A stretch of DNA of 64,000 nt. It comes from Tumebacillus sp. BK434 (lineage in GTDB: Bacteria > Bacillota > Bacilli > Tumebacillales > Tumebacillaceae). Where the stretch lies: NCBI RefSeq assembly GCF_004340785.1, contig NZ_SLXS01000012.1, positions 1-64,000 of the forward strand. The letters are read 5' to 3'. Shown piece by piece: positions 1 to 64,000 of the stretch (within the stretch, counting starts at the first letter, position 1; each line of letters starts with the position of its first letter). The translations under genes and the position numbers were made by a program. Below the pieces are notes generated by a model. The model saw nothing but the letters and a program-made list of their open reading frames with translations, did no database searches and was not told the DNA's origin.

Positions 1-26
1 TGAGCCAGGATCAAACTCTCAATAAA
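1..26 (-). rRNA. rrs: 16S ribosomal RNA, 5' end only
   Basis: The reverse complement of the first bases reads TTTATTGAGAGTTTGATCCT followed by GGCTCA, the universal 5' end of bacterial 16S rRNA. The gene runs off the left window edge. The mature 5' end near position 26 is set by analogy with Bacillus 16S. It lies downstream of prfB in the same orientation, preceded by two promoter candidates and a typical leader containing CTTGAAAACTAAACG. Confidence 0.93.
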
Positions 27-131
27 AGTTAGAAAGCTTGTATCTTGACTCGTATCTCATCTCTGTAACACTCGTTTAGTTTTCAAGGATCAATCATCTT
101 GTTACTGCTCGTCCGAGCGGCAACGTTATCT

Positions 132-160
132 ACCTTAACACATAGAAACCGAACTGTCAA
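132..160 (-). promoter_or_regulatory. rRNA promoter P2 candidate (sigma-A)
   Basis: Minus strand: TTGACA at 160-155, 17-bp spacer, TAAGGT at 137-132. It lies about 105 bp before the 16S start, a normal distance for a Bacillus-type rrn leader. The -35 is perfect and the -10 is weak. Confidence 0.6.
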
Positions 161-212
161 CACCAACATCTCATTTTCTTTTTGCACCGCGTCTCTCGCG
201 GCGACAAGAGCT

Positions 213-241
213 ATCTTACCACGCCCTCCGCCACAGCTCAA
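213..241 (-). promoter_or_regulatory. rRNA promoter P1 candidate (sigma-A)
   Basis: Minus strand: TTGAGC at 241-236, 17-bp spacer, TAAGAT at 218-213. Together with the downstream candidate this gives the tandem promoter layout usual for rrn operons. It sits just after the prfB terminator. Confidence 0.45.
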
Positions 242-283
242 TGTTCCCTGCCAAACAAAGTCAAACAAATCTGCAGCCCCAAC

Positions 284-314
284 AAAAAAGGCGCCGGAGA
301 ACTCTCCGGCACCT
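284..314 (-). terminator. Rho-independent terminator after prfB
   Basis: Minus strand: AGGTGCCGGAGA, a 2-3 nt loop, TCTCCGGCGCCT, then a run of T. It separates the secA-prfB transcript from the rRNA operon. Confidence 0.9.
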
Positions 315-326
315 CTCATTGCTCGC

Positions 327-1455
327 TTATTCGCCCCGATCGCGCTTCTCGATCTGCCAACGCAGGAATCCGTCGATGAACGGGTCGAGTTCCCCGTCCA
401 TCACCGCATGCACGTTGCCGATCTCCACGCTCGTGCGATGGTCCTTGACCAGCGAATACGGGTGGAACACGTACGAACGAATCTGGCTGCCCCACGCGAT
501 CTGGCTTTGCTCGCCGCGCAGTTCGTCCAGCTCCTCCATCTTCTTCTTGCGCTCCAATTCGTACAGTTTCGCCGCGAGGATCTTCATCGCCGCCGCACGG
601 TTCTTGATCTGCGAGCGCTCCGATTGGCAAGTGACGACGACGTTGGTCGGCAAGTGCGTGATCCGCACCGCCGAGTCGGTGGTGTTGATATGCTGGCCGC
701 CCGCACCGGATGCCCGGTACGTATCGATCTTCAGATCGATCTCCTTGATATCAACCGCCACATCATCATCCAGCTCCGGAATCACGTCCACCGACGAGAA
801 CGACGTATGGCGGCGCCCCGACGCGTCAAACGGCGAGATGCGCACCAGACGGTGCACTCCCCGTTCCGCTTTCAGGTATCCGTATGCATTGAAGCCTTTG
901 ATCAACAGCGTCACGCTCTTGATCCCCGCTTCATCGCCCGGCAGATAATCAAGCGTCTCCACTTTAAAGCCCTTATCCTCCGCCCAGCGCGTGTACATTC
1001 GCATCATCATCGCAGCCCAGTCCTGCGACTCCGTGCCGCCCGCACCAGGGTGCAATTCTAAAATCGCGTTGTTCTTGTCATACGGCTCGCTGAGCAACAG
1101 CTCCAGCTCGAATTTCTCCAGATCGCGCTTCAGCTTGCCAATGCCTTTGTCGCACTCATGGAAAAGGTCATCATCCTTCTCCTCCTGAGCCAGTTCAAGC
1201 ATTACTTCCAGATCGTCAAACTCCCCTTGGAACTTCTCCATGCGGTCGACGCTGCCCTTCAGCGCATTGTTCTCGCTGATCACCTTCTGCGCAGCTTCCT
1301 GGTCGTCCCAAAACGCGGGAGCTGACATCATCTCTTCAAGCGCTGCAATCCGCTGCTTCTTGGCAGGGAGGTCAAAGAGACCTCCCGATGTCCGCCAAAC
1401 GCTTGGCTGTATTTTGAAGCTCCTGGCGCAGTTCGCCAAAAGTTTGCGCTGCCAC
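327..1455 (-). CDS. prfB: Peptide chain release factor 2 (programmed +1 frameshift)
   Basis: Class I release factor that recognises UGA/UAA and hydrolyses peptidyl-tRNA on the ribosome. Translation starts at a GTG (1455) behind GGTAGGAG, 20 nt after the secA stop. After 27 codons the frame meets CTT TGA C (1377-1371) preceded by the internal Shine-Dalgarno-like GGGAGG. A +1 shift on CTT skips one base (1374) and continues to 327, giving about 375 residues, close to the 365-366 of known RF2. The anticodon-like SPF tripeptide is near residue 208 and the catalytic GGQ near residue 253. The frameshift is the known autoregulatory device: low RF2 favours shifting at the in-frame UGA. Confidence 0.97.
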
Positions 1456-1477
1456 TTCAACCAACTCCTACCGATGA

Positions 1478-3916
1478 CTATTCGTTGCGTTGTGCCTGAC
1501 CGTCTTCGCCCGGGCCGATCTGCACCATCTGCAGACCCATCTTCGGATCAGCAGGCGCCGCAACCGCGCCGCCGACATAAGACTTGAACACATAGGTGAC
1601 GACCTCTTCGCGGATGTGGTGGATCATCTGCTCGAACATGTCAAAGCCTTCGAACTTATAATCCATCAACGGGTCGCGCTGGCCGTACGCGCGCAAGTGA
1701 ATCCCTTGGCGCAACTGATCCATCGCGTCGATGTGGTCGATCCACTTCGTATCGACCGCGCGCAGCAGGATCACCTTTTCATACTCGCGCATGCCGTCGC
1801 CGAGCAGCTGCTCACGAACCGCGTACTCCTTGTCGGCCAGCTCGTGCAACAGCTCTCCGATCTCCTCATGAGTCGCGTACTTCTGCAGCTCCTCGATCGT
1901 CAGCACGCCTTCACGAGTGATGCGTCCTTCCACATACTCATGCAGTCCTGCGAGATCCCAGTCCTCCGGCACGATGTCCTTCGGGCAGTAGGTCTCGATG
2001 ATCGAGTCGACGAGCTCATGCAGCATGTCCTTCACGACATGCGAGCAGTCTGCGCTGTCCAGAATCTCGCGGCGCTGCTTGTACATGACCACGCGCTGCT
2101 GGTTCATGACATCGTCGTACTTCAAAACGTGCTTCCGAATGTCGAAGTTGTTGCCTTCCACCTTTTTCTGCGCCGATTCGATCGCCTTCGAAACGATGCC
2201 CGCCTGGATCGGCTGGTCTTCTTCCAGACCCAGCTTCTCCATGATGTTCATGATGTTCTCCGAGCCGAACAGACGCATCAGATCGTCCTCCAGCGACAAG
2301 AAGAACTGCGTCGAACCCGGGTCGCCCTGACGACCGGCACGACCGCGCAGCTGGTTGTCGATCCGGCGGCTCTCATGACGCTCCGTACCGATGATGTGCA
2401 GACCGCCGATCTCCTCCACGCCTTCGCCGAGCACGATGTCCGTACCGCGGCCGGCCATGTTCGTCGCGATGGTTACCGCGCCGCGCTGACCGGCTTTCGA
2501 TACGATCTCCGCCTCGCGCTCATGCTGCTTCGCGTTCAAGACCTGGTGTTGAATCCCACGCTGCTTCAGCAGGTTGGACAGATACTCCGACTTCTCGATC
2601 GACGTCGTGCCGACCAGCACCGGCTGCCCTTTCGCATGGCGTTCTGCGATCTCGTTTACCGCCGCGTTAAACTTGCCGCGGATGTTCTTATAGATCACAT
2701 CCGACATGTCATTGCGCAGGTTCGGTCGGTTGGTCGGGATCGTGGTCACATCCATCCCGTAGATCGAACGGAACTCTTCTTCTTCCGTCTTCGCCGTACC
2801 GGTCATCCCGGACAGCTTGTTATAGCCGCGGAAGTAGTTCTGCAGAGTAATCGTCGCCAGCGTCTTCGATTCATTCTGAATGCGTACGCCTTCCTTCGCT
2901 TCGATCGCCTGGTGCAAACCTTCCGAGTAGCGGCGACCCTGCATCAGACGGCCGGTGAACTCGTCGACGATGATGATCTCATCGCCCTGCACCACATAGT
3001 CCTTGTCGCGGTGCATCGTCACATGCGCTTTCAGCGCTTGCGTGATGTGATGGTTGACCAGCATGTTTTCCGGATCGAACAGGTTCGTGATGCGGAAATA
3101 CTTCTCCGCCTTCTTCGAGCCGGTCTCCGTCAAAATGACCGATTTCGCCTTCTCATCATGCGCGTAGTCGACCTCATTGCGCAGACCGGCTACAAAAATG
3201 TTCGCGCGGAAATAAAGCTCCGTCGACTTCTCCGCCTGACCGGAGATGATCAGCGGCGTGCGGGCTTCGTCGATCAGGATCGAGTCCACTTCATCGATGA
3301 TGCAATAGTTCAGCGGGCGCTGGACCATCTGATCGACCGACAGCGCCATGTTGTCGCGCAGGAAGTCAAAGCCAAACTCATTGTTTGTCCCGTACGTGAT
3401 GTCAGCCGCGTACGCGCCTTGCTTCTGTCCGTGCGACAAGCCGTTGATATTCAGGCCGACTTCCAACCCGAGGAACCGGTGCAATTGCCCCATCTCCTCC
3501 GCGTCGCGGCGAGCCAGATAATCGTTGACCGTAATGACATGCACGCCTTGTCCCGACAGCGCGTTCAAGTACGAAGGCAGCGTCGCGACCAGCGTCTTCC
3601 CTTCCCCGGTGCGCATCTCCGCGATGCGGCCCTGATGGAGGACGATCCCGCCCATCAACTGCACATCGTAGTGGCGTTTGCCAAGCACGCGCTTCCCGGC
3701 TTCGCGAACGACCGCAAAAGCCTCGGGCAACATATCATCAAGCGATTCCCCGCGGGAGAAACGCTCCTTAAACTCAAACGTCTTGCCGCGCAGTTCATCA
3801 TCGCTCAGCTTTTCCACATCCGGCTCAAGCGAATTGATGCGCTGCACCAGTTTCGAGAGCTTCTTGATCTCTCTCTCATTGCTGTCCCCAACAATCTTTT
3901 TCAGGAGGCCCAACAT
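1478..3916 (-). CDS. secA: Preprotein translocase ATPase SecA
   Basis: Motor ATPase that pushes unfolded preproteins through SecYEG (secY and secE are also in this window). Visible are the Walker A GEGKT near residue 100, the [14 protein letters not shown] box near 205, and helicase motif VI around [13 protein letters not shown] near 525. I start it at the ATG giving [10 protein letters not shown], the usual family N-terminus; a GTG four codons upstream overlaps the GAGGAG ribosome site. Length is 812 residues. The C-terminus ends in a short acidic/Gln-rich tail and lacks the CxCxSG...CH zinc motif present in B. subtilis and E. coli SecA. prfB follows 20 nt downstream, probably co-transcribed. 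Confidence 0.97.
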
Positions 3917-3964
3917 ACAAGGTTTCACTCCTCTCCGTATTAAGACAGAATGTCTCAGAATAAA

Positions 3965-3994
3965 ATTGTAACACTATTTTGCCCCCACCCACAA
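3965..3994 (-). promoter_or_regulatory. secA promoter candidate (sigma-A)
   Basis: Minus strand: TTGTGG at 3994-3989, 18-bp spacer, TACAAT at 3970-3965, about 50 bp upstream of the secA start. Confidence 0.45.
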
Positions 3995-4070
3995 CTGTTA
4001 AATCCATTCACAAACATTATATGTATGGCAGGTGACCTTAAAACAGGCCACCCGTCGAAACCGTTCCCGT

Positions 4071-4328
4071 TTACATGAGCTGTCTTCTTGACTTCGAGTC
4101 ATCCTCCTGATCCCCGCGAATGACTCCAAACAAGAGACCGAACAGCACGATCCCCAACCACCCGCCGACCGACGATCCGACCAGAATCACCGCCAGCACA
4201 GCAACGAGCAGTTCCACGAACCACGGGTGAACATAAAATGCTTTCCTCACATTCCAAACCACAACCTGCCCTACCTTCAGCGCCACAAAAAACACAACCA
4301 CCTTCAAAATCCATACCAAAACGCCCAT
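4071..4328 (-). CDS. Small membrane protein, function unknown
   Basis: An 85-residue protein with a good ribosome site (GGAGGT, 8 nt, ATG). Two or three hydrophobic segments are visible: residues 4-27, 36-52 and 55-70. It ends in a short charged tail rich in Asp, Lys and Arg, which would lie in the cytoplasm. I do not recognise the family. It follows the CofC-like gene by 75 nt and precedes secA by about 150 nt; nothing ties it functionally to either. The start and ribosome site support a real gene rather than a chance frame. Confidence 0.65.
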   Translation of the reverse strand: MGVLVWILKVVVFFVALKVGQVVVWNVRKAFYVHPWFVELLVAVLAVILVGSSVGGWLGIVLFGLLFGVIRGDQEDDSKSRRQLM

Positions 4329-4403
4329 CTGCTGTCACCTCCGTACCACATCCTATGCGAAGGTGCTTGGGCAGGTACCCATTTTACATCAAAAATCAAA
4401 CCC

Positions 4404-5483
4404 CTACACGTCCCGCCAAATCCGCAGTCCCCCGCCAACGAGCGACTGCCCGCCCATCAGCACCGGAACCCCGCACGAAACGGCCGCCACCGCCATCTCC
4501 CGCAAAAACGGATTCCGCAGTTCCTCCATCATCCCCAGATCGGCCGCAAACCGTTCCTCCTCCGACACCTGCACCCCAAAATGCTCCAGCACCACCCGCG
4601 TGTCAAACAACACACACCCAACCTGCCCCGCCAGCACCTCAAAAAACCGGCTCCAGCCCACAGCCTCCACCAGCGCCCCGACCAGACTCCGCACCTCCCC
4701 GCGCTCCACGCGACCCAGCGCCTTCATCCCCCGCTCCTCCGAAAACACCCGAATCCGCACCTTGCAACTCTGACCAAAGCGTTCCGCCTCGACCGGATGC
4801 ACGCGCCCGATCAGAGCCACATCCGCATACTCCCCTCGCCCCAACACACTTCGTACCTCATGCACCCGCCGCCACAATGGCCATTCAGCAACGGCCTCCA
4901 CCAGCCTCGGACCGCAGCCGGGATGCATTGCAGCCAGCACCCCATCCACCGGCGTATCCAAATCAAACCCAAACCCCAACTCCCCCGGAAAAAACCGCAC
5001 GTCCAGCCCGGCTTGTTCCAACGCATAGCCAAACTCATTATCATTCCTGCACACGTCCACCCCAAACACGCGCTCAGCCGGCCGCCACATCACCAAATCG
5101 GGCGACAACCGATTATTCTGCCAGACCTCTCCCTCCCGGACCGCCTGCGCGACCCGCACCAATTCCCCCGCCTCCAACAAAGGGGCCGCGCACCCGCCCA
5201 TCACCGCCACCGTTTCCCCGGGACGTGCCGCAGCCCGCACAACATCCTGCAGAGTCCCCAGCCAGTCAAACGCCCCCTCGGACGTCTCCCACACCAAGCA
5301 CCCCGCCTCCCGAGCAAACAACAAGATCCCCCGATCATCAGACACAACCAAGACACGCAGACTCCCCACCCGAGCCAACTTCTCCACCAAATCAACCGCA
5401 GCCGCCCTCCGAACCCCAAGCATCGCCCCTAGTATCCCCGTCCCCCCACTCCCATATCCTCCAGCCATCACCACCACCAACAT
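4404..5483 (-). CDS. Unrecognised protein with CofC/GT-A nucleotidyltransferase-like features
   Basis: 359 residues from an ATG behind GGGGGA (7-nt spacing); in-frame starts upstream are less well placed. The N-terminus MLVVVMAGGYGSGG resembles the first strand and glycine loop of GT-A-fold nucleotidyltransferases, and FDLDTPVDG near residue 195 resembles the DIDTP motif of CofC/MobA-type enzymes. The usual LxxGxGxRMG-K signature is not intact, so catalytic activity is uncertain. Composition is odd: only 3 lysines against about 35 arginines, with heavy use of GTG, GGG and TTG codons, unlike the neighbouring secA. The 5' side is a long repeat island. A function cannot be assigned from sequence alone. 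Confidence 0.6.
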   Translation of the reverse strand: MLVVVMAGGYGSGGTGILGAMLGVRRAAAVDLVEKLARVGSLRVLVVSDDRGILLFAREAGCLVWETSEGAFDWLGTLQDVVRAAARPGETVAVMGGCAAPLLEAGELVRVAQAVREGEVWQNNRLSPDLVMWRPAERVFGVDVCRNDNEFGYALEQAGLDVRFFPGELGFGFDLDTPVDGVLAAMHPGCGPRLVEAVAEWPLWRRVHEVRSVLGRGEYADVALIGRVHPVEAERFGQSCKVRIRVFSEERGMKALGRVERGEVRSLVGALVEAVGWSRFFEVLAGQVGCVLFDTRVVLEHFGVQVSEEERFAADLGMMEELRNPFLREMAVAAVSCGVPVLMGGQSLVGGGLRIWRDV

Positions 5484-5547
5484 CCATCCATCCCCCATTC
5501 CCATCAATATATCGCCATCTGCACAATGCCATCTTTTCATTGCCCAC

Positions 5548-5679
5548 TTCTCACTGCTCTCTTCTCACTGCTCTCTTCTCACTGCCTTCTACCCTCTGCC
5601 TTCTACCCTCTGCCTCCTACCCTCTGCCTTCTACCCACTGCCTTCTACCCACTGCCTCCTACCCCTGCCTCCTACCCAC
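5548..5679. repeat. 14-bp minisatellite
   Basis: About nine and a half head-to-tail units of 14 bp sharing a CTGC core. The first two and a half are TTCTCACTGCTCTC; from 5582 the unit becomes CTGCCTTCTACCCT with T/C and T/A variants, and one unit is 13 bp. The shared period suggests a single array that diverged by slippage. No spacers or length typical of CRISPR. Confidence 0.9.
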
Positions 5680-5745
5680 TCCCAGCCCTACACCCAGTCC
5701 CAGCCCTACACCCAGTCCCAGCCCTACACCCAGTCCCAGCCCTGC
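5680..5745 (-). repeat. 18-bp array with G-quadruplex motif on the minus strand
   Basis: Three full copies and a partial copy of an 18-bp unit. On the minus strand each unit reads GGGACTGGGTGTAGGGCT, giving about a dozen consecutive GGG tracts separated by loops of 2, 3 and 4 nt. This meets the G3N1-7 definition several times over. It lies upstream of the CofC-like gene on its coding strand. Confidence 0.88.
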
Positions 5746-5777
5746 CCCTTCCCCCTGCCAAAGATCTTCCCCCCAGA

Positions 5778-5857
5778 GGGGGGCCCGTCTCCCGAGGAGC
5801 GAGTTTGCGCGGTGGTTTTCCGCGCATTTGTTTGAGCGAGCGGGAGGCGGGCGCCCC
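5778..5857. repeat. Palindromic element 1 (GGAGCGAG...GAGCGGGAG core)
   Basis: Outer arms 5778-5794 and 5841-5857 pair over 17 positions with one mismatch and one G-T. Inside lies GGAGCGAG (5796-5803), a hairpin of 7 bp with stem TGCGCGG/CCGCGCA (5806-5812 and 5820-5826) and a TGGTTTT loop, then a short spacer and GAGCGAGCGGGAG. The same architecture recurs in element 2 with different arm sequences. Confidence 0.85.
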
Positions 5858-5916
5858 GGCGGGGAGGGCAGCGGGACCCGAACTAAGAGTAGCAACGGCA
5901 ACCTGAGTGCATACCG

Positions 5917-6000
5917 GGGCGGAGGGGATATCCTTTCAAGGAGCGAGTCTCACGCGCCCTTTGCGTGATCCGAGCGGGAGAAAGGATATCCCCTCTGCCC
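5917..6000. repeat. Palindromic element 2 (GGAGCGAG...GAGCGGGAG core)
   Basis: Outer arms 5917-5937 and 5980-6000 pair over 21 positions, 16 of them the perfect GAGGGGATATCCTTTC/GAAAGGATATCCCCTC. Inside are AAGGAGCGAGT, a 6-bp hairpin TCACGC/GCGTGA with a GCCCTTT loop (5950-5968), and CCGAGCGGGAG. Core motifs match element 1; arms and inner stem differ but stay complementary, as in a structured repeat family. Confidence 0.87.
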
Positions 6001-6038
6001 GGGGCACCCAACACCCAGCACCCAGAGCACCCAAATAC

Positions 6039-6066
6039 AAAAAAAGCCGACCCCCAAGGAGCCGGC
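6039..6066 (-). terminator. Terminator after hpf
   Basis: Minus strand: GCCGGCTCC, short loop, GGGGGTCGGC, then seven T. It directly follows the hpf stop. Confidence 0.88.
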
Positions 6067-6076
6067 CTATCATAAC

Positions 6077-6634
6077 CTAAGCAAAAGTCGGTTCAATCAA
6101 CCCATACTGCCCATCTTTCCGCTTATACACCACATTCACTTCCTCCGTCTCGGCATTGCTAAAGACGAAGAAATCGTGGCCCAGCAGATCCATCTGCATA
6201 ATCGCCTCATCGACCGGCATGGGTTTCACAGCAAACTTCTTCACGCGAACGACGTCGCCGAAATCCTCCTCATCCTCCACCAACACGTGGACATTGCCCT
6301 CGCCTTGTTCCTTAAACAGAGAATGAGTGCCTTCCTGACGCACCCGCTTATTGAGTTTCGTCTTATGCTTCTCGATCTGCTTCTCCAGCTTATCAGAGAC
6401 AGTATCGATCGAAGCATACATATCGCCCGAGCGCTCCTCAGCGCGAATGACGAACCCATTGATCGGCATCGTCACCTCAACGGTGTGGTAATCTCTCACC
6501 ACAGACAGAGTGACGTGCACGGTATGTTCGGTTGGAGCATGAAAGTACTTTTCCAGACGTCCGATCTTTTTCTCAACGTACTGATGCAGAGACTCAGTCA
6601 CCTCAAGATGGTTACCGCGAACTTGGATCTTCAT
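6077..6634 (-). CDS. hpf: Ribosome hibernation promoting factor, long form
   Basis: 185 residues, the long HPF type that dimerises 70S ribosomes into inactive 100S particles during stationary phase. The N-terminal S30AE domain (residues 1-100) has the beta-alpha fold sequence MKIQVRGNHLEVTESL and a basic patch KHKTKLNKRVRQ. A linker follows, then the C-terminal dimerisation domain from about residue 125 (VVRVKKFAVKPMPVDEAI). The start ATG sits behind GGGAGGAG. A sigma-H-type promoter lies 29 bp upstream, matching the known stationary-phase control of B. subtilis hpf (yvyD); sigH itself is in this window. Monocistronic: terminators flank it on both sides. Confidence 0.96.
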   Translation of the reverse strand: MKIQVRGNHLEVTESLHQYVEKKIGRLEKYFHAPTEHTVHVTLSVVRDYHTVEVTMPINGFVIRAEERSGDMYASIDTVSDKLEKQIEKHKTKLNKRVRQEGTHSLFKEQGEGNVHVLVEDEEDFGDVVRVKKFAVKPMPVDEAIMQMDLLGHDFFVFSNAETEEVNVVYKRKDGQYGLIEPTFA

Positions 6635-6662
6635 GTTGTACTCCTCCCTTCAATACTTCATA

Positions 6663-6692
6663 CTATTCTCCCCGCCCCTGCCATACTCCTGC
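6663..6692 (-). promoter_or_regulatory. Sigma-H-type promoter of hpf
   Basis: Minus strand: GCAGGAGTA (6692-6684), 12-bp spacer, GGAGAATAG (6671-6663). This follows the sigma-H pattern RNAGGAWWW-N11-12-RNNGAATWW with two mismatches and correct spacing. No sigma-A promoter of comparable quality is seen in this gap. Confidence 0.6.
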
Positions 6693-6744
6693 AAAACACG
6701 ACAAACTCCCCACACCAAATTCACAAACTACACACTCCGTTCAC

Positions 6745-6778
6745 AAAAAGAAACCCCCGGACCACAGCGATCCAGGGG
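6745..6778 (-). terminator. Terminator after the cold-shock gene
   Basis: Minus strand: CCCCTGGATC, 5-nt loop, GGTCCGGGGG, then TTTCTTTTT, 11 nt after the csp stop. Confidence 0.85.
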
Positions 6779-6788
6779 CTCTATGCGA

Positions 6789-6986
6789 TTACAGTCTGAC
6801 AACGTTAGCGGCTTGCTGCCCGCGGTTACCTTCGACAATGTCAAACTCGACCAATTCGCCTTCGTTGAGGGATTTGAACCCTTCACCGGTAATCGCGGAG
6901 AAGTGAACAAACACGTCCTCTCCACCTTCGTGTTCGATGAAGCCATAGCCTTTTTCACTGTTAAACCACTTTACTCTACCTTGCAT
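6789..6986 (-). CDS. Cold-shock protein (CspA/CspB family)
   Basis: 65 residues, the full length of a single OB-fold cold-shock domain. Both RNA-binding motifs are present: KGYGFIEHE (RNP1, residues 13-21) and VFVHFSAI (RNP2, residues 26-33). It binds single-stranded RNA/DNA and melts mRNA structure. The ribosome site is AGGAGG, 11 nt before ATG. Its promoter is about 110 bp upstream, leaving a long untranslated leader as is typical for cold-shock genes. The paralogue (B, C or D) cannot be told from this window. Confidence 0.95.
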
Positions 6987-7097
6987 TTCTTTCCATTCCT
7001 CCTACTGTTGAGACCCATAACACCTCACGAAAAGGGTCAATAAAGTAACGGTGTGGGGATGTGAGGTTGCATCTTATCTTGAGCCCAAAGCGGAAGA

Positions 7098-7126
7098 GAT
7101 ATACACGGCACAGAGAACTTCGACAA
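7098..7126 (-). promoter_or_regulatory. Cold-shock gene promoter (sigma-A)
   Basis: Minus strand: TTGTCG at 7126-7121, 17-bp spacer, TATATC at 7103-7098. An A/T-rich stretch lies just upstream. The promoter starts 18 bp past the stop of the ABC transporter ATPase gene; no hairpin terminator is seen between them. Confidence 0.6.
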
Positions 7127-7143
7127 AAATTTACAAAAAAATC

Positions 7144-7866
7144 CTACAAAACCTTCGACAAAAAGCCTTTCGTGCGATCATGCTGAGGGTTGCCGAACAA
7201 ATGTTCCGGTGTGCCCTCTTCCATAATATAGCCTTGATCCATGAACAGGACGCGATCGCTGACTTCGCGAGCGAAGCCCATCTCATGCGTGACGACGATC
7301 ATCGTCATCCCTTCCCTAGCCAGTCCCTTCATCACATCCAGAACTTCGCCGACCATCTCCGGGTCGAGCGCCGAAGTCGGCTCATCGAACAACAAGATCT
7401 TCGGATGCATCGCCAGCGCCCGCGCAATGGCGACCCGCTGCTGCTGCCCCCCGGACAATTGCCCGGGAAAAGCTTTCGCCTTGCTCTCCAACCCCACCTT
7501 CTTCAACAGAGCCATCGCCTGCTGCTCCGCCTCGGCCTTCCCCACCTTGCGCACCTTCACCGGCGCCAGCATCACATTATCCAATACCGACTTATGAGGA
7601 AACAGATTAAACCGCTGAAACACCATCCCCACTTCACGCCTTACAGCATTCAGATCCACGTTCGGGTCGGCAATATTCTCGCCCAGCACCTCCACATCGC
7701 CCGCCGTGATCTCCTCCAGCCCGTTCAAACACCGCAAAAACGTCGACTTCCCCGACCCCGAAGGCCCGATCACGCACACCACCTCGCGCTCCTTGACCTC
7801 ACAGTTCACGCCCTTGAGCACTTCCAGCTCGCCAAACGACTTATGCAAATCGCGTACCGTAATCAT
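7144..7866 (-). CDS. Polar amino-acid ABC transporter, ATP-binding protein
   Basis: 240 residues, the normal size for the GlnQ/ArtM/HisP group. Walker A is GPSGSGKST near residue 33, the Q-loop region [11 protein letters not shown] near 80, signature LSGGQQQR near 136, Walker [13 protein letters not shown] near 155, and the switch histidine in THEMGFA near 195. It energises import through the permease encoded immediately upstream; their ends overlap by 4 nt (ATGA), a sign of translational coupling. The substrate is a polar amino acid by family, but which one cannot be read from the sequence. Confidence 0.95.
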
Positions 7867-8513
7867 ACCGTCCCATACTTCCTTTCCAAAAAGCTAACCA
7901 CGCGCGCCAACACCATCGTCAGCACCAGATACATCAACATCAGCGTCAAAAACGGTTCCCAGGCGAGATACGTCTTGCCCTGCATCAGCTTCGCGTAGTA
8001 CGTCACTTCCGGCAGCGAGATGGCAGCCAGCAGCGACGAATCCTTCAACAGCATGATCGCTTCATTCCCAAGCGGCGGCAGCATTCTCCGAAACGCTTGC
8101 GGCAAGATCACCTCGCGCATCGTCTGCCCTTTCGTCATGCCGAGCGACCGAGCGGCTTCCATCTGCCCGCGGTCGATCGACTGAATCCCCGCACGGAAGA
8201 TCTCCGCAATATACGCGCCGGCATTCAGCGACAGCGCCACGATCCCGGACACAAAGGCTGTCGTCTCCATAAACGTCGGCAGCACCGCAAAGTGAATCAG
8301 CAAGATCTGCACAAACAGCGGTGTCCCCCGAAACAGCCCGACATAGACACTGGCAATCCCCCGCAAAATCCGCGAGTCGCTCAGCCGCCACATCCCGGCA
8401 AACAGCCCGAGGATCGTCCCCAGCAGCACCGAGATCACCGTGATCTCGATCGTAACCACAACCCCCTGCAAAAACAGGGGCATATACTCCATCAACTTAT
8501 CCCACCGAAACAT
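7863..8513 (-). CDS. Polar amino-acid ABC transporter, permease
   Basis: 216 residues with about five membrane segments (residues 10-37, 50-75, 85-105, 150-170 and 185-205). The cytoplasmic EAA loop ([22 protein letters not shown], residues ~128-149) docks the ATPase. HisM/GlnP/ArtQ family. The ribosome site AAAGGAG lies 8 nt before ATG. A terminator-like hairpin separates it from the binding-protein gene upstream, so it is probably expressed at a lower level than the lipoprotein. Confidence 0.94.
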
Positions 8514-8602
8514 ACAATCGCTCCTTTATAAAAAACGGAATCGTCCAAAAGTCGTCGAACAACTTTATCATACAAAAGCATACCGAATTTTGCAAAACTT
8601 AT

Positions 8603-8643
8603 TAAAAACGAAATGCGCAATCCCAACCGTCAGGACTGCGCAT
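8603..8643 (-). terminator. Intercistronic terminator/attenuator in the transporter operon
   Basis: Minus strand: ATGCGCAGTCC, 8-nt loop, GGGATTGCGCAT, then TTTCGTTTTT. It lies 25 nt after the binding-protein stop and about 90 nt before the permease start. Partial termination here would give excess binding protein over membrane components. Confidence 0.8.
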
Positions 8644-8668
8644 CTTTTCGACTCTTCGCCCGAAAACC

Positions 8669-9457
8669 TTACTTCGTGAAACCGTACTTCTTCTCGATCT
8701 CCTTCAGCTTGCCGCTTTCCTTGATCTTCTTGATGCCTTCGTTCAGCTTCTTCTGGAGGTCGGCATTGCCTTTCGCCACCACAAAGCCGTAGTTCTCCTT
8801 CTCGAACGACGAATCAACCACCGTTTCCAACCCGGCGCTGCCGTTGTTCTTCACATATTCCAGCACGACGCCGTTGTCGCCGACCGCAGCATCGGCACCG
8901 CCGTTTTTCAGCTCCAACAGCGCCAGCGGCATGTTGTCAAAACGCTTCACGTTCTGGCTGTCCTTGCCCAGCAGCTTCGACACCACCTCATCGCCGGTCG
9001 TCGAGTTCTGCACCGCCACCTTCTTGCCCTTCAGATCATTGAGCGACTTGATGCCCGAGCCGGATTTCGACACGATCATCTGCGTCGCTTCAAAATAAGG
9101 ATCGGAGAAATCGAACGTCTCCTTGCGCTCATCGGTGATCGTCACCGCGGAAGCCACGATGTCGCGCTCCCCGTTTTTCAGCGCCAGGAAGATCCCATCC
9201 CACGGCGTGTTCACAAATTCTACTTTAAAGCCGCCTGCTTCCGCGGCAGCACTCAGCACATCAACGTCAAAACCTTCAATCTTTTCACCCGACATCGATT
9301 CAAACGGCGCATACGACGCGTCCGTGCCGACCACGTATACATCCTTCGCGCCACCGTTCGAAGCGGTGTCCTTCCCGCAACCTGTCGCCAGCATGCCCAT
9401 GCCGAGCACCATCGTGCCGACCAGAAGCAAGCTCTTCATCGTCTTTTTCATCGTCAT
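8669..9457 (-). CDS. Amino-acid ABC transporter substrate-binding lipoprotein
   Basis: 262 residues. A lipoprotein signal peptide (MKKTMKSLLLVGTMVLG... ending in lipobox LATGC) anchors it outside the membrane. The mature part is a type II periplasmic-binding fold (SBP_bac_3 family): VGTDASYAPFES, FDVDVLSAAAEAGG, the ligand-region VASAVTITDERKETFDFSDPY and a hinge around AVQNSTTGDEVV. Two ATGs lie behind GGAGGGGAC; I take the first (9457), the second is 6 nt later. It leads the operon with the permease and ATPase. Ligand unknown, probably a polar amino acid. Confidence 0.95.
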   Translation of the reverse strand: MTMKKTMKSLLLVGTMVLGMGMLATGCGKDTASNGGAKDVYVVGTDASYAPFESMSGEKIEGFDVDVLSAAAEAGGFKVEFVNTPWDGIFLALKNGERDIVASAVTITDERKETFDFSDPYFEATQMIVSKSGSGIKSLNDLKGKKVAVQNSTTGDEVVSKLLGKDSQNVKRFDNMPLALLELKNGGADAAVGDNGVVLEYVKNNGSAGLETVVDSSFEKENYGFVVAKGNADLQKKLNEGIKKIKESGKLKEIEKKYGFTK

Positions 9458-9612
9458 CGTCCCCTCCAAAAAATAGTATAAAGCTTCTCTCTATTTCTCT
9501 TTCTATTTGTCTGAATCTTCTATTCTATTGTATATGATGGCTTCCCGATGTGTATACAAGAAATAATAATACATCCGAAGGCATATGTATGCAACAAAAA
9601 TATTGGAAAACT

Positions 9613-9639
9613 TGAATCGTTCCTTAATCCCAGCGCGTC
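9613..9639 (+). promoter_or_regulatory. ECF-sigma-type promoter candidate
   Basis: Plus strand: TGAATC (9613-9618), 17-bp spacer, CGTC (9636-9639) followed by TAA. This resembles ECF promoters (TGAAAC-N16/17-CGTC). It is 40 bp before the anti-sigma-like gene, consistent with autoregulation; one mismatch in the -35. Confidence 0.35.
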
Positions 9640-9678
9640 TAACCGTGTAGAAACAAGTCACAGCGGGAGGTGGAACGC

Positions 9679-10794
9679 GTGAACTGCTCACAAGTCCAAG
9701 AGAAGATCTGGTGCGGCGATCTGCAACCGGACGTCCATATGCATCTTGCGACCTGCGCAGCGTGCCGCGAGGAACTTCAGCGCGTACAACAGGTCAATCT
9801 GGAAATCGAGCACACCGCCATTCCGCTCCCTTCACGCTCCTTGCTTCCTTCGCGTGAAGAGATCGAAGCGGCGGTCGGCCAACATAAACGCAAAAAAAGC
9901 CGGCTCCCAGCCTGGATGACCTCCGGCACCGTCGCGGCGGCGATCCTGCTCGCGGTCACTCAATCCGGGTTGTTTCAACACCGGCAAGCGGCCGACTCGA
10001 CAGCGGTGAGCGATCAAAACGCGGCCGGCAAGGTTCCGCCGATCAGCCACATGGCCAACTTCAAAGCCCCGTCTTCGCGATCGCTGAATGACGTGCGGAT
10101 CGACCCGGCCGGGCGGCCGGCCTTCCGGGAAGAGACGGAAAGCATTCGCGCCTACCTCGACCAGTCGTTCGACCCGATTGCGCTGCAGGCGCTGACCATC
10201 GAGTCCTATACCCGGGACACGACCCAGCCTGACACCCAGACCGGCCGCTTCTCCTTGTGGGTGCAAAACCAGCTCGGGCAGACCTCAGTCTACGGCAAAG
10301 GAGACCGGCCGTTCCGGACTCAGCACTATGTCGAGCTGCAGAAAATCCAAGGGCAGTGGACGGTGACCAAACTCTCCGACATCCCCTTCGATTTCACCAT
10401 GCACCGAGCGTCCGGCTACCAGATCGCCTTGCCTGCGAATTGGCAGTCGAGCCCGAGCCAGCCTATGGGCAGTCTGACCTTCCATGCGGACGGGAAAACG
10501 CTCGGCGGCGTCACAGTCAGCCCGCTCGTCCCCGGCGTCAGCGACCCGTTCAAAGCGGTGCAGTTGCCCAAAGGCACGACGGTGATCCAGTCCGGCCTCG
10601 AAACGTACCGCACCGAAGACGCCGTCAAATATCTGCTCAAACGCACCGGCACATCGCCCGATCGCCAAACCGAAATCCACACCTACTTCCTGCGCGGCAA
10701 GGTCGCATATGACGTCTGGCTGACCAGCGACCCCACCCGCATCCCTTCCGAAACGGCCCTCGCCATCACCAACAGCTTCCAGACCGCCCCCTAA
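9679..10794 (+). CDS. Zinc-finger anti-sigma-factor-like membrane protein
   Basis: 371 residues. GTG start behind GGGAGG; a GTG 9 nt earlier overlaps the ribosome site. Residues 1-35 carry a ZAS-type motif, HLATCAAC (H-x3-C-x2-C) with an upstream Cys pair, as in anti-sigma factors of ECF sigma factors. A single membrane segment is near residues 78-97 (WMTSGTVAAAILLAVTQSG). The remaining ~270 residues would be outside the cell and include a repeated beta-rich part; I do not recognise this domain. No sigma-factor gene lies beside it, which is unusual because such pairs are normally adjacent. Flanked by a bidirectional terminator. Confidence 0.7.
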   Translation: MNCSQVQEKIWCGDLQPDVHMHLATCAACREELQRVQQVNLEIEHTAIPLPSRSLLPSREEIEAAVGQHKRKKSRLPAWMTSGTVAAAILLAVTQSGLFQHRQAADSTAVSDQNAAGKVPPISHMANFKAPSSRSLNDVRIDPAGRPAFREETESIRAYLDQSFDPIALQALTIESYTRDTTQPDTQTGRFSLWVQNQLGQTSVYGKGDRPFRTQHYVELQKIQGQWTVTKLSDIPFDFTMHRASGYQIALPANWQSSPSQPMGSLTFHADGKTLGGVTVSPLVPGVSDPFKAVQLPKGTTVIQSGLETYRTEDAVKYLLKRTGTSPDRQTEIHTYFLRGKVAYDVWLTSDPTRIPSETALAITNSFQTAP

Positions 10795-10796
10795 CA

Positions 10797-10826
10797 AAAA
10801 CGCCTTCTGCACACACGCAGAAGGCG
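10797..10826. terminator. Bidirectional terminator
   Basis: CGCCTTCTGC (10801-10810), 6-nt loop, GCAGAAGGCG (10817-10826), with A-run on the left and TTTC on the right. It ends the anti-sigma-like gene directly after its stop and may also serve the convergent GGDEF/EAL gene. Confidence 0.85.
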
Positions 10827-10875
10827 TTTCGCTTACCATCACTTCTCACAACTGCATCCCCAGCATCGGCCGACC

Positions 10876-11022
10876 AATCGGCCTCCTCCGGCAGATGTCA
10901 CGCCCGGCAACTCATTACCTCGTACATCGCATTACCGCATCAGCGCCAAATCGGCTTCCTCCGCAGGATCTCGTTCCGTGACTCACGATACTTCATACAT
11001 TACATTCCGGCGCAAGAGCTCC
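10876..11022 (-). repeat. Degenerate tandem duplication of the GGDEF/EAL gene 3' end
   Basis: Two ~73-bp stretches (10876-10948 and 10949-11022) align from AATCGG onward, with roughly two thirds of positions matching. The right copy contains the last codons of the gene (RRNVMYEVS, stop). On the minus strand the left, post-stop copy would read GNAMYEV before a stop, so the tail seems to have been copied and then decayed. Confidence 0.6.
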
Positions 11023-13502
11023 TCGAACTCCTCTGCCGGAATCGGGCGGGAGAACAGGTACCCTTGCATCTCGTCACAGCGATGCTCGCGCAGGTACCGA
11101 AACTGTTCCTCCGTCTCCACCCCTTCCGCCACCACTTTCAGCTTCAGGTTCTGGGCAAGATGGATCACCGTCGTCACGATCGCCGCATGATACGGGTCGC
11201 CGACCAAGCCGCGGACGAACGACTGGTCGATCTTCAGCGTCGAGATCGGGAAATGCTTGAGATAGCTGAGCGATGAGTAGCCCGTGCCGAAATCATCGAT
11301 CGAGATCTGCACGCCCATCTTGTTCAGCTCTTCCAACAGGCCGATCGTGTAGTCCACATCGTGCATCGTCATGCTCTCGGTGATCTCCAGTTCCAAGTCG
11401 CTCGGATGCAGCCCCGTCTCCCGCACTTCCCGCGCCACCGTCTCGACCAGTCCCTGCCGCATAAACTGCCGCGGCGACAGGTTGACCGCCACCGTCATAT
11501 GCGGATAGCCGGCCTCCTGCCAGGCCTTGTTCTGGCGCAGCGCGGTGCGCAGGACCCAGTCCCCGATCGGCACGATCAGGCCGGTCTCCTCGGCAATCGG
11601 AATAAACGCGCCCGGCGACACCAGTCCCAGCTCCGGATGCTGCCAGCGCAACAGCGCCTCCATCCCGATGATCTGCCCCGTCTCGATGTTGATCCGCGGC
11701 TGATAATACAGCACGAACTCATCGCGCTCCAACGCATGCCGCAGCCCGTTCTCCAGCTGCAGGCGCTCGATGCCCTTCATGTTCATCGCCGGCGCATAGA
11801 GCGAATACGTATTGCTGCCCTTATCTTTGATCCGAAACAGTGCCGTCTCCGCATTTTTGATCAGCATCTGCGGGTCGTCCCCGTCCTGCGGGAACAGCGC
11901 GATCCCGATCGACGCCGTCGCGTGCAGTTCATAATCATGGATCTTGTACGGCTGCTCCAGCCGCTTCAGCACCTGATCGGCCACCGCTTCGATCTCGGCC
12001 GCGTCTTCATAGTGCGGGATCAGCATCACGAACTCATCTCCGCTCATCCGCGCCACGACGCCTTTTTCCCCGGCGCAGCGCGACAAGCGGGTCGCCACCG
12101 CCTTGAGCAGCTTGTCGCCGCGGGCATGGCCCAGCGTGTCATTGATGATCTTGAAGCGGTCGAGGTCGAGGAAAAACACGGCCAGCTTCTCCTCTGCCGC
12201 GCGCTTTTGCTCCAGCACCTCGTGCAGATGCTGCGTGAACAGCGCCCGGTTGGGCAGCCCGGTCAGCGTGTCATGCAGCGCCATGTGGTTGATGATCTCC
12301 TGCGTGCGCTTGCGCTCCGAGATGTCACGGATCGCCGTCACCCGCACTTCGCGCCCTTGGTACATGCAGCTCGTGCCGACCAACTCGGCGGAGAACTTCG
12401 TGCCGTCCTTGCGCTGGGCGACGATCTCCAGCATCGAGTTGCTCATCGAATAGAGATTCTCGATCAGCAGATCGCGCGACTCCGACGCCGCCAGCAAAAA
12501 TGCCGACATGCCGGTCATCTCCGATTCGCTCTCATAGCCAAACATCGTGCACAGCGTCTGGTTGATCTCGAGGATCTGCCCCTGGTCGGTCAGCACGATC
12601 CCTTCAAACGTCGCGTTCGACAGCTTGCGGAAGCGGTCTTCGCTCTCCGAGATCTCCTCCTGATGCAACTGCATCCGGAAGCGCTCCACCCGCTGGTGGA
12701 ACACCACCCAATACGTCGTGTTAAACGGAATGAAGATGATCAGCAGAAACGCCATCACGCTCCAGCGCGCCTTCGTCACCTTCTTCGCCCACACCGTCGC
12801 GTTAAAATCAACCCCGAGCACCGCATCCGGCTGCCCGTTGCTGCCATAGATCGGCACAAACGCCGAGATCGTCGCGCCCCAGTCGCTTTCGACCGGCTTC
12901 TCGCGAAAGGTGGATTTCAGTTCTGAGTTTTGGGTCAGATCGGGCAGTGCATACGGATAGATCGTCCCAAGCGGATATCCCTGCTCCTGCTCCCCTTCGA
13001 TCTTCCCGTCGTGATTGTGGTCGCTCGGCGGCGAGATCACATACACGCTGTTCGACGTGCTCAGCGGTCGCAGCGTGTAGATCGCCGAGATGTCCGGATT
13101 GATATCCAGCCATTTCTCCAGCGTCTTCTGCACCGCCAAATACTCCTCGTCGGTCGTCGGCGTCGCCAACCGGATGTGTTCATGCCCCAATTTCTCCAGT
13201 TCGAACGCAAACGTCGGCGCGATGCCGTCGACCATCTGTTTGTTGCGCTCCAGCTCTTGCTTCCCCGTTTCATCCGCCATGAACCAGCCGATGATCAGCA
13301 ACGTGCAGATGATGCTTCCGGCGAGATAGGGCATAAAGCCCATCGAAAACTTCTTCCCCGCCACTGTTTTGCCGCGCAGTTTCTCCGATACCAAGTAGCG
13401 GTGCATGACAAATTCCAGCCCCGATACAAAGCATAAAATCACGCCGGCAAAGCAGATATAATCAAGATTTTGACGCAATACGTCATACATCGTGGTATCC
13501 AT
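10983..13502 (-). CDS. Membrane sensor with PAS, GGDEF and EAL domains (cyclic di-GMP turnover)
   Basis: 839 residues. Two membrane segments (about 15-30 and 58-75) and a third near 250-270 enclose an extracytoplasmic Cache-like sensor region (residues 80-245) with a calcium-loop-like DHNHDGKIEGEQE near 170. A PAS domain follows (~295-400, FRKLSNATFEGIVLTDQG). The GGDEF domain (~415-575) has SGDEF instead of GGDEF, so synthase activity is uncertain. The EAL domain (~590-835) is complete: EALLRW, EITES, DDFGTGYSSLSYLK and KIDQSFVR, suggesting an active phosphodiesterase. Monocistronic; its 3' end is partly duplicated. Target process unknown. Confidence 0.93.
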   Translation of the reverse strand: MDTTMYDVLRQNLDYICFAGVILCFVSGLEFVMHRYLVSEKLRGKTVAGKKFSMGFMPYLAGSIICTLLIIGWFMADETGKQELERNKQMVDGIAPTFAFELEKLGHEHIRLATPTTDEEYLAVQKTLEKWLDINPDISAIYTLRPLSTSNSVYVISPPSDHNHDGKIEGEQEQGYPLGTIYPYALPDLTQNSELKSTFREKPVESDWGATISAFVPIYGSNGQPDAVLGVDFNATVWAKKVTKARWSVMAFLLIIFIPFNTTYWVVFHQRVERFRMQLHQEEISESEDRFRKLSNATFEGIVLTDQGQILEINQTLCTMFGYESESEMTGMSAFLLAASESRDLLIENLYSMSNSMLEIVAQRKDGTKFSAELVGTSCMYQGREVRVTAIRDISERKRTQEIINHMALHDTLTGLPNRALFTQHLHEVLEQKRAAEEKLAVFFLDLDRFKIINDTLGHARGDKLLKAVATRLSRCAGEKGVVARMSGDEFVMLIPHYEDAAEIEAVADQVLKRLEQPYKIHDYELHATASIGIALFPQDGDDPQMLIKNAETALFRIKDKGSNTYSLYAPAMNMKGIERLQLENGLRHALERDEFVLYYQPRINIETGQIIGMEALLRWQHPELGLVSPGAFIPIAEETGLIVPIGDWVLRTALRQNKAWQEAGYPHMTVAVNLSPRQFMRQGLVETVAREVRETGLHPSDLELEITESMTMHDVDYTIGLLEELNKMGVQISIDDFGTGYSSLSYLKHFPISTLKIDQSFVRGLVGDPYHAAIVTTVIHLAQNLKLKVVAEGVETEEQFRYLREHRCDEMQGYLFSRPIPAEEFEELLRRNVMYEVS

Positions 13503-13600
13503 CGTTCCCCCCGTTGGAATAAACCGACTCTACTACCACTTTAACATAGACCGACCGAATTTGACAGAGAATTTAACCAATCTGAATTCACAAGTATCAT

Positions 13601-14215
13601 TTACCCTTGTGATATTACAAATTTATCCAACAGGTACGGCGTAACGGTCGCTTCCACCCCGGCGGCGACCACGAGCAGCACCACCGGCACCCACGCCAGC
13701 CGGACCACTTCCAACCAGGCAAATCCGAAAGACTCGAGGCGCGCCTTGCCTCTTAGCGGCACGAGCAGTACCGAGCCCAGCTTGAGGCCCATCGCCGCTG
13801 CGATCACGATCGCCGGCAGCTCAAAGATGCCGTGCGGCAGCAGCCCGTAGACGATCAAATCCCACGCGCTGACCCCGTTGTCGAGCTGCCCGAACAGCAC
13901 GCCGATCACCAGTCCGTTCATCACCAGCGAGATCGCGGTCGGCACGGCGAGCAGACAGCCGAACAGCACCATCACCGCACAGGCTGTCAGATTGTTTAGG
14001 AAGATCACCCACGCCGTGTACAGCGCGCTGTCTTTGTCCTGCGTGTGCTCGGCGAGCTTGGCGATCTTCTCCAGCATCGGGCGCACAGCAGCCATCAGTT
14101 GCTCGCTGTACAGCGAGCCGGCCACCCACCCGATCACAAATAACAAGGACGCCGCCAAGATGTAGCCGCGATTGCGCTTCAGCACAGCCCCGGCCGTTCC
14201 GATCGAATTCCACAT
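13601..14215 (-). CDS. SpoIIM-family membrane protein
   Basis: 204 residues from the ATG giving MWNSIG, behind GGAGG with 7-nt spacing. Five hydrophobic segments are visible (about 18-37, 66-90, 95-118, 128-150, 180-197). The stretch GIFELPAIVIAAAMGLKLG is the hallmark of the SpoIIM/DUF95 family. In B. subtilis SpoIIM works with SpoIID and SpoIIP in engulfment, but this locus is not the usual spoIIM site, so a paralogue is possible. It diverges from pdaB. A 7-bp hairpin (13588-13612) has the stop codon in its loop. Confidence 0.8.
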   Translation of the reverse strand: MWNSIGTAGAVLKRNRGYILAASLLFVIGWVAGSLYSEQLMAAVRPMLEKIAKLAEHTQDKDSALYTAWVIFLNNLTACAVMVLFGCLLAVPTAISLVMNGLVIGVLFGQLDNGVSAWDLIVYGLLPHGIFELPAIVIAAAMGLKLGSVLLVPLRGKARLESFGFAWLEVVRLAWVPVVLLVVAAGVEATVTPYLLDKFVISQG

Positions 14216-14318
14216 CTTCCTTCCTCCCCTCCCCGCCGCATAATCGGACGGGCTTTGCCATAGAGTAAACAAGACATAAACGCAGAAGCTTTGCTGATCT
14301 ATGGAGGTGCGATGAACA

Positions 14319-15125
14319 TTGCGTAAACAGCCAACCCGGACGATGCGCCAATTGAAAAAGATGGGCGTCTTGTTCATGACCGTCCTTTTGTTCATGTTCT
14401 GTCTGTACAGCCAAGCAGACCTTGGCACCCAAGCGGTCTTCCGCGGCGAGACGATCGCGCCTGCCGCCAAACAAGCGGACAAGCCCGCGCCCGTGCCGCA
14501 AGGGGCGATCTACAAAGTCCAAACGGACAAAAAAGTCGTCGCCTTGACCTTCGACATTTCATGGGGCGAAAAGGCACCGGGCCCGATCCTCGACATTCTG
14601 GAGAAAAAAGGCGTCAAAAAAGCGACTTTCTTCCTCTCCGGCCCGTGGACGACCACCCATGCCGACATCGCCAAGCGCATCAAAACGATGGGCTATGAGA
14701 TCGGCAACCACGGCCACCGCCATGATGACTTCCCGAAATACAACAACCAATGGATCACCGAACAGGTCGGCAAATCCGAACAGGCGATCTTCGAGACCAC
14801 CGGCGTGAAAACCAAACTGATCCGCACGCCCAACGGCGCTTTTGACAAACGCGTCGTCAAGCATCTGAACTCGATGGGCTACACCGTCGTGCAGTGGCAC
14901 ACCGACTCCCGTGACTGGATGCGTCCGGGCCCGGACAAAATCGTCGAGCGCGTCGTGACCAGAGCGGTGCCGGGCGACATCATCCTGATGCACGCCAGCG
15001 ACTCCGCCCTGCAGACGATCGACGCATTGCCGCGCGTCATCGACGGCCTGCGCCAGAAAGGCTATGAGTTCATGACCGTCTCCGAACTGATCGCAGGGGC
15101 GGGCGTGACGTCGAAACAAGAATAA
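14319..15125 (+). CDS. pdaB: PdaB-like polysaccharide deacetylase, sporulation
   Basis: 268 residues from a TTG at 14319 behind GGAGGTG; the nearer ATG at 14312 opens only a four-codon frame. A signal anchor spans about residues 14-33. The NodB domain (residues ~70-250) shows TFDISWG (first Asp), HGHRHDDF (metal His residues), RTPNGAF, HTDSRDW and ILMHAS. PdaB is needed for stable late spores in B. subtilis, probably by modifying cortex peptidoglycan. The neighbours kbaA, gerD and cwlD match the B. subtilis order. It converges on kbaA with a shared terminator. Confidence 0.9.
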   Translation: MRKQPTRTMRQLKKMGVLFMTVLLFMFCLYSQADLGTQAVFRGETIAPAAKQADKPAPVPQGAIYKVQTDKKVVALTFDISWGEKAPGPILDILEKKGVKKATFFLSGPWTTTHADIAKRIKTMGYEIGNHGHRHDDFPKYNNQWITEQVGKSEQAIFETTGVKTKLIRTPNGAFDKRVVKHLNSMGYTVVQWHTDSRDWMRPGPDKIVERVVTRAVPGDIILMHASDSALQTIDALPRVIDGLRQKGYEFMTVSELIAGAGVTSKQE

Positions 15126-15133
15126 GCTTCGGC

Positions 15134-15170
15134 TAAAAAACAAGCCCTCACCGAGACGGTGAGGGTTGTT
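15134..15170. terminator. Bidirectional terminator between pdaB and kbaA
   Basis: CCCTCACCG (15145-15153), 3-nt loop, CGGTGAGGG (15157-15165), with an A-run before and TTGTTTT after. The kbaA stop (15148) lies inside the stem. Confidence 0.88.
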
Positions 15171-15714
15171 TTAACAGCCGCGTATACATGAGCAGCAAGT
15201 ACACGTTGCAGCCGAGCAAAATGATGCCGATCTGCGACATCTGCAGCAACTCGCCCGATTTCAGCGCGAGGAACCATTCCAGCACCGTAAAGCAGTACAG
15301 GAAGAACACAGACGGAATAAACGAGCGCATGCCGGAGATGCGGCCTTTGATGTATGCGACCAGCATCGCCACGCCAAGCGGCCACATTGCATAACCGATA
15401 AACGGCAGCACGTCGCCTGCGCCTTTGCCAGTCCACAGATAGCGGAAATAGATCATGTCAAACAGCACAAGCACGATGAGCAGCACTTGAATCGTCACCC
15501 AGAAGCGGAACGAAATAAAATTGCGCATCGTAAAGTTCAGCGTCAGATACGCCCAGAAGCCCATCAAAGTCGTCGCGGAAAGGAAACCTCCCGTGATCAT
15601 CCCCCAGACCAATCGAATCTCGCCGAACCAACCGGTGAGCGTGGTGATCGTACCGAGGAGGACGCCGATCAAAGCGGTCGTGAAAAACAGAGTCAAAAAC
15701 TTGCGTAGGTTCAT
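15148..15714 (-). CDS. kbaA: KinB-pathway activation protein KbaA
   Basis: 188 residues, ATG behind AGGAGGGG. Six hydrophobic segments (about 8-27, 33-58, 68-88, 100-118, 124-140, 155-178) make it an integral membrane protein. The family is known from B. subtilis, where KbaA is required for the KinB route into the sporulation phosphorelay. Assignment rests on the topology and on position between gerD and pdaB, which is identical to B. subtilis. No catalytic motif is known. Divergent from gerD. Confidence 0.85.
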   Translation of the reverse strand: MNLRKFLTLFFTTALIGVLLGTITTLTGWFGEIRLVWGMITGGFLSATTLMGFWAYLTLNFTMRNFISFRFWVTIQVLLIVLVLFDMIYFRYLWTGKGAGDVLPFIGYAMWPLGVAMLVAYIKGRISGMRSFIPSVFFLYCFTVLEWFLALKSGELLQMSQIGIILLGCNVYLLLMYTRLLKQPSPSR

Positions 15715-15793
15715 AATGCCCCTCCTGCCTGTGAACAACTTCTCCTATCATAACATAACGGTAGCACGGTGGAAATTGGCGATCCTTCCCTTG

Positions 15794-15822
15794 GTATACG
15801 TTTGCTGAACGGACACAAACTA
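15794..15822 (+). promoter_or_regulatory. Forespore (sigma-G-like) promoter candidate for gerD
   Basis: GTATA (15794-15798), 17-bp spacer, CAAACTA (15816-15822), one mismatch from the CATNNTA -10 pattern. B. subtilis gerD is transcribed in the forespore by sigma-G, so this is plausible but weak evidence alone. Confidence 0.35.
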
Positions 15823-15857
15823 AGCCCAACAACCAACAAGAAAGGGTGTGACGCGAG

Positions 15858-16649
15858 GTGAAAATGCCTTGGAAGATCGGCGCTGTCTCGGTCGCAATCA
15901 TAATCGCATTTGTCATGATCGGCGGCTGCGGTTCCCAGCCTCAAGCGGGCGGCAGCAGTTCACGAGAGACAGATGCGAAAGCTCAATATAACGAAACCAA
16001 GCAGATGGTGCTGGACATCCTGCATACGAAAGAAGGGATGGACACGCTGAAAGACATCGTCCGCGACCCGCAGTTCAAGCGGTCACTGGCCATCAATGAA
16101 ACGGATGTGCAGGTGGCGATGCTAAAAGCGCTGACCGACGGCTCGGCACATGCCACTTTGGAAGAGCAGATGCGCAATCCCAAATTCGCGTCCGCCCTGG
16201 CCAAGTCATTCAAAAAGGACAATGAGAAGGTGCTGAAAGACCTGCTCAAAGACCCGGAATATCAGCAGATGATGCTCGTGCTGCTCAAAACACCGGAGTT
16301 CACGCAGAACCTCTACGACCTGATGAAAACGCCGGAGTACCGCAAGCAGACGATGTCGATCATGACCCAGTCGCTGCAGAATCCGGAGTTCAAGCTGCTC
16401 TACCTCGACCTGTTGAAACAGGCGATTCGCGAAGGCACGACCGAGCTCACCCCGACCGAGAAAAAGAAAGCAGGCATCGAAAGTGAAGCCGGCGGCAAAG
16501 CGGGCGAGAAAAAAGAAGGCGAGAAGAAGAAAAAAGAAGGTGAAGGCGGCGAAGGCGATGAAGGTGGAGAAGGCGGCGGCAGCGAAGGCGGCTCTGAAAA
16601 AGAGCAAGGCGGCGGCGGCGAAGGTGGCGGCGGCGGTGGCGGAAGCTAA
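15858..16649 (+). CDS. gerD: Spore germination lipoprotein GerD
   Basis: About 263 residues. A lipoprotein signal ends at GGCGSQ, giving an inner-spore-membrane lipoprotein that scaffolds germinant receptor clusters (germinosome). The central domain (residues ~40-195) has the family repeats of KDPEYQQM, KTPEFTQNL, KTPEYRKQ and QNPEFKLL. The last ~60 residues are a low-complexity Lys/Glu/Gly tail ending in poly-Gly, longer than the B. subtilis tail. Start could be GTG 15858 or ATG 15864. The plus orientation differs from the neighbouring ribosomal block. Confidence 0.93.
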   Translation: MKMPWKIGAVSVAIIIAFVMIGGCGSQPQAGGSSSRETDAKAQYNETKQMVLDILHTKEGMDTLKDIVRDPQFKRSLAINETDVQVAMLKALTDGSAHATLEEQMRNPKFASALAKSFKKDNEKVLKDLLKDPEYQQMMLVLLKTPEFTQNLYDLMKTPEYRKQTMSIMTQSLQNPEFKLLYLDLLKQAIREGTTELTPTEKKKAGIESEAGGKAGEKKEGEKKKKEGEGGEGDEGGEGGGSEGGSEKEQGGGGEGGGGGGGS

Positions 16650-16761
16650 TCGGCCGACCACACATAGAACACAGACCCACCTGTACACAAGACGGCACCA
16701 CGCATGCAGACACAATCGGCATCGGACAGCAGCTTGAATGCAACAGGCCTGCTCATTTGCA

Positions 16762-16797
16762 CAAAAAAGACCACCCGGTGAAGTCACCAGGTGGTCT
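16762..16797 (-). terminator. Terminator after salA
   Basis: Minus strand: AAGACCACCTGGTG, short loop, CACCGGGTGGTCTT, then TTTT. It is about 40 nt after the salA stop and also faces the convergent gerD. Confidence 0.88.
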
Positions 16798-16836
16798 TGC
16801 GCTTGTTTGCCTCATCGTTTGCCAGAGTTCGTTCGA

Positions 16837-17919
16837 TCAGGCCTTGGTGTACGGTTCGGTCATCGCCTGGTCAAGCACTTTGCGGCCGATCGTCTTGGCG
16901 AGTTTGGCGTACGCCTCACCTTGCGGGGTGTCGGCAGCGTAGATGCCGTCGCCGGTGTCGTTGGCCGCACCGATCGGGATCTGCACCAGCACGTCGGTCT
17001 TCAATTCCAGTGCGAGGCGCTCGCCGCCGCCTTTGCCGAAGATGTAGTGCTTTTGGCCGCCCGTCTCGAAGAAGGACATGTTTTCGATGACGCCGAGGAT
17101 CTCATGGTTGGTCTGGATCGCCATCGTGCCGACGCGTGCCGCCACCTCGGTCGCATTGAACTGCGGCGTGGTGACGATGATCTCCTTGCTCTTCGGCAGC
17201 ATCTGGTGCACATCGAGCGCCATGTCGCCGGTGCCCGGAGGCATGTCCAGCAGCATGATGTCGATGTCGCCCCAATGCACTTCCGCAAAGAAGTTGCGCA
17301 TCATCTTGCCCAGCATCGGGCCGCGCCAGATCACCGGACGGTTGTCCGGCACGAAAAAGTGCATCGAAATCACTTTCACGTCCTGCGCCACGACCGGTAA
17401 GAGCAGGTTGTCGATCAGTGTCGGTTTCTGATCGCGAATGCCGAAGATGCCCGGGATCGAGAAGCCGTAGATGTCCGCATCGATGATCCCGACGCGGTAT
17501 CCCATGCGCGCCAACGCCACGGCGAGGTTGGCGGTGACGGTCGACTTACCGACGCCGCCTTTGCCGGACGCCACCGCGATAAACTGCGTTTTGGCGTTCG
17601 GATCGAGCAGGGGCGGAGGGCCTTGCTCCGGTTGGCCGCCGCGCAGCACGTCGCGGAATTTCGCACGCTCTTCATCGGTCATCGTGCCAAGGGTGAGGTC
17701 GAACGACTTCAACCCCTCCACCCGGCTCAGCACCTCGCGCACATCGGAGTCAATCTTATTGCGCAGCGGGCAGCCGGCGATGGTCAGCACCACTTCGATC
17801 TTCGCATGTTCGCCTTCGATCTCCACGTTGCGCACCATGCCGAGCTCTACAATACTTTTATGTACTTCAGGGTCTTGCACCGGACGCAGCGCATCCAGAA
17901 TCGCCTGTTTTGTCAGCAT
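16837..17919 (-). CDS. salA: Mrp/NBP35-family P-loop ATPase SalA
   Basis: 360 residues, ATG behind GGAGGTGG. Residues 1-85 form a MIP18/DUF59 domain (LRPVQDPEVHKSIVELGMV, with the conserved Cys in IAGCPL). The ParA-like ATPase follows: deviant Walker A GKGGVGKST near 115, DADIYGFSIPGI near 140, and LLDMPPGTGD near 225. The family includes Fe-S cluster carriers; the CxxC seen in typical NBP35/ApbC carriers is not evident here. B. subtilis SalA regulates protease genes through scoC. Genomic position next to gerD and cwlD is as in B. subtilis. Confidence 0.9.
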   Translation of the reverse strand: MLTKQAILDALRPVQDPEVHKSIVELGMVRNVEIEGEHAKIEVVLTIAGCPLRNKIDSDVREVLSRVEGLKSFDLTLGTMTDEERAKFRDVLRGGQPEQGPPPLLDPNAKTQFIAVASGKGGVGKSTVTANLAVALARMGYRVGIIDADIYGFSIPGIFGIRDQKPTLIDNLLLPVVAQDVKVISMHFFVPDNRPVIWRGPMLGKMMRNFFAEVHWGDIDIMLLDMPPGTGDMALDVHQMLPKSKEIIVTTPQFNATEVAARVGTMAIQTNHEILGVIENMSFFETGGQKHYIFGKGGGERLALELKTDVLVQIPIGAANDTGDGIYAADTPQGEAYAKLAKTIGRKVLDQAMTEPYTKA

Positions 17920-18005
17920 CAATGCCACCTCCATCAGTTTCCACAGCCCTAAGTATACCACATCCTGCTCTCATGAGTTTCCGCTTGCATTTCCCAGCGC
18001 GTTGC

Positions 18006-18437
18006 CTAGTGTGTTTCAATATGGCCGGGCTCTTTCAGCGTCATCTGCATCTGATGCGCCTGACCTTCCTCCGTCCATTTCACCGTGTACTCCCGCAAGT
18101 CCCGGCTGAGCAACTGATAATGAACACCCGTTCCCGGCGCCAACGTGAGCGGCTTCTGGGCCGGGATCAGCTTCTCGTGTTCACTGACGCCCAGCGCAGT
18201 CAGCTCTTGCCCGCCTTTTGCCTCAAAGACGCGCACGTCCTCCGCGTCGCCCTGTCCGACATTTTGAAAGACCAGATACGGATAGACCGACTTCTCCGTC
18301 TCCAGTTTCAGCTCCGCCTTGGCAGTGCTCGTCTCTTTGGCCGGCTCTGGCTGTGGAGCGCATCCCGCCGCTCCGCCGAGCAAAACGAGACAAAGCACGG
18401 CCGCCCCCAAGCGACCCCTGTAGACTTTCTTGTTCAT
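18006..18437 (-). CDS. Putative lipoprotein, function unknown
   Basis: 143 residues with a clear lipoprotein signal: basic start MNKKVYRGR, hydrophobic core and lipobox LGGAAGC (Cys at 26), then a Pro/Glu/Thr-rich linker. The mature domain (~residues 40-140) looks beta-rich, with alternating strands, and could be an Ig-like or FixG-type fold; I do not recognise it. AGGAGG lies 9 nt before ATG. It sits between cwlD and salA, where B. subtilis has the small genes ybaJ/ybaK region, which suggests but does not prove a spore-envelope role. Confidence 0.75.
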   Translation of the reverse strand: MNKKVYRGRLGAAVLCLVLLGGAAGCAPQPEPAKETSTAKAELKLETEKSVYPYLVFQNVGQGDAEDVRVFEAKGGQELTALGVSEHEKLIPAQKPLTLAPGTGVHYQLLSRDLREYTVKWTEEGQAHQMQMTLKEPGHIETH

Positions 18438-18470
18438 GTTCTGCGCCTCCTGGTCCGTGTAGAGTGTGAT

Positions 18471-19193
18471 TTATTTCTCAGCGTAGTACGAAAGGATGCC
18501 CTTGTAAATGCTCAGGGCTAATTTTTTCTGGTGGTTGGCGCTTTGCATGAGCTCCGTTTCCTCCGGATTGGAGAGGAAACCAAGCTCCACCAACGCGCCC
18601 GGTTTGTCGGCGTTTTTCAGCAGGTAGAGGTCTTCCCGCTTCTTGACGCCGCGCACCGTATCGACCATTTCACTAAGCGCCACCTGCACATGCTCGGCGA
18701 GCTGCTTGCTGTCGTCAAACTCCGTGTCGTAAAACGTCTGCGCCCCCGACCATTTGGCCGACGTGATGGCGTTGCAGTGCAGGGAGATGAAGATCGTTGC
18801 ATCCGACTCGCGAATGATGCGCGCCCGCTCCTTTAAGTCTTGACTTTTTCGGCGGCTGTAACCCTTTAGATCTTCAGGCGCCAGATCGAGATCCTCCTCC
18901 CGGATCATGATCACGTGCGCCCCGGCCTGCTGCAGATACTCGCGCACCCGCATCGCCACCTGTAGCGTGATCTCTTTTTCCAGCACGCCCGACTCGCTGA
19001 CCGCGCCGGGATCGACTCCGCCGTGCCCGGCATCGAGCACGATCACCTGCCCGCTGAGCGGCATCGTCCACGACAGCGAGGACGGCTCCGTCAGCCATTG
19101 CAAGGTCCCCGTATACAGCCCAATCGAGCCGATCAAAAACAAGACTACATAGACGCCAAACCGCCAGACCGGCATCTTGCCTCGTTTCCACAT
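18471..19193 (-). CDS. cwlD: N-acetylmuramoyl-L-alanine amidase CwlD, spore cortex
   Basis: 240 residues, matching the 237 of B. subtilis CwlD. ATG chosen behind GGAGG (8 nt); the open frame upstream overlaps the rpsI terminator. A signal anchor covers residues 13-33. The Amidase_3 domain shows the zinc motifs VLDAGHGGVDPGA (first His), KEITL (Glu) and SLHCNA (second His), plus the late VELGFLSN with a catalytic Glu. CwlD with PdaA makes muramic-delta-lactam in the spore cortex. It lies just downstream of rpsI, as in B. subtilis. Confidence 0.93.
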   Translation of the reverse strand: MWKRGKMPVWRFGVYVVLFLIGSIGLYTGTLQWLTEPSSLSWTMPLSGQVIVLDAGHGGVDPGAVSESGVLEKEITLQVAMRVREYLQQAGAHVIMIREEDLDLAPEDLKGYSRRKSQDLKERARIIRESDATIFISLHCNAITSAKWSGAQTFYDTEFDDSKQLAEHVQVALSEMVDTVRGVKKREDLYLLKNADKPGALVELGFLSNPEETELMQSANHQKKLALSIYKGILSYYAEK

Positions 19194-19232
19194 CCGCAAT
19201 CCCTCCTTCATAGGAATCGTATGCGGACAGGC

Positions 19233-19271
19233 ACAAAAAAAGAAGGACACCCAGACGGGTATCCTTCTTTG
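19233..19271 (-). terminator. Terminator after rplM-rpsI
   Basis: Minus strand: AAAGAAGGATACCC, 4-nt loop, GGGTGTCCTTCTTT followed by more T. It separates ribosomal from spore genes. Confidence 0.92.
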
Positions 19272-19295
19272 GAAAGCTGTAGTACGGTCCGACAA

Positions 19296-19691
19296 TTAAC
19301 GCTTGGAGAACTGCGGAGCGCGACGAGCAGCTTTGAGGCCGTATTTCTTACGCTCTTTCATACGCGGGTCACGAGTCAGGAAGCCTGCCTTCTTCAGAGA
19401 ACCACGCAGTTCCGGATCAGCTTTCAGCAGCGCACGGGAGATCCCGTGACGGATTGCGCCAGCTTGGCCGGAGAAGCCGCCACCTTTAACGTTTGCGATC
19501 ACATCGTACTTGCCGATGGTCTCAGTCAGGTTGCCCGGCTGTTTTACGATCAGTTTCAGGGTTTCGAGACCGCCGAAGAATTGATCCATGGTGCGGTTGT
19601 TGATGATCACGTTGCCTTCACCCGGTACGAGACGTACGCGAGCTACGGAGTGTTTACGACGACCAGTGCCCCAGTATTGAACTTGTGCCAT
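19296..19691 (-). CDS. rpsI: 30S ribosomal protein S9
   Basis: 131 residues. The N-terminus [21 protein letters not shown] and the C-terminal tail ending in APQFSKR are family hallmarks; the basic tail reaches the P-site tRNA in the small subunit head. [11 protein letters not shown] near residue 75 is the conserved core. It follows rplM by 18 nt with an AGGGAGG site, the usual L13-S9 pair, and ends the transcript at a strong terminator. Confidence 0.98.
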
Positions 19692-19709
19692 TGTGTGCTA
19701 ACCTCCCTC

Positions 19710-20144
19710 TTACTTCGATTCCCACGGAATCGGGTTTTGTGCTGCATGCGGATGCTCGGTACCTGCGTATACGCGCAGCTTGGTCAGCTGCTGCGCACCA
19801 AGGGAGTTATGCGGGAGCATACCCTTGATTGCGAAGGTCAGCACGCGCTCCGGCTTGGTAGCCAGCATTTGGCCAGCGGTGGTTTGCTTCAGACCGCCCG
19901 GATACAGGGAGTGACGATAGTAGATCTTGTTGGTCAGTTTCTTGCCGGTGAAGACAACCTTCTCAGCGTTGATGATGATCACGAAATCACCGGTGTCAAC
20001 ATGCGGGGTGAATTCCGGTTTATGTTTACCGCGAAGGATAGAAGCAACTTCAGTTGCCAGACGACCAACGGTTTTACCTTCAGCGTCGATGATGTACCAT
20101 TTGCGTTCCACAGCGCCTGGTTTCGCCATGTACGTTGTACGCAT
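19710..20144 (-). CDS. rplM: 50S ribosomal protein L13
   Basis: 144 residues. [24 protein letters not shown] and the internal [14 protein letters not shown] are diagnostic for L13, an early-assembling 23S rRNA binder. ATG sits behind AGGAGGG. First gene of the L13-S9 unit, 115 nt after truA. A modest promoter candidate lies in that gap, so the pair may be transcribed independently of the alpha operon. Confidence 0.98.
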
Positions 20145-20195
20145 AGTAATTCCCTCCTGAAACTTGTTGTATTTTAAAAGCCGGGGCTAGTGGGA

Positions 20196-20225
20196 TTAGC
20201 AAGGGCTGTAAAATACCAATGTCAA
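20196..20225 (-). promoter_or_regulatory. Weak promoter candidate before rplM
   Basis: Minus strand: TTGACA at 20225-20220, 18-bp spacer, TGCTAA at 20201-20196. The -35 is perfect, the -10 poor. A small hairpin GCTA...TAGC overlaps the start region and could be an L13-type leader; this is not established. Confidence 0.3.
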
Positions 20226-20259
20226 TTCTACTTTGGTCAAGCCAAAATGTCAAGACATA

Positions 20260-20997
20260 TCACTCGTACAGAACTTGCCACATCGTTAAGCCATGGGCCG
20301 GAGCGGTCACCCCGGCCAATTTGCGGTCGCGCGCAAGCAAAATATCAGGGATCGCGCCCGGTTCAATCTTGCCGCGGCCGACATCGAGCAACGTGCCGGC
20401 GATGATCCGCACCATGTTGTACAGAAACCCTTCACCGCGGCAGGTCACCGTGAGCAGGTGACCATCTTCCCGGAGGTCCACAGCGTGAAGCGTGCGCACT
20501 TTGTCTTCAACCGGCGTGTTGGCAGCACAGAAACTGGTGAAATCATGACGACCCACGAGATGAGTTGCCGCTTCGATCATCCGCTCGACGCAAATCGGGT
20601 AGGGATAGTGATAGGCGTACTTGCGCGTAAACACGTCCGGATAAGCGCCGCGGTCAAACTGGTAGCGGTAGACCTTCCCCCGGGCGGAAAAACGCGCATG
20701 CCAGTCCTCAGGCACCTCTGTGGCGTCCTGGACGACCAGATCGTCAGGCAGCTTAACGTTGCAGACGATCGGCCACTTCTCCACCGGAACGCGCGAGGAA
20801 GTGTGAAAGTTGACCACTTGCGCCCGCGCATGCACGCCGGCATCGGTTCGCCCCGAGCCGATGATCGAAACGGGGTGTCCGACCACCTCTTCCAGACGCG
20901 CCTGCAGCGTCCCCTGCACCGTGCGCAGGTTGGGCTGAGTCTGAAAGCCGTGAAAATCGGTCCCGTCATACGAGATCGTCAGTTTGATGTTCCGCAT
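20260..20997 (-). CDS. truA: tRNA pseudouridine(38-40) synthase TruA
   Basis: 245 residues; ATG behind GGAGGGA. Catalytic motif GSGRTDAGVHA (Asp near residue 53) and the N-terminal KLTISYDGTDFHGFQTQP are standard for TruA, which modifies uridines 38-40 in the anticodon arm. The C-terminal RGEGFLYNMVRIIAGTLL is also conserved. It lies directly after the rplQ terminator. In B. subtilis the ECF transporter genes ecfA1-ecfA2-ecfT stand between rplQ and truA; they are absent here. Confidence 0.97.
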   Translation of the reverse strand: MRNIKLTISYDGTDFHGFQTQPNLRTVQGTLQARLEEVVGHPVSIIGSGRTDAGVHARAQVVNFHTSSRVPVEKWPIVCNVKLPDDLVVQDATEVPEDWHARFSARGKVYRYQFDRGAYPDVFTRKYAYHYPYPICVERMIEAATHLVGRHDFTSFCAANTPVEDKVRTLHAVDLREDGHLLTVTCRGEGFLYNMVRIIAGTLLDVGRGKIEPGAIPDILLARDRKLAGVTAPAHGLTMWQVLYE

Positions 20998-21024
20998 AGT
21001 CCCTCCGCTCACACCGTTCGTTAA

Positions 21025-21060
21025 TCAAAAACGAGGTTTGCAGTTGCAGCAAACCTCGTA
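21025..21060 (-). terminator. Terminator ending the S10-spc-alpha supercluster
   Basis: Minus strand: TACGAGGTTTGC, 7-nt loop region, GCAAACCTCGT, then TTTTTGATT. It starts a few bases after the rplQ stop. Confidence 0.92.
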
Positions 21061-21067
21061 AGGAACA

Positions 21068-21430
21068 TTATACGAGTTCGAGGTACACCATCGGTGCACC
21101 GTCACCGCGGCGCGGTCCGATCTTCAAGATGCGGGTGTAGCCGCCTTGACGATCAGCAAAGCGCGGAGCGATCTCGGAGAACAGCTTTTGCACTGCGTCC
21201 TGGTTGGTGGTCGCGTCTGCGATTTCCGGGCGAACAAAAGCTGCGACTTGACGGCGAGCGTGCAGGTCGCCACGCTTTGCCAGCGTGATCAGCTTCTCAG
21301 CTACCGAACGGAGTTCTTTCGCTTTCGCTTCAGTAGTTTGGATGCGCTCATAGATGAACAGGTCGGTTACCTGGCTGCGGAACAGCGCTTTACGGTTACC
21401 GGAACGGCGGTTCAGTTTTCTGTATGCCAT
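21068..21430 (-). CDS. rplQ: 50S ribosomal protein L17
   Basis: 120 residues. [20 protein letters not shown] is the characteristic start; the protein sits near the exit tunnel on the large subunit. Size is typical for bacilli (120), shorter than the E. coli form. It is the last gene of the alpha operon, 43 nt after rpoA, and a strong terminator follows at once. Confidence 0.98.
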
Positions 21431-21473
21431 GTGTTGTTTCCCTCCTCCTCAAAAAAAGTAGCAAAGGAGATGA

Positions 21474-22418
21474 TTAGTCTTCGTTGCGAAGGCCAAGACC
21501 GAGCTCAGCGAGCTTCTCCTGAACTTCTTCCAGCGATTTGCGTCCGAGGTTGCGGACTTTCATCATCTCTTCCTCTGTCTTGGAACAGAGCTCTTGAACC
21601 GTGTTGATGCCAGCACGCTTCAAGCAGTTGTAGGAGCGAACGGAAAGTTCCAGTTCTTCGATCGTCATCTCAAGAACTTTCTCTTTCTTATCGTCTTCCT
21701 TCTCAATCATGATCTCCGTATCGCGTACTTTATCGGTCAGGCCTACAAACAACATCAGGTGCTCTGTGAGGATCTTCGCACCCAGACTCACCGCTTCGTC
21801 AGGTCGAATGCTTCCGTCCGTCCAGACCTCGAGGGTCAGCTTGTCGTAGTTGGTTACCTGTCCGACGCGAGTATTCTCTACGGAGTAGTTCACGCGTTCA
21901 ATCGGCGTGTAGATGGAGTCGATCGGGATCACGCCAATCTCCATGTCTTCTTTCTTGTTACGGTCAGCCGGAACATAGCCGCGTCCACGGTTCGCCGTAA
22001 TCTCCATGAAGAGTCTGCCGCCTTCGGCCAAATTGGCGATATGCAGGTCCGGGTTGAGCACGTCAACGTCGGAATCCACACGAATATCGCCGGCGGTGAC
22101 CGCGCCCGGTCCCTCCGCGTCGATCGTCAGCGTTTTCTCCTCGTCGGAATGGATTTTGAGCGAAAGCCGTTTGAGATTCAAGATGATCTCTGTTGTATCT
22201 TCGACGACGCCCGGGACGGTGGAGAACTCATGGAGCACCCCTTCAATCTTCACGCTGGTCGCAGCAGCGCCCGGCAAGGAAGAGAGCAGGATGCGGCGCA
22301 GAGAGTTCCCCAGCGTGGTGCCGTAGCCGCGTTCCAGCGGTTCCACCACAAACTTCCCGTACGTGCCACTTTCGTTGATCTCAACAGTCTCGATTCTCGG
22401 CTTTTCAATTTCAATCAT
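21474..22418 (-). CDS. rpoA: RNA polymerase subunit alpha
   Basis: 314 residues, the same as B. subtilis. The N-terminal assembly domain (1-230) contains [20 protein letters not shown]; the flexible linker near 230-245 is acidic ([10 protein letters not shown]); the C-terminal domain (245-314) has the UP-element/activator determinants [16 protein letters not shown] and [12 protein letters not shown]. It forms the dimer that nucleates beta and beta' (rpoB and rpoC in this window). Located between rpsD and rplQ. Confidence 0.99.
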
Positions 22419-22504
22419 TCACGTAACCCTCCTTCTCGACAACTCGAACATTCCGGTGAGACTTGCGCAGCTGAGGGTGATAGTCTGCCGAGTACACTCA
22501 AATC

Positions 22505-23131
22505 TTAGCGAGAGTAAAGTTCGACGATCATTTGTTCTGCAACTGGAACGTCGATTTCGTCACGAGACGGAACGCGAACGATGCGCGCAGACTTGGTGTT
22601 CAGGTCTCTCTCGAGCCACGCGATCACCGCTTTGGATTCAGCAGATTCCAAGAGTTCCTTCACGCGCGGAACATCTTGTGCTTTATCGGAAAACGCAATC
22701 ACGTCGCCCGGCTTGGTCAGGTAAGACGGAATGTCGACGCGCTTGCCGTTCACGAGGATGTGGCCGTGTTTCACGATTTGGCGAGCTTCCGGACGGGAAG
22801 CAGCGAAACCGGAGCGATACACAACGTTATCCAGGCGGCTTTCCAGAATCTGCAGCAGGGTTTCACCTGTGATCCCCTTGCGGCGGCTAGCTTCTTCGTA
22901 GTATGCACGGAATTGCTTTTCAAGGACGCCGTAGACGCGACGTGCTTTTTGCTTTTCGCGCAGTTGGGTACCGTATTCCGATACCTTCTTGCGAGCCTGG
23001 CCGTGTTGGCCCGGCGCGTAAGCGCGGCGGTCGATGGCACACTTGTCGGTATAGCAGCGTTCGCCTTTCAGATACAGTTTAACGCCTTCACGGCGGCACA
23101 AACGGCAAACAGAACCGGTGTATCTTGCCAT
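22505..23131 (-). CDS. rpsD: 30S ribosomal protein S4, zinc form
   Basis: 208 residues starting at [16 protein letters not shown] behind AGGAGGTG. Four N-terminal cysteines (CRLC and a later CYTDKC) indicate the zinc-binding type. The S4 RNA-binding domain is near residues 97-160 ([13 protein letters not shown]). S4 is a primary 16S rRNA binder. In B. subtilis rpsD is a separate, self-regulated gene far from here; in this genome it is inside the alpha operon between rpsK and rpoA, the E. coli and clostridial layout. Gaps of 85-86 nt on both sides leave room for regulation. Confidence 0.98.
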
Positions 23132-23216
23132 TCTAGTATTGACACCTCCTGTTAGAATCATACTCTGTTGCTAAAGGTTTCCGTGTCTTCTTACACACAG
23201 AAGAGAAGCGCCAACG

Positions 23217-23627
23217 TTATACGCGGCGGCGCTTCGGCGGACGGCAACCGTTGTGCGGGATCGGAGTGACGTCTTTGATCATGGAAACTTCGAGGCCTGC
23301 TGCTTGCAGGGAACGAATCGCTGCTTCACGACCAGCGCCCGGACCTTTTACGAAGACTTCCAAGGACTTCATTCCATGTTCCATCGCAACTTTAGCTGCA
23401 GATTCTGCTGCCATTTGAGCTGCGAACGGGGTCGACTTACGGGAGCCTTTGAAGCCTTGGCCGCCGGCAGTAGCCCAGGAGATCGCGTTGCCTTGCATGT
23501 CGGTGATGGTAACGATCGTGTTATTGAAAGTCGACTTGATGTGAGCTACGCCAACTTCAATGTTCTTACGGTCACGACGTTTGGTACGGGTGGTAGCACC
23601 TTTACCGCGTCCTTTAACTTTTGCCAT
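23217..23627 (-). CDS. rpsK: 30S ribosomal protein S11
   Basis: 136 residues. [19 protein letters not shown] and the C-terminal [16 protein letters not shown] are diagnostic. S11 forms part of the mRNA exit platform with S18 and S21. The N-terminus has a short basic [16 protein letters not shown] stretch. It follows rpsM by 19 nt. Confidence 0.98.
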
Positions 23628-23646
23628 GTGTCAGTTTCCCCCCTTA

Positions 23647-24015
23647 TTATTTTTTCTTGCCTGCTACAGTGCGGCGCGGACCCTTACGGGTACGAGCGTT
23701 GGTCTTGGTGCGTTGACCGCGAACCGGAAGACCGCGGCGGTGACGGATCCCACGGTAGGAACCGATCTCGATCAGGCGCTTGATGTTCAAAGCGATGTCG
23801 CGACGGAGGTCACCTTCAACCTTGACGTTCTTGTCGATATATTCACGGATCTTGTTGACTTCATCTTCAGTCAGATCCTTTACGCGAGCGTCTTTGTTAA
23901 CGCCAGTAGCTTCGAGGACCTTGTTCGCGGTCTTACGGCCGATGCCGAAGATGTAGGTCAAGCTGATTTCCACACGCTTGTCGCGCGGGATATCGATACC
24001 TGCAATACGTGCCAT
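23647..24015 (-). CDS. rpsM: 30S ribosomal protein S13
   Basis: 122 residues from [17 protein letters not shown] behind GGGAGGTG; the open frame nine codons upstream has no ribosome site. The helix-two-turn-helix core ([16 protein letters not shown]) and the basic tail [16 protein letters not shown] contact 16S rRNA and the P-site tRNA and form intersubunit bridges. 119 nt separate it from rpmJ, the largest gap inside this part of the cluster. Confidence 0.98.
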
Positions 24016-24134
24016 GTGCGTGTACACCTCCCAAGTAATCATCGATGTGCTTAGTTTATAGGAAACAACAGCAGCGCAGTTCCCAGAGTTCCGTCAGAGC
24101 GGAACGGGACAGCCGCTCTACGCTCTGTTGAAAC

Positions 24135-24478
<344 letters not shown>

Positions 24479-24492
<14 letters not shown>

Positions 24493-24811
24493 TAGGGTCA
24501 CTTCCTCTCTTCGCTTCATCAATACTCTGTACAAACGATCGTTTGAATCGGTTCAGGCAACCGCGCAACAACGCATTTTGCACCTGACCTTTTTGCTCAA
24601 GCTCGGCTGCCAGCAATTCATCAAGATGAGGAAGCAGCTGGATATGCGCGCGATTCTTGCGCTTGGGAGCGTCGCTTTTACGCTTCGCACCGTCCGCCAG
24701 CAAAACGGTCTTCGGACCTGCAATCCCAACAATGACCGCGTAGTTACCTGTTTCTTTGCCTTGAGTCACCATGACGAACTGCCCAAGATGGGGACGCATC
24801 GGATGAAGCAT
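24479..24811 (-). CDS. KOW-domain RNA-binding protein (L14e-like)
   Basis: 110 residues, ATG behind AAGGTG within 10 nt of the map stop. The N-terminal part ([21 protein letters not shown], residues ~7-28) is a KOW/SH3-like motif; then a basic stretch [20 protein letters not shown]. Equivalent small KOW genes stand between map and infA in many Firmicutes (ybzG in B. subtilis); their exact role is not known to me. The last third (after ~residue 75) looks unconserved. Translationally linked to infA by overlap. Confidence 0.85.
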
Positions 24812-24821
24812 CCTGTTCACC

Positions 24822-26218
<1,397 letters not shown>

Positions 26219-26270
26219 TCATCCCTCCATTGTCAAAGACTTCTGGTTTCGGGCCATGCCGTCTCTTTCA

Positions 26271-27554
26271 CTACTTGCGGATAAATCCTTTGTAGTGGCG
26301 TTGCAGGAGCTGGCTTTCCACTTGTTTCATGGTTTCAAGAGCAACCCCGACGACGATGAGAAGACCAGTGCCGCCGAAAAACAGATTCAAGCCCGTTGCA
26401 CTCATAAACACGACCGGCATCGAAGCGATGGCAGCGAGGAAGAGTGCGCCGGAAAGAGTGATGCGATTCATAACCCGAGTGATGAACAGCTCGGTCGGCT
26501 TGCCGGGGCGGATACCCGGGATGAAGCCGCCATTTTTCTTCATGCCATCCGACAGCTGCACAGGGTTGATCTGTACGAACGTGTAGAAGTAGGTGAAGAA
26601 AATGATCAGAATCACTTCAAAAGCAACATACAACGGCTGGCCGAAAGCGAGCCGTGAATGAATCCAATCCGTCACAGCGTTAGACGGAAGGAATTGTGCG
26701 ACCGTTACAGGGAACATCAGCAGGGACGATGCGAAAATCACCGGAATAACCCCTGCGGCGTTTACCTTGAGCGGGATGTGAGTGGATTGCCCACCATACA
26801 TTTTACGCCCAACAACACGCTTCGCATACTGCACCGGAATGCGGCGCACACCTTGTTGTACGAACACGATCGCTGCGATCAAAAGCACGATACCGACGAT
26901 CAGTATCCCGAGTTTGACGAAGCTCATGCCGAGCTGGTCCTGGTTGTAGAACCAAGTCTCGTAGATCGTGCGGGCCCCGCGCTCCACCCCTGCGATGATA
27001 CCTGCAAAGATGAGGATCGAGATCCCGTTGCCGATGCCCTTCTCGGTGATTTGTTCACCGAGCCACATCAGAAACGCCGTACCGGCTGTCAGCGTAAGCG
27101 TGATGAGTGCGTACCCCGTCCAGCTTGTATCGGTAATAAGTCCCGGAAGCTGGTTGTTAAAGGTTACGGACAGGCCGAAAGCCTGGATCATACCCAGTAC
27201 GATTGTACCGTATCGCGTAATCTGTGCCAACTTTTTACGTCCGGCTTCCCCTTCTTTTTGCCATTCCTCGAACTTCTTGAGCACGCCCATGCCGAGGAGC
27301 TGGACAATGATCGACGCCGTGATGTACGGGGTGATCGACATTGCGAAGATGGAGAAGTTCTGGAGCGCACCACCCGAGAACGTGTTAAGCATCCCGAAGA
27401 TCGGGTTTTCCCCGATCTCAGCGAGTGCTTTTGCGTTGACATTCGGGACCGGGATAAAACTCCCGATCCTGAATACCAGAATCATGAGCAGGGTGAACAA
27501 AATTCGATTACGCAGATCGGACACTTTCCAAATGTTCGCGATCGTCGTAAACAT
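26271..27554 (-). CDS. secY: Protein translocase channel subunit SecY
   Basis: 427 residues with ten membrane helices. [21 protein letters not shown] is the amphipathic start; the plug and pore ring region lies in FNIFS-like ALQNFSIFAMSITPYITASI near 70-90. The cytoplasmic loops that bind SecA carry GMKKNGGFIPGIRPGKPTE near 345. It forms the SecYEG pore with SecE (53059-53295). The gene overlaps rplO by one base, so the two are translated together. Confidence 0.98.
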   Translation of the reverse strand: MFTTIANIWKVSDLRNRILFTLLMILVFRIGSFIPVPNVNAKALAEIGENPIFGMLNTFSGGALQNFSIFAMSITPYITASIIVQLLGMGVLKKFEEWQKEGEAGRKKLAQITRYGTIVLGMIQAFGLSVTFNNQLPGLITDTSWTGYALITLTLTAGTAFLMWLGEQITEKGIGNGISILIFAGIIAGVERGARTIYETWFYNQDQLGMSFVKLGILIVGIVLLIAAIVFVQQGVRRIPVQYAKRVVGRKMYGGQSTHIPLKVNAAGVIPVIFASSLLMFPVTVAQFLPSNAVTDWIHSRLAFGQPLYVAFEVILIIFFTYFYTFVQINPVQLSDGMKKNGGFIPGIRPGKPTELFITRVMNRITLSGALFLAAIASMPVVFMSATGLNLFFGGTGLLIVVGVALETMKQVESQLLQRHYKGFIRK

Positions 27555-27997
27555 TAGATCACCTCAGCCTTACCGCCAGCAGCTTCGATTTTCTCGATCG
27601 CAGACTTGGAGAAAGCCTGTGCTTGCACAGTAAGAGCTACGGTAATTTCGCCGTTACCCAGGATCTTAACGCCGTCATGCAGGTTCTTGACGATACCTGC
27701 TTCTTTCAGCAGTCCAGGGGTTACAACAGTGCCAGCTTCGAACTTGTTCAGCTTCGCAACGTTCACTTCAGCAAACACGGTAGCGAATACCGAGTTGTTG
27801 AAGCCGCGCTTCGGCAGACGACGGAACAGAGGAGTCTGACCGCCCTCGAAGCCCAGACGAACGCCACCGCCGGAGCGAGCGTTTTGACCTTTGTGACCAC
27901 GGCCGGCAGTTTTGCCATTGCCGGTACCGATCCCGCGGCCTACGCGCTTGCGAACGTGCTTCGAACCTTCAGCCGGTTTGAGCTCATGCAATTTCAT
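27554..27997 (-). CDS. rplO: 50S ribosomal protein L15
   Basis: 147 residues. The glycine-rich N-terminal extension ([20 protein letters not shown]) winds through 23S rRNA, and the globular C-terminal part carries [21 protein letters not shown]. The spc-operon position between rpmD and secY is universal among bacilli. Stop and secY start share a base. Confidence 0.98.
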
Positions 27998-28030
27998 CCC
28001 GATGCACCTCCTCTTTACTTTGATGCTTGA

Positions 28031-28213
28031 TTAGTCGATTACTTTGTACTCAACGAGGTGTTGCACCTTGTTGACCATGCCGCGGATTTGCGGCGTATCG
28101 TTGTGAACAACGGTCTGGTTCAGCTTGCGCAGGCCCAGGGTCGTCACGGTAACTTTCTGGTCTTCAGGACGGCCGATCGGGCTCTTCTTGAGGGTGATTT
28201 CCAACTTTGCCAT
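28031..28213 (-). CDS. rpmD: 50S ribosomal protein L30
   Basis: 60 residues: [20 protein letters not shown], then the conserved [20 protein letters not shown]. Short bacterial L30 fold. It follows rpsE by 15 nt and precedes rplO by 33 nt. Present in all bacilli at this place, though missing from some other phyla. Confidence 0.98.
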
Positions 28214-28228
28214 TGTGATATCCCCTCC

Positions 28229-28726
28229 TTAACCCTGAATTTCTTCCAAGGACTTGCCACGCAGCTTCGCAACGTCTTCCGGGCGCTTGAGGCGCTTCAG
28301 ACCGTCGAGGGTTGCGTGAACCATGTTCATGGAGTTGGAAGAACCAAGAGATTTGGTAACGATGTCTTTAACGCCTGCGAGTTCGAGGACCGCGCGAGCC
28401 GGACCGCCCGCGATAACACCGGTACCTTCTTTCGCCGGCTTGATCAGAACTTTACCAGCGCCAAAGCGTCCCAGGATGTCGTGCGGCACGGTGGTGCCTA
28501 CGAGCGGAACGTAGACGAGGTTTTTCTTCGCATCGTCGATGCCTTTACGGATAGCGTCCGGCACCTCAGCAGCTTTGCCGAGACCTGCGCCGACGTGACC
28601 GTTGCCATCGCCTACGATAACGAGAGCGGAGAAGCTGAAACGTCGACCGCCTTTAACGACCTTCGCAACACGGTTGATTGCGACGACTTTCTCAGACAGT
28701 TCGAGTTGGTTCGGATCGATACGCAT
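28229..28726 (-). CDS. rpsE: 30S ribosomal protein S5
   Basis: 165 residues from [18 protein letters not shown] behind AAGGAGGG; eight codons of open frame upstream have no site. The dsRNA-binding-like N-domain includes [20 protein letters not shown] (spectinomycin loop with VKGGRRF, wild-type sequence), and the C-domain [14 protein letters not shown]-type segment forms the mRNA entrance with S3 and S4. Confidence 0.98.
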
Positions 28727-28755
28727 TAAGGTTTCCCTCCTTTTTTGCAAGATGA

Positions 28756-29124
28756 TTAGAATTCGAGGCCAGCTTCACGAGCTGCTGCAGCCAGAGCTGC
28801 AATGCGGCCATGGTAGAGGTAACCTCCGCGGTCGAATACCACGTTGGAGATCCCTTTTTCAAGAGCGCGCTTCGCAACGAGTTCGCCGACTTTCGTAGCA
28901 GCTTCAATGTTGCCGCCGTGGCCGAACTGGCCTTTCAGAGCCGGGTCAACGGTCGAAGCGGAAACGAGAGTTACACCGGTAGCATCGTCGATTACTTGTG
29001 CGTAGATGTGCTTGGTGGAACGGAAAACGTTCAGACGCGGGCGCAGAGCGGTACCCGCTACCTTACGGCGTACGCGGAAGTGACGGCGCTTACGAGCTTT
29101 ATTCTTGTCACCTTTGGTGATCAT
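28756..29124 (-). CDS. rplR: 50S ribosomal protein L18
   Basis: 122 residues. It starts [20 protein letters not shown] and contains [20 protein letters not shown], the 5S rRNA-binding core that cooperates with L5 (rplE, same cluster) to build the central protuberance. Spacing is 43 nt after rplF and 29 nt before rpsE. Confidence 0.98.
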
Positions 29125-29167
29125 CGAGATTCACTCCCTTCATGCAAGGATTGCATGTCTCATGCTA

Positions 29168-29707
29168 TTATTTCTTACCAGTCTTACCAACCTTGCGGCG
29201 GATGACTTCGTTTTCGTACTTGATACCTTTGCCTTTGTACGGCTCCGGTTCGCGCAGGGAACGGATCTGTGCAGCCACTTGGCCAACGCGTTCCTTGTTG
29301 ATGCCCTTGATGGTCAGCTTGGTAGCTGCCGGAACATCGATTTCGATGCCTTCTTCCGGAACGATTTCAACCGGGTGGGAGAAACCGAGGGAAAGAGTTA
29401 CTTTGTCGCCCGCTTTCGCGGCACGGTAACCAACGCCCACGAGTTCGAGGTTCTTCTCGAAGCCCTTGGATACGCCCTCTACCATGTTGTTGAGGACGGA
29501 ACGGGTGGTGCCGTGCAGGGAGCGGTGCAGCTTGTTGTCGGACGGACGTTCGACAACCACCTGAGTGCCTTCTACCTTGATCGCCATATCCTTATGGAAT
29601 TCGCGAGTCAGGGTGCCTTTCGGACCTTTTACGGTCACGACAGCGCCGTTTTGAGTTACCTCAACACCAGCCGGCAATTCGATTACTTTTCTACCGATAC
29701 GAGACAC
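29168..29707 (-). CDS. rplF: 50S ribosomal protein L6
   Basis: 179 residues with the two duplicated L6 domains: [17 protein letters not shown] at the start and the second repeat near 90. The C-terminal [19 protein letters not shown] is the conserved rRNA-binding segment near the sarcin-ricin loop, where EF-Tu and EF-G act. Confidence 0.98.
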
Positions 29708-29738
29708 AAGTTACACCTCCAATCGTAAGAAGCTTTTA

Positions 29739-30137
29739 TTACCAAACGTAGCAGAGTACTTCGCCGCCAACTTGGGAACGGCGAGCATCTTTATCGGTCA
29801 TCAGACCGTTCGAAGTGGACAGGATTGCGATACCCAGACCACCCAGAACGCGCGGGATTTCGTTCGACTTCGCGTATACGCGCAGGCCCGGCTTGGAAAT
29901 GCGCTTCAAGCCAGTGATAACACGCTCGTTGTTTGCACCGTACTTGAGGAATACGCGGATGATCCCTTGCTTGTTGTCCGGAATGAATTCAGCGTCACGG
30001 ATGAAACCTTCGTTCTTGAGGATTTCGGCGACTGCTTTCTTCAGGTTGGAGCCCGGGATTTCAACTTTCTCGTGACCAACCATGTTCGCGTTCCGGATAC
30101 GAGTCAGCATATCTGCGATCGGATCAGTCATCACCAT
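29739..30137 (-). CDS. rpsH: 30S ribosomal protein S8
   Basis: 132 residues. [20 protein letters not shown] is identical in pattern to the B. subtilis start, so I keep the first ATG. S8 binds helix 21 of 16S rRNA. The C-terminal [21 protein letters not shown] is the conserved RNA-contact half. In many bacteria S8 represses the spc operon; no copy of its target was checked here. Confidence 0.98.
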
Positions 30138-30171
30138 GTGTAAAAACCTCCTTCCCTAATCGCTTTCTCTA

Positions 30172-30357
30172 TTACCAGCTGGCTTTCTTCACGCCAGGGA
30201 GTTGACCTTTGTACGCCAGTTCACGGAAGCAAATACGGCAGATGCCGAACTTCCGCAAAACCGAGTGCGGACGACCGCACACACGGCAACGGGTGTATGC
30301 GCGGGTGCTGAACTTCGGCGTACGTTGCTGTTTAACGACCATAGCCTTACGAGCCAC
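30172..30357 (-). CDS. rpsN: 30S ribosomal protein S14, type Z (zinc form)
   Basis: 61 residues, the short zinc S14. Ligands are CRVC near residue 24 and CRIC near 40, within [20 protein letters not shown]. It is the essential zinc paralogue encoded between rplE and rpsH. The longer zinc-free S14 used under zinc limitation would be elsewhere and is not in this window. Confidence 0.98.
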
Positions 30358-30388
30358 TGTCCATACCTCCTAAAATTTGCGGAATTTT

Positions 30389-30931
30389 TTATGCTTGACG
30401 GAACGGTGCGCCCATGAGACGCAGGAATTCACGGCCTTCTTCGTCGGTCTTCGCAGTGGTTACGAATACGATGTCCATACCCAAGATCTTGTCGACCTTT
30501 TCGTACTCGATCTCCGGGAAGAGCAGCTGTTCTTTCAGACCGAGGGTGTAGTTGCCACGGCCGTCGAACGCTTTCGGAGAGATACCACGGAAGTCGCGGA
30601 CGCGCGGCAGAGCCACGTTGAAGAGCTTGTCGAGGAAGTGGTACATACGCTCACCGCGCAGGGTGACTTTTGCACCGATCGGCATGCCTTCACGAATTTT
30701 GAAGCCTGCGATGGACTTCTTCGCTTTGGTGATAACCGGCTTTTGACCGGAGATCAGTTCGAGGTCAGCTACTGCTGCATCCAGAACTTTCGCGTTAGCA
30801 ACCGCTTCGCCAAGACCCATGTTGATTACGATCTTTTCGAGCTTCGGAGCTTGCATAACAGACTGATATTCAAACTTGCTCATCAGAGCAGGAAGAACTT
30901 CTGCATTGTAAAACTCTTGCATACGAGCCAC
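30389..30931 (-). CDS. rplE: 50S ribosomal protein L5
   Basis: 180 residues. The conserved core [19 protein letters not shown] and the P-loop-like [19 protein letters not shown] contact 5S rRNA and the P-site t[23 protein letters not shown] is also diagnostic. Spacing 27 nt to rplX and 31 nt to rpsN. Confidence 0.98.
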
Positions 30932-30958
30932 GATAGGTTACCTCCTTTCTTGACCTGA

Positions 30959-31288
30959 CTACTTGTCGAGAACTTCGCCAGATTTTTTTGCGTAACGAAC
31001 CTTTGTGCCGTCGTTCAGAATCTTTTTGCCGATTCGAGTAGCACCGCCGGTTTTCGGGTCAACGATCGCTACGTTCGAAACGTGAATCGCCGCTTCTTTT
31101 TCGATGATACCGCCTTGCTGGTTGGTCGCGTTCGGCTTGGTGTGACGCTTGACGATGTTCACGCCTTCAACCAAAACGCGCTGCTCGGACGGGTATGCTT
31201 CCAAGATGCGACCCTTCTTGCCTTTATCCTTGCCAGTGAGAACGACAACTTGGTCGCCTTTCTTCACATGAAGTTTAGCATTAGCCAC
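30959..31288 (-). CDS. rplX: 50S ribosomal protein L24
   Basis: 109 residues with an N-terminal KOW motif ([20 protein letters not shown]). L24 is an assembly initiator that binds the 5' end of 23S rRNA. The segment [21 protein letters not shown] is conserved. It precedes rplE by 27 nt. Confidence 0.98.
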
Positions 31289-31332
31289 TGTGTTACACCT
31301 CCTCAGGTGTTACTACCTGAAACTTATATCGA

Positions 31333-31701
31333 TTAGAGCACTTCAGGTGCCAGAGAGATGATCTTCATGAAGTCTTTCTCACGCAGTTCACGAGCTACCG
31401 GCCCGAAGATACGGGTGCCGCGCGGAGACTTGTCTTCCTTGATGATGACAGCTGCGTTTTCGTCGAACTTGATGTAGGTGCCGTCTTTGCGGCGGCTGCC
31501 AGTCTTCGTACGAACGATAACCGCTTTGACTACATCACCCTTCTTGACAACGCCACCGGGTGTTGCGCTTTTCACCGAAGCAACAATGATGTCGCCGATG
31601 TTAGCGGACTTGCGGTTCGAGCCACCAAGAACGCGGAAGCACATGATTTCCTTAGCACCAGAGTTGTCTGCTACTGCAAGACGGGATTGCGGTTGAATCA
31701 T
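31333..31701 (-). CDS. rplN: 50S ribosomal protein L14
   Basis: 122 residues, the invariant family length. [20 protein letters not shown] and the C-terminal [20 protein letters not shown] are diagnostic. L14 forms intersubunit bridges and binds the silencing factor RsfS. It starts the spc part of the cluster in the B. subtilis scheme. Confidence 0.99.
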
Positions 31702-31750
31702 GCCTGGGACCTCCTTCCAAGTGAGTCCTAAGACTCTGGGTTCCGATCGA

Positions 31751-32014
31751 TTAGAGGATTACTGCTTCCTCTACCACTTCAACAAGACGCCAGCGCTTAT
31801 CTTTCGACAGCGGACGAGTTTCCATGATCTTCACGATGTCGCCAACTTTTGCGGTGTTGTTTTCATCGTGCGCTTTAAACTTCTTCGTTACGAGAACAAG
31901 CTTCCCGTACAGCGGGTGCTTTTTCTGCTCTTCGACAGCGACAACAATCGTCTTATCCATTTTGTCGGATACGACTTTGCCGGTGCGGACTTTGCGGTAG
32001 TTGCGTTCGCTCAT
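31751..32014 (-). CDS. rpsQ: 30S ribosomal protein S17
   Basis: 87 residues; OB fold that binds helix 11 of 16S rRNA early in assembly. Start [20 protein letters not shown], core [19 protein letters not shown] and [20 protein letters not shown] match the family. An AGGAGG-type site precedes ATG. Spacing 27 nt after rpmC. Confidence 0.98.
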
Positions 32015-32041
32015 CCTATTTCCTCCTTTCTAGCGGAGAGA

Positions 32042-32239
32042 TTAACCGATACCCAGTTCGCGCTCTCTGAGGATCGTTTTGGCACGTGCGATATCCTTGC
32101 GCACTTCACGAATGCGCATCGGGTTGTCGAGCTGACCGGTTGCCAGTTGGAAACGCAGGTTGAACAGCTCGTCTTTCAGGTCGTTGACTTTAGTTTCGAT
32201 CTCAACGGTGGACAAGTTACGGATGTCTTTAACTTTCAT
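32042..32239 (-). CDS. rpmC: 50S ribosomal protein L29
   Basis: 65 residues starting [18 protein letters not shown]. The two-helix hairpin carries [20 protein letters not shown], the standard core; it lines the exit tunnel near the trigger factor and SRP docking site. The start lies inside the rplP end (11-nt overlap, different frames), implying coupled translation. Confidence 0.97.
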
Positions 32240-32663
32240 CTGCCTCACCACCCACTTCTTCGCGTTTTACAAACTTGCACTTGATCGGCAGTTTGTGCAT
32301 TGCGAGACGCATCGCTTCGCGTGCAATCTCTTCCGGAACGCCAGCCAGTTCGAACATGACGCGGCCCGGTTTAACAACCGCTACCCATTTTTCCGGCGAA
32401 CCTTTACCAGCACCCATCCGGGTTTCAGCCGGCTTCGCAGTAACAGGCTTGCTCGGGAAAATCTTGATCCATACTTTACCGCCACGTTTGATGTAACGGG
32501 TCATCGCGATACGAGCAGCTTCGATCTGACGGTTGGTGATCCAAGCCGGTTCGAGAGCTTGCAGACCGTATTCACCAAAAGCTACGGACTCGCCGCCTTT
32601 GGTGCGGCCAGCCATGCGGCCGCGGTGCTCTTTACGATGCTTGACGCGCTTCGGCAACAACAT
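32229..32663 (-). CDS. rplP: 50S ribosomal protein L16
   Basis: 144 residues. [20 protein letters not shown] and [17 protein letters not shown] are family signatures. L16 organises the A site and peptidyl-transferase region of 23S rRNA; the Arg of the GRM loop is the site hydroxylated in some bacteria. Only 3 nt separate it from rpsC, and its end overlaps rpmC. Confidence 0.98.
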
Positions 32664-32666
32664 GTC

Positions 32667-33338
32667 TTACTTACCCCCTTCTTCGGCAGCTTCTTTCTTA
32701 GCGCCGCGGGTAGGCAGTACTTCGCCACGGTAGATCCACACTTTTACGCCGATGCGGCCGTAAGTGGTGTGAGCTTCGTAGTGAGCGTAGTCGATGTCAG
32801 CGCGCAGAGTGTGCAGCGGAACCGTACCTTCGGAGTAGCCTTCGGTACGCGCGATCTCAGCGCCGCCCAGACGACCGGATACTTGTACTTTGATACCCTT
32901 AGCGCCAGTGCGCATGGTGCGCTGGATCGATTGCTTCATTGCACGGCGGAACGCGATACGGCGTTCGAGCTGTTGTGCGATGTTCACAGCAACCAGGTGA
33001 GCGTTCATGTCCGGATGCTTGATCTCAGCGATGTTGATGTGTACACGTTTGCCTGTCATGGTAGACAGTGCGGTGCGCAGGTTATCAACCTCAGCGCCGC
33101 CCTTACCGATAACCATACCCGGCTTCGCGGTGTGAATGGTTACGTTGATACGGTTTGCAGCCCGTTCGATTTCAACCGTAGCAACAGATGCATCTTTGAG
33201 GCGGTTTTCGATATACTCACGAACTTTGATGTCTTCGTGAAGCAGTTCGGTGTATTCCTTCTTGTTCGCGAACCATTTCGACTCCCAGTCGCGAATGATG
33301 CCAACGCGAAGGCCTACGGGGTTAACCTTTTGTCCCAT
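32667..33338 (-). CDS. rpsC: 30S ribosomal protein S3
   Basis: 223 residues. The N-terminal KH domain ([19 protein letters not shown] near 75) and the C-terminal domain ([20 protein letters not shown]) are both complete. S3 lines the mRNA entrance and takes part in helicase action with S4 and S5. Start [20 protein letters not shown] is standard. Confidence 0.99.
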
Positions 33339-33358
33339 CCGTTATCCCTCCTTCTTGA

Positions 33359-33694
33359 CTACTTTTCACCGAGTACTACGGTGATGTGGCTGGTGCGCTT
33401 GTGAATACGGAATGCACGGCCTTGTGCGCGCGGACGGAAGCGCTTCAGGGTCGGTCCTTGATCCACGAATACTTCTTTAACATAGAGGCTGTCAAGGTCC
33501 AGGTTGTAGTTGTGGTCTGCGTTCGCCAAAGCGGAGTTCAGAACCTTTTCAACAACCGGAGATGCAGCTTTCGGAGTGTGCTTGAGGATCGCGATCGCTT
33601 CCGAAGCTTTCTTGCCGCGGATCAGGTCCACAACCAGGCGGACTTTGCGCGGTGCGATACGCACGGTACGAGCGACTGCCTTCGCAGTTTGCAT
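33359..33694 (-). CDS. rplV: 50S ribosomal protein L22
   Basis: 111 residues. The start [20 protein letters not shown] and the beta-hairpin tip [20 protein letters not shown], which lines the exit tunnel, match the family. The tip shows no insertions or deletions of the kind linked to macrolide resistance. Spacing 20 nt to rpsC. Confidence 0.98.
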
Positions 33695-33726
33695 TGTATT
33701 ACCTCCTCTCTACCGATCATAAAATA

Positions 33727-34005
33727 TTAGCGGCGAGATGTTTTCTCGTCAGCACCGTGTCCTTTGTAGGAACGAGTCGGTGCGAATTCACCCAGCTTGT
33801 GACCTACCATATCTTCAGTCACGTACACCGGCACGTGCTTGCGGCCATCATATACCGCGAAAGTGTGGCCGATGAAGTTCGGGAAGATCGTGGAACGGCG
33901 AGACCAGGTCTTGATAACCTTCTTGTCGCCGGCAGCGTTCATCTCTTCAACTTTCTTCATGAGATGATCGTCTACGAACGGTCCTTTCTTAAGAGAGCGA
34001 CCCAT
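33727..34005 (-). CDS. rpsS: 30S ribosomal protein S19
   Basis: 92 residues, family length. [20 protein letters not shown] and the C-terminal [20 protein letters not shown] are diagnostic. S19 joins S13 in the head of the 30S subunit and contacts 23S rRNA bridges. ATG is preceded by GGGAGGT. Confidence 0.98.
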
Positions 34006-34035
34006 GTTAGTACCTCCCTTCGTTAGGCGGTTAAA

Positions 34036-34866
34036 TTACTTCTTGCGCGAACGAACAATATACTTGTTAGATTGCTTGTTCTTCTTGCGCGTCTTCTTAC
34101 CGAGGGTCGGTTTGCCCCACGGGGACATCGGCGACTTGCGGCCGATCGGAGCGCGGCCTTCACCACCACCATGCGGGTGATCGTTCGGGTTCATTACAAC
34201 ACCGCGGACGGTCGGGCGGATGCCTTTGTGACGGTTGCGGCCTGCTTTACCGATGTTCACCAGCTCGTGGTCGAGGTTGCCGACTTGGCCGATGGTAGCT
34301 TTGCACTCGGAACGGATCAGGCGAACTTCGCCGGATGCCAGACGAACGTGGCAGTACTCGCCTTCTTTTGCGAGCAGCTGAGCTTCAGCGCCTGCAGCGC
34401 GAGCGATTTGACCGCCCTTGCCGGCTTTCAGCTCGATGTTGTGGATCATGGTACCAACCGGGATGTTCGCCAGCGGCAGTGCGTTGCCGATTTTGATGTC
34501 GACGTCGGTGCCGGATTGGATCATATCGCCGACTTTCAGGCCAACCGGAGCGAGGATGTAACGCTTCTCGCCGTCAACGTAGTTGATCAGTGCGATGAAA
34601 GAGGTACGGTTCGGATCGTATTCGATCGTAGCAACGCGGCCCGGAATGCCATCTTTGTTACGTTTGAAGTCGATGATGCGGTATTGACGCTTCGCGCCGC
34701 CGCCTTGGTGACGAACAGTGGTTCTCCCTGTGTTGTTGCGGCCACCTTTGTTATGCAGCGGCAGCAAGAGGGATTTTTCGGGTTTGTCGGTGGTCAGCTC
34801 TTCGTAGGTCAGAACGGACATGAAACGACGACCCGGAGAGGTCGGTTTGTACTTCTTGATACCCAT
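34036..34866 (-). CDS. rplB: 50S ribosomal protein L2
   Basis: 276 residues. [20 protein letters not shown] opens the protein; the peptidyl-transferase-proximal loop contains [20 protein letters not shown] with the conserved His near residue 230. L2 is needed for subunit association. Spacing 30 nt to rpsS and 20 nt after rplW. Confidence 0.99.
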
Positions 34867-34886
34867 AGGAGTCCCTCCTTCTTAGA

Positions 34887-35177
34887 TTATGCGCCTTCGA
34901 AGAAGTTAAGCGGTTTCGAGTCCGCGGTCAAGGTCACAATCGCCTTCTTCCACTCGGACGTGCGGCCAACGTGGCGGCCAACGCGCTTTTTCTTGGACGG
35001 AACGCGCAAGGTGTTAACCTTGTCAACGGTAACGCCGAAGATTTCTTCGAGAGCAGCTTTGATTTCAGTCTTGTTCGCTTTCAGGTCTACTTCGAAAACG
35101 AACTTGTTTACTTCCATCAGGTCAGTGGTGCGCTCGGTGATCACCGGACGCTTGATGATGTCGCGTGCGTTCTTCAT
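34887..35177 (-). CDS. rplW: 50S ribosomal protein L23
   Basis: 96 residues; start [21 protein letters not shown]23 rings the tunnel exit and is the docking site for trigger factor and SRP; the surface [20 protein letters not shown] is visible. Its start base overlaps the last base of rplD (35177), so translation is likely coupled. Confidence 0.98.
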
Positions 35178-35797
35178 TATGCGAACACCTCCTCGACTTT
35201 AGCCACTGCGTCTTTGGTAATGACGAGTGCATCGTGATGGAGAAGATCCAGTACGTTGATACCGGTAGCATCGACGAATTTCACGCCCGGGATGTTGCGT
35301 GCGGAGAGAGCGATGTTCGCATCCTTCTCGCTTGCAACGATCAGAGCTTTGCCGAGCTTCAGGTTGCTCAGGAGCTTCACCATGTCCTTCGTCTTCGGAG
35401 CATCGATGGTCAATGCATCCAGTACGAAGATTTCGTTCGCGTTTACTTTCGTAGCGAGCGCAGATTTCAGCGCCAGACGACGAACTTTCTTCGGAAGCTT
35501 GTAAGCGTAGGAACGCGGGGTCGGACCAAATACGGTACCGCCGCCTACCCATTGCGGGGAGCGGATGGAACCTTGGCGCGCACGACCGGTACCCTTTTGA
35601 CGCCACGGCTTACGACCGCCGCCGCGAACTTCGGAACGGTTCTTTACATCGTGAGTACCACGGCGCAGAGATGCTTGCTGCATCACAACTGCTTCGTGCA
35701 GCACGTGTGCGTTCGGGGTGATACCGAACACGGTTTCGGAGAGTTCGATCTCTCCAACTTGGGAGCCACTCATGTTATATACAGGCACTTTCGGCAT
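35177..35797 (-). CDS. rplD: 50S ribosomal protein L4
   Basis: 206 residues. The extended tunnel loop (residues ~45-100) reads [20 protein letters not shown] then [11 protein letters not shown], wild-type in pattern. In E. coli L4 represses its own operon; in bacilli an L4-independent system is known, and I see no E. coli-type target. One-base overlap with rplW. Confidence 0.98.
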
Positions 35798-35827
35798 GTA
35801 GGGTCTCCTCCTTTCCTAAGAAATGAT

Positions 35828-36451
35828 TTATTTACCCGCCTTAACAGCCGATTTGACTGTTACGAAGGAGTTTTTCGGACCCGGAATAGAACCTTTAACG
35901 AGCAGCAGGTTGCGCTCGGTGTCAATCTTGATGACTTCGAGGTTCTGAACGGTTACGCGCTCGCCACCCATACGACCCGGGAGAGTTTGTCCTTTAAATA
36001 CGCGACCCGGGTTGATGGAGCCGAGGGAACCAGGGCGACGATGGTAACGGGAACCGTGAGCCATCGGACCGCGGGATTGGTTGTGGCGCTTGATCGCACC
36101 AGCGAAACCTTTACCCTTCGATACACCAACAACGTCGACAATTTCACCAGCTGCAAATACGTCAGCATTCAAGACTTGACCTACTTCGTATGCTGCCAGA
36201 TCAACTCCGCGCATTTCACGAACGTAGCGCTTGGGGGTGGTGTTTGCTTTCGCTGCGTGACCTTGTGCCGGCTTGTTCACGTTCTTCTTGTCGGCAAAGC
36301 CGAGCTGGATCGCTTCGTAGCCGTCGTTTGCGAGGTCTTTCTTCTGAAGTACTACGTTCGGGCCTGCTTCGATAACAGTTACCGGAACGACGTTGCCTTC
36401 TTCAGTAAACACCTGAGTCATACCGAGTTTACGTCCCAAGATACCTTTCAT
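35828..36451 (-). CDS. rplC: 50S ribosomal protein L3
   Basis: 207 residues. [20 protein letters not shown] is the hallmark start. The central finger that reaches the peptidyl-transferase centre includes [21 protein letters not shown]3 and L24 start 50S assembly. Spacing 29 nt after rpsJ and 30 nt before rplD. Confidence 0.99.
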
Positions 36452-36480
36452 GTTGACACCTCCTCAATTAGAAATAGGGT

Positions 36481-36840
<360 letters not shown>

Positions 36841-36925
36841 TTACCTGATTCGTGCCGCATATGGCAAAATCATTCGGCACCTCAGCAACCTTTCGCATCA
36901 TCGCAGTCAAGACCAACAATTTAAA

Positions 36926-36954
36926 AGTATACTACCTCTACTCTTAAAAGACAA
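36926..36954 (-). promoter_or_regulatory. S10-operon promoter, proximal (sigma-A)
   Basis: Minus strand: TTGTCT at 36954-36949, 17-bp spacer, TATACT at 36931-36926. Two mismatches in total from consensus; about 137 bp before rpsJ. Confidence 0.75.
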
Positions 36955-37061
36955 GCTGTTTAGCGATGTGTCTCGAAAAAATATTCATCCTCTTTTTGGA
37001 GGGTAAGGATTTTATGAAACACACGAGCGTGTTGTCTTCGTTTCAGTAGGACACTTCTCCT

Positions 37062-37090
37062 ATTTTAGAGGATGATGCGTAAAATGTCAA
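37062..37090 (-). promoter_or_regulatory. S10-operon promoter, distal (sigma-A)
   Basis: Minus strand: TTGACA at 37090-37085, 17-bp spacer, TAAAAT at 37067-37062, one base off consensus. It lies just after the tuf terminator. Transcripts from here would carry a ~270-nt leader with a hairpin (AACACG/CGTGTT) and a copy of half the tuf terminator (36977-36996). Confidence 0.8.
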
Positions 37091-37137
37091 AGCCTATTCC
37101 GTTGGAAAATGATGAAAATAGAAAATCGGCCAGAAAA

Positions 37138-37176
37138 CAAAAAAAGAGGATGAATCTCGAAAGATTCATCCTCTTC
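37138..37176 (-). terminator. Terminator after tuf
   Basis: Minus strand: AAGAGGATGAATCT, TTCG loop, AGATTCATCCTCTT, then TTTTTGTTTT. A 14-bp perfect stem with a tetraloop, ending the str operon. Confidence 0.97.
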
Positions 37177-37189
37177 ACCCGAAGGGTAA

Positions 37190-38377
<1,188 letters not shown>

Positions 38378-38407
38378 TTTGGTCAACTCCTCTTATTCGC
38401 TTATAAA

Positions 38408-40483
38408 TTACTCGCCTTTGTTTTTGGCGATGATTTCAGCTGTGATCGATTTCGGGGTATCTTCGAAAGCTGCGAACTCCATCGAGTACTGGCCACGGCC
38501 CTGGGTGCGGGAACGCAAGGAAGTTGCGTAACCGAACATTTCGGAGAGCGGAACGAACGCGCGGATGACTTGTGCACCTGCACGGGTTTCCATACCTTCG
38601 ATACGACCGCGACGAGAGTTGACGTCGCCCATGATATCGCCCATGTATTCTTCCGGAACGATAACTTCAACTTTCATGATCGGCTCAAGAATTACCGGGT
38701 TCGCTTTCACTGCACCGGCTTTCAGCGCCATGGAGCCTGCGATCTTAAACGCCATCTCGGAGGAGTCGACGTCATGGTAGGAACCATCGATGATCGTAGC
38801 TTTCATGTCGATGAGCGGGTAACCAGCGAGGATACCGTTGCCCATTGCTTCTTGAATACCGTTATCAACAGCCGGGACGTATTCACGGGGAACAACGCCG
38901 CCGACGATCTTGTTTTCAAATTGGTAGCCAGCGCCGCGCTCAAGCGGTTCCAGTTCCAGCCATACGTGACCGTATTGGCCTTTACCACCGGACTGACGTA
39001 CGAATTTACCTTCGATCTTCACTTTGGAAGTGATCGTCTCTTTGTACGCAACCTGCGGCTTACCAACGTTGGTTTCAACTTTGAATTCGCGCAGGAGGCG
39101 GTCGACGATGATCTCAAGGTGCAGCTCACCCATACCGGAGATGATCGTTTGACCGGTCTCTTGGTCGGTGTAAGTTTTGAAGGTCGGGTCTTCCTCTGCG
39201 AGCTTGGAAAGCGCGATGCCCAGTTTATCCTGGTCAGCTTTCGACTTCGGCTCGAGGGAGAGGGAGATAACCGGCTCCGGGAATTCCATGGACTCGAGGA
39301 TAACAACGCTCTTCTCGTCGCACAGAGTGTCACCGGTGGTGGTGTCTTTCAGACCCACTGCAGCAGCGATGTCGCCCGAGTATACGGTCGAGATCTCTTC
39401 GCGGTGGTTCGCGTGCATTTGCAGGATACGGCCGATACGCTCACGCTTGCCCTTGGTGGAGTTCAGAACGTAGGAGCCCGAGTTCAGAACGCCGGAGTAA
39501 ACGCGGAAGAAGGCCAGTTTGCCCACAAACGGGTCAGTCATGATCTTGAACGCCAGAGCAGCGAACGGCTCCGCATCGGAGGACGGACGCTCGGTCTCTT
39601 CGCCATCTTCGGTAACACCTTTGATCGGCGGGACGTCGGTCGGTGCCGGCATGTAATCAACAACAGCATCCAGCATCGGCTGTACGCCTTTGTTCTTGTA
39701 CGAGGAACCGCACAGAACCGGGATGATCTGAACGTTGATTACGCCTTTGCGCAGAGCAGATTTGATCTCCTCGGTGGTGATCTCTTCACCTTCGAGGTAT
39801 TTCATCATCAGCTCTTCGTCAAGCTCCGCAACAGCTTCTACGAGCTGCGCGTGCAGCTCTTCTGCGCGGTCTTTGAGGTCAGCCGGGATTTCAGCTTGCT
39901 CAGAGGTTTTGCCAAGGTCATCGGTGTAGATGATCGCTGTCATGGTGACCAGGTCAACCATACCTTGGAACGTGTCTTCTGCGCCGATCGGCAATTGGAT
40001 CGGCACTGCGTTCGCTTTGAGGCGGTCGCGCATCATATCGACGCAACGGAAGAAGTCCGCGCCGGTGATGTCCATTTTGTTGACGTATGCGATACGCGGA
40101 ACGTGGTATTTATCCGCTTGGCGCCATACGGTCTCGGACTGCGGTTCTACGCCGCCCTTCGCGCAAAATACGCCAACCGAACCATCGAGGACGCGCAGGG
40201 AACGCTCAACCTCAACGGTGAAGTCCACGTGACCTGGTGTGTCGATGATGTTGATACGGTGATTGTTCCATTCTGCAGTGGTTGCAGCGGATGTGATCGT
40301 GATACCACGCTCTTGCTCCTGGACCATCCAGTCCATCGTCGCTGCACCTTCGTGCGTTTCACCGATCTTATGCACGCGGCCGGTGTAGAACAGGACGCGC
40401 TCGGTGGTGGTGGTCTTACCAGCGTCGATGTGAGCCATGATACCGATGTTTCTCGTTCTCTCAAGAGGGAACTTACGGGACAT
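38408..40483 (-). CDS. fusA: Elongation factor G
   Basis: 691 residues, ATG giving [20 protein letters not shown] behind AAGGAGG. G1 is [10 protein letters not shown]3 DTPGHVDF, G4 NKMD. Five domains are complete; domain IV carries the loop [15 protein letters not shown] that enters the decoding centre. EF-G drives translocation and, with RRF, recycling. No sign of truncation or of a paralogue nearby. Confidence 0.99.
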
Positions 40484-40569
40484 ACGGCACATCCTCCTTT
40501 CTCAAATAAGTATAAAGGTGATCGGACAGATCCAAGAGAGAACCTATCCGAACACGTGATTTATAAATC

Positions 40570-41079
<510 letters not shown>

Positions 41080-41082
41080 TCA

Positions 41083-41502
41083 TTACTTCTTCACTTTCGG
41101 ACGCTTCGCGCCGTACTTGGAACGAGCTTGCATGCGGTCTTTCACGCCTGCAGTGTCCAGTGCGCCACGAACGATGTGGTAACGAACACCCGGAAGGTCT
41201 TTTACACGGCCGCCACGAACGAGAACAACGGAGTGTTCTTGCAAGTTGTGGCCGATACCCGGGATGTACGCGGTAACCTCGATACCGTTGGTCAAACGAA
41301 CACGCGCGTATTTACGCAGTGCGGAGTTCGGTTTCTTCGGGGTCATGGTACCTACGCGAGTGCAAACCCCACGCTTCTGCGGGGACGGCAGATCGGTTTG
41401 CTCCTTTACGAAGCTGTTGTAGCCTTTCTGCAGCGCCGGTGCAGTCGATTTTTTCTCGACGGACTTACGGCCTTTGCGTACCAATTGGTTAATTGTCGGC
41501 AT
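41083..41502 (-). CDS. rpsL: 30S ribosomal protein S12
   Basis: 139 residues from [20 protein letters not shown]. The decoding-site loops [17 protein letters not shown] (lysine at the position where streptomycin-resistance changes occur is present) and [19 protein letters not shown] are wild-type, predicting streptomycin sensitivity. First gene of the str operon. B. subtilis has rplGB (an L7Ae-like gene) between rpoC and rpsL; it is missing here. Confidence 0.98.
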
Positions 41503-41690
41503 TGTTGCTGCACCTCCTTCCAAAGTTTCAAGTCCACAGAGCCCGGTGGCTCATGGTTAGGCAAATGAAAAAGGTAAGTGGCGAACTAACTCAGATCAGC
41601 CAGCCAAAATACCTAATGACAAGCGATGTGCGACACAGTCACCAGCAACATGACTGCTTGTCTTAACGATGACTTCAGGCACACTACGAG

Positions 41691-41719
41691 ATTGTATCAC
41701 CTAGTTTGCAGGAAGTCAA
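41691..41719 (-). promoter_or_regulatory. str-operon promoter (sigma-A)
   Basis: Minus strand: TTGACT at 41719-41714, 17-bp spacer, TACAAT at 41696-41691. Two mismatches in all. About 190 bp before rpsL; apart from this promoter and the rpoC stem-loop the 304-bp gap holds no gene. Confidence 0.8.
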
Positions 41720-41765
41720 CACCTCCGGACGGATCACATTACTTTTTTCGCGCAGTCAGCGGGAA

Positions 41766-41797
41766 GGCGCCCGCCGTGAGGGAGCGCCTTCCAGTGA
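41766..41797 (-). other. Stem-loop after rpoC, without T-tract
   Basis: Minus strand: GGAAGGCGC, 13-nt loop, GCGCCTTCC. A 9-bp perfect stem 10 nt after the rpoC stop, but followed by CGCTGACTGCGCG instead of T. It may be a weak terminator, an mRNA 3'-end protector or a processing site. Confidence 0.6.
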
Positions 41798-41806
41798 CTT
41801 GCATGA

Positions 41807-44800
41807 TTATTCAACAACAGTTTCGACCGTTTCCAGCTCGGAACCTGCGATTTCGTCGGAGTATCCGCCCTCGGTGGACAGCGTTTCCTCGTCCGTCTCG
41901 GTGCCGTCTTCGATCTTGATGTTGCGGTAGCGGGACATCCCGGTGCCGGCCGGCACCAGTTTACCGATGATAACGTTCTCTTTGAGGCCGAGCAGACGGT
42001 CCACTTTCCCCTTGATCGCCGCTTCGGTCAGGACGCGAGTGGTCTCCTGGAAGGAAGCTGCGGAGAGGAAGGAGTCGGTCTCCAGCGATGCCTTGGTGAT
42101 CCCGAGCAGCGCCGGACGAGCCACAGCCGGATCGCCGTTTCCGCTGATCAGGACAGGCTGGTTCGCCTTCTCGAATTCATAGATGTCAACATACGTGCCC
42201 GGCAGCAGCGTGGTGTCGCCTGCGTCGATGATGCGGACTTTGCGCAGCATCTGGCGAACCATGACCTCGACGTGTTTGTCGTTGATCTCAACGCCCTGCA
42301 GACGGTATACGCGCTGTACTTCGCGCAGCAGGTACATCTGCACACCGTGGATGCCTTTGACCTTCAGCATGTCTTTCGGGTCAATGGAACCTTCGGTCAG
42401 CTCGTCGCCCGCCTCGATCACCTGGCCCTTGGTCACGCGGATGCGCGAGCCGTACGGAACCGGGTAGACCTTGACTTCCGCATTGCCGGCGACTTCGATC
42501 TCGCGCTTGTCTTTGACTTCGCGAATGTCAGACACGGTGCCGTCGATCTCGGTGATGATCGCCTGACCTTTCGGGTTGCGCGCTTCGAACAGCTCTTGGA
42601 TACGCGGCAAACCTTGGGTGATGTCATCACCCGCAACGCCCCCGGTATGGAACGTACGCATGGTCAGCTGGGTACCCGGTTCGCCGATCGACTGTGCAGC
42701 GATGATGCCGACCGCTTCGCCGATCTCGACCATGTTGCCGGTCGCCAGGTTGCGGCCGTAGCAGTTGATGCAGACGCCGTGCTGGGTGCGGCAGGCGGTG
42801 ACGGAACGGATGTAGACGCGCTCGATGTTCGCCGCGATGATCGTGCGGCCCATCTCTTCGTCGATCAGTTCGTTCATGTCGACGATCACTTCACCCGTCT
42901 CCGGATGAACGACCTGCTGGAAGGAAATGCGGCCGACGATGCGGTCGAACAATTCCTCGATGACTTCCTTGCCGTCGCGGATCTCTTCCGCCCAGACGCC
43001 TTTGTCGGTGCCGCAGTCTTGCTGGCGGACGATGACGTCTTGCGCGACGTCGACGAGGCGGCGGGTGAGATAACCGGAGTCGGCGGTGCGGAGCGCGGTA
43101 TCGGCGAGACCTTTGCGGGCACCGTGCGTCGAGATGAAGTACTCGAGTACGGTGAGGCCTTCGCGGAAGTTCGACTTGATCGGCAACTCGATGATCCGGC
43201 CGGACGGGTTCGCCATCAGACCGCGCATCCCGGCGAGCTGGGTGATCTGCGATACGTTACCGCGCGCACCGGAGTGCGCCATCATGTAAATCGGGTTGTA
43301 GCGGTCCAGCGAGCCCATCAGCACAGACGTGATCTCGTCTTTTGCTTTCGACCAGACGGAGATGACGCGGTCATAGCGCTCGTCGTCGGTGATCAGGCCG
43401 CGGCGGAACTGCTTGGTGACCGATGCGACTTTCTCTTCCGCTTGCGTGATGATCTCATACTTCGCCGACGGCACGATGATGTCGGCCACGGAGATGGTGA
43501 TCCCGGCTCTGGTCGAGAACTTGAACGCCATCGCCTTGATTCTGTCGAGCGTCTCCGAAGTGATCGTCGTTCCATAGCGGCGGAAGCATTCCGCGATAAT
43601 CTGTCCGATGTAGCCTTTGACGACTGCCGACTGCGGTTCCATCGCAGCAGCTGCCGCACGGAAGTCGGACGACTTGTCGAAGATAAAGAACTCATCCGGA
43701 GTCCCTTTGAGCAGGTTCTCCTTCTTCGCGGAGTTGATGTACGGGAAGTCGGCCGGGAAGATTTCGTTGAAGACGATCTTGCCCGGGGTGGTGATCAGGT
43801 ATGAATCATGCTGCTGCGGAGTGAACGAGGTCTTGCCGAGCACTTTCGCCGGGATGATGATCCGGGTGTGCAGCGACACTTGACCCATGTCGTACGCGAG
43901 CAGCGCTTCTGTCGTCGAGTGGAACACGCGTCCTTCGCCCGGTTCGCCTACGCGGTCCATGGTCAGGTAGTACGAGCCGAGAACCATGTCCTGCGTCGGG
44001 GTGACGACCGGTTTGCCGTCTTTCGGGTTGAGGATGTTGTGTGCTGCCAGCATCAGGAGGCGCGCTTCTGCCTGCGCTTCTGCGGAGAGCGGAACGTGCA
44101 CAGCCATCTGGTCGCCGTCAAAGTCGGCGTTGTATGCCGTACAGACGAGCGGATGCAGTTTGATCGCGCGGCCTTCGACCAGCGTCGGTTCGAACGCCTG
44201 GATGCCCAGACGGTGCAAGGTTGGTGCGCGGTTGAGCAGCACCGGATGCTCCCTGATCACCTCTTCGAGCACATCCCAGACTTCTGCCGAGACGCGTTCG
44301 ACTTTGCGCTTCGCGCTCTTGATGTTGTGCGCGAGGCCTTTGGCGACCAGTTCCTTCATGACGAACGGCTTGAACAGCTCGAGCGCCATCTCTTTCGGCA
44401 GACCGCACTGGTACATGCGCAGGTGCGGACCGACGACGATAACGGAACGGCCGGAGTAGTCGACGCGCTTCCCGAGCAGGTTCTGACGGAAGCGGCCCTG
44501 CTTCCCTTTCAGCATGTGCGAGAGGGATTTGAGCGGACGGTTGCCAGGACCCGTGACCGGACGGCCGCGGCGGCCGTTGTCGATCAGCGCGTCTACCGCT
44601 TCCTGCAGCATCCGCTTCTCGTTTTGTACGATGATGTCCGGAGCTCCGAGGTCAAGCAGACGCTTGAGACGGTTGTTCCGGTTGATCACGCGGCGATACA
44701 GGTCGTTCAAGTCGGAGGTCGCGAAGCGGCCGCCGTCGAGCTGGACCATCGGGCGCAGTTCCGGCGGGATGACCGGGAGCACGTCGAGGATCATCCAAGA

Positions 44801-45469
44801 CGGCGCGTTGGTCGAAGTGCGGAACGCTTCCATGACTTCCAGACGCTTGATCGCACGGTTGCGGCGCTGGCCTTGCGCAGTCTTCAGCTCTTCTTTGAGC
44901 TGCACGACTTCTTTCTCGACTTCGACTTGGAGCAGAAGCTTTTTGATCGCTTCAGCACCCATGCCGGCTTCGAATGCGTAGCCGTATTTTTCGCGGTACG
45001 AACGGTATTCCTTCTCGGAGAGCAGCTGCTTGTATTCAAGCGGCGTATCGCCGGCGGAAGTTACCACGTAGGAGGCGAAATAGATGACTTCCTCGAGCGA
45101 GCGCGGGCTCATGTCGAGCACGAGGCCCATGCGGCTCGGGATGCCTTTGAAGTACCAGATATGGGAGACCGGGGCAGCAAGTTCGATGTGCCCCATACGC
45201 TCCCGACGGACTTTGGCCCGCGTGACTTCGACACCGCAGCGGTCACAGACGACGCCTTTATAGCGAACGCGCTTGTACTTGCCGCAATGACATTCCCAGT
45301 CACGGGTGGGTCCGAAGATTTTTTCGCAGAACAGACCTTCTTTTTCAGGCTTGAGGGTCCGGTAGTTGATCGTCTCAGGTTTCTTGACTTCCCCGTGCGA
45401 CCACGAGCGGATCTTTTCCGGGGATGCCAACCCGATCTTCATATACTCAAAGTTGTTGACGTCCAACAA
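41807..45469 (-). CDS. rpoC: RNA polymerase subunit beta'
   Basis: 1220 residues. Zinc ribbon [19 protein letters not shown] near residue 60, catalytic NADFDGD near 450, trigger loop/bridge-helix region [20 protein letters not shown] near 740, and the second zinc site with [17 protein letters not shown] near 890. The start appears to be TTG (45469) behind GGGAGGT with 8-nt spacing; the next codon is also TTG. Length fits bacillar beta' (about 1199-1220). The acidic C-terminal tail (residues 1185-1220) is slightly longer than usual. It lies 23 nt after rpoB. Confidence 0.98.
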
Positions 45470-45492
45470 GGGGCCTACCTCCCTTTCCGTTC

Positions 45493-49026
<3,534 letters not shown>

Positions 49027-49235
49027 ATCTGTCACCCCTCATACCTTTGATCCACACACTCGCTCGCACCCAAAAAAATAAAATGCGATACGTTATGTAA
49101 ACACATTTCGAAAAACCACGTAATATTTAGTCGTTACCAAAATACCCGCGAATTATTCAAGGAATCTTTCCAGAAAACAGGTGTTGATTCATGAAAAACT
49201 GCGCATGGGGGCACTTTGGCAGTATGCATTTCATA

Positions 49236-49264
49236 ACTATACTACAATGGAAAAACAGTGTCAA
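49236..49264 (-). promoter_or_regulatory. rpoBC promoter (sigma-A)
   Basis: Minus strand: TTGACA at 49264-49259, 17-bp spacer, TATAGT at 49241-49236; one mismatch in all. It starts 12 bp after the methyltransferase stop and gives a ~200-nt untranslated leader, which has no obvious terminator hairpin. Confidence 0.85.
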
Positions 49265-49276
49265 CCTAGAAGCTTC

Positions 49277-49885
49277 TTACTTCGCCAAAACTCCTTGACA
49301 GCGAAAAATCCGAAACCCGGCGTCCCGAGCCACGTCTTCCACCGAGTCAAACAGCTCTTCGAGCTTTTTCTTCGCAGACGGCGCACCTTGCTTCTTTTGA
49401 ATGACCACCCACAGCTCGCCGCCCGCGGTGAGGTGTTCGGCCGCTCCTTCGAAGATCGAGTGCACCACCGCTTTGCCGGCGCGGATCGGCGGATTGGTCA
49501 GGATCACATCGAATTTCTCAGCGGCCACTTTTTCAAAACGGTCGCTGACGATCGCCTTCGCACCTGGCGCCAAGTTCTGGTCGATATTTTTTTGCGCCAG
49601 TTCCACCGCACGTTCATTGACATCGACCATGGTGACCTCACCGCTTTCGGCCAACAGCGCCGCCGTGATCCCGATCGGCCCATAGCCGCAGCCGACATCG
49701 AGAACTTTCGCGCCTGCCGGAATCTCCATCGTCTCAATCAACAGCTGGCTGCCGAAATCGACGCCGCCTTTGGAGAAAACGCCGGCATCGGTCCAAAACG
49801 TGAGATTGAACCCGCGCAAGGTAACGCGGATGGTGCGGATGTCGTGTTCCACATTCGGCTGATTGGTAAAATAATGATCGCCCAC
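49277..49885 (-). CDS. RsmC-like class I methyltransferase (YbxB type)
   Basis: 202 residues from GTG behind GGGAGG (7-nt spacing). SAM-binding motif I is VLDVGCGYGPIG near 60; the catalytic NPPIRAG near 127 is the NPPF-type motif of N2-guanine methyltransferases, such as RsmC acting on 16S rRNA. B. subtilis has an equivalent gene (ybxB) between rplL and rpoB. Predicted substrate is rRNA or a guanine in RNA, by family only. It is followed by the rpoB promoter and preceded by the rplL terminator. Confidence 0.9.
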   Translation of the reverse strand: MGDHYFTNQPNVEHDIRTIRVTLRGFNLTFWTDAGVFSKGGVDFGSQLLIETMEIPAGAKVLDVGCGYGPIGITAALLAESGEVTMVDVNERAVELAQKNIDQNLAPGAKAIVSDRFEKVAAEKFDVILTNPPIRAGKAVVHSIFEGAAEHLTAGGELWVVIQKKQGAPSAKKKLEELFDSVEDVARDAGFRIFRCQGVLAK

Positions 49886-49948
49886 GAACACACCTCCCAA
49901 TGTATACTTTGCCCAATTCCTTCATTATCTAGTAGTGGGAAAACTTCA

Positions 49949-49980
49949 TAAAAAAAGCACCCTGCAACGAGGCAAGGTGC
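49949..49980 (-). terminator. Terminator after rplJ-rplL
   Basis: Minus strand: AGCACCTTGC, 5-nt loop, TGCAGGGTGCT then TTTTTTT, 20 nt after the rplL stop. Confidence 0.93.
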
Positions 49981-50000
49981 TTCTTTCGCCGAAAGGGCAA

Positions 50001-50366
50001 TTACTTAACTTCAACAGACGCGCCAGCTTCTTCGAGCTTCGCTTTGATGGAGTCAGCTTCTTCTTTGGAAACTTTCTCTTTCAGAGCTTTCGGAGCGTTG
50101 TCAACGATTTCTTTTGCTTCTTTCAGGCCCAGGCCGGTCAGTTCGCGAACAACTTTGATAACGTTGATCTTGGAAGCGCCAGCGGAGGTCAGGATAACGT
50201 CGAATTCGGATTGCTCTTCAACAGCTGCGCCGCCAGCAGCGCCGCCAGCCATAACCATCGGAGCTGCAGCAGTTACGCCGAATTCTTCTTCGATTGCTTT
50301 TACCAGGTCGTTCAGTTCGAGAACGGACATGCCTTTAATGGCTTCAATGATTTGCTCTTTAGACAT
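50001..50366 (-). CDS. rplL: 50S ribosomal protein L7/L12
   Basis: 121 residues. N-terminal dimerisation domain (1-35), an Ala/Gly hinge ([16 protein letters not shown], 36-50), and the factor-binding C-terminal domain ([20 protein letters not shown]...). Two dimers or more bind L10 to form the stalk that recruits EF-G, EF-Tu and IF-2. 46 nt after rplJ, ended by a strong terminator. Confidence 0.99.
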
Positions 50367-50412
50367 TAGAGAGACCTCCTAGAAATGGTGTATTAGTTGT
50401 GGTGCGTAGCAG

Positions 50413-50904
50413 TTACGCTTGCTCTTTCTGGTCAGCAATCTGAGATACAGCGTATGCCAGGTTGCGCATCGGAGCTTGAAGGACGCTAAGCAGCATGGAA
50501 AGCAGACCTTCGCGGTTCGGCAGTTCTGCCAGAGCCGTTACTTCTTCCAGGCCGATGACCTTACCCTCAACGATACCAGCTTTCAGTTCCAGAGCTTTGT
50601 GCTCTTTCGCGAAAGTGTTGAGGATTTTTGCCGGTGCTACAACATCGTCAGTGGAGAACGCGATTGCGTTCGGGCCGGTCAGGTATTGGTTGACTTCGCC
50701 CAGGTTGACTTGTTCAGCTGCACGACGGGTCATGGTGTTCTTCAGAACGCGGAACTCGATACCTGCTTCGCGCAGACGCTTACGCAGTTCGGTCGCTTCC
50801 GCCACGGTCAGACCGCGGTAGTCAGCGATGATCGTGGACTTGGAGTTCTGAAGCTTCTCAGCAATCTCATTGACGAGAGCTACTTTTTCCTCACGGATTC
50901 CCAT
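50413..50904 (-). CDS. rplJ: 50S ribosomal protein L10
   Basis: 163 residues. N-terminal RNA-binding domain ([20 protein letters not shown]) and the C-terminal helix ([20 protein letters not shown]) that holds L7/L12 dimers. ATG is behind AGGAGGTG. Expression is expected to be autoregulated through the L10 leader directly upstream, where L10 or the L10-L12 complex favours termination. Confidence 0.98.
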
Positions 50905-50934
50905 TCGTTACACCTCCTGTGTGCTTCTTAATCA

Positions 50935-51074
50935 AGAAGAAAACCCCCGCAGACAGTCTACGAGGGCATAAGTTACCTAGTTAAAGGTGAAACTTCTTGA
51001 TCCTCGGCAGGACTTTAAGTCAAGTGACCTTGACACCTGCTGTCTGCGGTTCGTTGTTATTCACTTCGCAACAG
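50935..51074 (-). ncRNA. Ribosomal protein L10 leader RNA
   Basis: On the minus strand the leader starts GAACCGCAGACAGCAGGTG and contains the L10-binding kink-turn region and AAGTCCTGCCGAGGA, as in the known bacillar L10 leader. CCGCAGACAG (transcript side of 51049-51040) is a perfect 10-base complement of CTGTCTGCGG (50956-50947), which is also the 3' half of the terminator, giving mutually exclusive antiterminator and terminator forms. Confidence 0.9.
50940..50966 (-). terminator. Attenuator of the L10 leader
   Basis: Minus strand: CCCTCGTAGAC then GTCTGCGGGGG and TTTTC. Eleven complementary positions, some G-U, with a very tight loop. Confidence 0.82.
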
Positions 51075-51079
51075 AAGCT

Positions 51080-51108
51080 ATATTATCATGCTTGACCGCG
51101 AAAGTCAA
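51080..51108 (-). promoter_or_regulatory. rplJL promoter (sigma-A)
   Basis: Minus strand: TTGACT at 51108-51103, 17-bp spacer, TAATAT at 51085-51080, immediately before the L10 leader. Confidence 0.75.
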
Positions 51109-51137
51109 AGCATATTGCACGCATTCTTTTGTGGTAC

Positions 51138-51821
51138 TTATTGCAGGTTGACTTTTACGCCCGGGCCCATGGTGGAGGACACGGTTACGTTGCGCATGTA
51201 CTGGCCTTTCGCGGAAGCCGGTTTCGCTTTTTGCAGGGTGTCAACCAGCGTGTTGAGGTTCTCGATCAGCTTGTCGGATTCGAAGGATACTTTGCCGATC
51301 GGTGCGTGGATGTTACCCGCACGGTCAACGCGGTATTCGATCTTACCAGCTTTGATCTCGTTTACAGCTTTGGTCACGTCGAAAGTGACGGTACCGGTCT
51401 TCGGGTTCGGCATGAGGCCTTTCGGACCCAGCACGCGACCCAGTTTACCAACCGAAGCCATCATGTCCGGAGTTGCGACGACAGCGTCGAAATCGAACCA
51501 GCCTTGGTTGATCTTGTTGATCATGTCTTCATCGCCAACGAAGTCTGCGCCTGCAGCTTCCGCTTCTTTCGCCTTGTCACCTTTCGCGAACACGAGAACG
51601 CGAGATACTTTACCGGTGCCATGCGGCAGAACGACTGCACCGCGGATTGCCTGGTCAGCTTTCTTCGGGTCAACGCCCAGACGGAAAGCAACTTCGACAG
51701 TTTCGTCGAACTTTGCAACAGCGGTCTTCTTTACGAGTTCGATCGCCTCAGCCACGTCGTACTGAGTATCGCGATCAACGAGCTTCACAGCTTCAGCGTA
51801 TTTCTTGCCTACTTTTGCCAT
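51138..51821 (-). CDS. rplA: 50S ribosomal protein L1
   Basis: 227 residues from [20 protein letters not shown] behind GGAGGA. Two-domain L1 with [20 protein letters not shown] and [19 protein letters not shown]; it forms the mobile L1 stalk that moves E-site tRNA. In many bacteria L1 represses the rplKA operon. It follows rplK by 106 nt, a long gap for this pair. Confidence 0.98.
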
Positions 51822-51927
51822 TGATCTTTCCTCCTTATGTGGTAATGACGGTACAAAGTAACCTCCCACGAATAAGGGTTGGCAGAGACCCGCCAACCCG
51901 ACGAAGAAACGAAGCTAATGCAAGTGA

Positions 51928-52353
51928 TTAGTCTTCGATTACGATGCCCATAGAGCGTGCGGTGCCTTCAACCATGCGCATTGCAGCTTCCACAGATGCA
52001 GCGTTGAGGTCAACCATTTTGGATTCAGCGATTTCGCGAACCTTGTCACGCTTAACAGTTGCAACTTTCTTCTTGTTCGGTTCGCCGGAACCGGACTCGA
52101 TGCCTGCTGCTTTTTTCAGCAGAACAGCTGCCGGCGGAGTCTTCGTTTCGAAAGTAAAGGAACGGTCTTCATAAACCGTGATGACAACCGGGATAATCAG
52201 GCCTGCCTGTTCAGCGGTACGAGCGTTGAACTCTTTGCAGAAGCCCATGATGTTTACCCCAGCCTGACCAAGCGCCGGACCTACCGGCGGAGCAGGGGTG
52301 GCCTTTGCTGCCGGAATTTGCAGCTTCACGATTTTGGTAACTTTTTTAGCCAC
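51928..52353 (-). CDS. rplK: 50S ribosomal protein L11
   Basis: 141 residues, the family standard, from GTG giving (M)[20 protein letters not shown] behind [27 protein letters not shown] and the C-terminal [20 protein letters not shown] bind the GTPase-associated centre of 23S rRNA; L11 is needed for RelA-type signalling and thiopeptide binding. 105 nt after nusG. Confidence 0.98.
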
Positions 52354-52458
52354 TACGTCCACCTCCTTCTTCACAAGATGTGGTCAACGGGACTAGCCCT
52401 CCCACTAAAATTGGCCCATGATGGGTGAGATCACAGACCAACGCAATACCAGACAAGA

Positions 52459-53001
52459 TTATAACTTCTCCACCTGTTCGAAGTCAAGCTCAAGTGGGGT
52501 TTCGCGTCCGAACATAGAGACCAGAACTTTGAGCTTCTGCTTGTCCTCTTGGATCTCCTCGATCGAACCCACAAAGTTTGCAAACGGCCCTTCGACGATG
52601 CGAACGGCTTCTTTGAGGGTATAATCCACCTTTTTGCGAGTCTCATCCACACCCATAGACTTAAGGATGGTCTTGACTTCAGACGGCAACAGAGGAGTCG
52701 GCTTGGAACCAGCCCCAGCGGATCCGACAAAGCCTGTTACACCTGGTGTGTTGCGCACGACGTACCAAGAATCGTCGGTCATGATCATCTCCACGAGCAC
52801 GTAGCCCGGGAAGACCTTGCGCATTACCGATTTCTTCTTGCCGTTTTTGATCTCCGTTTCCTCTTCGACAGGGACGAGGACACGGAAAATCTTGTCTTCC
52901 ATCTCCATCGAATGCACGCGCTTTTCAAGGTTGGTTTTCACCTTGTTTTCGTAACCAGAGTAGGTATGCACGACATACCAGCGTTTCTCCAATTGTTCCA
53001 T
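52459..53001 (-). CDS. nusG: Transcription elongation/pausing factor NusG
   Basis: 180 residues. NGN domain (1-110) starts KRWYVVHTYSGYENKVKTNL and has the polymerase-binding VFPGYVLVEM; the KOW domain (VRIVEGPFANFVGSIEEIQE) follows from ~125. NusG increases processivity and, in bacilli, sequence-specific pausing; S10 (NusE) and rpoBC of the same window are its partners. 57 nt after secE. Confidence 0.98.
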   Translation of the reverse strand: MEQLEKRWYVVHTYSGYENKVKTNLEKRVHSMEMEDKIFRVLVPVEEETEIKNGKKKSVMRKVFPGYVLVEMIMTDDSWYVVRNTPGVTGFVGSAGAGSKPTPLLPSEVKTILKSMGVDETRKKVDYTLKEAVRIVEGPFANFVGSIEEIQEDKQKLKVLVSMFGRETPLELDFEQVEKL

Positions 53002-53058
53002 GTACGCGAGGGCAGGATGCCCTTCCCCCCTTGTTTGGTGAAAAGTTACTGTGTCTTG

Positions 53059-53295
53059 TTACGCTCCCAGCCCAATCATCTTGAGCAGGTAGCTGATCCC
53101 GAGGTCAAAACCAAAGACCAACAGGATGATGAAGATACACGTCCCCATGACCACCATCGTATAGCTCGTAAGCTCTTTGCGGTTGGGCCAGCGAACGCGC
53201 TTCAGCTCGCCCCACGCGTCCTTGAAAAACTGGACGGAGCGCTTGAAAAAGCCGGGGCGTGTTTGTTTCTGTTCACCTGCAACAGAACTAGCCAT
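53059..53295 (-). CDS. secE: Protein translocase subunit SecE
   Basis: 78 residues, the short single-span SecE of Gram-positives. The amphipathic helix with KDAWGELKRVRWPNRKELTS (conserved W-P) lies on the membrane, followed by one transmembrane helix (residues ~48-70). It clamps SecY. Located between rpmG and nusG as in most bacteria. Confidence 0.97.
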   Translation of the reverse strand: MASSVAGEQKQTRPGFFKRSVQFFKDAWGELKRVRWPNRKELTSYTMVVMGTCIFIILLVFGFDLGISYLLKMIGLGA

Positions 53296-53325
53296 GTGTG
53301 ATTTCCCCCTTAAAAAAGGGCACCA

Positions 53326-53475
53326 TTAGCGAGTTTCACGGTGCGCAGTATGAGTGTTGCAGAACTTGCAAAACTTCTTCAACTCGATGCGGTCGGGGTT
53401 GTTCTTCTTATTCTTTTTGGTGATGTAGTTGCGTTGCTTGCAATCGGTGCAAGCCAGGGTCACGTTAACTCGCAT
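53326..53475 (-). CDS. rpmG: 50S ribosomal protein L33, zinc form
   Basis: 49 residues read directly from the [23 protein letters not shown], then [20 protein letters not shown] and THTAHRETR. The CxxC...CxxC pairs bind zinc, so this is the zinc-dependent paralogue. ATG is 9 nt after AGGAGGTG. First gene before secE-nusG, driven by its own promoter. Confidence 0.96.
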
Positions 53476-53541
53476 CTATGACACCTCCTAGCTGGATGCT
53501 CTAAATATCAAAACTTGTCCATTCTCATGGATACCCATATA

Positions 53542-53570
53542 AATTTAGCACAACGCCTAGTTGATGTCAA
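53542..53570 (-). promoter_or_regulatory. rpmG-secE-nusG promoter (sigma-A)
   Basis: Minus strand: TTGACA at 53570-53565, 17-bp spacer, TAAATT at 53547-53542, about 65 bp before rpmG. Confidence 0.75.
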
Positions 53571-53639
53571 CCGAACTGCCTTGATACTAGGATTGACAAC
53601 AAAGCCCACCGTTAAACCGCTCCCGCAGGCGGGCAACAA

Positions 53640-53676
53640 AAAAAGACAGGCTGTGAAGCAGCCCGCCTCTTCTCTT
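53640..53676 (-). terminator. Terminator after sigH
   Basis: Minus strand: AGGCGGGCTG, short loop, CAGCCTGTCT, then TTTTTTG. The central GGCTG/CAGCC is firm; outer pairs are weak. Confidence 0.7.
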
Positions 53677-53686
53677 CTTCAATCAA

Positions 53687-54334
53687 TCAAATAACGTCCC
53701 GAATCTCCAAATAGCGTTCCAATTTGCGTTTCACCCGCTGCAGCGCATTGTCGATCGACTTGACGTGGCGTTTCAAGTCGACGGCGATCTCCTGATAGGA
53801 TCGTCCGTCGAGGTAGAGCATAAGCACTTTGCGCTCCAAATCGCTCAATATCTCGCCCATTCGCACCTCGATGTCATCAAACTCTTCCTGGTTGATGATC
53901 AGCTCCTCCGGGTCGGTGACACGGGAGCCGCAGATCACATCGAGCAGCGTACGATCCGAATCTTCATCGTAGATCGGCTTGTCCAAGGAAACGTATGAAT
54001 TCAAAGGAATGTGCTTCTGACGCGTCGCCGTCTTGATCGCCGTAATGATCTGACGGGTGATGCACAGTTCAGCAAAAGCCTTGAAGGAAGCCAGCTTGTC
54101 ATCGCGGAAGTCGCGGATCGACTTGTATAAGCCGATCATGCCTTCCTGCACGATGTCCTCGCGATCCGCCCCGATCAGAAAATAGGAGCGGGCCTTGGCC
54201 CGTACGAAGTTTTTGTATTTATGGATCAAATGTTCAAGCGCTTCGTCATCGCCCTGTCGCACAAGTTCGACCAAGTCTTCATCAGACATCGCTTCAAGTT
54301 CATGCTGCACTTGACCTGTAGGAATGCTTGTCAA
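53687..54334 (-). CDS. sigH: RNA polymerase sigma factor SigH (sporulation/stationary phase)
   Basis: 215 residues from TTG behind GGAGGG (7-nt spacing). Region 2 includes the core-binding DREDIVQEGMIGLYKSIRDF and the -10-reading FKAFAELCITRQIITAIKT; region 4 helix-turn-helix is YQEIAVDLKRHVKSIDNALQ. Sigma-H turns on early sporulation and stationary-phase genes. A matching promoter sits before hpf in this window. Its own promoter is a strong sigma-A type. Location between rae1 and rpmG is as in B. subtilis. Confidence 0.97.
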   Translation of the reverse strand: MTSIPTGQVQHELEAMSDEDLVELVRQGDDEALEHLIHKYKNFVRAKARSYFLIGADREDIVQEGMIGLYKSIRDFRDDKLASFKAFAELCITRQIITAIKTATRQKHIPLNSYVSLDKPIYDEDSDRTLLDVICGSRVTDPEELIINQEEFDDIEVRMGEILSDLERKVLMLYLDGRSYQEIAVDLKRHVKSIDNALQRVKRKLERYLEIRDVI

Positions 54335-54377
54335 CTCTCATCCCTCCGACTATGAGGCGTAGCGCCATGATGACCCC

Positions 54378-54407
54378 ATTATACTTTATGTAATCTAGCA
54401 GGGTCAA
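54378..54407 (-). promoter_or_regulatory. sigH promoter (sigma-A)
   Basis: Minus strand: TTGACC at 54407-54402, 18-bp spacer, TATAAT at 54383-54378; one mismatch in all. Confidence 0.8.
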
Positions 54408-54462
54408 TTACTAACTTCCGTCATTTCCTCCTCCAAAATTTGAACAGTTTTTGAACAAAGAA

Positions 54463-54496
54463 AAAACCGCCGGAAGTTTGGAGCTTCGACGGTCTA
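54463..54496 (-). terminator. Terminator after rae1
   Basis: Minus strand: ACCGTCGAAG, 7-nt loop, CTTCCGGCGGT then TTTTTTC, with one bulge. It overlaps the end of the gene by a few bases. Confidence 0.75.
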
Positions 54497-55006
54497 TCCC
54501 CGCCGCCATTTTTCGAACATCTCCCGCACTTGCGGCGAGAGATGATCGTCGATGACGTTGCGCGTATTGTTTTGTTTCTCCACGTTTTCCCGGATCTGGC
54601 GCTTGGCGTTCTTCACATCGGTCTTCAGCTCGCGGGCGGTGATACGAAGCGCCCCGCCCCCGAACGTGACCTGCTGCTCGACATAGTCGCCCGTCGCCAC
54701 ATAGATGTGCATTCTGACCTTCTCGCGCAGGAGCTCGTACACCAGGCGCTCGATCAGCTCGTCGGCCGTCTCCTCCTGCTTGGAATAGAGGATCCTGATG
54801 CCGGCGATGACCTCTTCGCTCTGCCCCCCCGAAGCGAGGTGCGCGTCAAACACGATGATCACCTCGCGTCCGGTGAACGCTTTGTATTCTTTGAGGTCAT
54901 CGATCAGCTTGTCGCGCGCCGCTTCGAGCCGCTCGTATTTCAATTCGCGAAGCTCCGGCCAGTCGCCGATGATGTTGTACCCGTCAACAATCAGGACTTC
55001 ACGCAT
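54494..55006 (-). CDS. rae1: Ribosome-dependent A-site endoribonuclease Rae1 (NYN domain)
   Basis: 170 residues. The PIN/NYN core starts EVLIVDGYNIIGDWPELREL (acidic Asp near residue 8), with IIVFDAH near 52 and IYVATGDYVEQQ near 103 as further acidic-site strands. Known in B. subtilis as YacP/Rae1, cleaving mRNA in the ribosomal A site. The C-terminal third is basic and charged. The ribosome site is weak; it follows rlmB by 15 nt and may depend on coupled translation. Confidence 0.93.
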   Translation of the reverse strand: MREVLIVDGYNIIGDWPELRELKYERLEAARDKLIDDLKEYKAFTGREVIIVFDAHLASGGQSEEVIAGIRILYSKQEETADELIERLVYELLREKVRMHIYVATGDYVEQQVTFGGGALRITARELKTDVKNAKRQIRENVEKQNNTRNVIDDHLSPQVREMFEKWRRG

Positions 55007-55021
55007 GAGCGGTCAGCCAAC

Positions 55022-55981
55022 TTACTTCTTTTCGCCGCGCTGGCGGAGCACTTCGTAGAGCAGGATGCCGGTCGCCACGCCGGCGTTCAGCGACTGGACT
55101 TGTCCGATCATCGGCAGGCGCACCAGATAGTCGCAGCGCTTTTTGACCACTTCGCCGAGTCCTTTGCCTTCATTGCCGATCACGAGCACGGTCGGACCGG
55201 TCATTTCGACCTGGTGGTACATGTTCTCGCCGTCCACGTCGGTGCCGACCACCCAATAGCCGTCTTTTTTCAGCTGTTCGATCGTCTGCGAGATGTTGGC
55301 GACGCGGGCGACCGGCACATGTTCGATCGCGCCTGCCGACGCTTTCGCCACCGTGGCGGTCAGCGGCACGGCGCGGCGCTTCGGAATGATCACGCCGTGT
55401 GCGCCGACCCCGTCTGCCGTCCGCAGGATCGAGCCGAGGTTGTGCGGGTCTTCGATCTCATCGAGCACGACGATCAGGCCCGGGCGCGGCGAGTTGTTGG
55501 CCGCTGCGACGATCACGTCGAGCTCCACATACTCTTTCGCCGCGATGTAGGCGATGATCCCCTGATGGTTGCGCCCTTCGGCGATCTGGTCGAGCTTGGC
55601 GCGCGGCACGCTCTGGATGATGATGTTCTTCGCGCGCGCTTTGCCGAGCAGTTCGGTGATCGAGCCCTGTGCGCCTTCCGCGACGAGGATCTTGTTGATC
55701 TCACGCCCCGAGCGCAGCGCCTCCATCACCGGATGGCGCCCTTCCACCTGCTCGTTGCCGCCGTCAAACGACACTTGCTCGCGCTCGATGCGCTCTGCGC
55801 GCACGACGCGTTCCCGGTCGCGGTCTGCTGCCGGTCCGCGGCGCTCCGCCTGCGGGCCTTTGCGCTCCGGTGCCCGGCGCTCTCCACCGGCTGCGCGTCC
55901 TGCGCCCGGTCCTTTGCGGTCTGCTGTGCCCGGCCCTTTGCGTCCGCGCGGTGCTTTGTCTCTCGTGTTCTTTCTTACCAT
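55022..55981 (-). CDS. rlmB: 23S rRNA (guanosine-2'-O-)-methyltransferase RlmB, SpoU family
   Basis: 319 residues. The SPOUT knot is complete: motif 1 VVLDEIEDPHNLGSILRTAD near 165, motif 2 VLVIGNEGKGLG near 270, motif 3 VRLPMIGQVQSLNAGVATGI near 295. It acts on G2251 in the P loop by family assignment. The N-terminal ~70 residues before the conserved QVEGRHPVMEAL are an Arg/Gly/Pro-rich, disordered tail with repeats of RKGPG and ERKGPQ, absent from E. coli RlmB. In operon with mrnC and rae1. Confidence 0.94.
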   Translation of the reverse strand: MVRKNTRDKAPRGRKGPGTADRKGPGAGRAAGGERRAPERKGPQAERRGPAADRDRERVVRAERIEREQVSFDGGNEQVEGRHPVMEALRSGREINKILVAEGAQGSITELLGKARAKNIIIQSVPRAKLDQIAEGRNHQGIIAYIAAKEYVELDVIVAAANNSPRPGLIVVLDEIEDPHNLGSILRTADGVGAHGVIIPKRRAVPLTATVAKASAGAIEHVPVARVANISQTIEQLKKDGYWVVGTDVDGENMYHQVEMTGPTVLVIGNEGKGLGEVVKKRCDYLVRLPMIGQVQSLNAGVATGILLYEVLRQRGEKK

Positions 55982-56008
55982 ATCAATTCATCCCTTTTCG
56001 GTTAGTGT

Positions 56009-56476
56009 CTAGGTCGGTTGGTTCGTTTCATCCAAAAGCCAATTGATCGCCGCGCCTGATAACTCATGCAGGCGGTTATACTCGCCGCGCAGATAGAGAT
56101 AGCCCAACAGGCTCTCGAATCCGGTCGCGTGACGGTAGTCGATCAAGTTGCCGTTTTTCGGGGAGGAGCCCGATTTGGCGTTGCGTCCGCGCTTGACGAT
56201 CGACAGCTCCTCTTCGCTCAAGCCCGGCATGAGCATGTGCAGCACATCGGACTGCGCCTTGGCTTTGACAAACTTGGTGGCGAACTTGTGCAGGCGGTCC
56301 GGCTTCATCTCGCCGCTTTGCAAGAGATGCTCGCGGATGATGATCTCCCAGACCGCATCGCCCATGTAGGCGAGGGCAAGGCCGGTCATCTCGTGCGGCT
56401 TCTTGACCGGTTTGGCTGCCGCATCGAACAGCCCCTGCACGCCGCTTGCAGTTCGCACTTCTACTTCTTCTGCCAT
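56009..56476 (-). CDS. mrnC: Mini-ribonuclease III MrnC
   Basis: 155 residues from MAEEVEVRTASG, ATG 5 nt before the cysS stop region; GGAAGTGA serves as a site. RNase III catalytic domain only, without the dsRBD: GLALAYMGDAVWEIIIREHL carries the signature acidic residues, and FESLLGYLYLRGE the second. MrnC trims the ends of 23S rRNA precursor in bacilli. It follows cysS at once, and rlmB comes 27 nt later, linking rRNA processing and methylation. Confidence 0.95.
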   Translation of the reverse strand: MAEEVEVRTASGVQGLFDAAAKPVKKPHEMTGLALAYMGDAVWEIIIREHLLQSGEMKPDRLHKFATKFVKAKAQSDVLHMLMPGLSEEELSIVKRGRNAKSGSSPKNGNLIDYRHATGFESLLGYLYLRGEYNRLHELSGAAINWLLDETNQPT

Positions 56477-56480
56477 GTTA

Positions 56481-57869
56481 TCACTTCCGTTTCCAGCGCA
56501 CACCCTGCGGCGTGTCTTCCAGCACGATGCCCATCGCGGTCAGCTCTTCGCGGATCTCGTCGGCACGGGCCCAGTTTTTCGACGTGCGGGCTTCGTTGCG
56601 CTCTTGGATCAACGCATCCACCTGCGCATCCAGCCCGGCTTCCTCATCGGCCGGCGCCAGCGCCAGCACCGCGAGGAACTCTTCGATCAGCTGCAGATAC
56701 GCAAGCAGCGCCCCGCGCTCCACCTGCTCACCCCGCAGATACACATTGGCATCCGACACGAGGTCAAAGATCGCCGTGATCGCATCGGCGGAGTTGAAAT
56801 CGTCGTTCATCGCCGCTTCAAATGCCGCGCGGTATTTGTCAGCGTCCACAGTATCAGCATGACCTTCCGCTGCGCTCTCTACTCGGTGTTTCAGGTTCAG
56901 CATCGCCGTCGTGATCCGCTCATAGCCTGCCTTCGCATTCTCCGCCAGCTCTTCGGAAAAATTGACCGGGTTGCGGTAGTGCGCCGACAAGAGCAGGAAG
57001 CGCAGCACCGACCCGTCATATTTTTGCAGCAGGTCGCGGGCGGTCAGGAAATTGCCGGTCGACTTGGACATCTTCTCATTGCCGAGGTTCACAAAAGCGT
57101 TGTGCATCCAATAGGTGGCGAACGGCTTGTGCGTGCAAGCTTCCGTCTGGGCCAGCTCATTCTCATGGTGCGGGAAGGTCAGGTCGACGCCGCCGCCATG
57201 GATGTCGATCTGCTCGCCGAGGTATTTCATGCTCATCGCGGAGCACTCGATGTGCCAGCCCGGGCGGCCCGGACCCCACGGCGACTCCCAGGCGATCTCA
57301 CCTTGCTTCGCCGATTTCCACAGCGCAAAGTCGGTCTGGTGGCGCTTCAGGTCGCTCACTTCCACGCGGGCTCCGGCGATCAGGTTCTCCAGCGTCTGGC
57401 CGGACAGCTTGCCGTAACCTTCGAACGTCGTCGTGTCAAAATAGACATCGCCTTGCGCTTCGTAGGCATGGCCGCGCGAGATCAGGTCCTCGATAAAAGC
57501 GATGATCTCCCCCATCTCTTCGGTCACCCGCGGATGGGCGGTGGCGCGGCGCACATGCAGCGCGTCCGCATCGGCATAGTAGCTGTCGATGTATTTGTCG
57601 GCGACTTCCTGCGGCGTCAGACCCTCTTCTTGACCGCGCTTGATGATCTTGTCATCGACATCGGTAAAGTTCTGCACATAATTGACTTCATAACCTTTAT
57701 ATTCAAAATAGCGGCGGATCATATCGAACACGACGAACGGCCGCGCATTGCCAATATGAAAATAGTTATAGACGGTCGGGCCGCACACGTACATTTTGAC
57801 TTTGCCAGGCTCCAAGCTTTGAAACGGCTCTTTTTGACGTGTCAATGAGTTATAGACTTGTATTGACAT
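56481..57869 (-). CDS. cysS: Cysteinyl-tRNA synthetase
   Basis: 462 residues. Class I synthetase with HIGN (HIGH) near 38 in [12 protein letters not shown] and KMSKS in [12 protein letters not shown] near 267. Zinc ligands Cys in YVCGPTVYN, Cys/His in [10 protein letters not shown] and ENELAQ are present. ATG lies behind AAGGAGGAG inside the cysE end (20-nt overlap). Regulated together with cysE by the upstream cysteine T-box. Confidence 0.98.
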
Positions 57870-58524
57870 CGCGCACTCCTCCTTCTTGTCTGCGTAGTGT
57901 TTCCAATTCGTGCTTCAAGTCATCGATCTGTTGCTGCAGCTGTTTGATCTGTTCGGCCACAGGGTCGGGCAAGTTGCACTGCTCCATATCGTCCACGCGA
58001 CGGCCGTCCTGAATGACCACTTTGCCCGGGATGCCGACCACCGTTGAGTTGGGCGGCACTTCGCGCAGCACGACCGACCCGGCGCCGATTTTCGAGCCTG
58101 CGCCGATCGTGAACGATCCGAGCACTTTTGCGCCCGATGCGACCAGCACATTGTCGCCGAGCGTCGGATGGCGTTTGCCTTTCTCTTTGCCCGTGCCGCC
58201 CAGCGTCACACCCTGATACAGCGTGCAGTCATTCCCGATCTCCGCCGTCTCCCCGATCACCACAGCCATCCCATGGTCGATGAACAGGCGACGTCCGATC
58301 GTCGCTCCCGGATGGATCTCGATCCCGGTCACCCAGCGCGCCAGTTGCGAGTTCAGGCGGGCCAGTGTGCGCAGGTTGGCTTTCCACAGCCAATTGGACA
58401 GGCGATACGCCCATATCGCGTGCAGCCCCGAGTAGGTCAACACCACTTCCAATGCGGACCGCGCCGCCGGGTCACGGTCAAAAATGACTTGGATATCTTC
58501 GCGCATCCGTCTGAACATGACCAT
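57850..58524 (-). CDS. cysE: Serine O-acetyltransferase
   Basis: 224 residues. ATG at 58524 or six bases later, both behind [29 protein letters not shown] matches the family start. The left-handed beta-helix repeats ([49 protein letters not shown]) carry the catalytic Asp-His. It makes O-acetylserine for cysteine synthesis. The C-terminal ~35 residues form a Gln/Leu coiled coil ([20 protein letters not shown]). Controlled by the T-box leader. Confidence 0.96.
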
Positions 58525-58539
58525 CCACTCCTCCCCAAA

Positions 58540-58572
58540 TAAAAAACCGCCTCTGCCGATAGACAGAGACGG
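58540..58572 (-). terminator. T-box terminator
   Basis: Minus strand: CCGTCTCTG, 8-nt loop, CAGAGGCGG, then TTTTTTA. It lies about 16 nt before cysE. Confidence 0.92.
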
Positions 58573-58815
58573 TCGATATGCCGTGGTTCCACTCTGCTTG
58601 ACGCCTTGCATGATGCTTTTCACCAAAAGCGTCCGCTTCTGCACCTGCTAACGGAGGTGAACCGTCGGGCATTTCCTCCCGCAAACCGCAAGGCGCATTC
58701 AAGCAGCCGTCTCCTCGCAACCGCTCTCACCCGCGAGTGCTGCTTCAAAAGCGCTCACGGCGGTGCTCTCTGTCAGGGCGTGCTTCTCTACTTCTTCCTT
58801 GCGCATGATCTTTTG
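58540..58815 (-). ncRNA. Cysteine T-box leader of cysE-cysS
   Basis: Minus strand: the T-box sequence AGAGTGGAACCACGG (58595-58581) is followed by the intrinsic terminator. Upstream the stem I region holds GTGAGAGCGG and, after GGCTGCTTGAA, the candidate specifier TGC (58697-58695), a cysteine codon. Uncharged tRNA-Cys would stabilise the antiterminator and raise cysES transcription. Start of the leader is approximate. Confidence 0.9.
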
Positions 58816-58852
58816 GATCTTGCCTTTTCTGTCTCTCTATCCTAACAAAAGC

Positions 58853-60298
58853 TTACAGTTCGATCAACTTCCCGATGCGCTCCGCCACTTTTGCCTGGCC
58901 GAGCAGCGCGAGGGTCTGGTTGAGGTCGCGGCCGTGCAGCTGGCCGGTCGCCGCCACGCGGGTCGGCATGAACAGCCCTTTGCCTTTGATGCCGGTCTCT
59001 TTTTGCACTTCTTTCAGCGCCGCTTGGATCGTGTCGGCGGTGTACGTTTCCAGCGCCAGCACTTTGTCGCGGAACGCTTTCAGCACGATCGGAGCCGTCT
59101 CTTCCGCCAAGACCGCTTGCGCTTCTTCATCGTATGCAACTCCATCGGTGAAGAACATCTCCGACAGGGTCACAATTTCTGAAACGGCGAGCATCCCGTC
59201 TTTGTACAGGGCGACGAGCTGCGCGACCCATGCGCGGTCGAAGTCGGTGCCGATGCGGCCGGCCGACTGCAGGAACGGGATGGCGAGGTCGACGATGCGG
59301 TCGAGGTCGGCCGCCTTGATGTACTGGCCGTTCATCCACGCCAGCTTGTCTTTGTCAAAAATCGCTCCGGACTTGGACACGCGGTCGAAGGAGAACTGTT
59401 CGACCAGTTCGTCCAGCGAGAAGATCTCCTGCTCAACGGTCGGGGACCAGCCCAGCAGCGCCAGGAAGTTGTTAATCGCTTCCGGCAGGTAGCCGAGCTC
59501 TTCGTACTGCTCGATGAATTGAACGATCGACTCGTCGCGCTTGGACAGCTTCTTGCCGGTCTCGTTCAGGATCAGGGGCAGGTGCGCGAACTCCGGCTGC
59601 GTCCAGCCGAACGCTTCGTAGATCATCAGCTGGCGCGGGGTGTTGGAGAGATGCTCTTCACCGCGTGCGACGTGGGTGATCTTCATCAGCGCATCATCGA
59701 CGGTGACGGCAAAGTTGTAGGTCGGGATGCCGTCCGATTTGACGATGACAAAATCGCCGATGCCGTTCGATTCGAATTCCACCGTGCCGCGGATCATGTC
59801 ATGGAAGGAGTAGATCTTGTCTTCCGGCACGCGGAAACGGATCGTCCGCTTGCGGCCGGCGCTCTCGTGCTGCGCGCGGTCTTCCGCCGTCAGATGGCGG
59901 CATTTGCCGAGGTAGCGCGGCAGTTCGCCTTTGGCCATCAGCTCTTCGCGCTCCGCTTCCAGCTCTTCTTCCGTGCAGTAGCAGGCGTACGCTTGTCCGC
60001 TTTCCAGCAGCCGGTCGATGCGCTGCTGGTAGATGTCGAGGCGCTCCATGCAGGAGTACGGGCCGTATTCGCCGCCCGCTTCCGGGCCTTCATCCCAGTT
60101 CAGGCCGAGCCAGCGGAAGCCTTTCATAAAGCCTTGCTCCGCGTTCTCTTTGTTGCGCGCCTGGTCGGTGTCCTCGATGCGCAGGATGTAAGTGCCGCCG
60201 TGTTTCTTGGCGTACAGATAGTTGAACAGCGCGGTGCGCGCGCCGCCGATATGTAAATGTCCGGTCGGACTTGGTGCATAACGTAAACGTACCGTCAT
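58853..60298 (-). CDS. gltX: Glutamyl-tRNA synthetase
   Basis: 481 residues from MTVRLRYAPSPTGHLHIGG. HIGH-type HIGG near 16 and KLSKR (GKKLSKRDESIV near 250) are the class I nucleotide signatures. In bacilli the enzyme is often non-discriminating and also charges tRNA-Gln; this cannot be decided here. Adapter Cys residues CYCTEEELEAE near 110 suggest a zinc-like site. 45 nt after ispF; separated from cysE by the T-box. Confidence 0.98.
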   Translation of the reverse strand: MTVRLRYAPSPTGHLHIGGARTALFNYLYAKKHGGTYILRIEDTDQARNKENAEQGFMKGFRWLGLNWDEGPEAGGEYGPYSCMERLDIYQQRIDRLLESGQAYACYCTEEELEAEREELMAKGELPRYLGKCRHLTAEDRAQHESAGRKRTIRFRVPEDKIYSFHDMIRGTVEFESNGIGDFVIVKSDGIPTYNFAVTVDDALMKITHVARGEEHLSNTPRQLMIYEAFGWTQPEFAHLPLILNETGKKLSKRDESIVQFIEQYEELGYLPEAINNFLALLGWSPTVEQEIFSLDELVEQFSFDRVSKSGAIFDKDKLAWMNGQYIKAADLDRIVDLAIPFLQSAGRIGTDFDRAWVAQLVALYKDGMLAVSEIVTLSEMFFTDGVAYDEEAQAVLAEETAPIVLKAFRDKVLALETYTADTIQAALKEVQKETGIKGKGLFMPTRVAATGQLHGRDLNQTLALLGQAKVAERIGKLIEL

Positions 60299-60343
60299 TG
60301 TCAGGACCCCCATGAAAAATAGATTCTACTCATTGTATCAGGT

Positions 60344-60823
60344 TTAGGATTGTTTGACGAGAAGCACCACCGCTTGGGCTGCCATGCCTTCTTCGCGGCC
60401 GACAAAGCCGAGTTTTTCGTTCGTCGTCGCTTTGACGTTGACCTGCCCGAGCTCCGCTTCCAGCTCGCGGGCGATCACGCCGCGCATCTCATCGATGTAC
60501 GGACGCAATTTCGGACGCTCCGCCATCACAACACAGTCGAGGTTGGCCAGCGCATAGCCGCGCTCTTTGACCATGCCCCAGACGTGTTGGAGCAGCCGGA
60601 CCGAGTCTGCCCCTTTGAAACGCGGGTCCGTATCCGGAAAATGCTTGCCGATATCGCCCTCGGCGATCGCGCCGAGCAGCGCGTCTTTGATCGCATGCAG
60701 CAAAACGTCCGCATCGGAATGGCCGAGCAGCCCTTTTTCATGTGGAATCAGCACACCGCCCAGGATCAGGTCGCGCCCTTCGACCAGTTGGTGCACATCA
60801 TAGCCCATGCCCACTCGCATCAT
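60344..60823 (-). CDS. ispF: 2-C-methyl-D-erythritol 2,4-cyclodiphosphate synthase
   Basis: 159 residues. Zinc ligands in GMGYDVHQL (Asp, His) and [12 protein letters not shown] (second His), and substrate residues in [10 protein letters not shown]. Cyclises CDP-ME-2P in the MEP route to isoprenoids. Its ATG overlaps the ispD stop (ATGA). The usual ispDF pair of bacilli; other MEP genes are not in this window. Confidence 0.97.
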
Positions 60824-61515
60824 CGCACATGTTCCCCTTTCGCTTTCCATAACGCCTCGGCGATCACCAGATCGTCCGGCGTGGTGATTTTCAAATTGGT
60901 GTAGCGCCCTTCGACCATCTGCACCGACACGCCCGCCGCTTCGACGAGCGAGGCGTCATCGGTGCTGCTGCCGCCCGCCAGAAACGATCTCTGATGGGCA
61001 GCTTCCAGGATCGAGCGGTGAAACGCCTGCGGTGTGTGCACAGCAAACAGCTCACTGCGCGGCAACGTCTCTTGGACCCGCGTGCCTTCGACGCGCTTGA
61101 TCGTGTCTTTGAGCGGCACGCCAAGCGTCGCCGCGCCGCCAGCTCGGGCTGCGGCCAGCACTTGCTCCACCTCTTCTGCGGTGACGAGCGGACGCGCCGC
61201 ATCGTGGACGGCGACCAGTTCCGTCTGGCCATCCAAAGCGGCCAGTCCCTGCCGCACCGAGTCTTGCCGTTCCCGGCCCCCGGCGACGATCGCGCCGATT
61301 TTCGCAATGTCGTGCTCCCGGCACAACGTATGTACATACTCCCTATCATCTTCCGAGACGACGAGAACCATCCGATCGACTGCCGAACAGGCGGCGAGCG
61401 CCTGCAGCGTGCGGATCAGGATCGGTGCACCTGCCAGCGGCAGGTATTGTTTCTTGATGTCGCTGCCCATGCGCGAACCGCTGCCGGCCGCGACTACAAT
61501 CACTTCTGTATGCAT
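60820..61515 (-). CDS. ispD: 2-C-methyl-D-erythritol 4-phosphate cytidylyltransferase
   Basis: 231 residues. The nucleotidyltransferase signature [19 protein letters not shown] opens the protein, with VHDAARPLV near 105 and the EFGH-like FAVHTPQAF near 155. Transfers CMP onto MEP. It stands 62 nt after yacL behind its terminator and overlaps ispF by 4 nt. Confidence 0.97.
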
Positions 61516-61537
61516 GGCACAATCCCCTCTTTCATCA

Positions 61538-61571
61538 GGAAAAAGCGCCGCACCACGAGGGTACGGCGCTC
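61538..61571 (-). terminator. Terminator after yacL
   Basis: Minus strand: AGCGCCGTACC, 5-nt loop, GGTGCGGCGCT, then TTTTCC. It separates yacL from ispDF. Confidence 0.9.
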
Positions 61572-61577
61572 ACATCG

Positions 61578-62654
61578 TTACAAAGCACGCTCCAGCATCT
61601 TCGGCTTGGCAAAAATCATCCGCCCGGCAGACGTCTGCAGCACCGAGGTCACCAGCACCTCGAGGCGGGTGCCGATGAAGTCGCGTCCGCCTTCGACGAC
61701 GATCATCGTGCCGTCATCGAGGTAGCCGACCCCTTGGTTGTGCTCCTTGCCGTCTTTGATCACTTGGACGAAGATCTCTTCGCCGGGCAGTACGACCGGC
61801 TTCACCGCGTTGGCGAGATCGTTGATGTTCAGGACACCGACGCCTTGCAGTTCGCAGACTTTGTTCAGGTTGAAGTCGTTGGTGACGACCTTCCCGTTGA
61901 TCTGCTTGGCGAGGCGCACCAGCTTGGAATCCACCTCTTGGATCTCCTCGAAGTCGATCTCCATGACCTGAACTTTGATCTTCAGCTCCTTCTGGATCTT
62001 GTTCAGGATGTCCAGCCCGCGGCGGCCGCGGTTGCGCTTGAGCACGTCGGACGAGTCGGCGATGTGCTGCAGCTCCTCCAGCACGAAAGACGGAATGACG
62101 AGCACGCCGTCGAGGAATTCTGTCTTCACGATGTCGGCGATGCGGCCGTCGATGATCACGCTCGTATCGAGGATCTTCGCTTCGCCCGGACGGTGCTTCT
62201 CTTCCGCCTTGGCCCTCTCTTTGCCGCCCAGCCGGCCGGGGAAGAAGTTCATCAAGTCTTCGCGTTTGGTGAAGAAGAAGCGATAGCCCATGTAGGCCAG
62301 CAACACGCTCGCGAAAAATTGAACGACGCTGCCGACGACCGGAATCAGCGCGATGGCCGGAGCCATCAGGTACGCAATGATAAGACCGAGAACCATCCCG
62401 AACGCGCCGGCGATCACGTCGGGGAACGGAGTTTTGATCATCTTCTCTTCGAACCATTTGATCAAGCTCACCGTATAATCAACGAACCAGCTCGTGGCCA
62501 GAATGAACAGCGAACCGCCCAGCACCGCTCCGAAGATCGGATGGACAAACGGGTTGATATCCAGCGAGATCAGACTGAACAGACCCGGTGCATACTGATA
62601 GCCAAGCACAATCCCGATCACGGCGAAAAACAGATGCACAATGCGTTTTAACAC
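61578..62654 (-). CDS. yacL: Membrane PIN/TRAM-domain protein YacL
   Basis: 358 residues from GTG behind GGAGGTG (8 nt). Four membrane segments in the first ~130 residues, then a PIN nuclease domain ([16 protein letters not shown], with acidic residues, near 165-290) and a C-terminal TRAM domain ([20 protein letters not shown], ~300-355), probably RNA-binding. Conserved at this site next to disA/ispD in bacilli. Biochemical role unknown to me. Two promoter candidates and a hairpin lie in its leader. Confidence 0.94.
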
Positions 62655-62759
62655 AGGAATGTCACCTCCATATCATGCATTATAGACAAGGAAACTGCTG
62701 TCAAAACGTCGCGTAAGAAAAGAAGACGTCCGATGACGTCTTTGATGAGTTCATAGTCC
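62655..62759 (-). other. yacL leader with 8-bp hairpin
   Basis: AAGACGTC (62723-62730), 4-nt loop, GACGTCTT (62735-62742); on the minus strand it is followed by CTTTTCTT. It would form very near the 5' end of the transcript and could act as an attenuator or a stability element. Otherwise the gap to 62955 holds promoters and the pssA terminator. Confidence 0.5.
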
Positions 62760-62788
62760 AGCATAACACAGATAGACCGGACAGTCAA
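62760..62788 (-). promoter_or_regulatory. yacL promoter candidate, proximal
   Basis: Minus strand: TTGACT at 62788-62783, 17-bp spacer, TATGCT at 62765-62760. Confidence 0.6.
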
Positions 62789-62801
62789 TTTTAAATGATC
62801 T

Positions 62802-62831
62802 ATACTACCACAGCCAGACACGATTCGTCAA
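62802..62831 (-). promoter_or_regulatory. yacL promoter candidate, distal
   Basis: Minus strand: TTGACG at 62831-62826, 18-bp spacer, TAGTAT at 62807-62802. Confidence 0.45.
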
Positions 62832-62888
62832 TAAAAAGTCAAATTATGTCGAACCTGACGCCCAGCAACGGTCCGTACCCCATACATA

Positions 62889-62932
62889 CGCAGAAAAGCC
62901 GCCAGGGTTTCATCCCTTCGCGGCTTTTCTGG
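62889..62932 (-). terminator. Terminator after pssA
   Basis: AGAAAAGCCGC (62892-62902) pairs perfectly with GCGGCTTTTCT (62920-62930); an 11-bp stem with a long loop. The T-run is inside the stem rather than after it. Confidence 0.8.
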
Positions 62933-62955
62933 CAGGTAATTTTTACTTGATCGAT

Positions 62956-63684
62956 TTACTTCGCGATCGTTTCGTACGGATCTTCCACAACTTCCGTTTT
63001 TCGGGACTTCTTCTTACCGTTTTTTTTTAACACGCCGTACAGCGCGTAGCAAGCAAGCGGCAGGAAGATCAGCCGGTTCACGTATTGGGGCCAGAACATA
63101 AAGGTGGTCAGCACGATCAAGAGAATCAGCGGCACGATGTAGTACGCCGATTTCGGAATCCCGACTTTTTTGAAGTTGGGGTACTTGATGTTCGAGACCA
63201 TCAGATAAGCGAGGAACACCATGAACAAGGGCAAGGTGATGTTCGGCGCCGGCAGCAGGCTATGATAGAGCGCCAGCGTGGCCAGCACACCGCCGGCTGC
63301 GGTGATCGGCAGGCCGATAAAATAGTTCGGCGAGCCGGTGGCGACGTTGAAGCGCGCGAGGCGCAGCGCGCCGCAGATCGGGAACACGGCGGTGATCACC
63401 GCGCCGATCCAGCCCATCTCGTTCAGCACCACGCCGTACATGATAAAGGCCGGTGCCACGCCAAACGAAATCACGTCGGACAGTGAGTCGAGCTCTTTGC
63501 CAAATTCGCTCTGTGCGTTCAGCATCCTTGCGACCCGGCCGTCCAGCCCGTCGAGCAGCATGCCGATGATGACCAGCAGGGCTGCCCAGTCGAAGTTGCC
63601 TTGGAATGCGACGATAATCGAAATAATACCTAAAAATAAGTTCCCGACGGTAAACATGCTCGGTAATGCGCGACGTACTAGCAT
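62956..63684 (-). CDS. pssA: CDP-diacylglycerol--serine O-phosphatidyltransferase
   Basis: 242 residues with about seven membrane helices. The CDP-alcohol phosphotransferase signature is complete: DGLDGRVARML, then FGKEL, then DSLSD near residues 44-70 (the three catalytic Asp pairs). Makes phosphatidylserine from CDP-DAG and serine, the precursor of phosphatidylethanolamine. ATG behind GGGAGGT. Located between disA and yacL, not its usual B. subtilis site; a psd gene is not visible in this window. The tail after ~residue 220 is basic and then acidic. Confidence 0.94.
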   Translation of the reverse strand: MLVRRALPSMFTVGNLFLGIISIIVAFQGNFDWAALLVIIGMLLDGLDGRVARMLNAQSEFGKELDSLSDVISFGVAPAFIMYGVVLNEMGWIGAVITAVFPICGALRLARFNVATGSPNYFIGLPITAAGGVLATLALYHSLLPAPNITLPLFMVFLAYLMVSNIKYPNFKKVGIPKSAYYIVPLILLIVLTTFMFWPQYVNRLIFLPLACYALYGVLKKNGKKKSRKTEVVEDPYETIAK

Positions 63685-63711
63685 AAGGTACGTACCTCCC
63701 TCTCCGACAGG

Positions 63712-64000
63712 CTAGATATGCCGATCGATAAACACCTGTTCGGAAATGCGTTTGAGCCCTTCTTTGATGGCGCGGGCCCGGACTTCACCGATGCCTTCGA
63801 CATCATCGAGCTCTTCGATGCTCGCAGTTAAAATACGTGGCAGAGCGTTGAAAGTTTCAACCAAGTTTTCGATGACCGGCTGCGGGAGGCGCGGAATCTT
63901 GTTCAATATCCGGTATCCGCGCGACGAGACAGGCTCTTCGGTAATGTTAATGTTCCCCGAGTAGCCCAAAACTCTCACCAGCATGTTGCTTTCCAGCAAG
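63712..64000 (-). CDS. disA: DNA integrity scanning protein DisA, C-terminal part
   Basis: Partial: the 5' part lies beyond the right window edge. About 96 residues are visible, ending with a helix-hairpin-helix DNA-binding segment (LTASIEELDDVEGIGEVRAR). That tail plus the place next to yacL and ispD fits DisA, the DNA-scanning diadenylate cyclase of sporulating bacteria; its cyclase domain is not in view, so the call rests on the HhH tail and context. pssA follows 27 nt downstream. Confidence 0.85.
   Translation of the reverse strand, partial: LLESNMLVRVLGYSGNINITEEPVSSRGYRILNKIPRLPQPVIENLVETFNALPRILTASIEELDDVEGIGEVRARAIKEGLKRISEQVFIDRHI

Follow-up and report, generated by a model that had tools for sequence, protein, structure and literature searches.

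An interspersed palindromic repeat with a constant core and differently paired arms in Tumebacillus and other Bacilli: probable selection on a transcribed hairpin

ERIC repeats are dispersed, intergenic and co-transcribed long stem-loops with an orientation-dependent effect on the upstream mRNA (PMC2229807, PMC2267715). They carry 7-bp TIRs and a target site duplication (PMC2229807) and occur in enterobacteria and V. cholerae (PMC2267715). The NEMIS, or Correia, elements of Neisseria are described as small repeats whose transcript stem-loop is a substrate of RNase III (PMC2229807, PMC2649163), with 24-bp TIRs and a target site duplication (PMC2229807). REP elements associated with RAYT are high-copy extragenic palindromes of 20-40 bp, one end of which bears a GTAG or CGTC tag; the GTAG type has a Y1 transposase (PMC3733652). 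The kink-turn combines a C helix with a 3-nt bulge and with sheared G-A pairs (PMC9723947).

The 64,000-nucleotide stretch of Tumebacillus sp. BK434 DNA analysed here (the window) contains two palindromes on the plus strand, A (5778-5857) and B (5914-6003), with 56 bp between them. Both have the layout GGAGCGAGT, inner hairpin, GAGCGGGAG, enclosed by self-complementary arms that are unrelated between A and B. The arms of A (5778-5794 and 5841-5857) pair over 17 positions, with 15 Watson-Crick pairs, one G-T and one mismatch, and also pair in the predicted fold. They enclose the 5' core GGAGCGAGT (5796-5804, with GCGAG at 5799-5803), an inner hairpin (5806-5826; stem 5806-5812/5820-5826 of 7 bp, loop of 7) and the 3' core GTTTGAGCG (5830-5838, with GAGC at 5834-5837). 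The arms of B (5914-5937 and 5980-6003) match over 24 positions, with 22 Watson-Crick pairs, one G-T and one mismatch. Here the 5' core GGAGCGAGT is at 5940-5948 (GCGAG at 5943-5947), the inner hairpin at 5950-5968 (stem 5950-5956/5962-5968, seven pairs in the fold including one G-U), and the 3' core ATCCGAGCGGGAG at 5968-5980 (GAGC at 5972-5975), its ends overlapping the neighbouring parts. All these parts are read on the plus strand.

The shared core can be written GCGAGT ... RYYYGAGC, flanking the inner hairpin. This pattern occurs twice in the 64 kb and not once in 100 shuffles. Taken singly, neither GGAGCGAG (5 found, 3.7 expected) nor GAGCGGGAG (2 found, 0.7 expected) is rare in the window; what is rare is the GGAGCGAG/GAGCGGGAG pair around a hairpin within a palindrome. 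The folding z-scores are -4.9 for A and -7.0 for B, and in each case none of 200 shuffles was equally stable. The arm pairing, the folds and the shuffles thus bear out the original prediction of paired palindromes with a common core and differing self-complementary arms. Its statement that these are not simple terminators also holds, in that no T-run directly follows either palindrome in the window.

A and B sit between the end of hpf (6077-6634, minus strand; ribosome hibernation-promoting factor, TIGR00741, PF02482) and a 378-aa ORF (4404-5540, minus strand, start probably at 5483), and are antisense to both. They lie, as predicted, beyond the intrinsic terminator of hpf, which is located at 6044-6068 on the minus strand. 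Between 5400 and 6800 a single promoter-like site was found, also on the minus strand. The 378-aa ORF is conserved in Tumebacillus: five other genomes of the genus have it close to hpf, with 49-76% identity. It has no family in Pfam or NCBIfam, and its interpretation as a CobT-like protein was dropped on the same grounds. C-rich tandem repeats of 14 bp and 18 bp adjoin the elements at 5527-5743; such repeats are expanded near the elements both here and in the genome G002 (L004, 1739-1886), on opposite sides of the array. The BK434 assembly comprises 4.65 Mb in 32 contigs, and the closest named relative found is T. avium (hpf 96% identical).

A five-copy covariance model identified the repeat in five of seven Tumebacillaceae genomes, with 2 copies in G000, 3 in G002, 3 in G003, 2 in G004 and 12 in T. 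lacus (G005), where eight of the 12 are in rRNA/tRNA operons. None was found by this model in T. avium (G001) or G006. One of the 23 Tumebacillaceae matches of the second model described below, G003:C1:426353 (E 0.009), was dropped, as it is a palindrome without the core. This weakly matched long palindrome of G003 (L121, 1501-1627) is perhaps a diverged or an unrelated repeat. G002 belongs to the same genus as BK434, and in its corresponding gene gap there is an array of two A-type and one B-type hairpins. The array also includes decayed, unpaired copies in 112-bp tandem units with an A-like 5' half and a B-like 3' half.

A second covariance model returned the same five genomes among 14 of the order. 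In a sample of the class it found the repeat in seven of 398 genomes, a search that scored 10 candidates per genome and may thus have missed weak or rare copies elsewhere. The two genomes added, G341 and G377, are from a single genus, which is part of a second Bacilli family. A model made for that family found the repeat in four of its 18 genomes and had no match in the other 14. Three of the four have dozens of copies: the matches number 88 in G341, 74 in G377 and 136 in G787, counts that include both strands of each palindrome, so that copy numbers are about half. G785, from another genus, has 4 matches. The strict core pattern matched 17 of the 398 genomes of the class sample, although a backward control gave occasional matches too. 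Seven of these genomes have true members of the repeat family (G000, G002, G003, G004, G005, G341, G377). The other ten, together with L003 and an additional G002 match, L238, fail the arm test: none of them pairs at more than 10 of 18 positions. In a phylum sample of 398 genomes the strict pattern matched the BK434 genome alone, and none of 80 hpf loci taken from named genomes matched the Tumebacillaceae model.

A viral origin was rejected: a pattern scan of viral contigs yielded 88 stretches, the best with 14 paired positions before the fourth mismatch, and as all 88 failed the arm check they are taken as chance matches. Plasmids matched neither the window element nor the second-family unit, and phages did not match the latter. 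At the gathering score, Rfam had no match at A or B (sub-threshold matches had E 0.3 or worse), in 16 Tumebacillaceae loci or in 10 second-family loci. In the searched part of the literature on hairpins, repeats and small RNAs of Tumebacillus no description of such elements was found, and within that literature the repeat family appears to be undescribed.

Each copy is about 80-100 nt long (model matches 88-100 nt) and consists of a long palindromic stem, a near-invariant internal loop and an inner hairpin. The stem has at least 13 well-kept pairs in Tumebacillaceae and, in the second family, as many as 26. The repeat resembles ERIC/IRU and the Yersinia repeat YPAL in being a single long stem-loop, dispersed and intergenic; YPAL and ERIC are transcribed. 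Unlike in ERIC, the arms vary between copies around a fixed core, and no target site duplication is evident at the one site examined; this separation is by description, not by sequence. NEMIS/Correia elements are likewise small dispersed stem-loop repeats, but no such internal-loop core appears in the descriptions cited. With REP elements the repeat shares the character of a high-copy extragenic palindrome; it differs in its length of about 90 nt, in having no conserved end tag and in the lack of a Y1 match in Tumebacillaceae. Size, tag and transposase all fail, and membership in REP/RAYT was rejected for Tumebacillaceae. By eye, the 17-copy alignment described below has no conserved tetranucleotide outside the core. 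CGTC does occur in one arm type of the second family, beside the core and not at the end.

Selection on structure, one of the explanations offered in the original prediction, is supported by covariation among relatives. Seventeen of the 22 known Tumebacillaceae copies were aligned, leaving out five near-identical rRNA copies of T. lacus. The arms and the core align without internal gaps, columns 1-21 pair with columns 76-96, and for columns 9-21 every pair is intact in at least 15, and up to all 17, of the copies. Both sides have changed in 24 of 34 pairs, which none of 500 shuffles reaches, and the covariation score is 0.575, compared with 0.198 in shuffled data and at most 0.202 in six versions with the partners slid. 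In the second family, 10 of 12 copies were aligned (90% alike; two near-identical orthologues left out), and both sides have changed in 8 of 37 pairs, again not reached in 500 shuffles. Since the copies are related, these shuffle counts are not probabilities. All eight doubly changed pairs of the second family are in the arms, and the core and inner stem are constant in the 10 copies, so this alignment informs on the arms only. In Tumebacillaceae both the arms and the inner stem vary between copies yet stay paired, around a constant core. The original prediction had weighed against itself a result of just two copies genome-wide with no covariation in relatives and no transcript. The first of these stands for the BK434 genome, where neither the exact pattern nor the later covariance model found copies besides A and B; the second does not, covariation having been found in relatives. 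It had also named a match to a known IS end; in searches bearing on this, covering the Y1 type of transposase, none of seven Tumebacillaceae genomes had a match, and plasmids had none to the window element.

The core is the least variable part. All 20 aligned copies, drawn from both families, have GCGAGT and GAGCG without variation, and several arm types surround them within single genomes: T. lacus has the rRNA arm type plus others, and in the second-family genomes arms such as GGAGTCATATATTGCGCCC and GGATTCACATGCTGTGCCC flank the same core besides ACGGATCATGCAT... arms. Base pairs were counted over 61 distinct exact-core copies, with GCGAG and GAGC imposed by the search; these were preferred over 67 copies with at most one core mismatch because most of the six additional rows are register artefacts. 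GC-GA-GU opposite RYYY-GA-GC permits a G-C and a C-G pair and tandem G.A/A.G; pairs 31-65 and 32-64 come next, leaving a bulge of two pyrimidines. Pair 31-65 is G-U in 60 copies and G-C in one, and pair 32-64 is U-G in 56, C-G in three and U-A in two. Thus the core pairs are mostly wobble, and pairing is kept when they change. Position 66 is U in 35 copies and C in 26, and behaves as unpaired. By its sequence the core may be called kink-turn-like, with tandem G.A beside a short pyrimidine bulge.

Mispairs in the arms bear on the choice between RNA and DNA. G-U exceeds A-C by 36 to 8 over 50 copies and by 37 to 7 over the 61 exact-core copies. Counted as distinct column-pair events, the ratios are 15:5 and 4:1, so that G-U accounts for 19 of 25 events (p 0.015). 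Some of this excess could come from mutation of C to T on the non-template strand. The orientation of the copies points the same way. All eight copies in the rRNA/tRNA operons of T. lacus are sense: five between 23S and the next RNA gene, two further downstream, and one before 5S at a contig end, with 23S out of view. At 40 other loci, with genes called by ORF score and covering the returned loci rather than all copies, 16 copies between co-directional genes are sense and four antisense (p 0.012, orthologues counted); with orthologues collapsed by hand the numbers are 14 and 3 (p about 0.012). Among 29 second-family copies, six are between divergent genes and two, between co-directional ones, are antisense. 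The balance favours a transcribed RNA, because G-U exceeds A-C among the arm mispairs, the core G-U pairs are kept and the copies are mostly sense. These data support RNA, read on the strand as written, as the form under selection.

Thus A and B are paralogous members of an interspersed palindromic repeat family, which probably spreads by mobility and in which the transcribed RNA shape is probably under selection. The best reading is an interspersed hairpin repeat similar to ERIC and NEMIS, unusual in its fixed core and freely re-paired arms. Such a small mobile repeat would spread into intergenic regions and rRNA spacers and be retained where the transcribed hairpin does no harm or is of use. 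Its long stem may serve as a 3'-end or processing structure, either an exonuclease barrier or an RNase III site, and the kink-turn-like core, with its tandem G.A beside a short pyrimidine bulge, could be a site recognised by a putative protein. Several observations count against this reading: the window copies lie past the hpf terminator in antisense to the genes on either side, the single promoter-like site nearby is on the minus strand, some second-family copies are between divergent genes or antisense, the G002 array includes decayed unpaired copies, the region is absent from T. avium, and no mobiliser was found in Tumebacillaceae in the search for Y1 transposases.

A somewhat unlikely alternative is that the repeat is mobile purely at the DNA level, MITE- or REP-like, the palindrome being a transposase substrate and its complementarity kept by transposition or by template switching in the arms. 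The copies are indeed dispersed, the decayed copies of G002 are chimeric, and both filled and empty sites, as looked for in MITEs, were found upstream of recA and in the T. lacus rRNA spacer. The region upstream of recA (PF00154) is filled in G787 and lacks the element in G341; between matching stretches G787 has 263 bp more, element included, and G377 has other sequence. No target site duplication is evident there, in diverged flanks at the one site examined. The 23S-5S spacer of T. lacus exceeds an element-free spacer of G001 by 158 bp and one of G003 by 178 bp, and the rRNA spacers of relatives compared with T. lacus (G001, G002) do not contain the element. The gap between hpf and the ORF, with elements in both BK434 and G002, is 593 bp in BK434 and 72 bp, without elements, in T. 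avium. By secA, T. avium is closer to BK434 (98.9% identity over 456 residues) than G002 is (94.1% over 817), so the region was probably lost in T. avium, unless it was gained twice. The filled and empty sites and the absence from T. avium make this a mobile or dispensable repeat. The mobile repeat family proposed in the original prediction is supported in the same way, by these sites and by the occurrence in five of seven Tumebacillaceae and four of 18 second-family genomes.

The asymmetry of G-U over A-C, the kept core G-U pairs and the sense bias speak against mobility purely at the DNA level. Template switching, in particular, is disfavoured by the G-U excess, as it would favour neither G-U nor A-C. 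In favour of this alternative, the Y1 transposase of REP elements (PF01797) matched in all seven second-family genomes tried. On the other hand, three of these have no element match, and there was no Y1 match in any of the seven Tumebacillaceae genomes, the BK434 assembly included. When 30 Y1 loci were searched with the second-family unit, two contained part of it: in one a repeat mosaic adjoins the gene, and in the other a copy is about 900 bp away. Of the 14 second-family Y1 loci whose flanks were inspected, one adjoins a repeat mosaic.

A more elaborate form of the preferred RNA reading, which we regard as unlikely, is a portable RNA module: a mobile repeat built around a fixed kink-turn-like protein-binding loop with free helices, spread by a mobiliser in Tumebacillaceae and using one host protein to act on many transcripts, among them rRNA precursors.

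It is doubtful that the element is instead a kink-turn RNA acting in cis, with YlxQ or another L7Ae-type protein as the ligand and dispersal as a secondary matter. The resemblance is to the kink-turn of PMC9723947: the repeat would set a tandem G.A opposition, constant in the 20 aligned copies, beside a pyrimidine bulge between two helices, and the U and C at position 66 fit an unpaired base. However, the kept pairs 31-65 and 32-64 leave a bulge of 2 nt, not 3 nt, and the adjoining outer helix is just two pairs long.

YbxF is a known kink-turn binder. Its usual place is the rpoC-rpsL gap. In BK434 no YbxF-like ORF was found in this gap (window 41524-41806, minus strand; flanking genes named by eye from translations), which counts against the kink-turn element.

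Unusual transcription terminators or attenuators are very improbable: the element starts at most 110 bp behind an own-strand stop codon in 15 of 40 loci, TTTGTTT follows the inner hairpin of A, and in the second family a T-rich stretch stands about 20 nt past the stem in several copies and a terminator-like hairpin upstream of some, but the T-run directly behind the stem that marks an intrinsic terminator is absent, copies occur within rRNA operons, in the space from 23S to 5S, as well as between closely spaced genes of the same strand, and A and B are antisense and past the hpf terminator.

In near-identical repeat families structure and recent ancestry are hard to tell apart. Here one core is combined with differing arm pairs, both inside a single genome and between the two families, and therefore selection on a repeat at the RNA level becomes directly testable, by compensation in the arms against invariance of the core. 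The rRNA operons of T. lacus, with eight copies found and all sense, provide a ready-made assay of processing. Should the core be recognised by a protein, a mobile repeat would be tied to a defined RNA-binding site.

The 23S-5S and 23S-tRNA spacers of G001, G002 and G000 (L313, L327, L328, L316, L338) contain a different unit, GCGGTAGATCGGCTAA ... GCGACGTCCTGTCGC ... GCCGATCGAC, in 0, 1 or 2 copies per operon, where T. lacus carries the element of the present family. Palindromic elements of G787 are adjoined by intergenic mosaics (L273, L276, L279) in which a unit of about 75 nt is repeated in tandem; the unit has the form GGGATAGAC-TTCATG-hairpin-CACCAACAACCGGGAAGAAAAT-hairpin-TTTTC. Four loci of G341 (L352, L355, L358, L361) have the 5' module of the G787 unit alone, which is also found in G377. 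In L352 this module is itself a full hairpin, with a further arm type and the same core.
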